From assembly GCF_008087625.1 (NCBI RefSeq), contig NZ_CP042997.1, positions 2,418,001-2,482,000 on the forward strand: 64,000 nt of DNA, given 5' to 3'. This DNA is from Aquisphaera giovannonii. Lineage in GTDB: Bacteria > Planctomycetota > Planctomycetia > Isosphaerales > Isosphaeraceae. The position numbers were made by a program, and so were the translations under genes. Under the pieces are notes generated by a model, which worked only from the letters and a program-made list of their open reading frames with translations, was not told where the DNA came from and ran no database searches. Shown one piece after another: positions 1 to 64,000 of the stretch (positions are counted from its first letter, which is position 1; every line of letters starts with the position of its first letter).

Positions 1-1859
1 CCGGCCGCAAGACCTTCTACGACGACCGCACCAACGTCTTCTCGCGGGGCCTGTACGAGGAGCAGCGGACGCTCAGGCAGGCCCTCCGGGACGACGACGA
101 GGCGACCTGGAAGCCCACGCTCGACCGCCTCAGGGTCAACACCGTGATGATCGACGCCGACGGCGCCCCGGACACGATCCGGCGGCTCTCGCACAGCCCC
201 CGCTGGATCCCCTACTACGACGACGGCCATACCATGCTCTTCGGCCGGGCCGACGCGCCCGAGGCCGAGCGCAAGGCGTTCGAGGATAGCCGGCTCGATG
301 CGCCGCTCCGCGCCTTCCGGATCTCCGCGCCGGTCCCACCCGCGGACCGGCCGCCGACCCCGACGTCGTGGATCGACCGCTACTTCAGGAACCGCCTGCT
401 CGGCCAGGCGGAGCCCCACACGAGCGCGGCCGTCCGCTGGCTCCAGGGGGTCGGCGCCGATCCGGAAGAGGCCGCGACGCCCGACCCCGCGCGATGCCTG
501 CTGGCCGTCCGCGAGGCCCGGAAGGCCCTGGCCAGGAACCCCGACGATTGGGTCGCCTATCGGCTCCTCAACCTCGCCTATCGGCTCCTCGCAGCCCAGG
601 AGACGGCCATCCTCGGCGGGATACCGATGACGGCCGAGAACCTGCCGCGCATCAACATGCTCGTGCCGGATTACTCGCTCCTGGGCCTCCGATATCAGCA
701 GCGGGCCACGGCGCTCAACTATGCCATCCAGACGAGCCCGCCGCCGACGACGGCCGACGAACGCCGGGAACTCAACCAGCTCACCTTCGAGCTCTTCCAG
801 CTCTACGGCCAGGCCGGCTACATCGACCTGGCCCGCGACCGCCTCCAGATGCTCCTGGAGACCAGCCAGCCGGGCGACCTCAGCGAGGACGTCCGAGGCT
901 CCTACGAGAGGCAGCTCGCGGAGCTTTCCGAGCGGGTCCAGCAGATCGAGGAGAACATCCTCAACCTCCAGGTGGAGCGGTCCGCTGGCCCGGTGGAGAA
1001 GGCCATGTACGCGCGAGAGCAGGGGGCCGTCGGCCACGCGATCAGCGAGCTGGAGGAGGCCTACCACCAGAACATGAGCCCGATCGTCGTCAAGCCGATG
1101 CTGGTGGACCTCTACTGCACGACCGGCCAGCCCGACCGCGCGATGGAGCTGATCTCGCTGGCCGCCGGCGACGACCAGACCCTCGGGACGGAGCCCGGCG
1201 ACTCGTACCGGAGGCAGGGGCTCATCTACCTGCTCCTCGGCAACTACGGCTCAGCCGCCTCGTTCTGGCAGGACCGGGCGATCCCGCGGCTCCGCTACGA
1301 GCGGACCTCCCGAGCCCTCATGACCGCCCAGGCCGTGACCCGCGGCGACCTCGCCAACGCGTCCAATGCGGACCTGACCCTCGCCGGCCTCCTCGGCCGT
1401 CAGTCCCTCTGGGACTTCGAGCTGGGGCAGTGCCTGCTGGAATCCGGCGCCCCCGACCGCGCCGCGGAGTCCTACACCCGGTCCCTCACGGTCGAGCCCG
1501 CCTCGCCCTATCGGCCCCTCATGGCCTACTACCTGGAGCAGATGGGGCGGCCCGTGCCCGCGGCCACCAAGGCGACCACGACCCCGGCCGCGCCAGGGTC
1601 GCAATCACCGGCCGCTCCTGACGGCAAGCCCGAGCCACCCAAGCCGGCGGCTGCCGAGCCCGGTGCATCCAAGCCCGCGGACCCGGCGAAGTCGGAGGCG
1701 ACCAAGCCCGCGGAGCCGGCGAAGGTGGACGCGACCAGGCCCGATCCCGCCAAGCCCGCCGAGAACGGGACGACCGAGCCGGCGAAGGCGGAGACCAAGC
1801 CTGGGGGGGGCGACCCCGCCAGGGCGAATCCCGCGGAGCCGGCGAAGCCGAAATCCTGA
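1..1859 (+). CDS. C-terminal part of a large TPR-containing membrane-associated protein (5' truncated)
   Basis: The frame is open from the first complete codon at base 3, so the gene begins before the window; 618 residues are visible. The first ~80 residues (FYDDRTNVFSRGLY, then VNTVMID and WIPYYDDGHTMLFGR) look like the soluble end of the planctomycete multi-membrane-span proteins that resemble family-39 glycosyltransferases. The middle holds helical TPR-like repeats, for example around ARKALARNPDDWVAYRLLN and the closing ESYTRSLTVEP segment. The last ~85 residues are a low-complexity Pro/Ala/Lys tail built from PAKP/PAEPAK units, probably a disordered or envelope-spanning linker. It ends 8 bp from the stop of the convergent next gene. 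The family assignment of the missing N-terminus is inference. Confidence 0.7.
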   Translation, partial: GRKTFYDDRTNVFSRGLYEEQRTLRQALRDDDEATWKPTLDRLRVNTVMIDADGAPDTIRRLSHSPRWIPYYDDGHTMLFGRADAPEAERKAFEDSRLDAPLRAFRISAPVPPADRPPTPTSWIDRYFRNRLLGQAEPHTSAAVRWLQGVGADPEEAATPDPARCLLAVREARKALARNPDDWVAYRLLNLAYRLLAAQETAILGGIPMTAENLPRINMLVPDYSLLGLRYQQRATALNYAIQTSPPPTTADERRELNQLTFELFQLYGQAGYIDLARDRLQMLLETSQPGDLSEDVRGSYERQLAELSERVQQIEENILNLQVERSAGPVEKAMYAREQGAVGHAISELEEAYHQNMSPIVVKPMLVDLYCTTGQPDRAMELISLAAGDDQTLGTEPGDSYRRQGLIYLLLGNYGSAASFWQDRAIPRLRYERTSRALMTAQAVTRGDLANASNADLTLAGLLGRQSLWDFELGQCLLESGAPDRAAESYTRSLTVEPASPYRPLMAYYLEQMGRPVPAATKATTTPAAPGSQSPAAPDGKPEPPKPAAAEPGASKPADPAKSEATKPAEPAKVDATRPDPAKPAENGTTEPAKAETKPGGGDPARANPAEPAKPKS

Positions 1860-1867
1860 CCCGATGC

Positions 1868-2563
1868 CTACTTCTCCAGGACGACGTTGTCGATCCGGCA
1901 GACGACGTCCTGGAAGTCATCGTTGTCCGAGTATTCCCAGCCGATCAGGTAGCTGTTCGGCACATCCTTGCCGGTCGCCTTCTCGCGGTAGGGATAGATC
2001 ATCGCCTTGTACGGCTGCTTCCGCAGCCGGGCGTTCACGGCCGCGACGATGGCGGGACGCGTGAAGACCCCGCCGTCGTCGAATTGGTCGTTCGAGACCC
2101 AGAGGCCGAAGGGCCCCGCGCCGGGATCGAACCGGAACGACGAGCCCGCCTCCATGGGCGGGGGCAGGTTCCGGTTCGCCTTCAGGTCATCCGCCGTGTT
2201 CTTGAACGCATAGCTCCAGAGCGCGGCCTTCGCGGGTCGCCCTTCGGCCTCGGGCCGGAACCAGCCACCGCGGGTCCGGGTGGGGAGGCCGAGCGCGATC
2301 AGGGGCGTGTAGGTGACGTCCCCCGGGCCGGCCTTGCGGAACAGCCCCGACACCTTTTCGGGCTTCGTCTCCACGGGATTCTTCAGGTCCGCGAAGAGTG
2401 AGAGCCCATATCGCTCCTCGAGGATGACCTTCCAGTCGGGCTCGCCGGGACCCGGGGCCACCTTCGGCTGTGCCGCGGTCTGCGCCCGGCAATCCGCGAG
2501 GGGCAGGGCCAGGAGACAGACGATCGCTGCGAGCGTTCGGCGGAGTGCGTTGCGCCATGCCAT
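1868..2563 (-). CDS. Secreted hypothetical protein with signal peptide
   Basis: A protein of about 231 residues starting MAWRNALRRT, with a hydrophobic stretch ending LLALPLADCRAQ that looks like a signal peptide. The DC before the cut is not a good lipobox, so signal peptidase I cleavage is more likely. The start at 2563 is preferred because AGGA lies 8 bases upstream; ATGs at 2569 and 2602 are in frame. The mature part has a conserved-looking region (WKVILEERYGLSLFADL) and a C-terminal half with YKAMIYPYREKATGKDVPNSYL and a closing CRIDNVVLEK. I do not recognise a family. It is alone between a convergent gene and the divergently spaced DUF937 gene. Confidence 0.75.
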   Translation of the reverse strand: MAWRNALRRTLAAIVCLLALPLADCRAQTAAQPKVAPGPGEPDWKVILEERYGLSLFADLKNPVETKPEKVSGLFRKAGPGDVTYTPLIALGLPTRTRGGWFRPEAEGRPAKAALWSYAFKNTADDLKANRNLPPPMEAGSSFRFDPGAGPFGLWVSNDQFDDGGVFTRPAIVAAVNARLRKQPYKAMIYPYREKATGKDVPNSYLIGWEYSDNDDFQDVVCRIDNVVLEK

Positions 2564-2712
2564 GGACATCGTCCTGATGAATCGGCCCAGGTGTCGGGGC
2601 ATCGTTCTCGGGACAATCTAACACCGGGCGGCATCCGCTCCAAGCAGGCCGATGCCATGCGCGGCCGGAGGGATGGCCGCGCATGGCCCGGGATGCGGCC
2701 CCGTCGAACCGA

Positions 2713-3894
2713 TCAGGCGGCCTTGATCTCGGCGAGCTTCGCCAGGACCGCCCGGACCACCTCCTCGAACCTGGCGGGGAGCCCGGGGATCTTCAGAGCC
2801 GTCTCGGCCAATTCCTTGACCTTGGCCAAGTGCTCGGCCGTGACCCTGGCGATCGCCGCCTTTCCGTCTTCGCTCAGCTTGTCGAACGTCGCCTTGTAGC
2901 CATCCACCTTCCCCGAGAGGTCGGTGAGCCTGGGCAGGGCGGCGTCCGCCGCCTTCGCGTCCTTCACGCCGCCGAGGATCTCCGCGAGAGATGCGTAGGC
3001 GTCGCCCAGGTCCTTCGTCAGCGTCGGGACCTGGGCCAGGGACTCGGCCGCCGGCGTGACCGTGCCGCCGGGGGCGGCCTTGGAGGCCTCCGGCGCCGGC
3101 TTGCGAGGCTCCGCAGGGGGAGTCGTCGAGGTCGGAGCCGGCCTGGAGGCTCCCGCCGCCGGGCCCTGAGGTTGTTCCGTCGCCCCCGGGACGGCGGGGG
3201 GCGTGCTCCCCGGGCCGGCGAGGAAATACCAGGCGATGCCCCCAACCACGACCAGCCCCAGGAGCGGGAGGAGCCACCCCGGCATCCCCGCCGCCTCCTC
3301 GCGGGCCGTCGCGACGGTGGATCGTGCCGCCGAGGCCGCCGCGGCTGCGGCGCCCGAGACGGAGCCCACGCCGGGCACGTCCGCGAAGGACAGCCCGGCC
3401 GGAGACGCGGCGGCGATGTTGGCCTTCTGCTCCTCGAAGAAGCTCGAGACCGCCTGCGAGGTCAGCGGCCTGCCCGAGAGCTGCTTCGCGATCATGCCCA
3501 GGATGAACGGGGCGAGCATCCCCAGCAGGCCCTTGAGCTGGCTCGCCCCGACCCCGGCGAACTTACCCAGGATGCTGATGACCACGGGGAGGGCCGCCGG
3601 GCCGAGCACCGAGTTGAGCCAGGCCAGGCCCTTCTCCTGGAGCGACGAGAGGTCCTTTCCGGACAGGATGTCGCCCGGGCCGCCCCCCGCGTCGGGATGG
3701 GCCTGCTTCAGGGCGTCGGCGAGCTTCCCGGCCCCCGTCTCGCTGGATGCCACCTTGCCGAGCAGCGCCAGGAGGCCCGGCACGCCCGCGTCGAGGGCCG
3801 ACCTGATCTGATCCTCGCTCACGCCCAGCGCGGAGGCGAGCCTGCCCGGGATGTCGCCGGTGAGCTGTCCCCGGATCGCGTCAACGATGTTCAT
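2713..3894 (-). CDS. DUF937 domain protein with central membrane segment and Pro-rich linker
   Basis: A 393-residue protein. The N-terminal ~150 residues (MNIVDAIRGQLTGDIPGRLASALG, then GVPGLLALLGKVAS and GLLGMLAPFILGMIAKQL) match the DUF937 pattern: repeated short helices with Gly-rich turns. A single membrane span follows at about residues 208-228 (WLLPLLGLVVVGGIAWYFLAG), then a Pro/Ala/Thr-rich linker, then a helical C-terminal domain of ~110 residues (LTKDLGDAYASLAEILGGV to LAKLAEIKAA). AGGAGG sits just upstream of the ATG. The order suggests a cytoplasmic DUF937 domain tethered to a periplasmic helical domain. Function is unknown; DUF937 proteins have no settled role. Confidence 0.8.
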   Translation of the reverse strand: MNIVDAIRGQLTGDIPGRLASALGVSEDQIRSALDAGVPGLLALLGKVASSETGAGKLADALKQAHPDAGGGPGDILSGKDLSSLQEKGLAWLNSVLGPAALPVVISILGKFAGVGASQLKGLLGMLAPFILGMIAKQLSGRPLTSQAVSSFFEEQKANIAAASPAGLSFADVPGVGSVSGAAAAAASAARSTVATAREEAAGMPGWLLPLLGLVVVGGIAWYFLAGPGSTPPAVPGATEQPQGPAAGASRPAPTSTTPPAEPRKPAPEASKAAPGGTVTPAAESLAQVPTLTKDLGDAYASLAEILGGVKDAKAADAALPRLTDLSGKVDGYKATFDKLSEDGKAAIARVTAEHLAKVKELAETALKIPGLPARFEEVVRAVLAKLAEIKAA

Positions 3895-4127
3895 CGAAGT
3901 CCTCCTGGGAAGGATGCGGCCGCACCCGCGGATGTCCGTCGAACGACTTCGACATCCACGTGACGCGGCCTAGCCACCCAGGATGATAGGCAGGCGGACG
4001 GCGAATGCCACACCGCCCACCGAAATTTAACAACCTGTCGACACGGCTCATTTGCGAAATTCGGCGTGGCAAGGCTCGCCCGCTTCGGCCCGAGGGCGTC
4101 GCATCCCGCGGGGGGAGGCGGGGAGAC

Positions 4128-7001
4128 TCAGCCTGTTTTCGCCGGGCCCAGCGACTCGCGGAGCTTCTTCGCCTCCGGGTGCTCGGGGTCCTGCTTCAGG
4201 ACGCCGTCCAGCGTCTTCCTGGCCTCGTCCCGCCGGCCGAGGTCGAGCTGGGCGCGGGCGATCCGGGTGCGGATGTCGTTCGGCTTCTTGGCCTTCAGCG
4301 AGAGCCCCGTCTCGTACTCCTCGATCGCCTCGGCGAGCTTGCCGGAGCGGGCGCGGGCATCGGCGAGGATGACGTGGGCGGCGGGGTCGTAGACGTCGAT
4401 CTGCAGCCACTGCTCGGCCCACTTCGCGGCCTCTTCGGGCCGGCCTCCGGCGAGGTGCCGCTCGGCGAGCTCCTTGCGGATCGTGACGTCGTCGGCGTCG
4501 TTCGCGGCAATCATCGCCAGGTCGTCGAGGAATTTGTCGGTCCGCTTCTGCCGGAAGTGGATCCGGGCCAGGCTGGCGATCCACTTGGTGTTGTAGGGGT
4601 CGTCCTTGCGGGCGATCTCGAAGAGCTTCTCGGCCTCGTCGAGCAGGCCGGCTTTCATCCGGAGCTGGCCCAGGAGGTCGGCCACGCGCTCGTCCGGCTT
4701 CGCCTCGTCGAGGGCCGGCTCCAGGACGGCCCTCGCCGCGTCGTCGTCGCCGATGCTCGAGAGCAGCCGGGCCTTCACGTAGCTGGCCAGCGGGTGGTGC
4801 GGCTTCAGCGAGAGGGCCTTCTCCGCCAGCGGGCGGGCCTCCTTGTAATCCCGGCGGGCGTAGTGCTCGTAGGCCATCTGCGCGTTGAGGTCCGGATCTT
4901 CGGGCTTCTGCTTGAGCTGGCGCTCGAGCTGCGAGAACTTGACCGGCTTCTCTTCATTGACGCGGACGCGGATCGACTTGATGACCTCGTCGAGGTAGGC
5001 GAGGTAGGCCTTCTCGAAGTCCGCCTTCTCGACGCCGAAGCATTCGCGGATCGCCCGGTCGGTCGTCAGGCCGCGGCGGTAGGCCATGAGCATCTTGATG
5101 AGGGCGTCGTCGCCGAACCGCTTGAGCATGTACCGGGCGTAGAGCTGCGCCTGGCAGTAGGCCATCTGGCGGTCCTCCGGCTCGTTCGGCCGGATGAACC
5201 CCAGGTTGATGGTGTCGAGGTTCAGCAGCTTGGATCGCCCCGGCACCCGTTCCAGCAGCATCTTGTTCCACTCCTGGGGCCGCGGGAATCCCTCGCTCTC
5301 GACGGCGAGGGCCTCGGTGTACCAGTGGGGGATGTTGAATTCGGTCTGCTGGAGGGTGATCACGTGGACGAGCTCGTGCTTGAGCACGCGGGCCCAGTTG
5401 AACGGCTTGCCCGTGGCCTTGGGGCTGGCCAGCGCTACGACCTTCCCCGTGCAGGCGCCGACCGTCGGGATGAAGGGGAGGGCGATCGTCCGGCCGCTGA
5501 ACCACTGGTGGTTCTTCATGATCTCGATGCGGGTCCGCCCGGGCGGGACGTATCCGAAGCGGGTGGTCAGCTCGTCGTAGATCGACTCCAGGTAGCGGGC
5601 CATGTACTTGCCCAGGAGCTCGTCCTGGGTCGGATCCACGAGGACGCTGTAGTGCTTCGACTCGATGGGCGAGTAGGACTCCATGTGCTTGAGGACCTTC
5701 ATCATGTTGTCGGCCCGGACGTTGAACGGGTCGGCGGCGAAGGCTTCCTCGAAGAGGCTGCGGGCCTCGGCCTCGCGGCCGATCTGCATATAGAGCATGC
5801 CCAGGCCGATGGGGGCATCGGCTCGCGTCGGGTCGGCCTGCGCGGCGAGCAGGAAGGCCCGCTCGGCGGACAGGTACTTGCGGCGGTCCGCCAGCCGTTC
5901 GGCCAGGGCCGCGTAGAACGTCGCGGGATTCGGGCTGTTCGCCAGGGCCATCAGCTCCGCGGCCTGCGCGCCCGGGGCGTCCACCAGCAGTCGCCGCGAG
6001 GCCGCCAGCCGGGCCAGGGCGTCCTCGTCGCGGGGATTCTCGGCGACGGCCTTCTCCGCGGCCTTGAGGGCGTCGGTGAACCGCTCGTCGGAGATGTTGA
6101 GGTCGGCCAGCAGGACGTACGCCGGGGCGAAGTGCGGGTTGACGCCGAGGGCGGCCTCCGCCTTCTTCCGACCCGCGGCGAGCCGGTAGCCCTGGAGGTC
6201 GGCCTGGCCGAGCGTGACGAGGACCTCCGGGGAGAGCGGGTTGATCTGCTGGGCGCGGGCCAGCTCCTTGGCGGCGGCCCGCTCGTTGTACCCGGAGAGG
6301 AACAGCTTGCCCTCGAGCCAAGGCGCCTGCCAGCAGTTCTGGTCCGCCCGCAGGGCGGCCTCGTAGATCTCGTTGATCACGTCGTTGAGCGCGCCGCTGA
6401 GCTCCTCGCCGCGTGCCGTGGACCGGTAGTAGCGCTCGGCGGCCTGGCCGACGATCAGGAGGTTCTCGGCGTTGCGGGCGAGGTCGGCGGGGCGGCCGTT
6501 GTAGTGGTCGACGAACCACTTGCAGGCCTGGACGGCCTCCTCCCGCTTGCCGCGTGCCTCCAGCAGGCGGGCGGCGACCCACCGCGCGGGGATGTGGTCG
6601 GGGCTCTTCTCCAGGGCCTTCTTCGCGGCCGCCTCCGCGCCCTCCCAGTCCCCTTTCTGGAGGTCGAGGTCGGCGAGTCGGGCGATGGCATCGGCGTTGT
6701 CGGGCTGCTCGACGATCAGGGTCCCAAGCCCGTCCCTGGCCTTCCCCGTCTCCCCCTGGCTGGCCTGGCATTCGGCACGGGCCATGGCGATGGCGGCCTT
6801 CGCGGCGGGCGTGACGCCGCCGGGCTTCTTCGCGGCCTCGGCCAGGGCATTCGCGTACGCTTCATCGGCCTCGGCATAGCGGCCGTTCTGGAGCAGCCGC
6901 CGCGCCGCGTCCAGCCCCTTCGGCCCCGCTCCGTCCGCGGGCGCCTCCGCCGGCGCCTGCGCCAGGAACATCAATGCCGCCAACACGATGCCGTGGGCCA
7001 T
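4128..7001 (-). CDS. Large secreted TPR protein with peptidase-MA-like metalloprotease domain
   Basis: A protein of about 957 residues starting MAHGIVLAALMFLAQ, a signal-peptide-like N-terminus with AGGAGG upstream; this start is preferred to an in-frame codon at 7091. Residues ~25-400 are TPR repeats (tetrads such as ARRLLQNGRYAEADEAYANAL). The central part carries HELVH at about residues 542-546 within VLKHELVHVITLQQTEFNIPHWYTEALA, the zinc-binding HExxH with downstream YTEALA typical of Peptidase_MA-like gluzincins. More TPRs follow to the C-terminus (LDLGRRDEARKTLDGVLKQDPEHPEAKKLRESLG). Likely an exported or periplasmic zinc peptidase using TPRs to hold partners or substrates; the substrate is unknown. 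Single-gene unit. Confidence 0.85.
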   Translation of the reverse strand: MAHGIVLAALMFLAQAPAEAPADGAGPKGLDAARRLLQNGRYAEADEAYANALAEAAKKPGGVTPAAKAAIAMARAECQASQGETGKARDGLGTLIVEQPDNADAIARLADLDLQKGDWEGAEAAAKKALEKSPDHIPARWVAARLLEARGKREEAVQACKWFVDHYNGRPADLARNAENLLIVGQAAERYYRSTARGEELSGALNDVINEIYEAALRADQNCWQAPWLEGKLFLSGYNERAAAKELARAQQINPLSPEVLVTLGQADLQGYRLAAGRKKAEAALGVNPHFAPAYVLLADLNISDERFTDALKAAEKAVAENPRDEDALARLAASRRLLVDAPGAQAAELMALANSPNPATFYAALAERLADRRKYLSAERAFLLAAQADPTRADAPIGLGMLYMQIGREAEARSLFEEAFAADPFNVRADNMMKVLKHMESYSPIESKHYSVLVDPTQDELLGKYMARYLESIYDELTTRFGYVPPGRTRIEIMKNHQWFSGRTIALPFIPTVGACTGKVVALASPKATGKPFNWARVLKHELVHVITLQQTEFNIPHWYTEALAVESEGFPRPQEWNKMLLERVPGRSKLLNLDTINLGFIRPNEPEDRQMAYCQAQLYARYMLKRFGDDALIKMLMAYRRGLTTDRAIRECFGVEKADFEKAYLAYLDEVIKSIRVRVNEEKPVKFSQLERQLKQKPEDPDLNAQMAYEHYARRDYKEARPLAEKALSLKPHHPLASYVKARLLSSIGDDDAARAVLEPALDEAKPDERVADLLGQLRMKAGLLDEAEKLFEIARKDDPYNTKWIASLARIHFRQKRTDKFLDDLAMIAANDADDVTIRKELAERHLAGGRPEEAAKWAEQWLQIDVYDPAAHVILADARARSGKLAEAIEEYETGLSLKAKKPNDIRTRIARAQLDLGRRDEARKTLDGVLKQDPEHPEAKKLRESLGPAKTG

Positions 7002-7187
7002 GTCCGTCCTCCTGAGTCGAGCCGATCCACCTCCTTCAACGTTACCAAAGCCCCTCCGCGCTTTGCATCCGTACCGAGACGGGGACGTCATCCCAGGCCC
7101 GATCCATCGGGCCGCCTCCCGCGGTCGAATGCCGCGGCGGCAATCCCGGGGACCGGTCCGATCGTGAGAGATCGCGGCGGGAGTGCG

Positions 7188-8270
7188 TCACTCCTCGGAC
7201 ATGAGGCGGGCGAGCGGCCGCGTCCCGGGCATGTTCTCCCAGGCGATCTTGAGGACCACCGTCAGCGGCACGGCGAGGACCATCCCGACCACTCCCCAGC
7301 AGAGCCCCCAGAACGCCAGCGCGATCAGGACCACCAGCGGACTCAGATCCACGGCGCGGGCCGTCAATCTGGGCTCGATGACGTTGTTCGTCACGAACTG
7401 CGAGACCAGGAGCAGCCCGAGGACGGCGAGCGGCCTCCAGGCCGGCTGTAGCTCCAGGAATGCCAGCAAGGCCGGCAGCGCCAGGGCCACCAGGCCGCCG
7501 ACGTAGGGGATGAAATTCCCGATGAACGCCAGCACGCCCCACATCCCGGGGAATGAGGCGCCGAAGGCCCACAGGATCACGAACACCGGGACCGCGCCCA
7601 CGATGCTGGCGGTCGTCTTCGCCCGGAGATACGAGGAGATCGCCTCGTTGATCGACGCCACGACCCCGAGCACGCGGTCCGCCTGAGCGGCCGGGAATCC
7701 CTCGCGGACCCGGCCGGGGAGGCGACGGGCCTCGAGCAGCAGGAAGATGAGGTAGAACCCGACGACCAGGGCCTCCGCCAGGAAGGCCGACGCCCCGTTG
7801 ACCAGGCTGGATGCCAGAGCCCGGAGGCGAGCCGACGTGTCCGCCTCGGCCTGCGTGCTGCTGGTCTCAGGCGGGAAGATCCAGGCCGGCAGATGCTCCC
7901 TCCCCCAGGCCCGGGCGTCGTCGATCAGCGTCTTCGCTCGCTCGATGAGCCTCGGCAACTCCGCCCGGAGGTCGACGAGATTCTTGTAGAGGAGCAGCGA
8001 GACGGCCAGCACGGCCAGCGAGACCAGCAACGCCAGGAACAGGCCGGCGAACCGCCCGTGGAACCGCCGGCGAAGGGCCCGGTGGGCGGGCATGATCGTG
8101 TACGCGAGGAAGATCGCCAGGACCAGGGGACGGAGCAGGGGGGCGAGCTCCTTGAGCAGATACCAGCCCCCGACCGCGATGAAGATCACGGCGGCCGTCG
8201 CATACAGCGGATCGAGCTCCACACGCCGTCGCACCGCCGCGAGGTCCTCGATGCCGTCGACATCCGCCAT
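7188..8270 (-). CDS. AI-2E family (PerM/YdiK-type) transporter
   Basis: A protein of about 360 residues starting MADVDGIEDLAAVRRRVEL with GGAG-rich sequence upstream; a longer frame to 8432 has an Arg-rich translation and is rejected. It shows about eight hydrophobic spans: two near the N-terminus (YATAAVIFIAVGGWYLL; LLRPLVLAIFLAYTI), a long cytoplasmic helical segment with LIERAKTLIDDA, then a C-terminal bundle (IVGAVPVFVILWAFGASFPGMWGVLAFIGNFIPYVG). The FIGNFIPYVG and NVIEPRL motifs are hallmarks of the AI-2E transporter family. Members export small molecules or ions, but the substrate cannot be read from sequence. It stands alone, divergent from mug across ~590 bp. Confidence 0.9.
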   Translation of the reverse strand: MADVDGIEDLAAVRRRVELDPLYATAAVIFIAVGGWYLLKELAPLLRPLVLAIFLAYTIMPAHRALRRRFHGRFAGLFLALLVSLAVLAVSLLLYKNLVDLRAELPRLIERAKTLIDDARAWGREHLPAWIFPPETSSTQAEADTSARLRALASSLVNGASAFLAEALVVGFYLIFLLLEARRLPGRVREGFPAAQADRVLGVVASINEAISSYLRAKTTASIVGAVPVFVILWAFGASFPGMWGVLAFIGNFIPYVGGLVALALPALLAFLELQPAWRPLAVLGLLLVSQFVTNNVIEPRLTARAVDLSPLVVLIALAFWGLCWGVVGMVLAVPLTVVLKIAWENMPGTRPLARLMSEE

Positions 8271-8861
8271 GGTCCACTCCACTCCGATCGCGCCGGGCGA
8301 GCGAGGACGAACGGACCGTCGCGCCCGCCGGCCGCTTCGCCGACGCGGCCACAGCGGTCGACCATCGTCCGGCCCCTCGCCCTCGAGGTCCCGCCGCACG
8401 CGGTCAGTGTAAGCCCGATTGAGAGCACGCAACAGGGCGAAGGGGCCCGCGGATCCGGATTTGCTGTACCCAGTGCAGGGTGCGACGCGACGGCCCGCCG
8501 TTCATGCCGTTTCTTATTGAATTCAATACAAAAAGAATGTGTTGACGTGTGATTCGCCGATTCTTGCGTGGGACTTCGCATGTCCCCCGCGGCGAGGCCC
8601 GAAGAGCAAGAGCAGGCCAGGCAGACCCCAGCTGGGCTCCGGGTGCGACCCGGGCGGGCTCATGGTTTCATCCGACAGCCGAGCGCCGATCCTCCCGTCG
8701 GGCGAGCCCGACCCGTCGTCAGCCGTGACACCGGGTGGCGTCGCCGCCGAAGGCTCGCAGCAACCCGGAAGAGGGGGCTAGGGGCACTGATGAGCGGGTA
8801 AACTCGATGCACCCGGACGGAACCCTCGATTCCAGGTCTAGGCGCCAGCGGAAAGAGAAGG
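8271..8861. other. 591-bp intergenic region between divergent genes
   Basis: No convincing gene is seen. The 8505-8560 part is much richer in A/T than its surroundings and holds a 14-bp perfect palindrome (8515-8528) and a TTGACG hexamer (8542-8547), so it is the best place for regulatory signals of the two divergent genes. The rest is GC-rich without ribosome-binding sites joined to plausible frames. Confidence 0.5.
8515..8528. promoter_or_regulatory. 14-bp AT-rich perfect palindrome, candidate operator
   Basis: TATTGAATTCAATA reads the same on both strands and lies in an A/T-rich patch of an otherwise GC-rich gap. A TTGACG hexamer starts 13 bp downstream on the plus strand, but no good -10 box follows. 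It could bind a dimeric regulator for mug or the AI-2E permease. No regulator is identified. Confidence 0.3.
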
Positions 8862-9407
8862 ATGAGACCCACCCGACCGGAAGTTGCCGCGGCGTACGGC
8901 CGGACGATCCCCGACCTGATCGCGCCGGGCCTGGCGGTCCTGTTCTGCGGGATCAATCCCAGCCTCTACTCGGCCGCCGTGGGGCAGCACTTCGCCCGGC
9001 CGGGCAACCGCTTCTGGCCCGCGCTGCACGCGGCCGGATTCACCGACCGGCTCCTGCGTCCCGCCGAGCAACCCGAACTGCTCGACCGGCGACTGGGGAT
9101 CACGAACCTCGTGGCCCGGGCGACCGCCCGGGCCGATGAGCTGTCCGCCGAGGAGTTCGTCGCCGGGGCCACGATCCTCGAGGCGAAGGTCAGGCGTCAT
9201 CGCCCGAGGTTCGTCGCCGTACTCGGGGTGACGGCCTACAGGGCGGCGTTCGGCCGCAGGCTTGCGGTCGTCGGCCGGCAGGCGGAAATGCTCGCCGGAG
9301 CGGGCCTCTGGGTGCTCCCCAACCCGAGCGGCCTCAACGCCCACTATCAGCTCCCGGACCTGGCCCGGGCCTTCGAGGACCTGCGGCTCGCGGCCGCCGC
9401 ATCGTGA
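8862..9407 (+). CDS. mug: G/U mismatch-specific uracil-DNA glycosylase (Mug)
   Basis: A 181-residue protein. The segment FCGINPSLYSAAVGQHFARP followed by GNRFWPALHAAGFTDRLL is the signature of the Mug branch of the uracil-DNA glycosylase superfamily (GINP active-site loop and NRFW), and NPSGLNAHY near the C-terminus matches the DNA-intercalating loop. Mug removes uracil and ethenocytosine opposite guanine in the first step of base-excision repair in the cytoplasm. AGAAGG precedes the ATG at a good distance. Length is close to E. coli Mug (168). An HD-domain gene follows 50 bp later on the same strand; no functional link is evident. Confidence 0.93.
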   Translation: MRPTRPEVAAAYGRTIPDLIAPGLAVLFCGINPSLYSAAVGQHFARPGNRFWPALHAAGFTDRLLRPAEQPELLDRRLGITNLVARATARADELSAEEFVAGATILEAKVRRHRPRFVAVLGVTAYRAAFGRRLAVVGRQAEMLAGAGLWVLPNPSGLNAHYQLPDLARAFEDLRLAAAAS

Positions 9408-9457
9408 TGCTACGCTAGCCCGACATCCATGAGGCCGGGCCGAGCGGAGCGATTGGA

Positions 9458-10030
9458 ATGGCGATTACCTACGAGGACGCGGTGGCGAAGCTCCACGAGT
9501 GGACCGACAGCCCTGCGCTGCGGAACCACGCCCGGGGCGTCGAGGCCTCGATGCGGCGGGCTGCGCACCGCTATGGCCGGGGCGAGGCCGACGAGCTGCG
9601 ATGGGCGATGGCCGGCCTGCTTCACGACGCCGACTACGACCGCTGGCCCGACGAGCACCCGCGGCGGATCGTCGCCTGGCTCGAGGAGCAGGGCGAGCCC
9701 GAGATCGCCCAGGCCGTCGTCGCGCACTTCAGCCCGTCCGACGTCCCGGACCTCACGACCCTCGACAAGGCCCTCCTGGCCTGCGACGAGCTCACCGGCT
9801 TCGTCATGGCCTGCTGCCTCGTCCGCCCCGACGGCATCCGGTCCCTCACCCCCTCCAGCGTCAAGAAGAAGCTCAAGGACAAGGGCTTCGCCGCCAAGGT
9901 CAGCCGCGACGACGTCACCAACGGCGCCGACCGCCTGGGCGTGGACCTCGCCGAGCACATCCAGCTCGTCATCGAAGCCCTCACGCCGCACGCCGAGTCC
10001 CTGGGCCTCGCCGGTGCCGCGCGGTCGTAG
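9458..10030 (+). CDS. HD-domain phosphohydrolase
   Basis: A 190-residue protein. The metal-binding HD signature is visible as AGLLHDADYDRW at about residues 52-63, with an upstream His in NHARGVEAS and a downstream VVAHFS, the usual His...HD...Asp layout. A GGAG site lies 8 bases before the ATG. Small stand-alone HD proteins of this type (YedJ/YfbR-like) act on nucleotides or other phosphorylated metabolites. The substrate cannot be predicted. It is in tandem with mug, convergent with transaldolase, and separated from it by a 126-bp gap with a hairpin. Confidence 0.85.
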   Translation: MAITYEDAVAKLHEWTDSPALRNHARGVEASMRRAAHRYGRGEADELRWAMAGLLHDADYDRWPDEHPRRIVAWLEEQGEPEIAQAVVAHFSPSDVPDLTTLDKALLACDELTGFVMACCLVRPDGIRSLTPSSVKKKLKDKGFAAKVSRDDVTNGADRLGVDLAEHIQLVIEALTPHAESLGLAGAARS

Positions 10031-10068
10031 CCGGAGCCCGGAATCGATCCGATCGATCCAGACTCCGG
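10031..10068. terminator. Hairpin between convergent genes, possible bidirectional terminator
   Basis: CCGGAG at 10031-10036 pairs with CTCCGG at 10063-10068, and the interior holds a second self-complementary stretch around ATCGATCCGATCGAT. It starts right after the stop codon of the HD gene and lies before the end of transaldolase. There is no T-run, so an intrinsic terminator is not proven. Confidence 0.3.
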
Positions 10069-10156
10069 CGGTCGTGGCCGCGGGAGGGCAGCCAGGTCAG
10101 GCGAGCCCTCGCCGCAGTCCCTGGCCCCGCCCGCGAGTCGCTCCCGGGCGTCCGGA

Positions 10157-11131
10157 TCAGACGCCGACGGCCTGCTTCATTCGCTTGGCGACGTACTGCT
10201 CGAGCTTGACGATGTCGGCGGCGAACTTGCGGATGCCCTCGGCGAGCTTCTCGGTCGCCATGGCGTCCTCGTTGAGCATCCAGCGGAAGGACTTCTCGTC
10301 GATCGACGTCTCGGGGATGTCCTGCTTCTTGGCCGCCTCGGGGGACAGCTTCCGCTCGAGCTTGCCGTCGGCCTTCTGGAGGTCACCCAGCAACTCGGGG
10401 GAGATGGTCAGGAGGTCGCAGCCGGCGAGCTCGACGATCTCGCCCGTGTTCCGGAAGCTCGCGCCCATGACCTCGGTCTTGAAGCCGTACTTCTTGAAGT
10501 AGTTGTAGATCCGCTGGACCGAGTGGACGCCGGGATCCTCGGTCGGCTCGATCGACTTCACGCCCCGGTCCTTCAGGTACCAGTCGTGGATCCGGCCCAC
10601 GAAGGGGGAGATCAGCGTGACGCCCGCGTGGGCGCAGGCCACGGCCTGGGGGAAGCTGAAAAGCAGGGTCAGGTTGCAATGGATCCCCTGCTTCTCGAGC
10701 TTCTCCGCGGCGCGGATGCCCTCCCAGGTGGAGGCGATCTTGATGAGGATCCGATCTCGGGCGATGCCCTCGGCCTCGTACAGCTCGATGATGTGGAGGG
10801 CCTTGCCGATCGTGGCTTCCGTGTCGAACGAGAGGCGCGCGTCCACCTCGGTGGAGACGCGGCCGGGGACGATCTTGAGGATCTCCTTGCCGAAGTTCAC
10901 CGCCAGCTTGTCCATGCACACCTGGATCTTGCCGTCGGCCGGACCGCCCTGGGAATCGGCGTAGGCGATGGCCTCGTCCAGCAAGTTGGCGTATTGAGAC
11001 ATCTGCGCCGCCTTCAGCAGCAGCGAGGGATTCGTCGTGGTGTCCCGCGGCTGGTACTGGGCGATCGACTCGATATCCCCGGTGTCGGCCACCACGGTGG
11101 TCATGGACTTGAGCTGCTCGAGCAGGTTCAT
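10157..11131 (-). CDS. tal: Transaldolase
   Basis: A 324-residue protein of normal length for the TalB-type enzyme. The N-terminal [20 protein letters not shown] segment and the catalytic lysine strand [19 protein letters not shown] are both diagnostic; the Schiff-base lysine is the one in [20 protein letters not shown] and [13 protein letters not shown] complete the barrel signatures. It transfers a dihydroxyacetone unit between sedoheptulose-7-phosphate and glyceraldehyde-3-phosphate in the non-oxidative pentose phosphate pathway. GGAGGA lies upstream of the ATG. It is transcribed alone on the minus strand. Confidence 0.95.
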
Positions 11132-11374
11132 CGCGGCATCCTCCGGTTCTCGCCCCGGGCCCCGGGAAGGAACGAAATCCCCGGCGCACGATCGCTCGCC
11201 CGTGTCCTTGGTGCCCTTGGGGCGCCAACTAGGTTCATTCTAGCAGTTCACGGGCCGGCCTCGCCATCGCGCGTGGAACCTCGGGCCATCCCGCCTGGGA
11301 AAACGGCCGCCGCCTGGTACACTGGGACGCGGATGCCGGGCCGGGGTCGTCGAGGGATGCGGGAGGGTGCCGGG

Positions 11375-12232
11375 ATGGAGGGGCAGGGACCGGGCGCGGA
11401 GATGCCGTCCTTGGGACGGCTGCGGGGCTTCGCGTTCGACCTCGACGGCACCATCTGGGCGGGGCCGACGCTGCTGCCGGGCGCCGGAGAGCTGGTCGAA
11501 GGCCTGCGGTCGGAGGGACTGGCCGTGGTCTTCGCCACCAACTCGTCGCGGCACGGGGCGCGGATCCTGGCCGATCGGCTGACCGCCATGGGGGTCCGGG
11601 CCGGCGAGCGGGACGTCCTCGCCGCGTTCGACCTCGTGGCCGAGGAGATCACGCGCCGGCTCGGCCGCGTCCGGGTGATGGCGCTGGCGACGCCCGACAT
11701 GGACGAGCTGCTGGCGGCGGCCGGGCACGAGGTCGTCGGCGTCGACGACTGGCCGAGGGCGCAGGCGGTGGTCGTCGGGAATGACCCTGCGTTCGATTTC
11801 GGCCGGCTGAGGGCCGCATCGCGCGCCGTCGCCGCGGGGGCGGCGTTCTTCGCGGTCAACATGGACCCGCGCTACCCGGTCGCCGCGGACACCTTCGACC
11901 CGGGCTGCGGGGCGCTGGCGGAGGCGGTGGCCACGGCCGCGGAAGTCCGGCCGATCGTCATCGGCAAGCCATTCGCGCCGCTCTTCGAACGGACGCTCGA
12001 GCGGCTCGGCTGCTCGGCGGGCGAGGCCGCGATGGTGGGCGACAGCCTGGGCTCGGACGTCGACGGGGCCAGGGCCATGGGGATGTTCACGGTCTGGATC
12101 GACGGGCGGGGCGAGGCCGACCGGGGGGACGCCGCGCGGGCCGACATGGTCGCTCGAAACTTGCCGGAATTGCATCGCATCTGGCAGAATCAGAGGAAGA
12201 TTTCGGGAATGACCCCGCAGCCGGCCCAGTGA
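11375..12232 (+). CDS. HAD-superfamily (IIA, NagD-like) phosphatase
   Basis: A protein of about 285 residues. The start at 11375 (MEGQGPGAEMPSLG) is chosen because GGGAGG lies 8 bases upstream; in-frame ATGs at 11333 and 11357 are possible. FAFDLDGTIWAG is HAD motif I, VVFATNSS is motif II, IVIGKPFAPLFE contains the motif III lysine, and MVGDSLGSDVDGARAMGM is motif IV. The C2a cap between motifs II and III marks subfamily IIA, which includes NagD, pyridoxal-phosphate phosphatase and phosphoglycolate phosphatases. Substrate is not predictable. It precedes rsmD by 58 bp and may be co-transcribed. Confidence 0.88.
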   Translation: MEGQGPGAEMPSLGRLRGFAFDLDGTIWAGPTLLPGAGELVEGLRSEGLAVVFATNSSRHGARILADRLTAMGVRAGERDVLAAFDLVAEEITRRLGRVRVMALATPDMDELLAAAGHEVVGVDDWPRAQAVVVGNDPAFDFGRLRAASRAVAAGAAFFAVNMDPRYPVAADTFDPGCGALAEAVATAAEVRPIVIGKPFAPLFERTLERLGCSAGEAAMVGDSLGSDVDGARAMGMFTVWIDGRGEADRGDAARADMVARNLPELHRIWQNQRKISGMTPQPAQ

Positions 12233-12290
12233 CGGGCGCACCGCCCCGACCTCGTGCGAAGGGCCGCCGCGGGGGCGGGAGCAATCCGCC

Positions 12291-12947
12291 ATGCGGATCA
12301 TCGCCGGCCAGCGTCGCGGGCACAAGTTCGACGGCCCGCGCGCCAAGTCCGACATGCGGCCGACGAGCGACCTGGTCCGCGAATCCCTGTTCAACATGGT
12401 CGGCGACCTCATGCCCGGCCGGGTGGCCGTGGACCTATTCGCCGGCACCGGAGCCATCGGGCTGGAGGCCCTGAGCCGCGGCGCCGAGCGGGCCATCTTC
12501 GTGGAGAAGGACAAGGAGCACGTCGCCCTGATCCACAGGAACGTCGCGACGCTCCGCTACGAGGGGCGGGCCGCCATCCGCCTGGCCGACGCCTACCGCT
12601 GGGCGCGAACCTACAAGCCGGACGGGGAGTCTCCCCTTGCGGTCTTCCTGGACCCGCCGTATCGGGACTACGAGTCCCGCCGGCCCGCCCTCCGCCAGCT
12701 CCTGAGCGGCCTGCTCCAGAGGATGCCCGCGGGGTCCGTCATCGGGGTCGAGGCGGGGAGGCACCTGGACGAGGTCGTGCCGGATCGAGATTCGTGGGAC
12801 GTCCGCCGCTACGGCGACACCCGGGTCGCCGTCCGCCTCGTCGGCGAGGGCGACCGAGGCACGGTCGACGCGGCCGCGCCGGCGGAGGACATCGAGCACG
12901 ACAAGGATTCGACGGGCGAGGGGGAAGGCGAGGCGGGCGATGACTGA
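12291..12947 (+). CDS. rsmD: 16S rRNA (guanine966-N2)-methyltransferase RsmD
   Basis: A 218-residue protein beginning MRIIAGQRRGHKFDGPRA, the canonical RsmD N-terminus, with RPTSDLVRESLFNM and the SAM-binding DLFAGTGAIGLEALSRGA. The catalytic DPPY motif appears in AVFLDPPYRDY. RsmD methylates G966 of 16S rRNA in the assembled 30S subunit. The last ~35 residues are an acidic extension (EDIEHDKDSTGEGEGEAG) beyond the usual end. The stop overlaps the next start by 8 bp (ATGACTGA), so the two genes are translationally coupled. Confidence 0.94.
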   Translation: MRIIAGQRRGHKFDGPRAKSDMRPTSDLVRESLFNMVGDLMPGRVAVDLFAGTGAIGLEALSRGAERAIFVEKDKEHVALIHRNVATLRYEGRAAIRLADAYRWARTYKPDGESPLAVFLDPPYRDYESRRPALRQLLSGLLQRMPAGSVIGVEAGRHLDEVVPDRDSWDVRRYGDTRVAVRLVGEGDRGTVDAAAPAEDIEHDKDSTGEGEGEAGDD

Positions 12948-14355
12948 GGCCGAGGCCCGCCGCGAGTTCGCCGCCGAGGTCGTCCGACGCCTGCGACGCG
13001 CCGGGCACGAGGCGCTCTGGGCGGGCGGCTGCGTCCGCGACATCATCCTCGGCGGCGAGCCGGCCGACTACGACGTCGCCACGGACGCTCGCCCCGAGGC
13101 CGTGATGGAGATGCTGCCGTTCCCCTCGATACCCGTCGGCATCGCTTTCGGCGTGGTGCGGGTGCGGCATCCCCGGATCCGGGGCATCGAGGTCGAGATC
13201 GCCACCTTCCGGAGCGATGAGGCGTATGTGGACGGCCGCCGGCCGAAGGGCGTGATCTTCAGCACGCCGGAGCTCGACGCGGCGCGTCGCGACTTCACCA
13301 TCAACGGCCTGTTCATGGATCCCGAGACGGGCCGGGTCATCGACCACGTGGGCGGCCTCGCGGACCTCCGCGGCGGCCTCCTGCGGGCGATCGGCGACCC
13401 CGCCGAGCGCTTCCGGGAGGACAAGCTGCGGCTCCTGCGCGCCGTCCGGTTCGCGGCCCGATTCGACCTGCATGTCGAGCCCGCCACGCTCGCGGCGATC
13501 CGATCGATGGCCAGCGAAGTGCTGACCGTCTCCCCCGAGCGGATCGCCCAAGAGCTGAGGAAGATGCTGGTGCACCCGTCCAGGGACCGGGCGATGGACC
13601 TGGCCCTGGACGTCGGCCTGATCGGCGTCATCTTCCCTCCATTGGCGGAGATGCGCGGGCTCTTCCAGGGGAAGCCGGTGCAGCCGGAGGGGGATCTCTG
13701 GGACCACGCGATGCTGGTGCTCCGCCTGCTCGGCCCGCGGCCGAGCTTCCCGCTGGCATTCGCGGCCTTCGTGCACGACGTGGGGAAGCCGAGCACGCGA
13801 TCCCGGCACCACGGTCGGACGTCCTTCCACAGCCACGACCTCGCGGGCGCGAAGATCGCCGAGCGGTTCTGCCGGCTGCTCCGGCTGTCCAACGCCGAAC
13901 GCGAGCGGATCACCTGGCTGGTCGCCTACCACCAGTACCTCGGGGAGGCCAAGAAGCTCCGCGAGTCCAAGCTCAAGCGGATCCTGGCGGAGCCGGGCAT
14001 CGACGAGCTGCTCGCGCTGCACCGGGCCGACGCGCTCGCGTCCACCGGGATTACGGAGCAGGTGGACTACTGCGTCTACTACCTGGAGCACCAGCCGTCG
14101 GGGCCGATCAACCCCGCCCCCTTGCTGACCGGCCACGACCTGGCGCGGCTCGGGCTGGAGCCCGGGCCGGGCTTCAAGTCGATCCTGGACACGGTCCGGG
14201 AGGCCCAGCTCGAAGGCCGCGTGCAGAACAAGCGCGAGGCGACCGAATGGGTGGAGCACTTCCGGGCGACCGGCCGCTGGCCGGCGGTCTGGCACGCGGA
14301 CGCCCTCGATGACGCCGTGTCGCCCCCGGTTGATGGGGCGGGCCGACAGTCCTAG
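12940..14355 (+). CDS. CCA tRNA nucleotidyltransferase / poly(A) polymerase family with HD domain
   Basis: A 471-residue class-II nucleotidyltransferase. The head shows AGGCVRDIILGG and the catalytic aspartates in ADYDVATDA, RRDFTINGLFMD follows, and ERFREDKLRLLRAVRFAARF and SPERIAQELRKML are the conserved neck motifs. A C-terminal HD domain is visible as AAFVHDVGKPSTRSRHHGR with later His residues. The family adds CCA to tRNA 3' ends or polyadenylates RNA; sequence alone does not separate the two, though a bacterium with one copy usually uses it for CCA addition or repair. It overlaps rsmD by 8 bp, an RNA-related pairing. Confidence 0.9.
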   Translation: MTEAEARREFAAEVVRRLRRAGHEALWAGGCVRDIILGGEPADYDVATDARPEAVMEMLPFPSIPVGIAFGVVRVRHPRIRGIEVEIATFRSDEAYVDGRRPKGVIFSTPELDAARRDFTINGLFMDPETGRVIDHVGGLADLRGGLLRAIGDPAERFREDKLRLLRAVRFAARFDLHVEPATLAAIRSMASEVLTVSPERIAQELRKMLVHPSRDRAMDLALDVGLIGVIFPPLAEMRGLFQGKPVQPEGDLWDHAMLVLRLLGPRPSFPLAFAAFVHDVGKPSTRSRHHGRTSFHSHDLAGAKIAERFCRLLRLSNAERERITWLVAYHQYLGEAKKLRESKLKRILAEPGIDELLALHRADALASTGITEQVDYCVYYLEHQPSGPINPAPLLTGHDLARLGLEPGPGFKSILDTVREAQLEGRVQNKREATEWVEHFRATGRWPAVWHADALDDAVSPPVDGAGRQS

Positions 14356-14415
14356 AATGACCTCGCCGGGGGGCAGTCGCCCCCGCCCGTCGGACCAACC
14401 CCGGAGGCCTGGACG

Positions 14416-15120
14416 TTGCGAGCGGATGGAGCGCGTGGGACCTCGGCGGCCGTCCTGCTGAGCGGCGGACTCGACAGCGCGGTGCTGCTCTCCGAGATGC
14501 GTCGCGGCCACGACCGCATCCACCCGCTTTACATCCGCGGCGGCCTCCGGTGGGAGGAGGCCGAGCTGGCCGCCGCCCGGGCCTTCGTGGCGGCGATCGG
14601 CGGCCCGGGATTGGAGCCGCTGACCGTCCTCGAGGAGCCGGTGAGGGACGTCTACGGAGATCACTGGAGCACCGGGTCGGGCGGGGTGCCGGGGGCGGAG
14701 ACGCCGGACGAGGCGGTCTACCTACCGGGCCGGAATGTCCTGCTCACGGCCAAGGCCGCGGTCTGGTGCCGGCTGCGGGGCGTGTCGGAGCTGGCCCTGG
14801 GGAGCCTGGGCTCGAACCCCTTCCCCGACAGCACCCCCGGATTCTATCGGGACCTGGAATCCGTCCTGGGGCGGGCGATGGGGGGCTCGCCGAGGCTCAC
14901 CCGCCCGTTCGATCGGCTGAGCAAGGCCGAGGTGGTGTGGGCGGGGCGGGACCTGCCATTGCACCTCACCTTCTCCTGCCTGATGCCGGTCGCCGGGCTG
15001 CATTGCGGTTCCTGCAACAAGTGCGCGGAGCGGCGAGAGGGATTCCGGCAGTCCGGCGTCGCCGACCGCACCCCCTACGCGACGTCGAACGCAAGCCCAC
15101 GGGTCGGTCATGCCGGGTGA
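14416..15120 (+). CDS. QueC-like PP-loop ATPase (7-cyano-7-deazaguanine synthase family), TTG start
   Basis: A 234-residue protein. VLLSGGLDSAVLLSEM is the PP-loop that binds ATP. VYLPGRNVLL, SLGSNPFPDSTPGFY, RPFDRLSKAEVV and the four-Cys zinc site (FSCLMPVAGLHCGSCNKC) follow the QueC order. QueC converts 7-carboxy-7-deazaguanine to preQ0 using ATP and ammonia. The strand after the PP-loop lacks the usual YGQ and reads YIRGGLRWEEAE, so this is a divergent member. The start codon is TTG, supported by GGAGG 8 bases upstream, with no in-frame ATG near. queD follows 30 bp later. Confidence 0.8.
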   Translation: MRADGARGTSAAVLLSGGLDSAVLLSEMRRGHDRIHPLYIRGGLRWEEAELAAARAFVAAIGGPGLEPLTVLEEPVRDVYGDHWSTGSGGVPGAETPDEAVYLPGRNVLLTAKAAVWCRLRGVSELALGSLGSNPFPDSTPGFYRDLESVLGRAMGGSPRLTRPFDRLSKAEVVWAGRDLPLHLTFSCLMPVAGLHCGSCNKCAERREGFRQSGVADRTPYATSNASPRVGHAG

Positions 15121-15150
15121 CGAACGGCCACGCCGGGCGGAGGAGCCGGG

Positions 15151-15555
15151 ATGTTCCAGGTGAGTCGCGAGATCCACTTCTGCTACGGACACCGGCTGCT
15201 CGACTACGAGGGCAAGTGCCGGCACCTGCACGGACACAACGGCAGGGCGGTCATCACCCTGGAGGGCCTCCAGCTGGACGAACGGGGCATGCTCCTGGAC
15301 TTCGGCGACATCAAGCGGACGGTCCAGCGCTGGATCGACGAGAACCTCGATCACAACATGCTGCTTCGCCGCGACGACCCGATCCTCCCCCTGCTCCGGG
15401 AGCGCGGCGAGCGGGTCTTCGTCATGGAGCACAACCCGACGGCGGAGAACATCGCCCGCCTCATCTACGAGCGGGCCGCCGAGCACGGCCTGCCCGTGGT
15501 CCAGGTCGTGCTCTGGGAGACCGAGAACTGCTCGGCGTCCTACGGCGGCCCGTGA
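15151..15555 (+). CDS. queD: 6-carboxy-5,6,7,8-tetrahydropterin synthase (QueD/PTPS family)
   Basis: A 134-residue protein of normal length. The catalytic cysteine and zinc histidines appear in YEGKCRHLHGHN, with the third ligand in the upstream YGHRL. LDFGDIKRTVQRWIDENLDHNML, EHNPTAENIARLIYE and WETENCSASY are the standard QueD motifs. It converts dihydroneopterin triphosphate to 6-carboxytetrahydropterin, the first dedicated step of 7-deazaguanine synthesis. GGAGGAG lies upstream of the ATG. It sits directly after the QueC-like gene, so the pair probably serves one preQ0-type route; QueE and QueF are not in this window. Confidence 0.9.
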   Translation: MFQVSREIHFCYGHRLLDYEGKCRHLHGHNGRAVITLEGLQLDERGMLLDFGDIKRTVQRWIDENLDHNMLLRRDDPILPLLRERGERVFVMEHNPTAENIARLIYERAAEHGLPVVQVVLWETENCSASYGGP

Positions 15556-15588
15556 CTCGAGGGCGTGTCCGCCCTCGCGGCGGTGGGC

Positions 15589-16395
15589 TCAATGCGGGTG
15601 GCCGTGGCCGTCGTCGACATGGGACTGCGGAAGGTCGGCGGTCTTCAGCTTGTACGGGAAGACCAGGTCGTCGACCCACCAGTCCTTGCTCTTGCTCTCG
15701 GACCCGCTGCTCTTGATGATCGCCATCGCATGCTGCTCGGCCTCGGGGAAGGCCTTGGTGGAGGGGCCGTGGACGTCGAAGACGGCCAGGGCGACGTTGA
15801 CCATCCCCTCGCTCCCCTCCTTCTCGATGCGTTCGAAGTGGATCTCCTGCTCGGGGGACAGGTCGAGCCTGCGCTTCAGGTCCCGCACCGAGGTGATCTT
15901 CATTTCGAACATCGCCGACTCTTTGTTCTTGGTCATCAGCTTCTCCATCAGCTCCTTCGGGGTGATGGATTTGCGCTGCTGGGGAGGCTGCCCCAGCAGC
16001 AGCACGTCTCCCAGGTCGCCCTGCTTGAGGACCTCGGCGTAGTGCCTGGCGAAGCCCTCCGCATTCCTCCGCAGGACGAACGCCTGGACGGAGGTGATGG
16101 TCAGGATGCTGAGCCCGAAGATCAGCCCGCAGGCGATGCCCGCCTGCGCGAGCGGGCGGCCGGTCAGGATGTCCGGATACCTCCGGATCGACCGGTCCGC
16201 GGTCACGCCGAGGACGATCGCCAGCACGGCGAAGGCGTAGAAGACAGGGCTCGCGATGCTGAACAGGGACAGGACGCCGCAGACGAGCGCGAAGATCGCC
16301 TGCGTGCTGATGGCCCGGTAGGTGGGCAGCTCGTTCTCGATGGCCGGGATCGCCGAAGGCTGGGCCGCCTCGACGGGCGGTTGCTGTGTCGCCAC
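15589..16395 (-). CDS. DUF4190-type membrane protein with His-rich C-terminus
   Basis: A 268-residue protein starting from GTG with GGAGG upstream. An N-terminal cytoplasmic tail is followed by hydrophobic segments (AIFALVCGVLSLFSIASPVFYAFAVLAIVLGV; LAQAGIACGLIFGLSILTI) in the DUF4190 pattern, including the GRPLAQAGIACG turn. A soluble extracytoplasmic domain of ~150 residues follows ([21 protein letters not shown] to WWVDDLVFPYKLKTADLP). It ends SHVDDGHGHPH, which could bind metal. Function is unknown. It is convergent with queD. Confidence 0.75.
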   Translation of the reverse strand: MATQQPPVEAAQPSAIPAIENELPTYRAISTQAIFALVCGVLSLFSIASPVFYAFAVLAIVLGVTADRSIRRYPDILTGRPLAQAGIACGLIFGLSILTITSVQAFVLRRNAEGFARHYAEVLKQGDLGDVLLLGQPPQQRKSITPKELMEKLMTKNKESAMFEMKITSVRDLKRRLDLSPEQEIHFERIEKEGSEGMVNVALAVFDVHGPSTKAFPEAEQHAMAIIKSSGSESKSKDWWVDDLVFPYKLKTADLPQSHVDDGHGHPH

Positions 16396-16532
16396 GTATC
16401 AAATCCTCCACGAGCCCGGCCGGGCTGGAAGAACGACGATGAAGCCTGATTGCGGTGGGTGCAGCCTGGGCGCGGCCGGGGCTCTCTTGTCTCACCATCG
16501 AGGCTAATCGGTGCCAGGAGAACCGTCAAGGA

Positions 16533-17060
16533 TCAGCGAGCTACCAGGCCGGCGAGTCCCGTGGGCGGGGCGAGGAGCCACGACGCGGCCGCCATGCCGA
16601 CCCAGAAGAGGCCCAGGGCCCAGCCGGTGACGTTGGTCCAGGACCAGTTGCGCGCCGCCAGGCCGCATCGCCAGCCGGCCAGCACCACGGCGAGGATCGA
16701 CAGGCCCATCGCCCGGTCTCCCAGCGGGGTGGTCCAGTTGATGGATCGAGTCTGACCCTGGATGACACCGGCGAGGTCGAACAGCCAGACCAGCAGGCCG
16801 CCGGTCAGCCAGACGAGCTCCCCCAGCGATCCGTCCTTGGCACCCGATCGGGACAGGATGATCGGCCCCACCAGGGCCAGGCAGCCCGCCAGCGTGGAGA
16901 GGCCCCCCAGCAGGGCGACCGGGGGCCACGTCAGCCTTCCCCGGTCGACGAGCACGGAGACCCCCCAACCCAGGGCGCCCAGGATCAGCAGGGCATTGAT
17001 GACGGGCCGGTCCGCCGAGCCTGCGGCGGCATTGTTGCTGCTTGAGCGCTTGGGTGGCAT
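16533..17060 (-). CDS. Small multi-span membrane protein, unknown function
   Basis: A 175-residue protein with about five hydrophobic spans (VINALLILGALGWGVSVLV; WPPVALLGGLSTLAGCLALVGPIIL; LVWLTGGLLVWLFDLAGVI; AMGLSILAVVLAGW; VTGWALGLFWVGMAAASWLL). It starts MPPKRSSSNN with no strong ribosome-binding site. I do not recognise a family. It lies between the DUF4190-type gene and the HlyD-type adaptor on the same strand, with gaps of ~140-175 bp, so co-transcription is possible but not shown. Confidence 0.65.
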   Translation of the reverse strand: MPPKRSSSNNAAAGSADRPVINALLILGALGWGVSVLVDRGRLTWPPVALLGGLSTLAGCLALVGPIILSRSGAKDGSLGELVWLTGGLLVWLFDLAGVIQGQTRSINWTTPLGDRAMGLSILAVVLAGWRCGLAARNWSWTNVTGWALGLFWVGMAAASWLLAPPTGLAGLVAR

Positions 17061-17235
17061 GTCGGTGCGTGTCTCGAGCTTGCGGCGGGGTGATGATCTC
17101 GGATCGAGGGTCGCCGGGGCCGCCCAGGGCGTCCCGACGCACCGTGATCACGATCGTCCCGACCAGCCTCGACGATCCAGCAGAATTCCGCGCCCAGCAC
17201 GCCGCGGGCCCGCCCGATCGTCATGCCCGGCGTCA

Positions 17236-18783
17236 TCAATTCGACAAGACCACCGCCCTCCCGCTCGCGTCGTGCCCATCCTCGCTCGACTTCGAGCTCG
17301 GGCCCGGATCCGAAGGGGCATCCGCCGCCGGGGACCCTCCAGTCGCGGCGAGCGTGCCCTCGCAGGCCGCCGGGCTCGCTTCGATCATGTCGTCCGCCAC
17401 CTCCGAGGGGTCGGGGTTCACCACCACGCTCTCCCCCTCGCGGAGCCCCTCGCTGATCTCCAGCAGGTCGCTGGTCCCCTCCCCGAGCTTGACCTGCCTC
17501 CGCTCCAGCCCCTCGTCGTGGACCACGTAGCAATACTCGCGGCCCTCCTCACGCGTCACCGCGAGCGCGGGCACCGTCAGGACGTCGCTCCGCTCGCCGA
17601 GGTCGATGACGACCTGGGCCGTCATGCCGGGGCGGAGGTTGGCGGGGGGATGGTCCAACCTGACCTTGCCGTCGAAGTAGCGGACGTCGGAACGCCAGTC
17701 GGCCGTGGGCAGGGCCGCGACGTCCGTCACCCGCCCTTCGAGCTGACGCCCGGGGAAGCCCTCCACGAAGACCTTGGCGTGCATCCCCTTGCCGACGGTC
17801 TTCACGAGCGATTCATGGAGCGCCGTGACGACTTCCATGCGGTTCAGGTCGGGCAGGTACATGAGGTCCTGCTTCTGCCGCACGAACATCCCCGACTCGA
17901 TGACGATGCCCCGGCGCTGGTCGTTGGCGTAGATCACGTACCCGTCATGCGGGGCGCGGATCGTGCACGCGGCGACGAGCCTCTCCAGCTTGTGGAGTCG
18001 ATCCAGATTGCGTGCCAGTCTGCTCCGCTGGTAGGCCACCGTGTTCCGTTCGATCGACGCCTGCACCTGGAGCTTGCGGAGTGCTGACGGCGCCATCCAA
18101 TGGGTGAACAGGTCATAGGCGGCACGCTCCTGGGAGAGGCTGAACTCGGCCTTGGCCTGGTTGAACTCCTCGCTGATGACCTGGCCCTTGGGCACATAAC
18201 CCTTCTTCCACATCCGGCGGGACCAGTCCAGCCGCTCGTTGACGCGGAACATGTCCGCCTCGGCCATGGAGATGCTCCGCTGGAAATCGTTCCTGGCCTC
18301 GGTCATGGACCCGTCGCGGAACTCGAGGACGGCCAGCTCGGCCACCTCCATGTTCAGCTCCGCGGTCCTCATGTCGGCGCGGGAACGCTCCACGGTCATC
18401 TGCTGCTGGCGGAGGAGCTCGTCGTACTCCGAGGAGTCGAGCGTGGCCAGGACGTCGCCCTTCTTGACGGCCGAACCTTCCGGCACGATGGTCAGGAGCA
18501 CGGAGGAGCCGCCGGCGTAGAGCGGCTGGCCCATGACGCCGATCGCGACGTTCTCGAGCTCGCATTCGACGACCGTGCGGACCGAGCTCTCCACCCGGCC
18601 GCTCGCGGAGAGGGACGGATACAGGTCGGCCCGCTTCACCTCGGCCACGGCGTAGCGCTCCGCCGGGGGACGCACGTCGCGCCGGCCTCGCATCCAGATC
18701 CACGCGCCGACGGCCGCCGCGGTCGTGATCGCGACCAGCGTGATCTTCCCCAGGACCACCCACGGGTTCCTTCGCGGGCTCAT
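17236..18783 (-). CDS. HlyD-family / periplasmic adaptor (membrane fusion) protein
   Basis: A protein of about 515 residues starting ATG at 18783 with GGAG 8 bases upstream. One N-terminal membrane anchor (VVLGKITLVAITTAAAVGAWIW) is followed by a barrel-sandwich half (VKRADLYPSLSASGRVE; GSAVKKGDVLATLDSSEY), a long coiled-coil hairpin (~residues 120-270), the second barrel half (TIRAPHDGYVIYANDQRRG), a beta-barrel with LRPGMTAQVVIDLGE and a membrane-proximal domain (LTVPALAVTREEGREYCYVVH). The tail is acidic and disordered. Such adaptors join an inner-membrane ABC or RND pump to an outer channel, but no pump gene lies beside it here, so the partner must be encoded elsewhere. Confidence 0.87.
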   Translation of the reverse strand: MSPRRNPWVVLGKITLVAITTAAAVGAWIWMRGRRDVRPPAERYAVAEVKRADLYPSLSASGRVESSVRTVVECELENVAIGVMGQPLYAGGSSVLLTIVPEGSAVKKGDVLATLDSSEYDELLRQQQMTVERSRADMRTAELNMEVAELAVLEFRDGSMTEARNDFQRSISMAEADMFRVNERLDWSRRMWKKGYVPKGQVISEEFNQAKAEFSLSQERAAYDLFTHWMAPSALRKLQVQASIERNTVAYQRSRLARNLDRLHKLERLVAACTIRAPHDGYVIYANDQRRGIVIESGMFVRQKQDLMYLPDLNRMEVVTALHESLVKTVGKGMHAKVFVEGFPGRQLEGRVTDVAALPTADWRSDVRYFDGKVRLDHPPANLRPGMTAQVVIDLGERSDVLTVPALAVTREEGREYCYVVHDEGLERRQVKLGEGTSDLLEISEGLREGESVVVNPDPSEVADDMIEASPAACEGTLAATGGSPAADAPSDPGPSSKSSEDGHDASGRAVVLSN

Positions 18784-19600
18784 CACAGGGTCTCCTGACT
18801 GTTTCTTTGCCTGGGCCCGCGCCGATCCGCCCCCGGAACGGCCGGCTCCCCCGGATATCTCAAGGTATCGCCGCAGTCTGGGCGCCCGCCGGAATGGCAG
18901 GATTCGCGGCTCGCGACCGGTAAGGCGGCGGCAGGAAGGAGGTTGAGGTTGGATTCGGGCGGTGGCGGGGGCCCGGGGCAGATCGGCTCCGAGGCGCTCC
19001 TACATATACATCTACACTCTACACGAGCTTCACACAAGCAAGGTCCGCACCAACCAGCGTATAACAAAAATTCAACATCCGCAACGGCACAAGCAGGAAG
19101 TTGAAGGCTCGAGTGGACCTGAAGCGATCCCGCGATCGCCTCCCATTCGTGGCTTCGGTCGTATCCGGCACCAACAAAGCCAATAAGTCGCTTCCTATAG
19201 CCAATGAAGGAGTTGCGTCCGAGCTTCGGCTTTGATCGCGGTGCATGGTTTCTCGTTTCGCCCGGCGGGCTCTCGGACGAGGGACGCATCTTTTGCCTCT
19301 TGCCCCGGGGGTGGGCTAGTCGCGTAGGCGGGGTGGACCAGCCTCGAGGGGCTTGCCGAGACGGTGAAGCGCACGAAGATTCCTCTATCTAGACAATGCG
19401 CTATCTTCCCCCATTTCAGTCGGCCGCGTGACCGCTTTCTTCGGAATCGCCCTCGGAAGGCTCTCCCAGGATCTGGTCAGCGGGGCCTACCGCGTGCCCG
19501 TTCGCTGCATGTGCGGCGGTCATCCGTCGAACCGGGCCTCGTCCCGAATCCGATCGGACCCGCACTTGAGGATTCGGCCCGGCGGCTGATAATAAGGACC
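18784..19600. other. 817-bp intergenic region without a supported gene
   Basis: The 19000-19090 part is unusually A/T-rich, with a run of TACATA/TACATC/TACACT-like hexamers at 19001-19024 and TATAACAAAAATTC near 19061. Short frames here (for example 19204-19392) lack ribosome-binding sites and recognisable sequence. It probably holds promoters for the divergent HlyD and U32 genes. Composition suggests old foreign or decayed DNA; this is inference. Confidence 0.4.
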
Positions 19601-22489
19601 ATGCGCACCGAGAGTTCCATCGCAGACGTTCCTACAGCCGGCGGGGCTTCCCCGGCTTCGCCGACGGGCAACGAGCCTCCGATCCTCCGCCCGGTGGCCC
19701 AGGCTCGACCCGAATTGCTGTCGCCGGCGGGCGACAGGGAATGCCTGGTCGCCGCGCTGGAGAACGGGGCGGACGCGGTCTACTTCGGCCTCCAGCGGCA
19801 CAATGCCCGGATCCGGGCGAACAACTTCGACGGGGCCGACCTGTCCGAGATCATGGCGACGCTCCATCGCCGGGGCGCCCGCGGCTACGTCACGCTGAAT
19901 ACGCTGATCTTCCCCGGCGAGCTCGCGGACGTGGAGGCGACCGTTCGCGAGCTGGTCGAGGCGGGCGTCGATGCCGTCATCATCCAGGACCTCGGCCTCG
20001 CGCGGCTCATCCGTGCCATCTGCCCGGAGATGGAGATCCACGCGTCGACCCAGATGTCGATCACCAGCGAGGAGGGGGTCCGCCTGGCGTCGGAGCTCGG
20101 CTGCTCGCGGGTCATCCTGGCCCGCGAGCTGTCCCTGGACGAGATCCGCAAGATCCGGTGCCAGACGGAGGTCCCCGTCGAGGTCTTCGTGCACGGTGCG
20201 CTCTGCGTGGCCTACTCCGGCCAGTGCCTGACGAGCGAGGCCCTGGGCGGCCGCTCGGCGAACCGCGGCGAGTGTGCCCAGGCCTGCCGGATGCCCTACC
20301 AGATCGTCTGCGACGGCCGCGACGTGGACCTCGGGGACGTCCAGTACCTGCTCAGCCCGCAGGATCTCGCCGCGTACGACCTGGTCCCCCGGCTGATCGA
20401 GCTGGGGGTCGCCAGCCTGAAGATCGAGGGTCGCCTCAAGGCCCCCGAGTACGTGGCCAACATCACCCGCCACTATCGGCGGGCGATCGACGCGGCCCTC
20501 TCCAGCGAGCCGGCCGGCTTCACCGCGCGCGACGTGGAGGAGATGCAGCTCAGCTTCTCACGCGGGTTCAGCCACGGCTTCCTCGACGGCAACGACCACA
20601 AGTTCCTCGTCCGCGGCGACTACGCCAAGAAGCGGGGACTCCTCGTCGGCCGCGTCGCCGGGCTGACGAGGCAGGGCGTCCTGCTGGAGCAGCCCGCGAC
20701 GTCCGTCAAGCCGGGCGACGGCCTCGTCTTCGACGGCGACGAGCAAGCGAACGTCCCGGAGCAGGGCGGGCGTGTTTATGAGGTCTTCCCCCGGCCCGAC
20801 GGCCTCGTCGAGCTCCGTTTCGGCCGCGACGCGATCCGCCTCCAGGCCCTCCGCCACGGCCAGCGGGCCTGGAAGACCGACGACCCGGAGCTGACCGCCC
20901 GCCTGCGCAGGACGTTCGAGGGCCATCCCTCCCGCCTCGTCGATCTCGACCTGGTCGTTTCCGCGAAGGCCGGAGAGCCGCTCCGCGTCCAGGCGAGGAC
21001 GGCCGCGGGGCAGGGGGCCCGCGTCGAGGGCGACGCCCCGCTGGTTGCCGCCCGCTCCAGGCCCGCCGACGAGGCCCTCCTGCGCGACCAGCTCGGCCGA
21101 CTGGGCGGCACGATCTACCGCCTCCGCGGGCTCGACGCGGCGATCGAGGGCGACCCGATGATCCCCCGCAGCCTGCTCAACCAGGTTCGCCGGGACCTCG
21201 TCGCGAAGCTCGAAGTGGCCGCCTCCACTCCCGCCCGCAGGCGGATCGCCGAAGCTCCCGTCCTGCCCGAGCTCCTCGCCCCCATCGAAGCCGAGCGAGC
21301 CCGCCAGCTCGCGGCCAGGAACGACGACGCGGTTCCTCGCCATGCCAGCTCCCCGCAAGCCTCGATGCCCCCTTCAGGTGAGGCCATCCCTTCCGGTCCC
21401 CTCCCCCCACCGTGGGGGAGGGTTAGGGAGAGGGGGCGACCGCCTTCGCCGGGAGAGGAAGCCCCTGGCAGCTCGCGAGATGCTGACTTCCGTTCGCCAG
21501 CTCACCCCACAATCCAGGCCCCGTCCGATCCCCCTCTCCCTAACCCTCCCTCACCAGGGGGGAAGGGACAGAATGTGGACGCCCTTCACAGGGGCAGCGC
21601 ACGGGGTGCCACGGGGGAGCTGGCGGTATCCAGCACGCCGCAACTCCACGACGGCCTCTCCGCCCTCTGCCGGACGACCGAGCAGATCGAGGCCGCAGTC
21701 GCCGCGGGGATCACGACGATCTACGCCGACTACCAGGACATCAAGCGATACTCCGAGGCCGTGGCCGCCGCTCGTGAAGGCGGCGCGACGATCTTCCTCG
21801 CGACGCCCCGGATCGAAAAGCCGGCGGAGGCGAACCTCTTCCGATTCCTCGAGAAGCTCGGCCCCGATGGCATCCTCGTTCGGAATGCCGGCGGCCTGGC
21901 CTTCTGCCACGAGCGGTCGATCCCGTTCGTCGCCGACTTCTCCCTGAACGCGGCCAACCCGCTGAGCGTCGACCTGCTGAAGAGCCGCGGCGCGATCCGG
22001 GTCACGGCCTCCTACGACCTGAACGCGCAGCAGCTCGCGGACCTGATCGCCGCGACGCCGCCGGACTGGCTGGAGATCGTCATCCACCAGCGGATCCCGA
22101 TGTTCCACATGGAGCACTGCGTCTTCTGCGCGTTCCTGTCGCCGGGCAACGACCACACGAACTGCGGGCGGCCGTGCGACCACCACGACGTCAAGCTCCG
22201 CGACCGCGTCGGCGTCGAGCATCCTCTCACGGCGGACGTGGGCTGCCGGAACACGCTGTACAACGCCGTCCCGCAGACCGCCGCGGAGTTCCTGCCCCGA
22301 TTCCTGACCCTGGGGGCCCGGCAGTTCCGGATCGAATTCCTCGGCGAGGGCGCCGCGGCCGTCGGCCGGACGATCGGGCTCTATCGGGCCGTGATCGAAG
22401 GGCGTCGAGACGCGAAGAGTCTCTGGCGAGAGCTGAAGGCGACGAACCAGTACGGCGTCACCCGGGGGCCGCTCGCGGTCATCGGTTAG
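19601..22489 (+). CDS. Peptidase U32 family protein with in-frame palindromic insertion
   Basis: A protein of about 962 residues starting MRTESSIADV with TAAGGA just upstream; a longer frame from 19364 is rejected for its Arg-rich, unconserved translation. RPELLSPAGDRECLVAALENGADAVYFG is the U32 N-terminus. The conserved Cys cluster follows in YSGQCLTSEALGGRSANRGECAQACR, then IEGRLKAPEYVANITRHYR. A middle domain (~residues 290-560) is of DUF3656 type. The C-terminal part contains HMEHCVFCAFLS and NCGRPCD, a second Cys set. Bacterial relatives (RlhA, UbiU/V) act in RNA or quinone hydroxylation with Fe-S clusters, rather than proteolysis. Residues ~585-675 are a non-conserved Pro/Gly-rich segment encoded by an inverted-repeat element. 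Confidence 0.88.
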   Translation: MRTESSIADVPTAGGASPASPTGNEPPILRPVAQARPELLSPAGDRECLVAALENGADAVYFGLQRHNARIRANNFDGADLSEIMATLHRRGARGYVTLNTLIFPGELADVEATVRELVEAGVDAVIIQDLGLARLIRAICPEMEIHASTQMSITSEEGVRLASELGCSRVILARELSLDEIRKIRCQTEVPVEVFVHGALCVAYSGQCLTSEALGGRSANRGECAQACRMPYQIVCDGRDVDLGDVQYLLSPQDLAAYDLVPRLIELGVASLKIEGRLKAPEYVANITRHYRRAIDAALSSEPAGFTARDVEEMQLSFSRGFSHGFLDGNDHKFLVRGDYAKKRGLLVGRVAGLTRQGVLLEQPATSVKPGDGLVFDGDEQANVPEQGGRVYEVFPRPDGLVELRFGRDAIRLQALRHGQRAWKTDDPELTARLRRTFEGHPSRLVDLDLVVSAKAGEPLRVQARTAAGQGARVEGDAPLVAARSRPADEALLRDQLGRLGGTIYRLRGLDAAIEGDPMIPRSLLNQVRRDLVAKLEVAASTPARRRIAEAPVLPELLAPIEAERARQLAARNDDAVPRHASSPQASMPPSGEAIPSGPLPPPWGRVRERGRPPSPGEEAPGSSRDADFRSPAHPTIQAPSDPPLPNPPSPGGKGQNVDALHRGSARGATGELAVSSTPQLHDGLSALCRTTEQIEAAVAAGITTIYADYQDIKRYSEAVAAAREGGATIFLATPRIEKPAEANLFRFLEKLGPDGILVRNAGGLAFCHERSIPFVADFSLNAANPLSVDLLKSRGAIRVTASYDLNAQQLADLIAATPPDWLEIVIHQRIPMFHMEHCVFCAFLSPGNDHTNCGRPCDHHDVKLRDRVGVEHPLTADVGCRNTLYNAVPQTAAEFLPRFLTLGARQFRIEFLGEGAAAVGRTIGLYRAVIEGRRDAKSLWRELKATNQYGVTRGPLAVIG
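21412..21554. repeat. Inverted-repeat palindromic element inside the U32 gene
   Basis: A 25-bp arm at 21412-21436 (begins GTGGGGGAGGGTTAGGGA) is the reverse complement of 21530-21554 (begins CCCCCTCTCCCTAACCCT) with one mismatch. About 93 bp lie between. Each arm is also next to its own complementary stretch (CCCTCCCCCCAC before the left arm; GGGGGGAAGGGA after the right), so the whole can fold as nested hairpins. The reading frame continues through it, giving the proline/glycine-rich segment of the U32 protein. It resembles dispersed palindromic repeats that tolerate insertion into coding sequence. Confidence 0.75.
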
Positions 22490-22513
22490 AATCTGGTGAA
22501 TGGTTCTTCCTTG

Positions 22514-22882
22514 ATGCGGTCGCCGCGCTTGCGGTTCTCGATCCGCTCCATCATGGTTGTGATCGCGATCGTGTCCTTCGGGTTCTGGGCCAAAGGGACT
22601 CTGGAGCGGCGGGCCTATTGCCAGCGACGCGCCGCCTACTGGGCGGCACGCGAACGCAGTTCGCTCAAGTCGGCCACCGATATGGAAGGGGACTCGTCCG
22701 CGACCTGGCGGGCATGGTCCGCCGTCGAGCGGGAGTCTGCCGCAAGGTACGGTCGGCTCCGATCGAAGTACGAAAGGGGCGCGGCCTGCCCCTGGTCCAT
22801 GGCTGTTCCCGACCCCGAGGAGTACCGGGGCCGCATCCACCCTGGTGTGGGGCTTGTCCCGGAAGGTCTGGAGGGCGAATAG
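22514..22882 (+). CDS. Small single-pass planctomycete protein, unknown function
   Basis: A protein of ~122 residues; an in-frame GTG at 22496 would add six. It starts MRSPRLRFSIRSIMVVIAIVSFGFWAK, the RFS-R-hydrophobic membrane segment common in small planctomycete proteins. A charged helical region (RRAYCQRRAAYWAARERSSLK) and a C-terminal RYGRLRSKYERGAACPW then PDPEEY follow, which recalls a recurrent planctomycete family. No strong ribosome-binding site is seen. It begins 25 bp after the U32 stop and may be read through from it. Function is unknown. Confidence 0.65.
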   Translation: MRSPRLRFSIRSIMVVIAIVSFGFWAKGTLERRAYCQRRAAYWAARERSSLKSATDMEGDSSATWRAWSAVERESAARYGRLRSKYERGAACPWSMAVPDPEEYRGRIHPGVGLVPEGLEGE

Positions 22883-23233
22883 TCCAGGACGATCACGGCT
22901 CAGAAGACATGCGGGCACTCAGCCGCGAGGGTCCGCGGATTGGCGGTGACAATGAATCGTAATTATTGAATGTCGATGTCTTGGATGTCTTGATCCTGAG
23001 AACCTAGGGCTCGACGCGCCCTGTGAAGGCAGGTCGAGGCGTCGCGCTCACCCGTGTAGGCAATCCGGCACAGCCTCGTCCTGGCGTTATCCCGAGAACG
23101 AGCGGGATGATCCGGGCTGGCATCTCACCGTGGATGCGGCCGGCTTCGCGTCGCACATCGACCTGCTTGATCCCCTTGCCTCGGATGACGCCGCTTCATC
23201 CCGGGCCGTCGAGATCGCGCCGCACGCTCACGG
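22883..23233. other. 351-bp region with no supported gene
   Basis: Holds a two-copy tandem GATGTCTTG (22975-22992) in a short A/T-rich patch, and otherwise GC-rich sequence with no good ribosome-binding site. It may contain the eroded 3' end of the small minus-strand gene that stops at 23234. Confidence 0.35.
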
Positions 23234-23449
23234 TTACTGGGACGTCGCGAACACCGTGAGGCGGACGCACCATCTCCGTGCGACCGGCGCGTCGCAGACG
23301 ACACCGACGACGCCGAGACCGAGCGTTCCGGAGGTGAGCAGGAAGATCGTCGCCGACCAGGCGTCGGAGCCGGACTTCAGGGCGGCCAGACCCAGCGCGA
23401 GCAGGAGGACGCCCCACATCAGCCCGGCGATCGAAATGCGAGTCCGCAT
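23234..23449 (-). CDS. Short two-span membrane protein, possibly C-terminally truncated
   Basis: A 71-residue protein starting MRTRISIAGLMWGVLLLALG with GGAGGG 6 bases upstream, so translation is credible. Two hydrophobic spans are visible (IAGLMWGVLLLALGLAAL and IFLLTSGTLGLGVVGVV). This RISIAGLM...ALGLAAL pattern recurs in Isosphaeraceae membrane proteins which, as I recall, run longer; here the frame ends soon after the second span with a poor tail (RRWCVRLTVFATSQ). A frameshift or truncation is therefore likely. Function is unknown. Confidence 0.6.
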   Translation of the reverse strand: MRTRISIAGLMWGVLLLALGLAALKSGSDAWSATIFLLTSGTLGLGVVGVVCDAPVARRWCVRLTVFATSQ

Positions 23450-23562
23450 CGTGGACCCTCCAAGGTCAAAGCACCGGGTCGTCGGAGGGGCGATCCGAGC
23501 TCGAGAGCCGTTTCGGATCGCCTCTTGTCCCGATCAGGACGTCGATGAGGCTGTGGTTCCGC

Positions 23563-24243
23563 TCAAAGATAGGAGATCGTTGTACGCCAAGAGACCGTCC
23601 AGCGGCCATCCTTCCTGGTCAGAAGATAGGTCAGCGTCGCCCCGTGTGAAGTAGGGCCGAAGCTCGCGCGGAACACGGCTGTTCGCCCATTCGTCGAATA
23701 GCCCGGGAGCCACGCAATGACGTAGCCGATGCCATGGGGGAACCTGTTTGAAAAATCGAAGTAACTGTACGACTCGGCCAGGTCGCGAATGACGATCCTC
23801 GGGTCGGAGGGTTTGAACTCGTCGAGCGAAATTTCACTTCCCGGATTTCGCTTCCTCAGATCGTCGCGCAGGTCGACGGGGATGGTGTGTGAGGGCTCGT
23901 CACGAGATTCCGCGAGAAGGTTCCTCTCGCTCAGGGCGATAGGCCCGCCTGCTGACCTTTGGTGCAGGACGATCTCCGTCTGTCCTCCATTTGCGCCGGA
24001 AAAGGTTTGGAACACTTCGGAGTCGAGGAGATCGGCCAGTACAGCATCGAAGACTCGGAAATCATCCTGGGTCATAGCCGGCTTGCTTTCCGCATGGGCC
24101 TCAGCCAGCCTGGCTTCCCCGGCCTGTTTCTCCACGCGACTTTCTACGGTGTCGATTGGCACCGGAGACCGCTGTGAACACCCCGCTGCGATTGCAAGTA
24201 AGCAGATGGTGGGAACCGAGGCTCGCGTGCCTGACCGGTCCAT
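23563..24243 (-). CDS. Putative lipoprotein, unknown function
   Basis: A protein of ~226 residues starting MDRSGTRASVPTICLLAIAAGCSQ, a lipoprotein signal with Cys after IAAG. GGGAGGG lies upstream of this ATG; the frame extends to 24585 but that part looks non-coding. The mature region contains DFRVFDAVLADLLDSEVFQ and, at the C-terminus, ATLTYLLTRKDGRWTVSWRTTISYL, a beta-rich ending typical of proteins that carry out or report on a local calculation of surface contact; no family is recognised. Codon use is slightly less GC-rich than that of neighbours. Divergent from the alpha/beta hydrolase. Confidence 0.75.
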   Translation of the reverse strand: MDRSGTRASVPTICLLAIAAGCSQRSPVPIDTVESRVEKQAGEARLAEAHAESKPAMTQDDFRVFDAVLADLLDSEVFQTFSGANGGQTEIVLHQRSAGGPIALSERNLLAESRDEPSHTIPVDLRDDLRKRNPGSEISLDEFKPSDPRIVIRDLAESYSYFDFSNRFPHGIGYVIAWLPGYSTNGRTAVFRASFGPTSHGATLTYLLTRKDGRWTVSWRTTISYL

Positions 24244-24351
24244 CGACCCTCCCGAGCTGAAACAGCAAGCCGAAACGGCCGGGCAAAGGGGACAGGAGCC
24301 GTCGCGGGGCTTCGCTGACACGAGCTCCTGTGTCCAGGGCTGGCAATCCTT

Positions 24352-24357
24352 TATACT
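24352..24357 (+). promoter_or_regulatory. Candidate -10 box upstream of the alpha/beta hydrolase gene
   Basis: TATACT, five of six matches to the sigma-70 -10 consensus, lies 84 bp before the ATG at 24442 in the gap between divergent genes. No good -35 hexamer is seen at the right distance, so this is only a candidate. Confidence 0.3.
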
Positions 24358-24441
24358 CTGGACGGCGCCGAGACTCTTCCTGTTCGGCACCGATAGTCCG
24401 ATTCGCACAAACCCGTCCAGGTCGCTCTCGGTGCTTTCCTG

Positions 24442-25350
24442 ATGTCGCAGATCCTCGAGACGCGTTCCGGGCGGCCGCTGGAATTCCAGGAGTACGGCGA
24501 CCCGGACGGGCATCCGATCCTCTTCTTCCACGGGCTGATCGGCTCTCACCTGCAGGCGGCGTACGTCGCCGACGAGGCGGGGCACGCGGGCTTCCGCGTG
24601 ATCGCCCCGAACCGGCCGGGGGTGGGGAGGTCGGCCTTCGTGGAGCGGAACTCCGCGCTCGAGGCGGTGCCGGACGTCGAGGACCTGACGGCCTCGCTGG
24701 GGGTGGACGACTTCAGCGTCATCGGCATCTCCGGCGGCACGCCGTACGCGCTCGCCTGCCTGCTGCGGCTGGCCCCGCGGATCCGCACGGTGACGATCCT
24801 CAGCGGCATGGGCCCGACGCGGCTCCCGGGCGCCCTCCGCGGGATGGAACGCCGTCGCCGGCTCGCCGTCGAGATCGGCTCCCGGTATCCGAACCTGGCG
24901 AGGCAGGAGGTCCGCAAGTGGGCCGAGCGATTCAAGGCCGATCCGCGCGGCTTCCTCCGCTACCTGGTCTCGACCTGGTGCGAGCCCGACCGCAGGCTAT
25001 TCGAGCGGGAGGACGTCTTCAACCTCTTCCTGGGGGACCTGGAGCAGGTCCTCGTGCAGGGGAGCGGGCCGGAGACGTTCGCCCAGGACCTGGCCCTGTA
25101 CCGGAACTACGGCTTCAGCCCGGCCGAGCTGCCGTCGAGTCACCTGGTCACGCTCTGGCACGGGCTGGACGATGTCATCGTTCCGCCGGCCATGGGCTGG
25201 AAGATGGCCACGACGCTCCCGCGTTGCGAGGCGCACTTCGTGCCGGGCGGGCATTTCGTGGCGATCTCGATCGCCGACCGCATCATCGCCGGCCTGCGGA
25301 AATCGCGGGACGAGTCTCTGGCCGGCCGGCCCGGGGGCGTGATAAGCTGA
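24442..25350 (+). CDS. Alpha/beta hydrolase
   Basis: A 302-residue protein with the usual fold markers: FFHGLIGSH (oxyanion HG), the nucleophile elbow GISGGTPYA (Ser), an acid probably in LWHGLDDVIVPP, and the catalytic His in PGGHFVAIS. Members cleave esters, epoxides or lactones; this one has no feature that fixes the substrate. There is no clear ribosome-binding site. tatC follows about 170 bp later on the same strand. Confidence 0.88.
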   Translation: MSQILETRSGRPLEFQEYGDPDGHPILFFHGLIGSHLQAAYVADEAGHAGFRVIAPNRPGVGRSAFVERNSALEAVPDVEDLTASLGVDDFSVIGISGGTPYALACLLRLAPRIRTVTILSGMGPTRLPGALRGMERRRRLAVEIGSRYPNLARQEVRKWAERFKADPRGFLRYLVSTWCEPDRRLFEREDVFNLFLGDLEQVLVQGSGPETFAQDLALYRNYGFSPAELPSSHLVTLWHGLDDVIVPPAMGWKMATTLPRCEAHFVPGGHFVAISIADRIIAGLRKSRDESLAGRPGGVIS

Positions 25351-25517
25351 CGCCATAAGGGAACGCCCCCGCGTGATCGATCGTCCCGGCGAGGTGGACG
25401 CGCGGTGCCGCCAGAAAGGGTTCCGGCCTCGGGACTGGCCGTCGCGACCCGCGTCTCCTCCGAGACCCATCTCCAAGGGCGATCGATCGCCCCGGATCCT
25501 CCCGTCGGATCACGTCC

Positions 25518-26543
25518 ATGCCCAGCGACCGCGACCTGTTCACCGAAGAGCAGCAGATGGCCACGATGAGCTTCGGCGAGCACATCGAGGAGCTGCGCGT
25601 CCGGCTCATCCTGGCCCTCATCGGCCTGGCCGTCGGCATCATCATCGCGTTCATCCCGTACATGGACCTGGGCTGGCGGGTCATGAAGAGCATGGAGGCC
25701 CCGGCCAAGGGGGCCCTCGAGCGCTTCTACGCCGACGAATACCGGAAGAAGGCGGAGGCCGCCGAGGCGTCCAAGGAGCTTTCGCCGCCCGTCGAGGCCG
25801 TCATCCCGGCCGATTCGTTCGTCGGCGCCCTGAAGCAGGTCGCCCCCCACATGGACCTCCCCGCGCCGGAGACCCTGGAGGGGAAGACGGTCACGTTCCC
25901 GCTCCGGTACCTCCAGCACCAGGCGATCCGGCTCATCGAGAACGGCGTCGTCCAGATCGACCAGTCGCTCATCTCGCTCGGCCCGCTGGAGACGATCACG
26001 ATCTACTTCATGGTCTGCCTCGTGACGGGGCTGGTGCTCGTCTCGCCGTGGGTCTTCTACCAGGCCTGGGCGTTCGTGGCGGCGGGGCTCTATCGCCACG
26101 AGAGGCACTACGTGAAGAAGTACCTGCCCATCTCGCTGGGCCTCTTCCTGGGCGGCGTCTTCCTCTGCTTCTTCTTCGTGCTGCCGCTGACGTTGCGGTT
26201 CCTGCTGGAGTTCAACGTCTGGCTGGGCGTGGCGCCGACGCTCCGCCTCAGCGAGTGGATGAGCTTCGCCACGGTCCTCCCGCTGGTGTTCGGGATCGCC
26301 TTCCAGACCCCGTTGATCATGCTCTTCCTCGAGCGGATCGGGATCTTCACGGTGGACGACTTCCGGGCCAAGCGGAAGCTTTCCATCCTGGTCATCACGA
26401 TCGCGGCGGCGATCCTCACCCCCGGTCAGGATCCGATCAGCATGCTCTTGCTGGCCGTGCCCATGGTGCTCCTCTATGAACTGGGCATCATCCTGATCGG
26501 CTATGGGAAGGTGGGCGGGAAGGTGCCCGCGAATGTCCCCTGA
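25518..26543 (+). CDS. tatC: Sec-independent protein translocase TatC with enlarged first periplasmic loop
   Basis: A 341-residue protein against ~250 for typical TatC. FGEHIEELRVRL at residues 19-30 is the conserved N-terminal signal-peptide binding motif, and SPWVFYQAWAFVAAGLYRHE is the second signature after TM2. Six spans fit the family, with ILTPGQDPISMLLLAVPM and LYELGIILIGY near the end. The extra length is nearly all at residues ~62-150, between TM1 and TM2, a Lys/Glu-rich periplasmic segment. TatC receives twin-arginine precursors such as the DUF1501 and Gfo/Idh/MocA proteins encoded in this window. tatA/tatB are not seen nearby. An ATG at 25557 is an alternative start. Confidence 0.94.
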   Translation: MPSDRDLFTEEQQMATMSFGEHIEELRVRLILALIGLAVGIIIAFIPYMDLGWRVMKSMEAPAKGALERFYADEYRKKAEAAEASKELSPPVEAVIPADSFVGALKQVAPHMDLPAPETLEGKTVTFPLRYLQHQAIRLIENGVVQIDQSLISLGPLETITIYFMVCLVTGLVLVSPWVFYQAWAFVAAGLYRHERHYVKKYLPISLGLFLGGVFLCFFFVLPLTLRFLLEFNVWLGVAPTLRLSEWMSFATVLPLVFGIAFQTPLIMLFLERIGIFTVDDFRAKRKLSILVITIAAAILTPGQDPISMLLLAVPMVLLYELGIILIGYGKVGGKVPANVP

Positions 26544-26665
26544 CGCGTGGGGGTTCGCCGCCGCAACGGCTTGCGACGGCCCCCTCATTGGCTTAACTTG
26601 GGGGCAGCAAGCGCCGCGGTGAGGACCCGTCGCGCCTACTTTCCGGGGCCGCGAGGCCTGCGACG

Positions 26666-27985
26666 ATGCCGGCGAGGGACATGGAAGACGTCACGGTGGG
26701 ATTGGTCGGCCTGGGGACCGTCGGGACGGGCGTGGCGAAACTCCTCACGGAGCATGCCGATCGGATCGCCCGCCGGGCCGGAAAGCGAGTCCGCTGGAAG
26801 TGGGCCGCCGTCCGCGACCCGCGGAAGGCGCGCGACGTCTCGCTGGACGGCGTCCGCGTGACGACCGACCCCATGGAGGTCGCACGCGACCCGGAGGTGT
26901 CCATCCTCGTGGAGACGATGGGCGGCATCGATCAGGCCGCCGAGGTCGTCCTCGCCGCGCTGGATTCCGGCAAGCACGTGGTTACGGCCAACAAGGCGAT
27001 GCTCGCGGAGCGGGGCCGCGAGGTCTTCGACCGCGCCCGCCGCGCACACCGGGCCGTCGCCTTCGAGGCGAGCGTCGGCGGGGGCATCCCCATCGTCCAG
27101 GCGATCGGCGTCTCGCTGGCCGCCAACCAGGTGCAGGGCCTCGCCGCCATCCTCAACGGGACGTGCAACTTCATCCTCACCAAGATGACGATGGAGGGCC
27201 TGCCCTACGCCGAGGCCCTCGCGCAGGCCCAGTCCCTCGGCTATGCCGAGGCGGATCCGACGCTGGACGTGGACGGCACGGACACCGCGCATAAGCTCGT
27301 CGTCCTCGCCCAGCTCGCGTTCGGGGCGAACGTCGTCACGAGCGACATCCGGCGCCGCGGGATCGACCGCCTCGACCTCGCGGACCTGACCTACGCGGGG
27401 GAGCTCGGCTACGCGGTCAAGCTTCTGGCCGTCGCCAGGCTCTCGGAGGAAGGTCTCGACCTGCGGGTTGCGCCCACGCTCGTGAAGAAGGGGACGCCTC
27501 TCGCGGAAGTGCGCGGGCCGTACAACGCCGTCCGCGTGGTGGGCGACGCCGTCGGCGACGTCTTCTTCTACGGGCGGGGGGCCGGGATGATGGCCACCGC
27601 CTCGGCCGTGGTCGGCGACCTGATCGACGTCGTCACCGGCCGGGCGCTCATCACCTCCCGGGTCCTCAACCCCTGGGGCGATGCCGACCATCCGGTCGCG
27701 CGGACGCCCTCGAACAGGCTGCGGAGGCGATATTACCTGCGGTTCCACATCGCCGACCGCCCCGGCGTGATCGCGGCCCTCACTCAGGTCCTCGGCGCCC
27801 ACGGCATCAGCATCGCCAGCGTCATCCAGCACGACTCCGGGGACGACGCGCCGGCGGACAGCCCCGTCCCGCTGGTCATCATGACCCACCTCGCCGTCGA
27901 GTTCGAAGTCGAGGCCGCGCTCAAGGAGATCGACCGCCTGGACGTGTCCCACGCACCCAGCGTCCTGCTCGCGGTCGAGGATTGA
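26666..27985 (+). CDS. hom: Homoserine dehydrogenase
   Basis: A 439-residue monofunctional enzyme. VGLVGLGTVGTGVAKLL is the NAD(P)-binding motif, VVTANKAMLAERG carries the catalytic lysine region, EASVGGGIPIVQAI and LNGTCNFILTKM are substrate-domain signatures, and GYAEADPTLDVDGTDTAHKL is the conserved homoserine-binding stretch. A C-terminal ACT domain is visible from YYLRFHIADRPGVIAALTQVL. It reduces aspartate semialdehyde to homoserine in threonine/methionine synthesis; the ACT domain suggests feedback control by an amino acid. apgM follows after 27 bp, almost certainly in one operon. Confidence 0.96.
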   Translation: MPARDMEDVTVGLVGLGTVGTGVAKLLTEHADRIARRAGKRVRWKWAAVRDPRKARDVSLDGVRVTTDPMEVARDPEVSILVETMGGIDQAAEVVLAALDSGKHVVTANKAMLAERGREVFDRARRAHRAVAFEASVGGGIPIVQAIGVSLAANQVQGLAAILNGTCNFILTKMTMEGLPYAEALAQAQSLGYAEADPTLDVDGTDTAHKLVVLAQLAFGANVVTSDIRRRGIDRLDLADLTYAGELGYAVKLLAVARLSEEGLDLRVAPTLVKKGTPLAEVRGPYNAVRVVGDAVGDVFFYGRGAGMMATASAVVGDLIDVVTGRALITSRVLNPWGDADHPVARTPSNRLRRRYYLRFHIADRPGVIAALTQVLGAHGISIASVIQHDSGDDAPADSPVPLVIMTHLAVEFEVEAALKEIDRLDVSHAPSVLLAVED

Positions 27986-28012
27986 GAGACGGCCGCTTGC
28001 GGAGCCCCTCCC

Positions 28013-29245
28013 ATGACCAGGCCCAAGTTCGTGATCGTGATCCCCGACGGGGCCGCCGACGAGCCGACCGAGCTGCTCGGCGGCAAGACGCCCCTCCAGG
28101 CCGCGCACGTGCCGTCGATGGATCGGGTGTCGCGCGAAGGAATCGTCGGGCGGTCGAGGAACGTCCCCGAGCGTTTCCTCCCCGCCAGCGACGTCGCCAC
28201 GCTCAGCCTGTTCGGCTACGACCCGGAGAAGTACTACACGGGCCGGGCGCCGCTCGAGGCGGCAGCGATGGGGATCTCGCTGGGCCCCAACGACTGGGCG
28301 ATCCGCTGCAACCTGATGACGATCCTCGACGGCCGGCTCGCCGACTTCACGGCCGGCCACATCACGAGCGAGGAGGGCAGGCCCCTGATGGAGGCCCTCC
28401 AGGCCGCCCTCGGGCGTCCGAATGTGGAGTTCCACGCGGGGGTCAGCTACCGCAACCTGATGATCTACCGGGGCCAGCCCGGCGAGGCGCGGTTCGACGA
28501 CTCGACGATCTCCGACCCGCCCCACGACCACCCCGACCAGCCGGCCGCCGAGCACCTGCCCCGCGGCGCCGGGGCGGACCTCCTCCGCGAGCTGATGGCC
28601 GCGGCCGGGCCGATCCTGGCCGACCACCCGGTGAATCGCGCGAGGACCGCCGCCGGCAAGAAGCCGGCCAACGCCATCTGGCTCTGGGGCCAGGGCAACG
28701 CCCCGAACGTCCCGCCGTTCGAGCAGGTCCACGGGATCAAGGGGGCGATCATCTCCGCCGTGGACCTCGTCCGCGGCGTCGGCGTGCTCGCCGGCTGGAC
28801 GCGGATCGACGTCCCGACCGCGACCGGCTACCTGGACACCGACTACGCCGCCAAGGGCCGGGCGGCGATCGAGGCCCTGAAGGACCACGACATCGTCTGC
28901 GTCCACGTCGAGGCCCCCGACGAGGCCAGCCACGAGGGCCGCGCCGACGCCAAGGTCGAGGCCATCGAGCGGATCGACCACGACATCGTGAACCCCGTCC
29001 TCGACGCCCTGCGCAAGTACCCCGAGTGGCGGATGGTCATCTCGCCCGACCATTCCACACTCCTGAGGACGAGGGCCCACGACCGCGCCCTCGTCGCCTG
29101 GGCCATGGCCGGCACGAACCTCCCCGCCTCCGGCCTCACCTACGACGAGCTCTCCGCCCGCGACGGCGGCGGCCCCTTCCTGACCCAGGGCTTCCGTCTG
29201 ATGGACCGGTTCCTCGACCTGAAGTGGAGCGGCCGGCCCGATTGA
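28013..29245 (+). CDS. apgM: ApgM-type 2,3-bisphosphoglycerate-independent phosphoglycerate mutase family; possible homoserine kinase
   Basis: A 410-residue alkaline-phosphatase-superfamily protein. FVIVIPDGAADEPTELLGGKTPL is the N-terminal metal site, PASDVATLSLFGYDPEKYYTGRAPLEA holds the phosphorylated Ser position, CVHVEAPDEASHEG and VISPDHST are the C-terminal metal sites. This archaeal-type branch includes phosphoglycerate mutases and a subgroup long proposed as homoserine kinase from its pairing with threonine genes. Here it starts 27 bp after hom with GGAG before the ATG, and no GHMP-type thrB is seen, which favours the kinase reading. Both activities remain possible. Its last ~15 codons are partly repeated at 29475-29517. 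Confidence 0.9.
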   Translation: MTRPKFVIVIPDGAADEPTELLGGKTPLQAAHVPSMDRVSREGIVGRSRNVPERFLPASDVATLSLFGYDPEKYYTGRAPLEAAAMGISLGPNDWAIRCNLMTILDGRLADFTAGHITSEEGRPLMEALQAALGRPNVEFHAGVSYRNLMIYRGQPGEARFDDSTISDPPHDHPDQPAAEHLPRGAGADLLRELMAAAGPILADHPVNRARTAAGKKPANAIWLWGQGNAPNVPPFEQVHGIKGAIISAVDLVRGVGVLAGWTRIDVPTATGYLDTDYAAKGRAAIEALKDHDIVCVHVEAPDEASHEGRADAKVEAIERIDHDIVNPVLDALRKYPEWRMVISPDHSTLLRTRAHDRALVAWAMAGTNLPASGLTYDELSARDGGGPFLTQGFRLMDRFLDLKWSGRPD

Positions 29246-29335
29246 TATGAAGGCCTTGTATTTATGGGTTACCTCAAGCGGATCGCGTACCCACAGGCAT
29301 CGGATTAAGCCTCGATGGACCGACCCGACTCTTGC

Positions 29336-29467
29336 AGGGTGCGTCTTGACGCACCGGATCGGCTCGGCACCGCGAATCGCCCCGGCCGTCTCGCGCGGCG
29401 GGGCACGTCCCCCTCATCCCCGCATCGTCTGCATGACGAGGCGGTCCGGTGCGTCAAGACGCACCCT
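29336..29467. mobile_element. 132-bp MITE-like element with perfect 23-bp terminal inverted repeats
   Basis: Positions 29336-29358 are the exact reverse complement of 29445-29467. Each end is itself close to palindromic around GGTGCGTCTTGACGCACC, so each can form a hairpin. The direct repeat GATGGACCGA occurs on both sides (29314-29323 and 29474-29483), at 12 and 6 bp from the ends, and may be an old target duplication. No coding capacity. It is too short for an IS and looks like a non-autonomous element or a dispersed intergenic repeat. Confidence 0.65.
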
Positions 29468-29474
29468 ACTACTG

Positions 29475-29517
29475 ATGGACCGATTCGTGGACCTGAAATG
29501 GAGCGGCCGGCCGGAAT
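29475..29517 (+). pseudogene. Duplicated fragment of the apgM 3' end
   Basis: The translation MDRFVDLKWSGRPE is nearly identical to the apgM C-terminus MDRFLDLKWSGRPD, and the DNA matches 29201-29245 with only about half a dozen differences. The copy lies 274 bp downstream, just past the TIR element. It is a fragment, not a gene, and marks a local duplication or recombination event. Confidence 0.75.
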
Positions 29518-29594
29518 GATTGAAGTGAGGATGCATCCGTACGATGCGTCTGCGTCCCAACTGACGCATTCTACAGAAGCACAATCTAATATAT

Positions 29595-31697
29595 TCATTC
29601 TTGGTGCGCCTTAGGCTTTCCATCCAGGACGAGCAACTCGATCAGCTTCACGGCCGCATCTGGTGTGGAAGGCTGATTGGCGAGTCTCAGCCCGAACGAT
29701 TCCCGCGAGATCACGATGCTACGCAATATAGCCACAAGGAGCCCACGGCTGCGCATCACCCGAGGCGACAGGTCGTCTACGTCATCGACCTTGAGGAGAT
29801 CCTTGATCGAGAGATCCCTGACTTGCTCCACCATCCTTGCGAGTTTTTCTTGGGTGATCCCATCGCGCGGGAATATTAGCATGTTGAATCTTACGTCATC
29901 CGACGTGGACAGGCCGAAGAAGACCCGCTCGGCCAAGCTGATGAACCGCGCGAACGCGTCATCTTTGTCGAGCGTCTCTTCCCGTCTCGTCGCCGCTCGA
30001 ATCCGGTCTCTGCTGTTGTCTAGAACGACCGTTACGAAATCGCGCTCGACCTCCTTCCACTCCGCTCGTTGGACGAACAACGGGGGCATCGGTGACGGGC
30101 GGCCGAGAATCGCTACGATCGCGTCTTCCTGCATGTGTATAAGTGTTCTGTCGTCAGCGACGGAGAAGCACGGGTTTGTGCCGAGGGACAGCGCCTTGAC
30201 CTTGAAGTAGACTTTGCCCTCGACATGATGCTCCGTAGCGTCAGGCCAGACGGCACGGATGAGGCCGTTCCAGTCGTAGGGTCGTACCGTTCGAAGCATC
30301 AAGGACGCCATGGCAAAGGACCGTAGTTCACGCCTCTCGTCCGGCTTAAGCCCAAATTGCAGCCCGCACGTGACCTGCTCGATCTCATTCAGCATCAGCG
30401 GATGTTCGCCCCAAAATGGGGCGAAGCCCTCTCCAAGTTCCGCCAGGTACGCCCCAATGTCGAAGGTCAACGCCATACAAAGGGCGTCGACACGGGGTCG
30501 CCTGGAGATTTCCGAGGGGCGGCAGGCGAACACGCCCATCGCATTGGTCGGGATGTATGACAGGTCGAACGCGGGAATGGCGCCCGGCCGGGTCTCGGCC
30601 GCGGCGTCGGATGGCGGACTGGCTCGGAGCGGGTTCGGCACCAGCGAGATAACCAGGGCAACCGCCGCGAGGAGGCCGCCTGCCTGCCATCGGTGTGAAC
30701 GCTGGCCCGACCGGTCGAACTCACCACCATTCGATTCCAGCATTTGGATCCTCCTGATCAGGGTTCCCCTCGTCGGCGAGAACGGGCTCACGGGCCACCG
30801 CCTCCTGCCGACATCCTGCTCCAGGGCCATCCGCGCCAGGACGGCCCGGTACACATGCCTCCCTCCCGACACCTCGGCCGCGAGGGCGTCCGCCGCCTGC
30901 TCCTGCGCCATCCGGAGCCGCGAGGCGAGCCAGGCCACCAGCGGGTGATAGGCGTGGAGCGCCTGCGCCAGCCCCGCGACCAGGCCGATGACGTAATCCG
31001 AGCGGCGAATATGAGCCAGTTCGTGCGCGAGCACCGCGCGGAGGTCCGCCACGGGCCAGGCCCGCCAGTCCGCCGGCAGCAGGATGACAGGACGCCGCCA
31101 TCCGGCCGTCGCCGCCGGGATTGCCTCGGGCAGTTCGCGGACCTCGATCGGCACGAGGACCCCCATCGCGGTGCGGAGCGATTCGAGCTCGCCCAGGAAG
31201 CCCTGATCACGCAGGACGGCACCGCGACGACGGCACCGGCGTACCTCGAGCAGGCCGAGTGCCAGCCGCGAGGACCCGATCGCCGCGAGGGTCAGAAGCC
31301 CCCAGGCCGCGATCCTCAAGCCGCCCGCATGGGGAGCGGACGCCTCGCCCACGCGATGCTCGAAGTTCCGGAGGGTCGCCGCGAGCGTTCTCCAGGAGAT
31401 CGCCAGTCCGGGCGGATGCTCGGCGGAGGCTTGCGGCTCGGGCGGGCGACCCGCTGTACTCGCGGCCGGCCCGGGAGTCACCGCCGCCACTGGCACTGCC
31501 GTCAGCCGGATCGCGAGCAGCCCGACGCAGGGTGCACAAGCCGTCAGGCCGAGCGTCAGTCCCAGGGCCGCCGCGGCGACCGACGCACCTGCCGCCGGGC
31601 CTCGACGCGAGGCGAACAGATGGCAGGCCGTGGCCGGAACGAGCAGCGCCGTCACCTGGATTGCGAGCCAGGCCACCGTCTGGGCGAACGTGTTCAT
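29595..31697 (-). CDS. M56 (BlaR1/MecR1-like) membrane zinc metallopeptidase with unrecognised C-terminal domain
   Basis: A 700-residue protein. N-terminal spans (VAWLAIQVTALLVPATA; VAAAALGLTLGLTACAPCVGLLAI) are followed by a further span at ~128-150 and the M56 domain with HELAH at residues 225-229 and a likely third ligand Glu266 (RMAQEQAADALAAE). A span near 340-358 leads to a ~330-residue C-terminal domain (FDLSYIPTNAMGVFACRP to LIELLVLDGKPKAHQE) with no penicillin-binding SxxK/SxN/KTG set that I can see. It overlaps the BlaI-type gene by 4 bp (ATGA). In BlaR1, ligand sensing outside activates the cytoplasmic peptidase, which inactivates BlaI; here the signal is unknown. Confidence 0.88.
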   Translation of the reverse strand: MNTFAQTVAWLAIQVTALLVPATACHLFASRRGPAAGASVAAAALGLTLGLTACAPCVGLLAIRLTAVPVAAVTPGPAASTAGRPPEPQASAEHPPGLAISWRTLAATLRNFEHRVGEASAPHAGGLRIAAWGLLTLAAIGSSRLALGLLEVRRCRRRGAVLRDQGFLGELESLRTAMGVLVPIEVRELPEAIPAATAGWRRPVILLPADWRAWPVADLRAVLAHELAHIRRSDYVIGLVAGLAQALHAYHPLVAWLASRLRMAQEQAADALAAEVSGGRHVYRAVLARMALEQDVGRRRWPVSPFSPTRGTLIRRIQMLESNGGEFDRSGQRSHRWQAGGLLAAVALVISLVPNPLRASPPSDAAAETRPGAIPAFDLSYIPTNAMGVFACRPSEISRRPRVDALCMALTFDIGAYLAELGEGFAPFWGEHPLMLNEIEQVTCGLQFGLKPDERRELRSFAMASLMLRTVRPYDWNGLIRAVWPDATEHHVEGKVYFKVKALSLGTNPCFSVADDRTLIHMQEDAIVAILGRPSPMPPLFVQRAEWKEVERDFVTVVLDNSRDRIRAATRREETLDKDDAFARFISLAERVFFGLSTSDDVRFNMLIFPRDGITQEKLARMVEQVRDLSIKDLLKVDDVDDLSPRVMRSRGLLVAILRSIVISRESFGLRLANQPSTPDAAVKLIELLVLDGKPKAHQE

Positions 31698-32077
31698 TTC
31701 CCGTCCTCCCGGAGGATCTGCTCCAAAACCCGGCGCTCCTCCTTCGTGAGCTTCCGATGCTCGACCAGCCGGTAGAGCAGGTCCGCCCGGGAGCCGCGGA
31801 ACACCCGGTCGATCAGGTCGCCGAGCAGGCGGCCGGAGACCTCCTCGTGCGTCCTGGCAGCCTTGTAGACGAACGGCCGCTCCTCATTCACCTGCGTGAG
31901 GAACCCCTTTTCCTCGAGTGCCCGCACGAGGTTCGCGATCGTCGGATACGACCGGTCCAGGCCCGCCGCCGCCAGCCGGTCGCGGGCCTCCGCCGCGGTC
32001 ATCGCCTCCATGCCCCAGAAGACGTGCATGACCTCGAGCTCCCGCTCCGTCAGGTCCTTCGCCCGCGGCCTCGCCAT
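31694..32077 (-). CDS. BlaI/MecI/CopY-family transcriptional repressor
   Basis: A 127-residue protein starting MARPRAKDLTERELEVMHVFWG with AAGGAGGAG upstream; the frame is open to 32233 but this start fits the family. The winged helix appears as MTAAEARDRLAAAGLDRSYPTIANLVRALEEKGFL (recognition helix around YPTIANLVRALEEKG), followed by the wing VNEERPFVYKAA and a C-terminal dimerisation helix (RLVEHRKLTKEERRVLEQIL). It is translationally coupled to the M56 gene. By family precedent it binds its own promoter and is inactivated through the M56 partner. Confidence 0.93.
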   Translation of the reverse strand: MARPRAKDLTERELEVMHVFWGMEAMTAAEARDRLAAAGLDRSYPTIANLVRALEEKGFLTQVNEERPFVYKAARTHEEVSGRLLGDLIDRVFRGSRADLLYRLVEHRKLTKEERRVLEQILREDGK

Positions 32078-32121
32078 CGGCGCTCCTCCTTGCTCCGTCT
32101 CGTCACGCCCGATTCGGTTCC

Positions 32122-32151
32122 CCAAATTTGGTTTTCCGAATTTAGCGTCAA
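32122..32151 (-). promoter_or_regulatory. Candidate promoter/operator of the BlaI-M56 operon
   Basis: On the minus strand a TTGACG hexamer (32146-32151) precedes two related 10-mers, CCGAATTTAG (32136-32145, plus-strand reading) and the perfect palindrome CCAAATTTGG (32122-32131). They lie 45-75 bp before the repressor start in an A/T-rich patch. A self-binding repressor would be expected to act here. The -10 box is weak, so the exact promoter is uncertain. Confidence 0.4.
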
Positions 32152-32378
32152 GTCGGCGGGAGTCAAGCGGAACCGGAGAGTCGGCTAGGATTCTTGCCGA
32201 AGAGACATCGTCGTCTTTTGCAGGGTGGGTCAAGCGGAGCGCGGACGCACCGCGACCGGCCCGTCATGTGGAGCAAACAAGGACCATGTCGAACTCCGGC
32301 CTCGCACGCAAGGGGAGCCTGTACCGTCCGCGATGACGCGCCGATCCGGTGCTCTACAAATTCACATCCGTTTCGCCG

Positions 32379-33134
32379 CTATGGGTTGACCGATTTCGGC
32401 TCGTCGAGGACGTACAGCCCATCGACCGTCCGGATCCGGTCCACGTCCTTGAGCCGCACGCTCGTGAAGTCGGCCAGGACGACGCCGAAGCCGCTGGGGT
32501 GGGGGCTCGCGATCGAGCGGACCTGCTCCTCGCTCAACTCGTCGAACGGGCTGCGCCAGTCGAGGGGCAGGCCGGCGGATTCGATGAGGAGGATGGCGTT
32601 CCTCGGCAGCTTCGCGGGGTCGATGGCGGAGAGGTCGTTGATCATCCGATAGGAGGCGTTGCCCTCGGGCATAACGGACCGGTAGGCGGGGCAGCCGTAG
32701 AGGGCGGGCATGTCGCCGGCGTGGTGCTGGTTCTCGTCGCTGTCCCAGGACTTCCGGAAGTCGTACCGCTCGCCCACGGCCGCCGCGGCGCCGAAGCGGG
32801 GGAGGAAGGTCGCCCGCCACGACTCCCGCCGCTTGCCGTCGGGGTCGGGCTGGAAGGGCGGCGGCAGGTGGCCGAAGGTCTTCGCGTATTCGGCCATGGC
32901 GGAGGCCAGCGCGTTCAGGTTCTCCTGGCAACCGGCCTGCGCGGCGAAGATGGCCTCGTGGCGCACCCGCTGTCGCTCGAAGTAGCGGGCCAGGGAAAAG
33001 AGCCCGGCCACCGCCGCGATCGGGAAGACGAGGTGCCAGGGCCGGAGCCGGAAGGGGCGGCCGCGGCGGATGGCGGGGGAGGGGACATCAGCGGGCTGGG
33101 GGGGCGACTCGGCGGGTCGGGGCTCGGCATTCAT
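32379..33134 (-). CDS. DUF1559-like pseudopilin-type protein
   Basis: A protein of ~251 residues starting MNAEPRPAESPPQPA. After a Pro-rich cytoplasmic tail, one membrane helix (WHLVFPIAAVAGLFSLARYFERQRVRHE) leads into CQENLNALASAMAEYAKTFGHLPPPF, then SWRATFLPRFG, YDFRKSWDSDENQ and MPALYGCPAYRS. This is the DUF1559 layout (CxxNLKQ...Y...PP...SWR...PWDS...CPS), but the classic prepilin FTLIELLVVIAII signature is missing, so the anchor differs. DUF1559 proteins are very numerous in planctomycetes and of unknown role. It is the last gene of the minus-strand run. Confidence 0.78.
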   Translation of the reverse strand: MNAEPRPAESPPQPADVPSPAIRRGRPFRLRPWHLVFPIAAVAGLFSLARYFERQRVRHEAIFAAQAGCQENLNALASAMAEYAKTFGHLPPPFQPDPDGKRRESWRATFLPRFGAAAAVGERYDFRKSWDSDENQHHAGDMPALYGCPAYRSVMPEGNASYRMINDLSAIDPAKLPRNAILLIESAGLPLDWRSPFDELSEEQVRSIASPHPSGFGVVLADFTSVRLKDVDRIRTVDGLYVLDEPKSVNP

Positions 33135-33172
33135 GGTCGGCGTCGATTGTTTCGAGGAGTGGCGGTTCGCGG

Positions 33173-34435
33173 TTAGAGGCCCTTCCACGGGCCGTTGAGG
33201 ATGTCCCCCTCGAAGACCGTAGCCACGACGGGCTCCTCGGAATCGAGGACGAGGCTGTGCGGGTCGGCGTCGGATCGGTCGGGGAGCTGGATGATGGCCA
33301 GGTCGGCCGACTTGCCCGGCCGCAGGCTGCCCGTGGTCGTCTCGGCGCGGAGGGCCCAGGCGCCGAAGAGGGTCGCCATCGTCAGGAGCAGCTCGCCGGA
33401 CAGCGACGGCTCCTTGCCGCGGAGGAAACGGATCTCGTCGAGGATGCTCAGCGTGGGGGACGACGCGAGGCTGTCCGTGCCCAGGCAAACCACGACCCCC
33501 TTCTCCAGCATGGCCCGGAACGGATGGGGGGCGTGCCCGAAGCGGGCGTGCGTCCGCGGGCAGAAGGCCACGGCGACCCGGTGGCCGTTCGGCGCGGCCT
33601 CCGGCCGGAGCTGCCAGAACTCCGACGGGTCGAAATAGGTCCCGTGCGCGATCAGCCAGTCGGCGTTGCGGAGCTCCCCCTTGCGGACGAAATCCGCGGG
33701 CCTCGGGCCGATCGGCTCCCAGTCGTCGTCCCAGGCGCCAAGGTCCTCCAGGAAGTCGCGCAGCGGGCCGTCCCGCCGCTCGAGGAGCCGGATCTCCTCG
33801 GGCATCTCCGCCAGGTGGGTGGACAGCGGCAGCCGGCTCGCCGCGGCGCGGTGGTAGAGCCACGGCGAGGTGCTGTACGGCGCGTGCGGGCTGAGGCCCG
33901 GCTTCGCGCAGGCGGCGACCTGCTTCTCCGGCTGGACGGTCGCCAGCCACTTCCACGCCGCGTCGCTGGTCTGGAGCCCGCGGTATCGCTTCAGGCCGAT
34001 CAGCTCCGCGAAGACGACCGCCCTCATGGGGGCCGCCGCCACCTGGTCCCAGCTCAGGCCGGCGGTCGTCGTGTCCGCGAGGAAGGTCGTCCCCGCGGCG
34101 AGGCTCGCGCCGAGGTTCCGCCCCACCGCGTCCTTGAGCATCTGCTCCGAGCCCCCCCGGCGCTGGTCGATCACGCGGCGGAGCCACGCCACCTCGTCCT
34201 CGGGGCCTCCCGCCGACCCTCCCGATCCGACGTGGTCGAGCTCCAGGTGGGTGTGGGCGTTCACGAAGCCCGGGACGATGGCCACGTTGCCCAGGTCGAG
34301 GTCCCCGGCCCGCTCGCTGGCCGGGCCGACCCAGCCGATCCGGCCCCTGTCCAGGACGACCGCCCCGTCCTCGATCGGCGGCCCCTCGACGGGGAAGACG
34401 AACCGCGCCTGGAGTGTGAGCGTGTCTCGCCTCAT
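33173..34435 (-). CDS. Amidohydrolase, likely aminodeoxyfutalosine deaminase
   Basis: A 420-residue metal-dependent hydrolase: NAHTHLELDH gives the HxH pair, GLSPHAPYSTSP and PLSTHLAEMPEE the next His/Glu, CPRTHARFGHAPHPF and VCLGTDSLASSPTLSILDE the last Asp. The GTDSLASS and CPR...GH..PF motifs are those of the aminodeoxyfutalosine deaminase branch of the ATZ/TRZ group. That enzyme converts 6-amino-6-deoxyfutalosine to futalosine in menaquinone synthesis. mqnC and mqnA lie upstream on the same strand, separated by two ABC-transporter genes, which supports the assignment. A generic chlorohydrolase or guanine deaminase is less likely. Confidence 0.82.
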   Translation of the reverse strand: MRRDTLTLQARFVFPVEGPPIEDGAVVLDRGRIGWVGPASERAGDLDLGNVAIVPGFVNAHTHLELDHVGSGGSAGGPEDEVAWLRRVIDQRRGGSEQMLKDAVGRNLGASLAAGTTFLADTTTAGLSWDQVAAAPMRAVVFAELIGLKRYRGLQTSDAAWKWLATVQPEKQVAACAKPGLSPHAPYSTSPWLYHRAAASRLPLSTHLAEMPEEIRLLERRDGPLRDFLEDLGAWDDDWEPIGPRPADFVRKGELRNADWLIAHGTYFDPSEFWQLRPEAAPNGHRVAVAFCPRTHARFGHAPHPFRAMLEKGVVVCLGTDSLASSPTLSILDEIRFLRGKEPSLSGELLLTMATLFGAWALRAETTTGSLRPGKSADLAIIQLPDRSDADPHSLVLDSEEPVVATVFEGDILNGPWKGL

Positions 34436-34507
34436 CGTCCCTGCTCCGTCCCGGGAGCCGCGTCGACGAGGCGGCCTCCGTAGGTCATCGCGCCCGGGCC
34501 CTGCTCA

Positions 34508-36697
34508 TCAGCCCGCGGGCGCCTCGGCCAGCTCGATGGCCTCGACCCGGGCCGCTCGTCCGCTCTCGGGCCGGTCCCGCTTCCAGAGAGAATAGAAGAG
34601 GAGCCCGGAGGCGAGGACGCTCACCAGCACCCACCCCTCATGATAGAGGCCCTCCGCCGGTTCGCGATAGATCCAACGCGCCAGGCCCGCGGACTCGAGC
34701 AGCCTCAGCCGGGCCGGCTGGGTCACCGCCAGCGTGTTGTTGAGGAAGTGGAAGACCACGCCCGGCAGCAGGCTCCGGCTGCGGACCGCCAGGAGGCCCA
34801 GCACCACGCCCAGCAGGGTCGCGTTGAAGAGCTGCTGGTACATGCTCAGGAGCACGTGCAGGAACCCGAACATCAGCGCCGAGATGAAGATCGCCGACCG
34901 GGTCCGGCGGCCCCCTTCCAGGCCGGACAGGATGAACCCGCGGAAGGCCGTCTCCTCGCAGATCGCCGGGATCAGGGCGAAGACCCCGACCAGCGTGAAC
35001 AGCCCGAGGTCCGCCGGCACGAGCTGGGCATACGCCTCCTTGACCGTGGAAGAGACCGGGAAGAGCGCCTGGACCAGGACCCCCAGCAGGTTGACCAGCG
35101 GATTGAGCGCCAGCGGGAAGGCGACCGCCAGCGCGAGGTACCGACCGGATGGCCAGGCGAGGCGGAGCGTCCGCCCCGGGGCGGATGTCAGCATCACGGC
35201 CATGATGATCGGCGGGATGAGGATCAGGAACTGGCCCGCGGCGATCGCCGCGAGGCTCGCCCCCATGCCCCGCATGAGCATGTAGACCATCAGGAACCAC
35301 GAGGCCGACAGGATGACCGCGAAGCAGAGCATCGCCTGGCCTCCCGTGGGCCTCGGCTCCTTGTCCCGCAGCAGGTGGCGGAACCACGTGCCCAGGCTGA
35401 AACGCTCGGCCTCCCGGAAGAGGACCTGCTCGCGCTCGAACTGGTCCACGGCCCATCGGATCGCCAGCCAGGCGTAGATGATCGTCGGCACCATGACCGG
35501 CACGAAGAACTGGATCCCGGTCCGATAGTCCCCCATGATCAGGGCGCGGAGCAGCAGCGCGACCCCCGTGATCGGCACGAGGCTGTAGAAGAGGTTCAGC
35601 TTGATCTCGGGGAGGAGCGTCAGGAAGATCAGGGGGAGGCAGACGAGGTAGAGGGGCGTCATGTAATACTGCCCCTCCTTCATGCTCCGGGCGAGCACGG
35701 CGAGCGCCACGCAGACGGCGCTGAAGAAGGCCGCCAGCGGGATCAGCAGGGCGACCATCCAGATCGCCGACTGCACGCTCGGCGGCGAGAGCCCCGCCCC
35801 TCCGCCGGCGGCCTGCGAGGCGCCGTGGAGCCCGAGGTGCCCGCCGCGGGCGGCCATGAAGATGCCGGTCAGCCCCATGCTCACCAGGTTGAGCACCGCG
35901 GTCGTGACGCTGGCGAACATGACCGTCAGGAACTTGCCCAGCACGATCTCGGCCCGGGTCGCCGGGCTGATCAGGAGGGTCTCCATCGTCCCCCGCTCCT
36001 TCTCCCCGGCGCACAGGTCGACGGCCGGATAGAAGGCCCCGGTGAGCGACATCATGACCAGGAGGAAGGGGAAGATCCGGCTCCAGACGTTGCCGCCCAC
36101 CTCCTGCTCGGTGGCGACGTCCATCCCCCGGACCTCGATCGGCTGGGTGTAGCCGGAGGGCAGATTGTCCCGCTTCGCCCTGGCCTCCACGATCCCGCGC
36201 TTCCAGCGGTCGAGCATCTCTCGGAGCCGCAGGTAGGTGATCTGGCTGGGCTCGTCCACGCTCCGATAGAGGATCGGGATCGGGGCGTCGTTCTTCTCGC
36301 GGAACTGCCTGGGGAGGTCCGACGGGATGACCATGATCGCCGCGGCCGAGCCCTGGCGGATCGCCTGCTGGCGGAACTCCGGATTGCCCCAGGGGCCGTC
36401 CGCCGGCACCTTCTGCACCTTCAGGAGCGCGGCCTCGGCCGGCGAATCGAAGAGCCTCGGGTCGAAGCCGTCGCCCTCGGGGCTGATCAGCGGCTGCTCC
36501 GCCGGCAGGTGCTCCGCCCCGACCACCACGACCACCCGGGGCTTCTTCTCCATCGCCGCCACCATCTGGGAGACGCCGAGGCCCAGCAGCGGGTAGAGGA
36601 GGATCGGGAAGATGAAGACCATGAACAGCGTGCGGCGGTCGCGGAGCTGGTCGAGGAGCTCGCGGCGGAAGATGACGAAGAGGTTCGACCAGCTCAT
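34508..36697 (-). CDS. ABC-2 (NatB-like) permease fused to a CPBP intramembrane protease domain
   Basis: A protein of about 729 residues starting MSWSNLFVIFRRELLDQLRDRRTL, a typical ABC-2 permease N-terminus. A first span is followed by an extracytoplasmic domain (~60-215), then the membrane core with DLCAGEKERGTMETLLISPATRAEIVLGKF, the diagnostic ABC-2 motif. From ~490 a second membrane module begins, with the CPBP protease motif EETAFRG at 581-587, FLHVLLSMYQQ and FHFLNNTLA (His at ~650). The gene for its ATPase ends 50 bp upstream. It is probably a sodium or multidrug-type exporter with a built-in peptidase-like domain; the role of the fusion is unknown. Confidence 0.88.
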   Translation of the reverse strand: MSWSNLFVIFRRELLDQLRDRRTLFMVFIFPILLYPLLGLGVSQMVAAMEKKPRVVVVVGAEHLPAEQPLISPEGDGFDPRLFDSPAEAALLKVQKVPADGPWGNPEFRQQAIRQGSAAAIMVIPSDLPRQFREKNDAPIPILYRSVDEPSQITYLRLREMLDRWKRGIVEARAKRDNLPSGYTQPIEVRGMDVATEQEVGGNVWSRIFPFLLVMMSLTGAFYPAVDLCAGEKERGTMETLLISPATRAEIVLGKFLTVMFASVTTAVLNLVSMGLTGIFMAARGGHLGLHGASQAAGGGAGLSPPSVQSAIWMVALLIPLAAFFSAVCVALAVLARSMKEGQYYMTPLYLVCLPLIFLTLLPEIKLNLFYSLVPITGVALLLRALIMGDYRTGIQFFVPVMVPTIIYAWLAIRWAVDQFEREQVLFREAERFSLGTWFRHLLRDKEPRPTGGQAMLCFAVILSASWFLMVYMLMRGMGASLAAIAAGQFLILIPPIIMAVMLTSAPGRTLRLAWPSGRYLALAVAFPLALNPLVNLLGVLVQALFPVSSTVKEAYAQLVPADLGLFTLVGVFALIPAICEETAFRGFILSGLEGGRRTRSAIFISALMFGFLHVLLSMYQQLFNATLLGVVLGLLAVRSRSLLPGVVFHFLNNTLAVTQPARLRLLESAGLARWIYREPAEGLYHEGWVLVSVLASGLLFYSLWKRDRPESGRAARVEAIELAEAPAG

Positions 36698-36746
36698 GTT
36701 ACGCACTCGCCCTTCACCTGGATTCCCGACGCGTGAGGCAGGCCAT

Positions 36747-37523
36747 TCACCGGGCCAGGGCACCCGACCCGGATGCCTCGGCCTCGCGGTCGGCACGCTC
36801 GACCAGCGCGAAGAAGAGCTCCTCCAGGTCGGGCTGGCCGAACCGCTCGAGCAGCTCGCCCGGCGTCCCCGAGGCCTGGAGCACGCCCCGGTGGATGATC
36901 GCCACCTTCTGGCAGAGCTTGGAGACCTCGTGCATCGAGTGGGTCGAGAAGAGGATCGTCTTGCCCATATCGCGGAGCTCGAGGATCTTCTGCACGACCG
37001 AACGCTGCACCAGGACGTCCAGGCCGGAGGTCGGCTCGTCGAAGATCAGGACCGGGGGGTCGTGGACCACGGTCCGCGCGATCGAGACCTTCTGCTTCAT
37101 GCCCGTCGAGAGCTTCGAGCAGAGCGTGTCGCGGAAGTCGTCCATCTTCAGCCAGTCGAAGATCGACTCCATCCGGGCGCGGAGGGTCCCCCGGTCCATC
37201 CCGTAGAGCCGCCCGAAGTACTCGACGAGCTCCCAGGCCGTCATCCGGTCGTAGATGCCGGTGCTGGCCGACATGTAGCCGATGTGCCGGCGCACCTGCT
37301 GGGGATGCTGCACCACGTCGTAGCCGGCGACGACCGCGCGGCCCCCCGTCGGCCTGAGGACCGTGCTCAGGATCCGGAGCGTGGTCGTCTTGCCCGCGCC
37401 GTTGGGCCCCAGCAGGCCGAAGATCTCGCCGGGCCGGCAGGCGAACGAGACGCCCCGGACCGCGTGCACCCACCCCCGCTGGTAGTCGAGGAACGCCTTG
37501 GAGAGGTCTTCGACGTGGATCAC
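36747..37523 (-). CDS. ABC transporter ATP-binding protein (NatA-like), GTG start
   Basis: A 258-residue ATPase beginning GTG ([17 protein letters not shown]). [16 protein letters not shown] is Walker [17 protein letters not shown] is the ABC signature, and [12 protein letters not shown] is Walker B with the D-loop; [13 protein letters not shown] gives the switch His. The closing region ([22 protein letters not shown]) is typical of ABC-2 partner ATPases. It feeds the fused permease just downstream. No strong ribosome-binding site precedes the GTG. The pair interrupts an otherwise menaquinone-related run. Confidence 0.93.
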
Positions 37524-37592
37524 TCGGCCGCTCGGGGTTGGGCGCTCGGTTGTTCAAGGCCTGATCGGACCGCGAGGCCGCACGGACGCCGC

Positions 37593-38702
<1,110 letters not shown>

Positions 38703-39680
38703 GGTTCACTCCTTCGGGCGCCAGGCCGAGCGCGGCCGCCTTGCGGGCGAACAGCGTCAGGCCCGCCAGCTCCGGCTCGCCGAGGTCGTATGACAGGGCG
38801 CGGGTGAGGTAATGGTAGCAGGTCGCCACATCGAGTCCTAGCCGTGGTCCGTGCTCGCGGGCGATCGCGTCCGCGTTCGCCAGGCCTTCGGCCCGGCTCC
38901 GCCCGAGGGCCTCGGGGAGATCCCCCAGTTCGGCGCCCTTTCGGACGACCCAGAGGGCGAACACGAACGGCAGCCCCGTCAGCTCGCGCCAGGCCTCTCC
39001 CAGGTCGGCCACGGCGTGGAAGGGCTCGTCCGGCACCAGCATCGCCCGGTCGCCGATCACGAGCACCGCATCGGCCGTGCTCTCCAGCACCGGGACGCCC
39101 AGCGGCAGCGGCTCGATCACCCCCGGCCGGCAACCCCATGCCTCGTCGAGCCAGACCCGCGAGAGCGCCTGGCTCGTCCGCGAGCCCTCGTCCAGGGCCA
39201 GCCGTTCGATGCGGTTGAAGGGCACCCGGCTGAACAGCTTGACGCTGAGCACCGGCCCCCGCGCCGCGATCGCGAACCCGGGCAGGATCTCATACCCGCG
39301 ATGGGCCCCGCGCAGGTACTCCACCGACGGGATCAGGGCGATGTCCAGCTCGCCGGCCGCCAGGTCCCTGGCCATCAGGCTGGGGACCGCCATCCTGAGG
39401 TCCACGCCGGGATGGAACTCCTCGAGCCGGTAATACAACGGCTTCGCATTCAGGTAACTGACGGCGCCGACGCGTACTCTCGGTTCCACCAGACACCCTC
39501 CCGACCTCTGCGTTCCGGCCCTTCGCCACGCACGCACGCCGCCGCGGATCGATCCTTCAGTAATGCCGAAAATTCGGAAACTTTTGAAAATTGTAGGAGG
39601 CCATCGGAGAATCGCAAGGGGAGATGTGCCGGCGGCCGGGATTGCTCCGGGATTTCGACCCGGTGATCGGGGACGACATC

Positions 39681-40343
39681 ATGCGCGACCGGACCATCGC
39701 GATCGGCGATATCCACGGCTGCTCGGCGGCGCTCGCGGCCCTGATCGACGCCATTCGGCCGACGCCCGGGGATACCATCATCACCCTGGGCGACTACATC
39801 AACCGCGGCCCGGACAGCAAGGGCGTCCTCGACCGGCTCATCGAGCTGGGCCGGCATTGTCGACTGGTCCCGATCCTCGGGAACCACGACCAGATGCTCC
39901 TGGACGTCCGCTCCGGGAAGTATCCCCTCTTCTGGCTCTTCGACATGGGAGGGACGGCGACCCTCGATTCCTACGGCCCCGGGCGCGACCTCGCGCGAAT
40001 ACCCGACGAACACTACGGGTTCCTGGAAAGCTGCCGAGACTTCCACGAGACCGATACCCACTTCTTCGTCCACGCGAACTACGACGCGGACGTCCCCATG
40101 GCCGAGCAGGAAATCGGGATGCTCCGCTGGGAATCGCTGCGAGCGACGGTCCCGGGCCCGCACGAGTCGGGGAAGAAGGCCGTCGTCGGCCACACGTCGC
40201 AGAAGGGGGGTGAGATCCTCGACCTGGGCCACCTCAAGTGCATCGACACTTACTGCTACGGCGGCGGATGGTTGACGGCACTCGAGGTGCGGACCGAGGA
40301 GGTCTGGCAGGTGGATCGTGCGGGGACATGGCGTACAGGATGA
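39681..40343 (+). CDS. Serine/threonine protein phosphatase, PPP (metallophosphoesterase) family
   Basis: About 220 residues starting MRDRTIAIGDIHGCSAALAAL. GDIHG, LGDYINRGPDS and LGNHDQMLL are the three dinuclear-metal motifs of the PPP family (D-H, D, N-H-D), with VHANYDAD and VVGHTSQKG giving the last histidines. The usual GDYVDRG reads GDYINRG, so the middle Asp is replaced by Asn, a variant seen in some bacterial members. It may dephosphorylate proteins or Ap4A. An ATG at 39624 would add 19 poorly conserved residues. Confidence 0.87.
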   Translation: MRDRTIAIGDIHGCSAALAALIDAIRPTPGDTIITLGDYINRGPDSKGVLDRLIELGRHCRLVPILGNHDQMLLDVRSGKYPLFWLFDMGGTATLDSYGPGRDLARIPDEHYGFLESCRDFHETDTHFFVHANYDADVPMAEQEIGMLRWESLRATVPGPHESGKKAVVGHTSQKGGEILDLGHLKCIDTYCYGGGWLTALEVRTEEVWQVDRAGTWRTG

Positions 40344-40429
40344 CGCCCGGCGCCGGGACGCCGGTCATCACGGGTCATGCGGCCCAGACCGGGCGGACGT
40401 TCACCGCCCTCCGCCCGGTCGCGGACGCG

Positions 40430-43400
40430 TTACGCATCGGCGGCCGGAGGCGGACGACGCCCGCGAACGGCCAGCGCCAGGACGAGGATCGCGGAGATCG
40501 CCAGGCTGGCGATCGAAATCCGGCCGCCGAGGCGGAAGGAGCGGGGCTCGTAGCGGAACACCAGGGTGTGCGTGCCCTTCTCAACGGCCGCCCCGCGCAT
40601 CAGCATATTGACCTTGTAGATCGGCGCCGACTTGTCGTCGATGGTCAAGGTCCAGCCGGGATAGTAGACGTCGGACAGCACGACGAGCCCGGGGGCGTCG
40701 AGGTTGGCCTCGACGACGACCCGGTCGGGCCGGGGATACGAGACCTTCACGGTCTCCGTGGCCTTCTGCGGCTGGCCGTTCAGGTACGGCCGGAGGCCGG
40801 GGACATCGTCGCCCCGGATCCAGGCGATCCGGCGCGGGTCGTAGACCGGCAGGTTCGGGTCCTTCCAGGTCAGGTCGCCGGCGTGGAGCATCTCCTGCAT
40901 CGGCCCGCCCCGCTCGCGTCGCGAGAGCTGCTCCAGCGGCGGCAAGGGGCGGAAGTCCCGGACAATCCACGATCGCGGGAAGGCCTGGAGGTTGCGCCGG
41001 ATCTGGTAATCGTGCTTCTCCGCCCAGTCCCGACGCTCGGCCTCGTTGTCCTTGCCGTGGAAGAACTCCGACAGGGGGTGGACCATCTCGGTCCCCTCGA
41101 GGAACGAGGCATACCCCCGCTCCTCGGACGTCCACCCGTTGGACTGCGACGGGAGCACGAAATACCGCGAATTCCAGATGTCGTAGGACCTCCGCGGGTA
41201 GACGACGATGTTCGTCCCCTCCGCCACGCCGAGGTCCTTGGCGGTGGCGCCGTGGACGGACCGCTCGAAGCCGACGAAGAACCACTCCAGGTCGTACAGC
41301 TCCGCCACGCCCTTCGTGTAGGTGTAGTCGATGCCCAGGTTGATGCCGTACTTGGGCTGGAGCGTGGCCCGCTCCCAGCTGACGAATTCCGACTCTCGGT
41401 CGGGCGACGACCGGAGGAACCAGGCCGGCGGGCTCCAGATCGGCATCCGGTGGATGCGGAACGGGCCGGGGGAAGGATCTTTCGCCTCCGCCTCCCGGAT
41501 GAGCTTCGCCACGTCCGGCTCTCCGTCGAAGAGCGACTGCGGGACGATGGTCACCAGCGAGGCGTTCGCCAGGGCGAGGTCGGCCGCGACCGCGACGAGG
41601 GCGAGTCCGCCGAGCACGCCGCCGCCTCTCCTCGCCTGGGCCAGGATGGCCAGGACGGCGAGTGCCGTGGCGACCGCGGCCCCCTGGCTCAGCGCGAAGG
41701 TGACGTCGCGGATCGCGGCCTCGGGGTCCAGCGGGCCGAAGAGCGTGACGATTCCCCGCCCCGAGAGTCGTGCGATCAGTTCCCGGCGGTTGACCAGGAC
41801 CAAGATCAGGAGGACGAACGACAGCAGGGCGAGGCCGGCGGCCAGGGGGATGACCCGCTTGCGGCGTCCTCGCATCAGGTCGTCCCAGCCCATCCCCGCG
41901 AGCGCGGCGAGGCCGAAGCAGGTGAACGTCAGCAGCTTCGCCGGGTATCGGAACTGCTTGAAGCCCGGAAAAACATTCGTCATGAGCCAGTAGATGCCGC
42001 CGTCGCCGTCCCTGAGATAGCGATCGCGCCGGATCGGCGTCACCTGGTCGTGGTCCTGCGGCCCGATGTCGCCTACGTCCCACCCGGTCGCCTCGGCGAT
42101 CGCTCGCGAGGCCCATATCGGGCTCGTGTACTCGCCGAATCCGCCCAGCAGGCCGAGGAGGACGATCGCGGAGAGCCAGACCCTGCGCGGGGCGCCTCCC
42201 CGGAGCCCGAAGGCCGAGACGGCCAGCAGCAGTCCCATAAGCCCTAGGTAGTTTGATGGCACCCAGATTTTCTGCCTGGCCCCGGGGAACTTGAAGACGT
42301 CCATCCAGCTCGAGTTCGTCCGCGATGCCGCCCCGAAGATCCCCGGCCAGATTGCCTCGACGACCCGGTACGGCGCCACGCTGAACGGATAGACCTCGTG
42401 CGGCCCGTCCGCCTCGGCTCGCGTCGTCTGGCCCGCGAATTCGAGGACCGGTAGCAACTGGGCGGCCGACAGGCCGGCGGCGAGGACGGCCGCGGCGGCC
42501 ATGCCGGCAAGCGCACCGCCCAACCGGCCGCGGCGCCCGCCGCGGAGCCATCCCCCGAGGATGCGGAGCCCGACCAGGGACCAGAGGCCGAGCATCACCA
42601 GGGGGACGTACCGCATCCAGGGCAGGGCGGGGGTCGGCTCGCCCGTGGGACGCAACCTGGGCAGGATTTCGGCCAGCCTCAGGGTGACGTAGAACCACGC
42701 GACGACCAGGCCGACCGCCAGCGGGATCGCCCACCACCGGCCCCGTCGACCAGTAGTGGGCTCGGCTCCGTCCGCGGGCTCGGCCTGCTCGGCGACGGAG
42801 GACCGCGACCGGATCCACGCCAGGCCCGCCGCGTAGCCTCCGCCGCAGAGGCCCAGCAGGTAGGCCGACTGGGGGTCCCCGCCGAGGGTCTGCATCGCCA
42901 GGACCGCGGTGAGCCCGAGGATCGCCGGGCGGCTGCCCGCGGTCAGCCATCGGTCGATGGCCAGGAAGCCGAGCGGCAGCCATGCCGCGCCGACGAGGTA
43001 GATGACGTTGCAGTACTGGTACAGGATGGGGGAGCCGAACGCGTACGTCAGGGCCCCCAGCGCCGAGCCCGTGCCGCTCACGCCCCAGGCCCGGAGGACC
43101 AGGAGCGTCCCCGCGAACGCGAGGGCGACGTGCGCCGCGATGTAGACGCGGGCCGCCCAGGGATAGGGCATCGCCGCGTAGATGAGCTTGCCGGGATAGA
43201 GGACCGCGGCGGTCGGGTTGCCGAGGAGCGGCATCCCGCCGTTCTCCTCCGGCTCCCAGAGCGGCCATCGGCCCGCGTCCCACTCGCGCTGGACGCGTTC
43301 GTAGAGCGGGTAGTAATAATGGGCCGCGTCGCGGAAGCCGAATTGCCGGTCACCGCGTAGCCCCTTGCCGATGCAGGGGAGGAAGGCGATCGCGAACGAG

Positions 43401-43441
43401 ATGGCGATCCACGAGGCCGTCCGCCAGGCCGATTGTCTCAT
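40430..43441 (-). CDS. Large YfhO-like membrane protein (putative GT-C glycosyltransferase)
   Basis: A protein of ~1003 residues starting MRQSAWRTASWIAISFAIAFLPCIG. Early loops YYYPLYERVQREWDAGRWPLW then ENGGMPLLGNPTAAVLYPGK form the acidic first-loop signature of YfhO/GT-C proteins. A dozen or more spans follow, then an extracytoplasmic domain (~650-960; for example YPRPDRVVVEANLDAPGLVVLSDVYYPGW) and a final span (ISIASLAISAILVLALAV). YfhO relatives transfer sugars from lipid carriers to cell-wall polymers or lipids. The acceptor here is unknown. It stands alone, ending convergently with the phosphatase. Confidence 0.85.
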   Translation of the reverse strand: MRQSAWRTASWIAISFAIAFLPCIGKGLRGDRQFGFRDAAHYYYPLYERVQREWDAGRWPLWEPEENGGMPLLGNPTAAVLYPGKLIYAAMPYPWAARVYIAAHVALAFAGTLLVLRAWGVSGTGSALGALTYAFGSPILYQYCNVIYLVGAAWLPLGFLAIDRWLTAGSRPAILGLTAVLAMQTLGGDPQSAYLLGLCGGGYAAGLAWIRSRSSVAEQAEPADGAEPTTGRRGRWWAIPLAVGLVVAWFYVTLRLAEILPRLRPTGEPTPALPWMRYVPLVMLGLWSLVGLRILGGWLRGGRRGRLGGALAGMAAAAVLAAGLSAAQLLPVLEFAGQTTRAEADGPHEVYPFSVAPYRVVEAIWPGIFGAASRTNSSWMDVFKFPGARQKIWVPSNYLGLMGLLLAVSAFGLRGGAPRRVWLSAIVLLGLLGGFGEYTSPIWASRAIAEATGWDVGDIGPQDHDQVTPIRRDRYLRDGDGGIYWLMTNVFPGFKQFRYPAKLLTFTCFGLAALAGMGWDDLMRGRRKRVIPLAAGLALLSFVLLILVLVNRRELIARLSGRGIVTLFGPLDPEAAIRDVTFALSQGAAVATALAVLAILAQARRGGGVLGGLALVAVAADLALANASLVTIVPQSLFDGEPDVAKLIREAEAKDPSPGPFRIHRMPIWSPPAWFLRSSPDRESEFVSWERATLQPKYGINLGIDYTYTKGVAELYDLEWFFVGFERSVHGATAKDLGVAEGTNIVVYPRRSYDIWNSRYFVLPSQSNGWTSEERGYASFLEGTEMVHPLSEFFHGKDNEAERRDWAEKHDYQIRRNLQAFPRSWIVRDFRPLPPLEQLSRRERGGPMQEMLHAGDLTWKDPNLPVYDPRRIAWIRGDDVPGLRPYLNGQPQKATETVKVSYPRPDRVVVEANLDAPGLVVLSDVYYPGWTLTIDDKSAPIYKVNMLMRGAAVEKGTHTLVFRYEPRSFRLGGRISIASLAISAILVLALAVRGRRPPPAADA

Positions 43442-43631
43442 GACCCCTCGGGGCGATACGAAATGAAGGTCGCGCCTCGAGGCCCTCTCCGCCTCGCCAT
43501 GCCCGACGTCGTGGGAGGATCTTACCGCGCGAGGGCCATCCGCGCGCAGGGGACGGGCCCGGTCGGCAAGGCGATGCCGCCGGGCCCGTCGTCGATCGAA
43601 CCGGGGCGCGCGCGTCACGCCCGCCGGCAGA

Positions 43632-44912
43632 TCAGTCTCCGGAAGCGGTCGTCAGCGCGACGGTCGGATCCACGGTCGAGCCGTCGGCATTCGGCGGGAG
43701 GGTCGGCAGCAGCTCGGCCAGGGTCTTGTGCTCGCCGGTGAGCGCCTTCATGAAGGCCACCAGGTCCGCCTTCTCCTGGGCCGTCAGCTTGAGGGGCTTC
43801 ATGTCCGGGTCGAGGGCCGGATTCGGGTTGCCGCCCTTGTCGTAGTGCTCGACGATCTCCTCCAGCGTCTTCATGCTGCCGTCGTGCATGTACGGTGCGG
43901 TCAGCTCGATGTTCCGGCAGGTCGGCGTCTTGAAGGCGCCCCGGTCTTCCTCGGTCTTGTGCCCGATCGGCACCGGAGCCCAGCGGCCGATGTCCGCGAG
44001 CTTCTTCCTGGACTCGTCCCAGCCGACGCCGATGTTGTGGAACTGCTCGTCGCTGAAGTTGGAGCCGACGTGGCAGAGCGTGCACTTGGCCTTCTGCAGC
44101 TCGACGCCGGGCTTGAATTCGTCGTCGGTGCTCAGCCGCAGGCCGAAGAGCACCATGCCCCGCTTCTCGCTCTCCGAGAGGGCGTCGTTGTCGCCGGCGT
44201 TGTACTTGTCGTACTTGGAGTTGCCGGAGAGGGCGGCCACCCGCTCGAAGGTGGCGATGGCCTTGGACATGCCGTCGAGCGTCACGTCGGTGCCGAAGAC
44301 CTTCGCGAACTGCTCCTTGTAGCCGGGGACCTTGCGGAGCCGCTCGACGATGTCCTGGTGCTTCTGGGCGCCCATCTCGATCGGGTTGATCATCGGGCCC
44401 TGGGCCTGCCCCTCCAGGGAGGGCGCCCGGCCGTCCCAGAACATCGTCTTGCCGTAGGCCGTGTTGAAGACCGTCGGGGCGTTGCGGTTGCCCTTCTGGC
44501 CCTTGATGCCCGTGGAGGTCTTCCGGCCGTCGGACCAGCCGAGGTCGGGGTTGTGGCAGGTCGCGCAGCTCTCCCTGCCGTCGAGCGAGATCCGCGGGTC
44601 GAAGTAGAGCTGGCGGCCGAGCTCGTACTTGCCCTTGGTGATCGGATTGCCGGCCGGGACCACGACCTTGGGCGTCAGCGGCATCAGGCCGATCGGCGCC
44701 TTGACGGCCAGGGGCTCGTCCTTGATGAGCTCCGGCCTGGATGCCTGCCAGAGGTAGTCCGCCGGGCTCGTCGGATCCTCATCGGGGGGCTTGTGCGGCT
44801 CTTCCTGGGCGACGCTCGGCGGGCTCAACAACCGGCCTGCGCCGAGGCCGAGGAACCCGGCCAGCACGAGGCCGGGGGCGACGATGCCGGATAATCTCCG
44901 GAGACGTTCCAT
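43632..44912 (-). CDS. Di-haem cytochrome c peroxidase (MauG/CcpA family)
   Basis: A protein of ~426 residues starting MERLRRLSGIVAPGLVLAGFLGLG, an exported-type N-terminus, with AAGGA upstream of the ATG. Two c-type haem sites are visible: CATCH at 116-120 and CTLCH at 277-281. GRQLYFDPRISLDGRESCATCHNPDLGWSDG and FKTPTCRNIELTAPYMHDGSMKTLEEIVEHYDKGG are hallmark peroxidase segments. It would reduce hydrogen peroxide with electrons from a small cytochrome, in the periplasm. A ferredoxin gene lies ~160 bp upstream on the same strand, but the compartments differ, so a functional link is not implied. Confidence 0.93.
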   Translation of the reverse strand: MERLRRLSGIVAPGLVLAGFLGLGAGRLLSPPSVAQEEPHKPPDEDPTSPADYLWQASRPELIKDEPLAVKAPIGLMPLTPKVVVPAGNPITKGKYELGRQLYFDPRISLDGRESCATCHNPDLGWSDGRKTSTGIKGQKGNRNAPTVFNTAYGKTMFWDGRAPSLEGQAQGPMINPIEMGAQKHQDIVERLRKVPGYKEQFAKVFGTDVTLDGMSKAIATFERVAALSGNSKYDKYNAGDNDALSESEKRGMVLFGLRLSTDDEFKPGVELQKAKCTLCHVGSNFSDEQFHNIGVGWDESRKKLADIGRWAPVPIGHKTEEDRGAFKTPTCRNIELTAPYMHDGSMKTLEEIVEHYDKGGNPNPALDPDMKPLKLTAQEKADLVAFMKALTGEHKTLAELLPTLPPNADGSTVDPTVALTTASGD

Positions 44913-45069
44913 GCTTCCATCCTTCGTGGATCGAGGACAATCGAGAAGTCGATGAGGCGGCGTCGACCCGCGGGCGCGGCCCGTGAGGAAGAGGACCGGC
45001 CTTCGCGGCGGGTCATGGAGGGCGGAATCGCTTCGTCGGGACGGCGCCCTCGGCGGGCTGCGGGCCCGA

Positions 45070-45441
45070 TCATTTCTTCTTGGCGAGCAACCCCTCGGCG
45101 TTGCGCTGGGCGGCGTCCACGAGGTTATCCCATTCCTCGGCCACGTACTCCGGGGGACCGCCCTTGACGGCGACGTGATAAGCCACGTCGATCGTGTCCA
45201 CCATGTCGATGGCATCCCACGGGCAGACCTGGGCGCAGTGCTTGCAGCCGATGCAACGGTCGAGGTCGATGTCGCAGAAGCCCTGGAGCCCCGGGTACTC
45301 GGTCGGGCTGACCTTGTAGATGCAATCCACGGGGCAGACTTCCAGGCAGGCTTCGCAGCCGGTGCAGCCGTCCGCGTGGATCACGGCCAGGATCTTGGGG
45401 ATGACCTTGCGGGGCTTGCCGGCGAGCGAGGACGCTGCCAT
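45070..45441 (-). CDS. 2x[4Fe-4S] ferredoxin
   Basis: A 123-residue protein with two complete cluster motifs, DGCTGCEACLEVCPVDC and DRCIGCKHCAQVCPWDA, the CxxCxxCxxxCP pattern of a bacterial-type dicluster ferredoxin. The ~35 residues after the second cluster (YHVAVKGGPPEYVAEEWDNL to LLAKKK) form an extended helical tail. It is a cytoplasmic low-potential electron carrier; partners are not obvious here. The ~330-bp gap upstream separates it from the divergent glycoside hydrolase. Confidence 0.93.
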   Translation of the reverse strand: MAASSLAGKPRKVIPKILAVIHADGCTGCEACLEVCPVDCIYKVSPTEYPGLQGFCDIDLDRCIGCKHCAQVCPWDAIDMVDTIDVAYHVAVKGGPPEYVAEEWDNLVDAAQRNAEGLLAKKK

Positions 45442-45770
45442 GGGACGTGGACTCCACAGGTCTCGAAAGCATCCGACGCCGCTGGACTCGGCGGATGGGC
45501 CCGTGATCCCGACCGCGGCCGTGGCGTCGGATCATTCTAGAGGCATGCCGGCCGAGATGCACCCGCCCCCGACCCAGGCGGCTTATCGAGGATGATTATC
45601 GATACGCCGCCGTGACGCGTCAAGCCGCGGCTCCCATGCCGGGCCGTTACACCCATGTTTCGGCTCGGCGGATCGCTTAGAACAGGAAACCGGGGACCGG
45701 AGACGTGGCGCGGGGAGGTCTCGATCGCCGCCGCGCGGCCCCCGAACGACTCGACCACGGGGCGACGAGC
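45442..45770. other. 329-bp region between divergent genes, no supported gene
   Basis: Contains the promoters expected for the ferredoxin (minus) and glycoside hydrolase (plus) genes. The only A/T-rich spot is around 45590-45603 (GAGGATGATTATCGAT). No clear -35/-10 pair is seen. Confidence 0.4.
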
Positions 45771-48026
45771 ATGGCGATTCCGAATGCGCACCGAGCCTGG
45801 CTGCCGGCGTTGGCCGTGCTGGGATGCTCGGCGGCGGCCTCGGCGGCCGACTTGCCGCCTCCCGTGGTGTCGGCGGGGTTGGGGGTCAACATCCACTTCA
45901 CGAGGCCATCTCGCGGCGAGATGGAGCGATTCGCGGAGGCCGGATTCGGGCTCGTCCGCATGGACATGTCCTGGGCGGCCATCGAACACGAGCGTGGCAG
46001 GTACGACTTCGCCGCGCATGACGAACTGCTCGGCCACCTGGCGAAGGTTGGCGCACGGCCGATCTTCATCCTCGATTACGGCAATCCGCTCTACAACCAG
46101 GGCCTCGCCCCCGCGTCCGACGCCGACCGGGCCGCGTTCGCGCGGTTCGCCGCGGCGGCGGCGAGGCACTATCGGGGCAAGCGGGTCCTCCTGGAGATCT
46201 GGAATGAGCCGAACCTCGACGGCTTCTGGAAGCCGAAGGCGGACCGGGCCGATTACGCGAAACTGGCCGTCGCCGCGGCCAGGGCCATCCGCGAGGCCGA
46301 CCCCCATGCGACCGTCCTCGCCCCTGGATCGTCCGGGTTCCCCTGGGAGTTCCTGGAGGCATCCTTCGCCGCCGGGCTGCTCGACCACATCGACGCCGTC
46401 TCGGTCCATCCGTACCGGGAGGATGCGCCGGAATCCGCCGCGACGGACTACGGGCGGCTGAGGGCCCTCATCGCCCGCCACGCGTCGCCTTCGCGGCGCG
46501 AATTGCCCATCATCTCGTCCGAATGGGGCTATTCGACCGCGGAGAAGGCCGTCGACGAGGAGACCCAGGCGAGCTATCTGGCCCGCCAGTGGCTGAGCAA
46601 CCTGGCCTCCGGGGTGAACACCTCGATCTTCTACGACTGGAAGGACGACGGCGACGACCCGAAGGATCGCGAGTGCCGGTTCGGCACCGTCCGAACCGAC
46701 CTCGCCCCCAAACCCTCCTTCCTCGCCGCCCAGGCGTTGATCCGAAATCTGCGGGGCTATGCGTTCCGACATCGGCTACGCGGCTCCACGGTCGCGGACT
46801 GGAAGCTGCTCTTCGAAGGTCCGGCAGCCTCCGGCTCTCTCGTCGTCGCGAGCTGGTCCGCGACGGGCGGCCGAGGGGCGACGGGGTCGGCACCGAGCTA
46901 TAGGCAGGTCTCCGAGGATGACCCATCCTGGAGGCCTCTGAGGCGCCTCGCCGCCGTCCGTTGGCAAGCCGGGCCTCTCTCGGAGCGTCGCGGCGAGTTG
47001 ACGCGGCTCGGGGTTCGGATCGTGAATCCCGAGCCGACGAGGGCAACCGTCGGGATCCGCGCCATCCCGCCCGGACCCGGGACGTCCGAGTGGACCGAGA
47101 TCGTCCTGGAACCCAATCAGGAGCACGAGGGGAGCGTCGTGCTGCCGGGCGGCGCGGGGATCGGCTCGATGCGCCGGGTGCAGCTCGAGGTCACCTGGAA
47201 CGGAGAGCCCCTGCCCGCGACGGCGCCCCTGGATCTCTGGAGGACCGATCCGCTGGAGCTCGCCGCCGCACCGTGGCGCGACGAACTCGAGCTCATCGTC
47301 TCCGACCCCTCGCGAGTCGGCTTCTCGGGGTCCGTCACGCGAGAGGTACACGAGGTCGCCACCTGGAGCGGACCGGTCCGCATCGCGGCCGGCCAGGCGG
47401 AAGGCAGGGTCCGGATTCCGCTGGGAAGGGAGCCGATCCGGGTGCTCCTCAAGGACGACCGATCGACGATCCTGGGCGACCTGGAGCCTCGCCGGTATGT
47501 GCCCTTCCCGGGCTTCGACGACGCCGGAAAGCCCCGCGCGGCCTTCACGGCGATCCTGCACGTCGAGAACGTCGGTAGGACGCCGAGACGCCTCCATGCC
47601 GAGCGCTCGGCGGCCGACGCCCCGTCCTCGTACCTCATCCAGGTCCCGTACCAGTTCGACAAGGGCTGGCGCTATCTGACGATCGCGCCGGAGCAAACGA
47701 TGGAAGTCCCGGCCGGGGCGGATTCCGCCGTCGTCTGGGTGCGCGGCAACACGTCGGGAGACGCCCTGAATTGCCGCTATCGCGACTCGACCGGCCAGGT
47801 CTTCCAGGTGAGCCTGGGCCACTTGACGAGGCCGGGATGGTATCCGGTCACGATCCGGTTCGATGGCGCCGAGAAGACGTTCCACTACGGGGGCGCCAAT
47901 GACGGCATCCCACATGGGCCGCTCCGTTGGGAGGCGCTGCTCCTGATCGACTCCACGCACCGGGATCGCCATTCCGCGCCCATGGCCGCGGCCTTCGCCT
48001 CACCGTTCTACGTCTTCAACCGCTGA
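45771..48026 (+). CDS. Secreted glycoside hydrolase, clan GH-A (GH39/GH5-like)
   Basis: A protein of ~751 residues starting MAIPNAHRAWLPALAVLGCSAAASAADL, a signal peptide. The catalytic barrel shows GLVRMDMSWAAIE, LEIWNEPNLDGFW with the acid/base Glu at ~146, VSVHPYRED and ISSEWGYS with the nucleophile Glu at ~251, the clan GH-A pattern. The second half (~residues 380-751) is beta-rich, probably one or two accessory sandwich domains. It likely cleaves a plant or algal glycan outside the cytoplasm; the substrate is not set by these motifs. Its last 27 bp overlap the stop end of the convergent next gene. Confidence 0.87.
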   Translation: MAIPNAHRAWLPALAVLGCSAAASAADLPPPVVSAGLGVNIHFTRPSRGEMERFAEAGFGLVRMDMSWAAIEHERGRYDFAAHDELLGHLAKVGARPIFILDYGNPLYNQGLAPASDADRAAFARFAAAAARHYRGKRVLLEIWNEPNLDGFWKPKADRADYAKLAVAAARAIREADPHATVLAPGSSGFPWEFLEASFAAGLLDHIDAVSVHPYREDAPESAATDYGRLRALIARHASPSRRELPIISSEWGYSTAEKAVDEETQASYLARQWLSNLASGVNTSIFYDWKDDGDDPKDRECRFGTVRTDLAPKPSFLAAQALIRNLRGYAFRHRLRGSTVADWKLLFEGPAASGSLVVASWSATGGRGATGSAPSYRQVSEDDPSWRPLRRLAAVRWQAGPLSERRGELTRLGVRIVNPEPTRATVGIRAIPPGPGTSEWTEIVLEPNQEHEGSVVLPGGAGIGSMRRVQLEVTWNGEPLPATAPLDLWRTDPLELAAAPWRDELELIVSDPSRVGFSGSVTREVHEVATWSGPVRIAAGQAEGRVRIPLGREPIRVLLKDDRSTILGDLEPRRYVPFPGFDDAGKPRAAFTAILHVENVGRTPRRLHAERSAADAPSSYLIQVPYQFDKGWRYLTIAPEQTMEVPAGADSAVVWVRGNTSGDALNCRYRDSTGQVFQVSLGHLTRPGWYPVTIRFDGAEKTFHYGGANDGIPHGPLRWEALLLIDSTHRDRHSAPMAAAFASPFYVFNR

Positions 48027-48563
48027 GCCGCCCAGGATCTCCGGCAGCGGCCCGGACGTCACGGGCACCGGCGGGAATTCCCCCGCCGCGTGCCGGCGTG
48101 CGAGCTCCGCATAGTGCCGCCAGGTCCGCTCCAGCCGATCCCTCATGCCGTCGCCCAGCGGCTTGACGACCCGGGCCGGCGAGCCGAGCACGAGCGAGCC
48201 CGGCGGCACGTCCATGCGTTCGGTGAGCAGCGCCCCCGCACCGATGAGCGAGCCGGCCCCGACTTTCACGCTGTTGAGGAGGATGGCCCCCATCCCGATC
48301 AGGCAATCGTCCCCGACGACGCAGCCGTGCAGGATCACCCGATGCCCGACCGTCACCCGGTCGCCGATGAGGCAGGGGATGCCCGGGTCGGCATGGACCA
48401 TCGTGAAGTCCTGGATGTTCGTCCGCGCGCCGATGCGGATCCGCTCCGTGTCCCCGCGGATCACGGACTGATACCAGACGCTCGACCCGGGGCCCACGTG
48501 GACGTCCCCCATCACGATCACTCCGGGGGCGAGGAAAGCCGTGGCATCGATGACCGGGGACAT
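48000..48563 (-). CDS. Gamma-carbonic-anhydrase-like left-handed beta-helix protein
   Basis: A protein of ~187 residues starting MSPVIDATAFLAPGVIVMGDVHVG, with GGAAAGG upstream; the frame extends to 48686 but this start fits the family. Hexapeptide repeats run through most of it (SSVWYQSVIRGDTERIRIGARTNIQDF; VTVGHRVILHGCVVGDDCLIGMGAI). Zinc-type histidines appear in TMVHADPG, GHRVILHG. These are the marks of the YrdA/PaaY branch. Actual carbonic anhydrase activity is uncertain in that branch. It is convergent with, and overlaps by 27 bp, the glycoside hydrolase gene. Confidence 0.9.
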   Translation of the reverse strand: MSPVIDATAFLAPGVIVMGDVHVGPGSSVWYQSVIRGDTERIRIGARTNIQDFTMVHADPGIPCLIGDRVTVGHRVILHGCVVGDDCLIGMGAILLNSVKVGAGSLIGAGALLTERMDVPPGSLVLGSPARVVKPLGDGMRDRLERTWRHYAELARRHAAGEFPPVPVTSGPLPEILGGSAVEDVER

Positions 48564-49033
48564 CCGAAGACCACCTTTCCGATTCGATCGGCCCGCCATT
48601 CCCGCCGACCGGCTGGGCTTCGCCCCCATTGCAGCCTGGTGAGACACCCTCCCTTTTCTGCCGAGACCCGGGCCCGCCGTCAACACGCCGGCGTCGAAAC
48701 CTTCGAAGGTTGGCGCCGAGGCCTCCGCGTCCCGAAGGCGTTCGATCCAGAAGTGCGGCCGCCTGGTTCGCCACCTCTCCGAACGTGGCCTAGGATCTTG
48801 AGTGTAGTGATTGATCCCGCCATGCGAGCATTCGAGCCGCCGGCTCGTCTCAACCGGGGCCGATGAGGAAGCCGTCCCCCGGACGGCCCGGTTGAGCCTC
48901 TCGCACGGGCATGGAATGACGGGGACCCGCCCGGCATCCGCCCCGCCCTGAACATCCGCCCATGGACCGCGCCGCCGGCCGCAGGGCCGCGCTGCGCCCG
49001 CCCCCTCCCCGCGCGTCGACGACGGAGGTCTTC
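48564..49033. other. 470-bp region with no supported gene
   Basis: GC-rich, with a small A/T-richer spot at 48795-48815 (GATCTTGAGTGTAGTGATTG) that could be part of a promoter. No frame here has both a ribosome-binding site and recognisable sequence. Confidence 0.4.
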
Positions 49034-49282
49034 ATGAAGCGCCGACTCACCTTCGAAAGCCTGGAAGGGAAGCTGCTCCAGAGCGTCGCGATTGCCCGTG
49101 CACCTGTCGTCGCGGCGGCCTGCGTCCGCGTGGACCTTCCCGCCCCGGACGACGACCCCGCCCCGAAGCCGGAGCCGGATCCCGGCCCGCTGCCCACGAA
49201 CGAGCCGCCGATCATCATCCCGCCGCTCCCGCCGTCGGGGCCCGCCGGCCCCGGCTTGCTCATCCTCTCGACGAAGCGATGA
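49034..49282 (+). CDS. Small proline-rich protein with planctomycete surface-protein N-terminus
   Basis: An 82-residue protein starting MKRRLTFESLEGKLLQSV with GGAGG 5 bases before the ATG. The RR-x-FESLEGKLL motif resembles the N-terminal tag (LE-x-LE-x-R-x-LLS) found on many large planctomycete exported proteins. The rest is mostly Pro, Asp and Glu (DDDPAPKPEPDPGPLPTNEPP) with a short hydrophobic end. It may be a very short member of that exported class, or the relic of a longer gene. Function is unknown. Confidence 0.65.
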   Translation: MKRRLTFESLEGKLLQSVAIARAPVVAAACVRVDLPAPDDDPAPKPEPDPGPLPTNEPPIIIPPLPPSGPAGPGLLILSTKR

Positions 49283-49306
49283 CAATCCGCCGGATCTCCG
49301 GGTGGA

Positions 49307-50152
49307 TCAATAGGCCTTCAGGCCGAAGACCTTCCCGTAGACCTCGAGCCTTTCCCCGATCGTTCGACGCCGAGGCCCCGAGGCGTTGTGCCGGATCGCC
49401 AGGACGGTCACGTCGTCGTCCGCGGGGCGGCCCCCGCGGTGTTGCTCCATCGAGTTGAGCAGCGAGGGCAGGAGCGTCCCCGGTTCGCTCGAGTCGAGGG
49501 CCCGCGCGAGGGCCAGCAGGCCGTCCTCGCCGAGCAGCCGGCCGGCCGGATCGGCGGCCTCGGTCAGGGCGTCGGTGTAGAACAGGACGAGGTCGCCTCG
49601 GCCGAGCGGGATCGTGAATTGCCCGTACGAGGAGTCCTCGTCGATGCCCAGGGGCAGGTTGCCCCGACGGAGTGCATCCCGGTCCAGGATCTCCCAGGAG
49701 CCTTCCGAGGCCCGATACCAGAGCGGTCGTGGGTGCCCCGCGTTGGAGACGGTGAGCGTCCCCCTGTGGGCGAGGTAGGTGGCCACGACGGCGGTCGCGA
49801 ACTTGGAGAGCTGTGCCGCCTCGCCGAACTCGCGGTTCAGCGCCTGCACGAGCCTGGTCTGGCTCTTGCTGTTGATATTCTTCCGCATGAGCTGGCGGAG
49901 CGTCTCCGAAAACCCGGCGACGCCGGCCCCGTGGCCGGAGACGTCGGCGACGACCAGGCGCGTGATGACGCCGCCGCCGCAAAGCGACACGTAATGCACG
50001 TCGCCCCCGCACGCGTCGCCGTCATGGGGACGGCTGTAGAGCCACGCGTCGAGCCCGGGGGTGGAGAACGCCTCGTGGACGGCTTGACTCCCGCCACGGA
50101 TCTCCATGCAAGCCATTGCCGCGATCGGAGGGGTCTGGTTCGGCGGGATCAT
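49307..50152 (-). CDS. SpoIIE/RsbU-type PP2C serine phosphatase
   Basis: A protein of ~281 residues starting MIPPNQTPPIAAMACM. GGDVHYVSLCGGGVITRLVVADVSGHGAGVA is the SpoIIE metal-site signature (Asp in GGDV and ADVSGHG), with VVATYLAHRGTLTVSNAGHPRPLWYR and LVLFYTDALTEA completing it, and DDDVTVLAIR near the end. These phosphatases act on anti-sigma-factor antagonists in partner-switching. There is no N-terminal sensor (PAS/GAF/REC) and no STAS or RsbW gene beside it. The frame runs upstream to 52543 but that part is antisense to the GMC gene. Confidence 0.88.
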   Translation of the reverse strand: MIPPNQTPPIAAMACMEIRGGSQAVHEAFSTPGLDAWLYSRPHDGDACGGDVHYVSLCGGGVITRLVVADVSGHGAGVAGFSETLRQLMRKNINSKSQTRLVQALNREFGEAAQLSKFATAVVATYLAHRGTLTVSNAGHPRPLWYRASEGSWEILDRDALRRGNLPLGIDEDSSYGQFTIPLGRGDLVLFYTDALTEAADPAGRLLGEDGLLALARALDSSEPGTLLPSLLNSMEQHRGGRPADDDVTVLAIRHNASGPRRRTIGERLEVYGKVFGLKAY

Positions 50153-50725
50153 GACCTGAACTCGGCACCAAGGGGATGTGAACAGGACGGGCCGGGCGAA
50201 GGACCGAGCGAATCGGTTTTCGGCGATCGGCACGCGTCGCGTCAAGGCCGCGTGAAACGCCGCGGATCGAGGAGACGCGGGACCTCGTTCCCCGCCCTGC
50301 CGACCACGCCGCCCGAAATGCCAGGTTCGCACGCCTGCCGACGATCCATGGATCGGCTCACGCGGACCGGGCCACTCGCGCGACCGGGGCAATGGCGGCC
50401 CCACCGGGCACGCAGCATTCCCGGGACCCGTTCTTATCCACGCTCGACTCCATCGTGGCTGGATCGTCGTGTGTACAAACGGGCCCCATTGTACTATGAT
50501 CCTGACATTGTCGGGGCGACGACCCGGCCCAGGCATATGAGGGAAGTGGCCGAGCGATTGGTCCTGATATCGGCTCATGAGACGACGTCGATGCCGTCGA
50601 AGTTCGCATCGCCCGCCATGGGCGAGGGCTGACCCGCCGATCGAGACACCGCGCAAGATGCCCGAGAGAACACGCGACCGGACGCGAACCTCGCGCTTGC
50701 GGACATAATCCCAGGTGATTCCTCC
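50153..50725. other. 573-bp region between divergent phosphatase and GMC genes
   Basis: No supported gene. A/T-richer stretches at 50469-50512 (TGTACAAACGG, then CATTGTACTATGATCCTGACATTG, with TTGTAC half-repeats) are the likely promoter area. A minus-strand fragment at 50578-50628 reads GDANFDGIDVVS, reminiscent of dockerin-like calcium loops, but nothing upstream supports a gene. Confidence 0.4.
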
Positions 50726-52309
50726 ATGATCATCGACGCACGATCGGTGCCGACCGGGTCCGTCATCGAGGCCGACGTCTGCATCGTAGGCGGGGGCGCC
50801 GCGGGCATCACCCTCGCGCGTGAGTTCGCCAACTCCAGCCACCGCGTGATCCTGCTGGAGAGCGGCGGCACCGAGCGGGAGCAGGCGACGCAGGACCTCT
50901 ATGCCGGCAGCGTGGTCGGGCAGCCCTATGACCTCTTCCCCGAATCCCGGCTCCGCTATTTCGGCGGCACCACGAACCATTGGGGCCGGGTCTGGTGCGA
51001 CCTCCCCCACTCGCTCGACTTCGAAGAACGCGAGGGCGTGCCGCATACCGGCTGGCCCGTCTCGCTGTCCCATCTCGAGCCGTGGTATTGGCGGGCACAA
51101 TCCGTCCTCAAGTTCGGCCCGTCGGGTTATGAGCTCTCCGAATGGGGAATCGAACCGGCGGCGATCCCCGGGCCGTTTCGCGGCCCGCACTTCGTCACCC
51201 GCGTCCTGCAGCAGGCTCCGGCCACCCGGTTCGGCCGCGAATTCGCGCCCGAGCTCGGCCGCGCCAAGAACCTGAGCGTCTACCTGCACGCCAATGGGCT
51301 GCGATTCGACGCCGCCGAGGATGGCGGGGCGGTGCGGCAGGTCCACGTCGGCGTCCTCCCGGATGGACGCTTCACCGTTCGGGCCCGCATCTTCGTCGTA
51401 TCGGCCGGCGGGATCGAGAATGCCCGCCTGCTGCTGCTCTCGGAGAACGAGGCCGGCGTCGGGCTGGGGAACGATCGCGGCCTCGTCGGTCGATACTTCA
51501 TGCTCCACCTGGAATACTCGGGAGGGAGCATCGAGCCCGCGGATCCTTACGTCGACTTGAATTTCCAGACCGGCGAACAGGGCGCGCAGTTCAGGAGGAT
51601 CGGCGGCACCCGGCGATTCGTGTCGTACATAACCCTCTCGGATGAGACCCGACGAGAGCTCAAACTGCCCAATTTCAAGGTGCGATTCCAGTATCCAAGG
51701 CTCCCGGAGATGGACGCGCTCATCCGGCTGCTCCAGCGGAGCGGACGCGGGGCGGACATGCTGCGGGACCTCGGCGCGGTGACGCGGAGGTTCGGCGGGG
51801 TGACGGCCTACCTCGCACGCAGGGTCTTGTATGGCCGGAATAAACCCCCGGCGCCCCTGGCATCGATCTCCCTGAATTGCACCTCCGAGCAGATGCCGAA
51901 CCCGGAAAGCTGCGTCACCCTCGGCAACGACCTCGACGCCTTCGGCCTGCGGAGGATCGTCGTCGATTGGCGACTGACGGAGGCGGACCGCAGCGGCATG
52001 GCCACCTCCAACCGGTTGCTGGACGAGGAGCTGAAGCGTGCCGGCTTCGGCCGGCTCCGGTCCACCTTCCCCGAGGGCGACGAAGGATGGCCCGCCGGCA
52101 TGCACGGGGACCAGCACCACATGGGAACGACCCGCATGCACAAGGACCCGAACCAGGGCGTCGTCGACGAGAATTGCCGCGTCCACGGGGTGTCCAACCT
52201 CTATGCCGCGGGCAGCTCGGTATTCACCACCGGCGGCACATTCAATCCCACGCTGACGATCGTGGCGCTGGCGCTGCGTTTGGCGGATCACATCAAGCAA
52301 AACATCTGA
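50726..52309 (+). CDS. GMC-family FAD-dependent oxidoreductase
   Basis: A 527-residue protein. VCIVGGGAAGITLAREFA at ~19-36 is the FAD-binding motif, YFGGTTNHWGRVW and RARIFVVSAGGIENARLLLLS are conserved GMC segments, and the C-terminus has QHHMGTTRMHKDPNQGVVDENCRVHGVSNLYAAGSSVFTTGGTFNPTLT, with the active-site His in the HHMG/NPT pair. It oxidises an alcohol, probably a sugar or polyol. No signal peptide is seen. It stands upstream of the PSD1 gene with a 320-bp gap that contains a candidate promoter. Confidence 0.92.
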   Translation: MIIDARSVPTGSVIEADVCIVGGGAAGITLAREFANSSHRVILLESGGTEREQATQDLYAGSVVGQPYDLFPESRLRYFGGTTNHWGRVWCDLPHSLDFEEREGVPHTGWPVSLSHLEPWYWRAQSVLKFGPSGYELSEWGIEPAAIPGPFRGPHFVTRVLQQAPATRFGREFAPELGRAKNLSVYLHANGLRFDAAEDGGAVRQVHVGVLPDGRFTVRARIFVVSAGGIENARLLLLSENEAGVGLGNDRGLVGRYFMLHLEYSGGSIEPADPYVDLNFQTGEQGAQFRRIGGTRRFVSYITLSDETRRELKLPNFKVRFQYPRLPEMDALIRLLQRSGRGADMLRDLGAVTRRFGGVTAYLARRVLYGRNKPPAPLASISLNCTSEQMPNPESCVTLGNDLDAFGLRRIVVDWRLTEADRSGMATSNRLLDEELKRAGFGRLRSTFPEGDEGWPAGMHGDQHHMGTTRMHKDPNQGVVDENCRVHGVSNLYAAGSSVFTTGGTFNPTLTIVALALRLADHIKQNI

Positions 52310-52629
52310 CGGATGACGCCCGTCGAACGAACGGATTGACGCAGGGGCCGGCCTGAGGCACGGGATGGCTCGAGGCCGCCGCGACAGGCAAGGTCGAGGG
52401 CGCGTCGTTACGTCGAGGCGCTCCCCGGGGCCGGGGCGTGAGGCTTCACGGGGAGGAAGCCGGACCGATCCGTGGGGCGCGGCGGGCTTGTCGGAGGGGC
52501 GATCGACACGCCCTCGTCGGCCAGGCTTTCCGGTTGTAAGCAACCGCGACCGATCGGCATAATGAGTGTGTGCGCCCCCACCGATCGAGGCACCCGAGCC
52601 CGCCCCCCGTCGCCCCTTCGAGGAACTCC
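52310..52629. other. 320-bp region upstream of the PSD1 gene
   Basis: No supported gene. It includes the small hairpin CGGTTGTAAGCAACCG (52531-52546) and a candidate promoter (52534-52563). Confidence 0.45.
52534..52563 (+). promoter_or_regulatory. Candidate sigma-70-type promoter of the PSD1-DUF1501 genes
   Basis: TTGTAA (52534-52539) and CATAAT (52558-52563) are spaced by 18 bp and lie 67 bp before the PSD1 start. The -10 matches five of six consensus bases and the -35 four of six. The -35 lies inside a small hairpin. No experimental support. Confidence 0.35.
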
Positions 52630-55600
52630 ATGGGAACGGTCGCCCCCGCCCGTACCGTCCGCCGTGCCTTGCCCCATGCGCTGTCCGTTTTCCCTTTCCT
52701 GGTCGCTACGGCCGGCCTGATCGCGGGGGAGCCGGAGAAGGTGCGGTTCAGCCGCGACGTCCTCCCCATCTTCGCCGAGAACTGCCTGACCTGCCACGGC
52801 CCGGACGCGAAGGCCCGCAAGGCGGACCTGCGGCTGGATGTGGAGCAGAGCACGCTGCGGACGAAGGAGCCGCTCGTGGTTCCGGGGAAGGCCGGCGAGA
52901 GCGAGCTGATCCGCCGCGTGGAGACGGACGACGCGGATGAGCTGATGCCACCGCCGAAGTCCGGGCACGCGCTGACGAAGGCCCAGAAGGAGACGCTCCG
53001 CCGCTGGGTGGACGAAGGCGCGAGGTGGGGCAAGCACTGGGCCTTCGAGCCACCGATCCGCCCGGAGATCCCGCGCGTCTCCCGGCCTGGATGGCTCCGG
53101 AACCCGATCGACGCCTTCGTCCTGGCGAAGCTCGACGAGAACAAGCTGACCCCGGCGCCGGAGGCGGACAGGCCCGCGCTCATCCGCCGCCTCTCGCTGG
53201 ACCTGGTCGGCGTCCCGCCATCGCCGGCGGAGGTGGACGCCTTCCTGGCCGACACCACGCCGGGTGCCTACGACCGGCTCGTCGATCGGCTGCTCGCCTC
53301 GCCCCGCTACGGCGAGAAGATGGCCCTGGACTGGCTGGACGCCGCCCGGTATGCGGACACCAACGGGTATCAGAACGACTTCGCGCGCACGATGTGGCCC
53401 TGGCGCGACTGGGTCATCGCCGCCCTGAACGCGAACCAGCCCTTCGATGCCTTCCTCACGGACCAGGTCGCCGGCGACCTCATCCCTGGGGCCACGAAGG
53501 CCCAGAAGATCGCCACCGGCTTCAACCGGAACAACCGGACCGTCACCGAGGCCGGCTCGATCGACGAGGAATACCGGATCGAGAACGCCGTCGATCGGGT
53601 CGAGACCACGTCCACCGCGTTCCTGGGCCTGACCATGGGCTGCATGCGGTGCCATGATCACAAATATGACCCGATGACGCAGAAGGAGTTCTACCAGTTC
53701 CTGGGCTTCTTCAACAGCGTCAACGAGAAGGGCGTCTACACCGAGACGAAGGGGAACGTCCCGCCGCTGATGATGGTCCCCGACCGGGAGCAGCAGGCCG
53801 AGCTGGACCGGCTGAACGGGGCGATCGCGGCGGCGACGTCGGCTCGCGACGAGGCCGCGAGGACGCTGCCCGAACGGCGGAAGACCTGGGAGGCCCGGCT
53901 CGGGGCCTCGGCCGAGCCCCAGGAGCCTCGCGACTGGACCTTCCGGCTCCCGTGCGACGGGGACCTCAAGGTGCAAACCGCCTCGGGCGACGCGCAGCCG
54001 GCCTCGTGGCGGGGCTCGAAGCCGCCGACCTGGGCGGAATCGCCGTCCGGGAGAGCGATCCGGCTCGAGGGCGACCTGGAATCCTTCGCCGAGGCCGCCC
54101 CCGGCGTGAGCCTCGAGAGGACCGACGCCTTCTCCTACGGATGCTGGACTCGGCCGCAAGGCGAGGGGGCCTGCCTCAGCAAGATGGACGATGCCCACGG
54201 CTATCGCGGCTTCGATCTCCTGATCACCGGCGAGGGCAAGGCCCAGGTGCACATCGTGCACGACTGGCCGGCCGTGGCCCTCAAGGTGACGAGCAAGCAG
54301 CCGATCCCCAAGGGTTCCTGGTCTCACGTCTTCGTCGTCCACGACGGCAGCGGCAAGGCGTCAGGCCTGAAGCTCTGGGTGAATGGACGTGCCGTCGAGG
54401 TGGACGTCGAGAGCGATGCGCTGAAGGACTCGATCGTCAACGATCAGCCGCTCCGGATCGGCCGCCGGTCCACCTCCGCGCCGTTCAAGGGGGAGATCGC
54501 CGACGTCCGGCTCTACCGCCGTGCCCTGTCCGCGGACGAGCTCCGCGACCTCGCCGCCGCCCCCTTCCTGGCGATCGCCCGCGAGCCGGCGGCGAAGCGG
54601 AGTCCCGCGCGGGAGGCCTTCCTCTATCGCTATTACAGGGAGAACGCGGACGAAGCCCTCAAGCGGACCGAGGCGGAGCTCGCCGGCCTCCAGGCGAGGA
54701 AGGCCTTGCTCGAGGCGCAGGTCCCGACCGTCATGGTCATGGAGGACATGCCGAAGCCCCGGCCGGGCTTCCTCCTCAAGCGCGGCCAGTACGACCTGCC
54801 GGACAAGTCCCAGCCAGTCGAGCCGGGCGTCCCGGCGTGCCTCAACCCTCTCCCTAAGGACGCGCCGAGGAATCGCCTGGCGCTGGCCCGCTGGCTGACC
54901 TCGCCGGACAACCCGCTCACCGCCCGGGTCCTGGTGAACCGGATCTGGCAGCAGCACTTCGGGAACGGCCTGGTGAAGACGGCCGAGAACTTCGGCGTGC
55001 AGGGCGAGCCGCCTTCGCACCCGGCGCTCCTCGACTGGCTGGCCACCGAGATGATCCGGACCGGCTGGGACCGGAAGGCGATGCATCGCCTGATCGTGGG
55101 CAGCGCGACGTATCGCCAGTCTTCGAAGGCCTCGGAGGAGCTCGGCAGCAGCGACCCGGAGAATCGCCTCCTCGCCAGGGGTGGGCGGTTCCGCCTGCCG
55201 GCGGAGCTGGTCCGAGACAACGCCCTGGCGATCGCCGGGCTGCTGTCGTCGCACGTCGGCGGGCCGTCGGTGAAGCCCTACCAGCCGGCCGGACTCTGGG
55301 AGGACCTCGCGGGCGGGGCGGGGGAGGGGCCCTACGTGCAGGACCAGGGGGAGAAGCTCTACCGGCGCAGCCTCTACGTCTATCGCAAGCGGACCGTGCC
55401 GCATCCGGTCATGAGCACGTTCGACGCCCCCAGCCGCGAGATCTGCCAGGTGAAGCGGGCGAGGACCAACACGCCGCTCCAGGCCCTCGCCCTCCTCAAC
55501 GACGTCACCTACGTGGAACCGGCCGGCCACCTGGCCCTGCGGATGTTCGCCGAAGGGGGCAGCACCCCGGCCGACCGCCTCGCCTACGCCTTCCGGCGGG

Positions 55601-55818
55601 CGACCGCCCGGTTCCCGACCGAGAGGGAGATCGGCCTCCTGAGCGAGGGCCTGGATCGCTACCGCCGTGCCTTCGCGGCCGAGCCGTCGGCGGTCCGGCA
55701 ATGGCTCCAGCAGGCGAGGATCGACGCCGCGGCGGGCGTCGACCCGGTCGAGCTGGCCGCCCACGCCGCCTCCGCCAGCGTCATCCTCAACCTGGACGAG
55801 ACCGTCACGCGCGAGTGA
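52630..55818 (+). CDS. PSD1 protein: cytochrome c + DUF1549 + LamG-like + DUF1553
   Basis: A protein of ~1062 residues starting [20 protein letters not shown], a signal peptide, with GAGGAA upstream. Order: planctomycete cytochrome domain with CLTCH (52-56) in [24 protein letters not shown]1549 (~105-365) with [15 protein letters not shown] and a second CMRCH at 338-342; a LamG/concanavalin-like sandwich (~440-640, [16 protein letters not shown] to [19 protein letters not shown]); DUF1553 (~720-1050) with [20 protein letters not shown] and [28 protein letters not shown]. It is an exported, probably haem-bearing protein. Its function is unknown, although the family is abundant in planctomycetes. 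The DUF1501 gene follows after 43 bp. Confidence 0.92.
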
Positions 55819-55861
55819 CCCCTCCACCGAACGCCAATCGCCGCAAGCCCGGAGCCTTTCC

Positions 55862-57325
<1,464 letters not shown>

Positions 57326-57351
57326 CCGAGAGGGACTGGAACGCGGCCCGC

Positions 57352-58383
57352 TCAGACGAGCGGGCCGGCGTCCATGATGGCCCGCCGGGTGAAGTATTTC
57401 TTGACCGGCGGCGACATCAGGTACAGGGAGATGACGCCGTAGAGCCCGATCACGACGAGCCCCGTGGTGATCTTCGACTGGTCGATGCGTTCGGCGATGG
57501 GCTTGATGCCGGCGTCCGGTTCTTCTTCAGGATCATTCGTGGGGACGGGCAGGGTCGCGATGACCTCCCTTTCCTCGAAGTTCGCCTGGATGATCGGCAC
57601 GGCGATGAGCGCGACGATGTCCACGAAGAGGCCGAGGGTCAGCGCGAGCATCAGGTACTTCGGGGTCTTGCCGACGAAGAACTGGATCGCCCCGAAGATC
57701 CCCACGGCGGAGACGACGGCCAGGCAGAGCCAGCAATACTGGAGCACGCCGGGCTCGACGCGGGCGGAGTTGGCCAGGGCGATGACCAGGAGGGCCAGGG
57801 ATCCCAGCCCGGCAAGCACCCCGATGACGGCGATGTGCAGCGGCGGCCCGGCCGCGCGGGGCGGCGGCGGCGCGATGAGGTCGTCGGTGAGGTCGACGCG
57901 GAGCCCGGTCTCCTGGTCGACGCCGCACGCCGGGCAGAGCGACATGCCGGCGGGGACGACCGATCCGCAGACGACGCAGCGCCGGGCTTGAGCGCGGGCC
58001 TCGGCCCCCCGGGGCTTCTTCCTGCGGGCCGGCTCGGCCTGGAAGAGGGCCGCGGCGTCGCCCTCGGACCTCCTGGGGTCCCCGGCCGCCGCATGCTCGA
58101 TGGAATCGGCGGTCCCCGAGGGGAGTTCGAAGAGGTCTCGCAGGTCGCGGTCGCCGGAAGCGACCGGGAGGTCGTCCACGCTGGGGGGCCGCGTGCCGAA
58201 TTCCCGGGTGCTGGATGCCATCGCATCGGCCGGGCCGGCGAGGGTCGACTCCGCGCTGGCATCCTGCTCGGTGAGCTGGAACCGATGCGCGCACCTGGGG
58301 CACTTCAGCCTCTTGCCCGCCGGGGTGTGGTCCGGCAGGTTGAGGACGATACCGCACTTCTGGCACAGGATCGTACGCGGCAT
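57352..58383 (-). CDS. Zinc-ribbon membrane protein, unknown function
   Basis: A 343-residue protein. MPRTILCQKCGIVLNLPDHTPAGKRLKCPRC is a zinc ribbon (Cys 7, 10, 28, 31) of the MJ0042-like type. A disordered acidic linker leads to a second ribbon (CVVCGSVVPAGMSLCPACG) and about four membrane spans (IAVIGVLAGLGSLALLVIAL; YCWLCLAVVSAVGIFGAI; LMLALTLGLFVDIVALIAV; ITTGLVVIGLYGVISLYL). This two-ribbon plus membrane design is common in planctomycetes. No function is assigned. It is convergent with the DUF1501 gene. Confidence 0.8.
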   Translation of the reverse strand: MPRTILCQKCGIVLNLPDHTPAGKRLKCPRCAHRFQLTEQDASAESTLAGPADAMASSTREFGTRPPSVDDLPVASGDRDLRDLFELPSGTADSIEHAAAGDPRRSEGDAAALFQAEPARRKKPRGAEARAQARRCVVCGSVVPAGMSLCPACGVDQETGLRVDLTDDLIAPPPPRAAGPPLHIAVIGVLAGLGSLALLVIALANSARVEPGVLQYCWLCLAVVSAVGIFGAIQFFVGKTPKYLMLALTLGLFVDIVALIAVPIIQANFEEREVIATLPVPTNDPEEEPDAGIKPIAERIDQSKITTGLVVIGLYGVISLYLMSPPVKKYFTRRAIMDAGPLV

Positions 58384-58898
58384 GATTCTCGATCGCCGAT
58401 GGCATGAGGCCGTCCGCCCCCCGCGCCCGGCGGGTGTCGGAACATGTATCGTGTGTTATCTTACCCGCTCTCACAACGTCCGGGGATCGGGAAAAACAGG
58501 CCGGCCGCCGGAAATCCGCGGAAGTCTCGACGCGACGGGCCCAGCCCCCGCCATCCCCTTTACGGGCTCCACCGGCGAGCATTACGGCCGGGGAGTCGGG
58601 CGTGCTCGCGGCCGGGATGGGGGACGGCGGCCGGGCCTTGCCTCGCCGCCTTGGCGGCCTCGCGGCTGACTCCTTGACGGGGGTTGATCCACGCCGTAGC
58701 CTGAAGCGTGCTCGGGGCACAGCTTACGACCGACCCCTCGGTCCGCCTCGCGAGCGCGGGCGACCGCTTCCTCGCCCCGCCTCCGCCCGTCGTCCCCCGA
58801 CGGGCCGCCGGCGAGCCCCGCCCCTCGCACCGACACGAATCGCTCGGCCCCTCGCCCGAACCGGCCGCCCCTTTTCCACCGTCCTGGAGCGCGAACCG
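58384..58898. other. 515-bp region between divergent zinc-ribbon and Gfo/Idh/MocA genes
   Basis: No supported gene. The A/T-richer spot 58443-58465 (CATGTATCGTGTGTTATCTTAC) is the likely promoter area. The remaining sequence is GC-rich and has only shadow frames. Confidence 0.4.
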
Positions 58899-60401
58899 AT
58901 GCAGCAGAAGAAATCCAAGCTCAACCGCCGCAACTTCCTGGGGACCACCGGCGCCGCCATGGCCGCCGGGGCCTTCGCCCATCCGGCCATCGGTGCCGCC
59001 AAGGGGGCCAACGAGAAGCTGAACATCGCCATCCTGGGCCCCGGCGGCCGCGCCCAGGAACACATCCGCATCCTGAAGCATATCAAGGACGAGACCAAGC
59101 TCGTCGACATCGTCGGCCTGTGCGACGTCTGGGACGGCAACGACGTCGCCAAGCGGGGCCTCTACTACTCGGCCAAGAAGTGCGGGCTGGACGCCGAGGG
59201 CAAGGACAAGGATCGGATCACCAAGGATTACCGCAAGATCCTCGAGAACAAGGACATCGACCTCGTCCTCATCGCCACGCCGGACCATTGGCACGCGAAG
59301 ATGTCCATCGACGCCATGGAGGCGGGCAAGGACGTCTACTGCGAGAAGCCGATGACCCACACCATCGACGAGGCCCGCAGGGTCGCGGAGACGGTGAAGA
59401 AGACCGGCCGGGTCTTCACGGTCGGCGTCCAGTCCACCGCCGACCCCCGGTGGCGGATGGCCAACTCGATGATCGTGGACGGCAAGATCGGCAAGGTCAT
59501 GCAGGGGCAGACGTCCTACTACCGCAACAGCGACGTCGGCCAGTGGCGGTATTACGACCTCACCAAGGACATGACCCCCAAGACGGTCGACTGGAAGATG
59601 TTCCTGGGGACGGAATTCGGCTTGGCCCCCGATCAGCCGTTCGACCGCGCCCGGTATGCCCAGTGGCGCTGCTACTGGGATTTCGGCGGCGGCATGTACA
59701 CCGACCTCTTCGTCCACCAGCTCACCCACCTGATCATGGCGATGGGCGTCCGCTTCCCCCGCCGCGTCGTCGGCGCCGGCGGCCTCTACATGGAGTATGA
59801 CGGCCGCGACGTCCCGGACGTCGCCACCGTCGTCGCCGATTACGACGAGGGCTGCCAGGTCCTCATCTCGGCGACCATGTGCAACGACACCCAGCTCCCC
59901 GAGGTCATCCGCGGCCACAACGCGACCATCACGTTCAATCGCACGCCCGAGAAGGGCTTCAACGTCTCCCAGCAGAGGCTCGCGAGCCATCCCGCCCCTC
60001 CGGGCAGCAATACGGGCGAGGGCGGCGAGCTCTTCAATCCTCAGCAGCCCCGCGAGGACACCCGCGCCCTCTGGGAGCACTTCCTCGGCTGCGTCCGGTC
60101 GAGCAATCAGGAGACGCTCTGCCCGGCCGACCTCGGCTACGCCGCGATCACGACCGTGAACCTGGGCGTCCAGTCCTACCGCGAGGGCAAGGCGTACTTC
60201 TTCGACAAGGAGACCGGCGCCGTGTCCCCGGCCGATACGTCCTGGGCCGCCCACTGGGAGAAGGTGAGCCACGATCGCGGCAAGCCGACCCAGGTCATGG
60301 GCTGGAAGGCCGGAGAGACCGGCTCGCTCCTCGTGCCCCCCGCCTACCAGAAGCTGGAAGGCCCCTGGGTCGACGGCAAGGACCCCGCCGAGAAGGCCTG
60401 A
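58899..60401 (+). CDS. Gfo/Idh/MocA-family oxidoreductase with twin-arginine signal
   Basis: A protein of ~500 residues starting MQQKKSKLNRRNFLGTTGAAMAAGAFAHPAIG, a Tat signal (RR at 10-11). LNIAILGPGGRAQEHIRI is the nucleotide-binding motif, LVLIATPDHWHAKMSIDAMEAGKDVYCEKPMTHTIDEA holds the EKP motif, and WDFGGGMYTDLFVHQLTHLI gives the catalytic His region. GGAG precedes the ATG. These exported NAD(P)-dependent enzymes act on sugars, often with tightly bound cofactor. A strong terminator follows. Substrate is unknown. Confidence 0.94.
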   Translation: MQQKKSKLNRRNFLGTTGAAMAAGAFAHPAIGAAKGANEKLNIAILGPGGRAQEHIRILKHIKDETKLVDIVGLCDVWDGNDVAKRGLYYSAKKCGLDAEGKDKDRITKDYRKILENKDIDLVLIATPDHWHAKMSIDAMEAGKDVYCEKPMTHTIDEARRVAETVKKTGRVFTVGVQSTADPRWRMANSMIVDGKIGKVMQGQTSYYRNSDVGQWRYYDLTKDMTPKTVDWKMFLGTEFGLAPDQPFDRARYAQWRCYWDFGGGMYTDLFVHQLTHLIMAMGVRFPRRVVGAGGLYMEYDGRDVPDVATVVADYDEGCQVLISATMCNDTQLPEVIRGHNATITFNRTPEKGFNVSQQRLASHPAPPGSNTGEGGELFNPQQPREDTRALWEHFLGCVRSSNQETLCPADLGYAAITTVNLGVQSYREGKAYFFDKETGAVSPADTSWAAHWEKVSHDRGKPTQVMGWKAGETGSLLVPPAYQKLEGPWVDGKDPAEKA

Positions 60402-60434
60402 TCGTCCGCGGCCGAATCTCGCCGTGAGGAATGG

Positions 60435-60468
60435 CCACGCCGGCGATCCTTCGCCGGCGTGGTTTTTT
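60435..60468 (+). terminator. Strong intrinsic terminator after the Gfo/Idh/MocA gene
   Basis: CCACGCCGGCGA (60435-60446) and TCGCCGGCGTGG (60451-60462) form a perfect 12-bp stem with a 4-base loop, followed by TTTTTT at 60463-60468. It lies 34 bp after the stop codon, the clearest rho-independent terminator in the window. Confidence 0.92.
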
Positions 60469-60563
60469 CTGCGCATCGGGCTGGTGCAGCCTAGTCTTCT
60501 GATGGGGGAGCCGGCCGGCGATCCAGCCCGGGCGCGGCCGGCCCGCATCATGAGGAAGGCGCA

Positions 60564-60818
60564 ATGAGACGATGCATTGGATACGCGGGGATGCTGCTCC
60601 TGATGATCGGCTGGTCCGTGGACGCCCAGGCGTCCGGGCTCCGATCGTCAGACACCGAACGGTTGCCGGGGACGGGGCGAGCCGTCGACGCTCGGCTCGG
60701 ACCATCGGCCGTCCACGCAGATCCGGAGCGGCAGCAAACGGCCCGGCTCGGGCTGCTCGAAGAGGATGAGGTTCGCGGGCGACCCGGCCTCGAGCTCCGG
60801 GGCGGGCCGCTCGAGTAG
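60564..60818 (+). pseudogene. Orphan signal-peptide start overlapping the end of the NagA-like gene
   Basis: GAGGAAGG sits just before an ATG, followed by MRRCIGYAGMLLLMIGWSVDAQAS, a convincing signal peptide with an AxA-like cleavage site. After ~28 codons the frame enters the antisense of the NagA-like gene (stop at 60648) and the rest (SSDTERLPGTGRAVDARLG onwards) has no recognisable sequence. It looks like the surviving 5' end of a secreted-protein gene joined to the nagA end by rearrangement. A genuine 84-residue protein is possible but less likely. Confidence 0.5.
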
Positions 60819-61883
60819 CCGCGCCGGGTTGGCGGTGACGCAGCCGATCGCATCCGCGACCCCGCACGGCATGGCGGCCACGTAATTCTCGAGCCCAACC
60901 ATCAGGGATCGGTTGGACCCGGCGAGGTAGGGAGTGCCCGCGACGACGACCTTGCCCGCCGGATCGACGGCCCAGCCGCCGTACGTGCAGGGCGGCAGGC
61001 CCGCCAGCGGGCTGGCGTCGCTGACCAGGATCGTCCGGGAGGGGCCCTTGGCCCGGGCGAGCACGCGGAGCGTGTCGGCGTCCAGGTGGTGGCCGTCGGC
61101 GATGAGAGAAGCGAGGAGCCGATCGTCGGCGGCCTGGTGCCAGATCGGGTTGGGGTGTCTCGGAAGGTTCGCGGCGATGCCGTTCCCCAGGTGGGTGCTC
61201 AGCGACGCCCCCGCCGCGACGGCCGCGTCGAGTGTGGCCTCGTCGGCCGCGGTATGACCGAGGGCGATCGCCACGCCCCGCGAGCGAGCCCATGCGATGA
61301 ACTCGATGGCCCCGCGTCGCTCGGGCGCCAGCGTGACCAGAACGATCCGATGGCCCGAGGCCTCGTGCAACTCCTCGAAGTCAGTCGGGTCGGGGTCGCG
61401 CATCGCCGGAGCGGGGTGGGCGCCCCGGTAACCTTCACGCTCGGAGAGGTACGGGCCCTCCAGGTGGATGCCGAGGACCATGCGATCCACGTCCGCCCAG
61501 CGACGGCACGCGGCGTCGATGGTCTTCAACCCGTGCAGCGTCTCCTCCCGCGTCGCCGTGATGAGGGTCGGGCAGACCCTCGCGGTGCCCATCGAGGCCT
61601 GGGCCGTCACGACATCCCGGACCTGTTCCTCCGTGAGTTGCGGCGACGAGAACGAGTGGCCCAGCCGGCCGTTCACCTGGATGTCCCAGAACGCCGGGGC
61701 AACCCACGTGTCTCGCGGGGAGGGCATCTCCGGCCCTCCCGCCTGGCGGACGTCCGCGATCGCCGCACCGTCGATGGATAGCTCGATCCACCGCGACGAG
61801 CGGTAATCCCGGCCGACGATCGTCTCGCGACCTCGCCCCAAGGCCTGCCCCCTCGTTTCCCCTTCCTCGCCTCTGCCCTTCAC
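60648..61883 (-). CDS. nagA: N-acetylglucosamine-6-phosphate deacetylase (NagA)-like amidohydrolase
   Basis: A 411-residue protein. VAPAFWDIQVNGRLGHSF is the NagA N-terminal sheet strand (usually D-H-x-H/N-G-Q), GIHLEGPYLSEREGYRGAHP gives the catalytic Glu, and ALGHTAADEATL, STHLGNG and ADGHHLDADTL supply metal histidines, with LVSDASPLAG the catalytic Asp. The enzyme removes acetate from GlcNAc-6-phosphate in amino-sugar use. The first strand has IQVNG in place of the usual DxHxHG, a variant seen in one-metal NagA types. It lies 45 bp downstream of pyrG on the same strand and may be read from it. Confidence 0.85.
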   Translation of the reverse strand: MKGRGEEGETRGQALGRGRETIVGRDYRSSRWIELSIDGAAIADVRQAGGPEMPSPRDTWVAPAFWDIQVNGRLGHSFSSPQLTEEQVRDVVTAQASMGTARVCPTLITATREETLHGLKTIDAACRRWADVDRMVLGIHLEGPYLSEREGYRGAHPAPAMRDPDPTDFEELHEASGHRIVLVTLAPERRGAIEFIAWARSRGVAIALGHTAADEATLDAAVAAGASLSTHLGNGIAANLPRHPNPIWHQAADDRLLASLIADGHHLDADTLRVLARAKGPSRTILVSDASPLAGLPPCTYGGWAVDPAGKVVVAGTPYLAGSNRSLMVGLENYVAAMPCGVADAIGCVTANPARLLERPAPELEAGSPANLILFEQPEPGRLLPLRICVDGRWSEPSVDGSPRPRQPFGV

Positions 61884-61928
61884 GCAATCGACCCGCCTGG
61901 CTCCGCGCCACCGCGGTCGGCAGGTCCT

Positions 61929-63572
61929 TCAGTCCGCAACCCGTGCCAGCGGCTCGACCCCCGAGCGCAGGGCCTCGCGGCGGGCGATGGCCGCGCCGAT
62001 GAAGTCGCGGAAGAGCGGGTGCGGGTGGGTGGGCTTGGACTGGAATTCGGGATGGAACTGGACGGCGAGGAACCACGGATGGTCGGCCAGCTCCACGATC
62101 TCCACGATGCCCCCGTCCGGGCTGGTGCCGGACGCCACGAGCCCGTGCCCCTCGAAGGCCTTGCGATACTCGTTGTTGAATTCATAGCGGTGGCGGTGCC
62201 GCTCGGAGATCTGGTCCTGCCCGTACGCCTTGCGCGCCAGTCGCTCGGGAGCCAGGGCGCACGGCCACTGTCCCAGTCGCATCGTCCCGCCGCGCTGGGT
62301 GACGTTCTTCTGCTCCTCCATGAGGGCGATCACGGGGTCGTCGGCCAGCCGGTCGAACTCGGTGCTGTTGGCCCCTTCCAGGCCGAGGACGCTGCGGGCG
62401 AACTCGATCACCGCGCACTGCATGCCCAGGCAGATCCCGAAGAAGGGGACGTTGTTCGTGCGGGCATAGCGGATGGCCTCGATCTTGCCTTCGATCCCGC
62501 GCATGCCGAAGCCGCCCGGGACCAGGATCCCGTCCACGCCGCCGAGCAGGGCGTCGCTTCCCCTCGTGGTGACTTCCTCGGCCTCGACCCGGACGACCAG
62601 GACGCGGGCCCGGTGCGCGAAGCCGGCGTGATCGAGCGACTCGTAGACGGACTTGTACGAGTCGCGGTGCTTCATGTACTTCCCGACGACCGCGATCCGG
62701 ACCTCCTGCTTCGGGTTGATGATCCGGTCGACCATCTCGCTCCAGGGCGACAGGTCCAGCTCGCCGGCCTTCAGCCCCAGCCGCTTGACCAGGATCTCGT
62801 CGAGCCCGTGCTTCACCAGGCTCAGCGGGACCTCGTAGATGCTGAACTGGCGGTCCCGCTCCTCGATGACGGCCTTCTTGTCGACGTTGCAGAAGAGCGC
62901 GATCTTATCCTTCTCGTCGGCCGGGATGGGCACCTCGGTCCGGCAGATCAGGATGTCGGGCTGGATGCCGATCTGGCGCAAGGCCCCGACCGAGTGCTGG
63001 GTCGGCTTGGTCTTCAGCTCGGCCGCGGCCTTCAGATACGGGACGAGCGTCAGGTGGATGTAGAGGCAGTTCTCCCGGCCGACGTCCAGGGCGAACTGGC
63101 GGATCGCCTCCAGGAAGGGGAGCCCCTCGATGTCGCCGACGGTGCCGCCGATCTCCGTGATGACGACGTCCACGTCGTCCGTCGCCAGGCGATGGATGCC
63201 CGCCTTGATCTCGTCGGTCACGTGCGGGATGACCTGGACCGTCTTCCCTTCATAGTACCCCTCGCGCTCCTTCTGGATGACGGAGAGGTAGATCTTGCCC
63301 GTGGTGTAGTTGCAGTCCTTGGTCAGCGGCGCGTGGGTGAACCGCTCGTAGTGGCCCAGGTCGAGGTCGGTCTCCGAGCCGTCGTCGAGGACGTACACCT
63401 CGCCGTGCTGATAGGGGCTCATGGTCCCCGGATCGACGTTGATATAGGGGTCGAACTTCTGGAGCCGGACCCGCAGCCCCCGCCGTTCCAGGATCATGCC
63501 GATCGACGCGCAGGTCAGTCCCTTGCCGAGCGAGCTGACGACGCCGCCCGTCACGAAGATGTGCTTGGCCAT
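61929..63572 (-). CDS. pyrG: CTP synthase
   Basis: A 547-residue two-domain enzyme of normal length. [25 protein letters not shown] is the synthase P-loop, [40 protein letters not shown] the conserved core, and the glutaminase domain shows [12 protein letters not shown] (nucleophile Cys) and [16 protein letters not shown] (His, Glu). It makes CTP from UTP, ATP and glutamine. GGGTGAGAG lies upstream of the ATG. The NagA-like gene follows 45 bp downstream. Confidence 0.98.
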
Positions 63573-63655
63573 CTCTCACCCAATGGTCGCCTGAGGAGGG
63601 CTGGTAAAAGCCCATCATACCAGGTCGGCCCCCGCGGCGGAACGCCGGCCGGGCC

Positions 63656-64000
63656 TCAAGACTCGGCGCGTGGGATCCACGTACGCAGGGCGGAGGGCTG
63701 TTCCCGGGCGGATCGGGGGATCTCCACTCTCACGGCCACGTGCGCGATCTCCATTCGCTCCAGGTCGCGGAGGTAGACGTGGCCGCGATACACCATGTAC
63801 AGAAGCCGCTCGTCCGGGATCATAACGAGTGTGTCGAGCACGGGCTCGACGTCCTCCCGCCGCGTCGGGACGTCTTCAACGCCCGCCGACCGGCCCTCGC
63901 GGAGCCTGGCTTCCAGCCACTCGTCGGGCGGCTGCTCCCATCGAGTCACCACGATGCGGGGCAGGAGCCCGGGGAGCCGGAATTCGAAGTCCGAGTCGGG
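63656..64000 (-). CDS. C-terminal part of a protein resembling DUF2169 (5' beyond the window)
   Basis: The frame is open to the window edge, giving ~114 residues; the gene begins outside. Visible features: EFRLPGLLPRIVVTRWEQPPDEW, then VLDTLVMIPDERLLYMVYRGHVYLRDL and AHVAVRVEIPR. The order of LPG-x-RPR, LDT-x-x-IDPD and YRG-type strands resembles the C-terminal part of DUF2169 proteins, which are often found with type VI secretion genes. The match is by eye and only for a fragment, so the family is tentative. It ends 83 bp before pyrG starts. Confidence 0.5.
   Translation of the reverse strand, partial: PDSDFEFRLPGLLPRIVVTRWEQPPDEWLEARLREGRSAGVEDVPTRREDVEPVLDTLVMIPDERLLYMVYRGHVYLRDLERMEIAHVAVRVEIPRSAREQPSALRTWIPRAES

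Follow-up and report, generated by a model that had tools for sequence, protein, structure and literature searches.

A gene annotated by some models as a cofactor-independent phosphoglycerate mutase (apgM) follows the homoserine dehydrogenase gene hom in Aquisphaera giovannonii. This raises the question of whether its product serves glycolysis or replaces ThrB, the usual homoserine kinase, in threonine synthesis, as a preliminary description of the locus had suggested. We examined the gene in the window (the whole 64,000-nucleotide stretch analysed), in the host genome (10.5 Mb in 3 contigs, completeness 99.94%), in 41 genomes from the same family and in 199 planctomycete genomes drawn evenly across the phylum.

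The hom locus and the family of the downstream gene

In the ORF listing, a 439-aa hom frame (26666-27985, + strand) is followed by a 410-aa apgM-like frame starting with ATG (28013-29245, + strand). The hom product scored 503 bits against the homoserine dehydrogenase model NF004976 (cut-off 205) and contains the Pfam domains NAD_binding_3, Homoserine_dh and a C-terminal ACT. The reported distance of 27 bp between both genes was borne out, the gap (27986-28012, + strand) including a GGAG ahead of the ATG. Upstream of hom lies tatC (25518-26543), and downstream of the apgM-like gene, on the opposite strand, weakly BlaR1-like and weakly BlaI/CopY-like genes occupy 29595-32233. The final 49 nt of the apgM-like gene recur 274 bp downstream (88%; 29198-29520), and these repeats flank a pair of 34-nt inverted arms (29336-29369 and 29434-29467, 91%) containing TGCGTCAAGACGCA, which within the window is confined to these arms. 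This arrangement resembles a small element that has inserted at the end of the gene.

By comparing the 28013-29245 protein with curated models, we found that it passes the cut-off of TIGR02535, "proposed homoserine kinase" (ThrB2; 489.7 bits, cut-off 446.3), and with a slightly higher score that of NF003242, "cofactor-independent phosphoglycerate mutase" (PRK04200; 502.5 bits, cut-off 426), as well as that of TIGR00306 apgM (484 bits, cut-off 320). Since the names of TIGR02535 and NF003242 clash, the name by itself settles nothing. The protein failed the cut-offs of the phosphoglycerate mutase models NF003104 (267.2 vs 489 bits) and NF003160 (142 vs 468 bits). PhpG (NF038358), likewise an apgM-family member and one whose model is named for a transfer that differs from the mutase reaction, was also excluded (201.3 bits, cut-off 545). 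The Pfam matches were PhosphMutase and Metalloenzyme.

A homoserine-kinase function for TIGR02535 was put forward by the TIGRFAM curators, as related in PMC7311316. The same paper states that mutants of BT2402 (Bacteroides) were rescued by threonine, that BT2402 could not make up for the loss of thrB in E. coli, and that among 148 prototrophs GapMind made a low-confidence ThrB call in 29, TIGR02535 being present in 15 of them. A gut-genome study coined ThrB2 from operons and from an occurrence complementary to thrB (PMC9026213), and BT2402 was termed "the alternative homoserine kinase" in a tools paper, which describes its zinc sites as conserved and its calcium sites as non-conserved (PMC9765024). 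Another TIGR02535 protein, Dehre_1608 of Dehalobacter, belongs to a corrinoid operon and was proposed to be an L-threonine kinase (PMC4285132). Moreover, a methanogen tracer study inferred an unknown homoserine kinase (PMC10809761), and an earlier survey pointed to novel homoserine kinases still to be found (PMC5764234). In the open-access literature we found neither an enzyme assay for the TIGR02535 / ThrB2 family nor the planctomycete ThrB2/ThrB pattern reported below.

We then considered gene order, counting hom as adjacent when its match lay on the same strand and ended no more than 450 bp upstream. Among the 80 relatives listed from the protein search, 43 have hom immediately before the gene and 35 have aspartate kinase (whose identity was established in one locus) immediately after it; at least one of them adjoins in 50 and neither in 30. 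In 17 of 36 phylum-sample loci hom is upstream, 8 of these also having aspartate kinase, and the other 19 have neither. At the family level, hom adjacency occurs in 12 of 19 families, the window's own not being counted in the 12. Around a glycolytic-type paralogue used as control (loci of ~6.2 kb each), neither hom nor aspartate kinase adjoined in any of 20 loci. The pairing of hom with the apgM-like gene exceeds chance but is not universal; Tautonia sociabilis, for instance, has no hom match within 4 kb upstream. The gene resembles BT2402 in passing the curated cut-off, in its aspartate/threonine neighbours and in an occurrence complementary to ThrB. However, its usual planctomycete partners are hom before it and, in many relatives, aspartate kinase after it, whereas ThrB2 of Bacteroidetes is reported with thrC and in an asd-hom operon (PMC9026213); we found no thrC beside the gene in the 80 listed relatives or in the 36 phylum-sample loci.

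ThrB and phosphoglycerate mutases in the genome, the family and the phylum

The preliminary description had proposed to look for a conventional thrB and for a second, glycolytic phosphoglycerate mutase, and had named thrB elsewhere without any other phosphoglycerate mutase as the outcome that would speak against a kinase. We found the opposite. No ThrB (TIGR00191) above cut-off occurs in the host genome, the best scores (29.4 and 21.7 bits vs 168.25) belonging to IspE and a galactokinase-like protein, and threonine synthase ThrC is present (286.7 bits, cut-off 167.1). GpmA was found at 431.9 bits (cut-off 305) at 1132-1866 (- strand) of locus L011 on contig C2 (131,698 bp), a small contig apart from the main one, and is the only phosphoglycerate mutase of the genome recognised as glycolytic. 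A long iPGM gave no match at E <= 0.001 in this genome, and the window protein is its one TIGR02535 protein and sole apgM-family member.

Other candidates for the homoserine kinase were rejected. The 4 GHMP matches, among which a hidden ThrB was sought, correspond to IspE, a galactokinase, the sub-cut-off galactokinase-like protein and a beta-RFAP-synthase-family protein. As for a shikimate-kinase-type enzyme, there are 2 SKI matches: the first (149.5 bits) was taken for shikimate kinase on its score and the second is a gluconokinase. APH-type kinases gave 66 matches, mostly short or weak pieces within long frames, and the three best of the 66 were scanned against family models.

The beta-RFAP-synthase-family protein (contig C1, ~7.848 Mb) scored 156 bits (cut-off 113.5); this family belongs to tetrahydromethanopterin synthesis. 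One APH-family protein (L014, 1420-2469, + strand, C1 at ~3.026 Mb) weakly matches NF003558, the model for APH-type homoserine kinase (26.5 bits vs 271). The neighbours of GpmA on C2 (L116; L246-L256) are exosortase, chain-length and carbamoyltransferase genes. Planctomyces sp. SH-PL62 also has an annotated gpmA, on its plasmid pPL62-1, and the gpmA-bearing contigs of relatives measure 97.9, 111.8, 161.4 and 180.6 kb, as opposed to one of 5.5 Mb. Hence gpmA, a central glycolytic gene, may perhaps be plasmid-borne in Isosphaeraceae, with C2 as a putative plasmid.

Of the 41 family genomes, 15 encode a GpmA above cut-off and 25 an apgM of glycolytic type, which is full-length and retains every position of the Arg/Lys set in 24 and is split into two fragments in G231. 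Both never occur together (0/41; p 2.1e-9 for 15 vs 24), and both are missing only from G205 (74% complete); 40/41 thus have exactly one of these two phosphoglycerate mutases. A third, divergent apgM of G228 was kept out of these classes. The distribution of the two enzymes (15 and 25 of 41, no overlap) is a non-orthologous exchange in glycolysis. The ThrB2 type is found in 39/41 genomes, as 36 full-length proteins, one gene in two frames (G234) and two fragments (G223 and G229), and the two genomes that lack it have completeness values of 81% and 64%. At the residue level, all 36 full-length proteins have a signature identical to that of the window protein. The split gene of G234 (G234:C1:3500938-3502530) is either broken or affected by a sequencing error. 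Lineages that swap their glycolytic enzyme yet keep the ThrB2 type are what is expected if the latter has another job, and glycolysis seems to be served without the ThrB2-type protein in this family.

In the phylum sample, TIGR02535 and ThrB were each found above cut-off in 47/199 genomes and never in the same one (0/199; Fisher p 6.7e-7). As genomes share descent, this per-genome p value is too strong and the family-level one is safer: 19 families have TIGR02535 and 19 have ThrB, with none shared (p 0.004; 81 family labels seen). These tallies are restricted to matches above the curated cut-offs, weaker ones being set aside; the overlap is still nil after adding 4 apgM (417-438 bits) and 6 ThrB (137-168 bits) weaker matches. 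Among the 121 listed ThrC-positive genomes (123 tallied), 44 have TIGR02535, 44 have ThrB and 33 have neither, so that ThrB and TIGR02535 do not account for every genome. These 33 may encode divergent members of the two families or yet another homoserine kinase.

Active-site residues, tree and predicted structure

Our reading at the sequence level covered 37 of the 47 TIGR02535 genomes, the window included. We aligned the window protein and 36 other clade members (37 in all) with 21 glycolytic-type proteins, namely 2zkt and 20 paralogues that all match NF003160 (the score being displayed for the first only) and that, in the cases displayed, also match TIGR02535 below cut-off. First, residues D12, S59, R78, R98, R147, D303, D346, H347 and H356 do not vary among the 37 clade and 21 glycolytic-type proteins. 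Ser59 (codon 28187..28189, + strand) is the predicted nucleophile, and in 80 further relatives listed this residue is Ser in 77 and Thr in 3 (L176 among them). H307 is retained in the clade, and Glu prevails at this position among the glycolytic-type proteins (16/21). Second, five basic residues, R112, R113, R116, R225 and K300, occur in 21/21 glycolytic-type proteins and in 0/37 clade members at those positions. In their place the window protein has F112, T113 and H116 (codons within 28346..28360, + strand), W225 (28685..28687, + strand) and E300 (28910..28912, + strand), which lies three residues ahead of the metal-type Asp303. Both W225 and E300 are found in 37/37 clade members, and so is D251 (28763..28765, + strand), where glycolytic-type proteins have P (19), G (1) or A (1). 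Third, W225, D251 and E300 are present in 80/80 of the further relatives listed, including two archaeal and two proteobacterial records.

In the tree, one branch (100/100) parts the ThrB2-type from the glycolytic-type proteins, and the window protein lies inside the ThrB2-type clade. The predicted model of the protein has a mean pLDDT of 95.4, and its closest Foldseek match is 2zkt_B (TM 0.82), followed by Thermoplasma enzymes, long iPGM, phosphopentomutase and alkaline phosphatases; among these structure matches we found no solved structure from within the ThrB2-type clade. The Pfam Metalloenzyme domain, the Foldseek matches and the nucleophile and metal positions place the protein in the alkaline-phosphatase-type metalloenzyme superfamily. 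It shares the fold, the nucleophile and most metal positions with apgM (2zkt, 3idd and 3kd8; NF003104 and NF003160), but differs from the glycolytic enzymes by the replacement of the five basic positions and the gain of D251 and E300. The switched residues would line the pocket.

A predicted homoserine kinase and its possible mechanism

Gene order, family, the lack of ThrB above cut-off, the separate phosphoglycerate mutase, the mutual exclusion with ThrB in the phylum sample and the residue switch, taken together, indicate that the 28013-29245 protein is most likely the homoserine kinase (ThrB2 type) of Aquisphaera giovannonii. The replacement of ThrB by this protein, as first proposed, hence becomes a supported prediction, on which ThrB exclusion, the gene order of relatives and the residue switch concur.

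Could the protein be an ordinary cofactor-independent phosphoglycerate mutase that stands behind hom by chance, the GpmA of the small contig being accessory? It does pass the NF003242 and TIGR00306 cut-offs, its closest solved structures are archaeal phosphoglycerate mutases, and it is the only apgM-family protein of a genome whose GpmA is off the main contig. However, the conserved neighbours belong to the aspartate pathway, the five basic positions invariant in 21/21 glycolytic-type proteins are replaced, and the other phosphoglycerate mutase, exactly one in 40/41 family genomes, would be superfluous. Given the residue switch and the family pattern, we do not prefer this explanation and regard it as distinctly unlikely.

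It is also unlikely that the protein is a partner or regulator of threonine synthesis, or an enzyme using O-phosphohomoserine, with another kinase, for example of the APH family, phosphorylating homoserine. The failed complementation with BT2402 (PMC7311316) and the weak match of L014 to NF003558 (26.5 bits vs 271) are consistent with such a role, but the catalytic set is retained, and the co-occurrence of ThrB and TIGR02535 above cut-off in 0/199 genomes fits replacement better than an accessory function. We consider it highly improbable that the protein phosphorylates a different hydroxy amino acid, for instance L-threonine on the way to corrinoids. This would parallel Dehre_1608, proposed as an L-threonine kinase from its corrinoid operon (PMC4285132), and the chemistry and pocket would be of the same kind; nevertheless, the neighbours are hom here and both hom and aspartate kinase in relatives, and the distribution follows the absence of ThrB.

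For the favoured homoserine kinase, the pathway would proceed from Hom, which provides homoserine, to the ThrB2-type enzyme, which would phosphorylate its side-chain hydroxyl, and to ThrC, encoded elsewhere, which would convert O-phosphohomoserine into threonine. The predicted reaction is that of GHMP-type ThrB (TIGR00191), whose fold is unrelated. It is also that of DvMF_0971 of Desulfovibrio, a shikimate-kinase-like homoserine kinase that likewise replaces ThrB and differs in fold from the window protein (PMC5764234).

By analogy with iPGM and phosphopentomutase, two metal ions bound to D12, D303, H307, D346, H347 and H356 would activate Ser59, which may accept the phosphate of a donor and hand it to homoserine through a phospho-enzyme. 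The change of the five basic residues into F, T, H, W and E, along with D251, could have re-tooled the pocket from phosphoglycerate to a zwitterionic amino acid, whose amino group might be held by E300 and/or D251 and whose carboxylate by the kept Arg 78, 98 and 147. Much more tentatively, O-phosphohomoserine might form independently of ATP: Ser59 would be phosphorylated by PEP or a phosphoester metabolite and homoserine would accept the phosphate, a possibility that we rather doubt. E. coli contains both ATP and PEP, and the failure of BT2402 in this host possibly reflects the need for an unusual donor, the lack of a partner or weak expression. If the ATP-free route were true, threonine synthesis in many Planctomycetota would take its phosphate from central metabolism, and the same source would apply to ThrB2 users among the Bacteroidetes and Firmicutes.

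The missing homoserine kinase is a recognised gap. The homoserine-kinase proposal for this family is already in print, and the window protein is a well-supported additional member; clade proteins named phosphoglycerate mutase are probably misnamed. What is added here is a clean exchange with ThrB in the phylum sample, a glycolysis covered otherwise in the family, and the residues to mutate. Together, the phylum sample, the family pattern and the residue list make the homoserine-kinase proposal directly testable.
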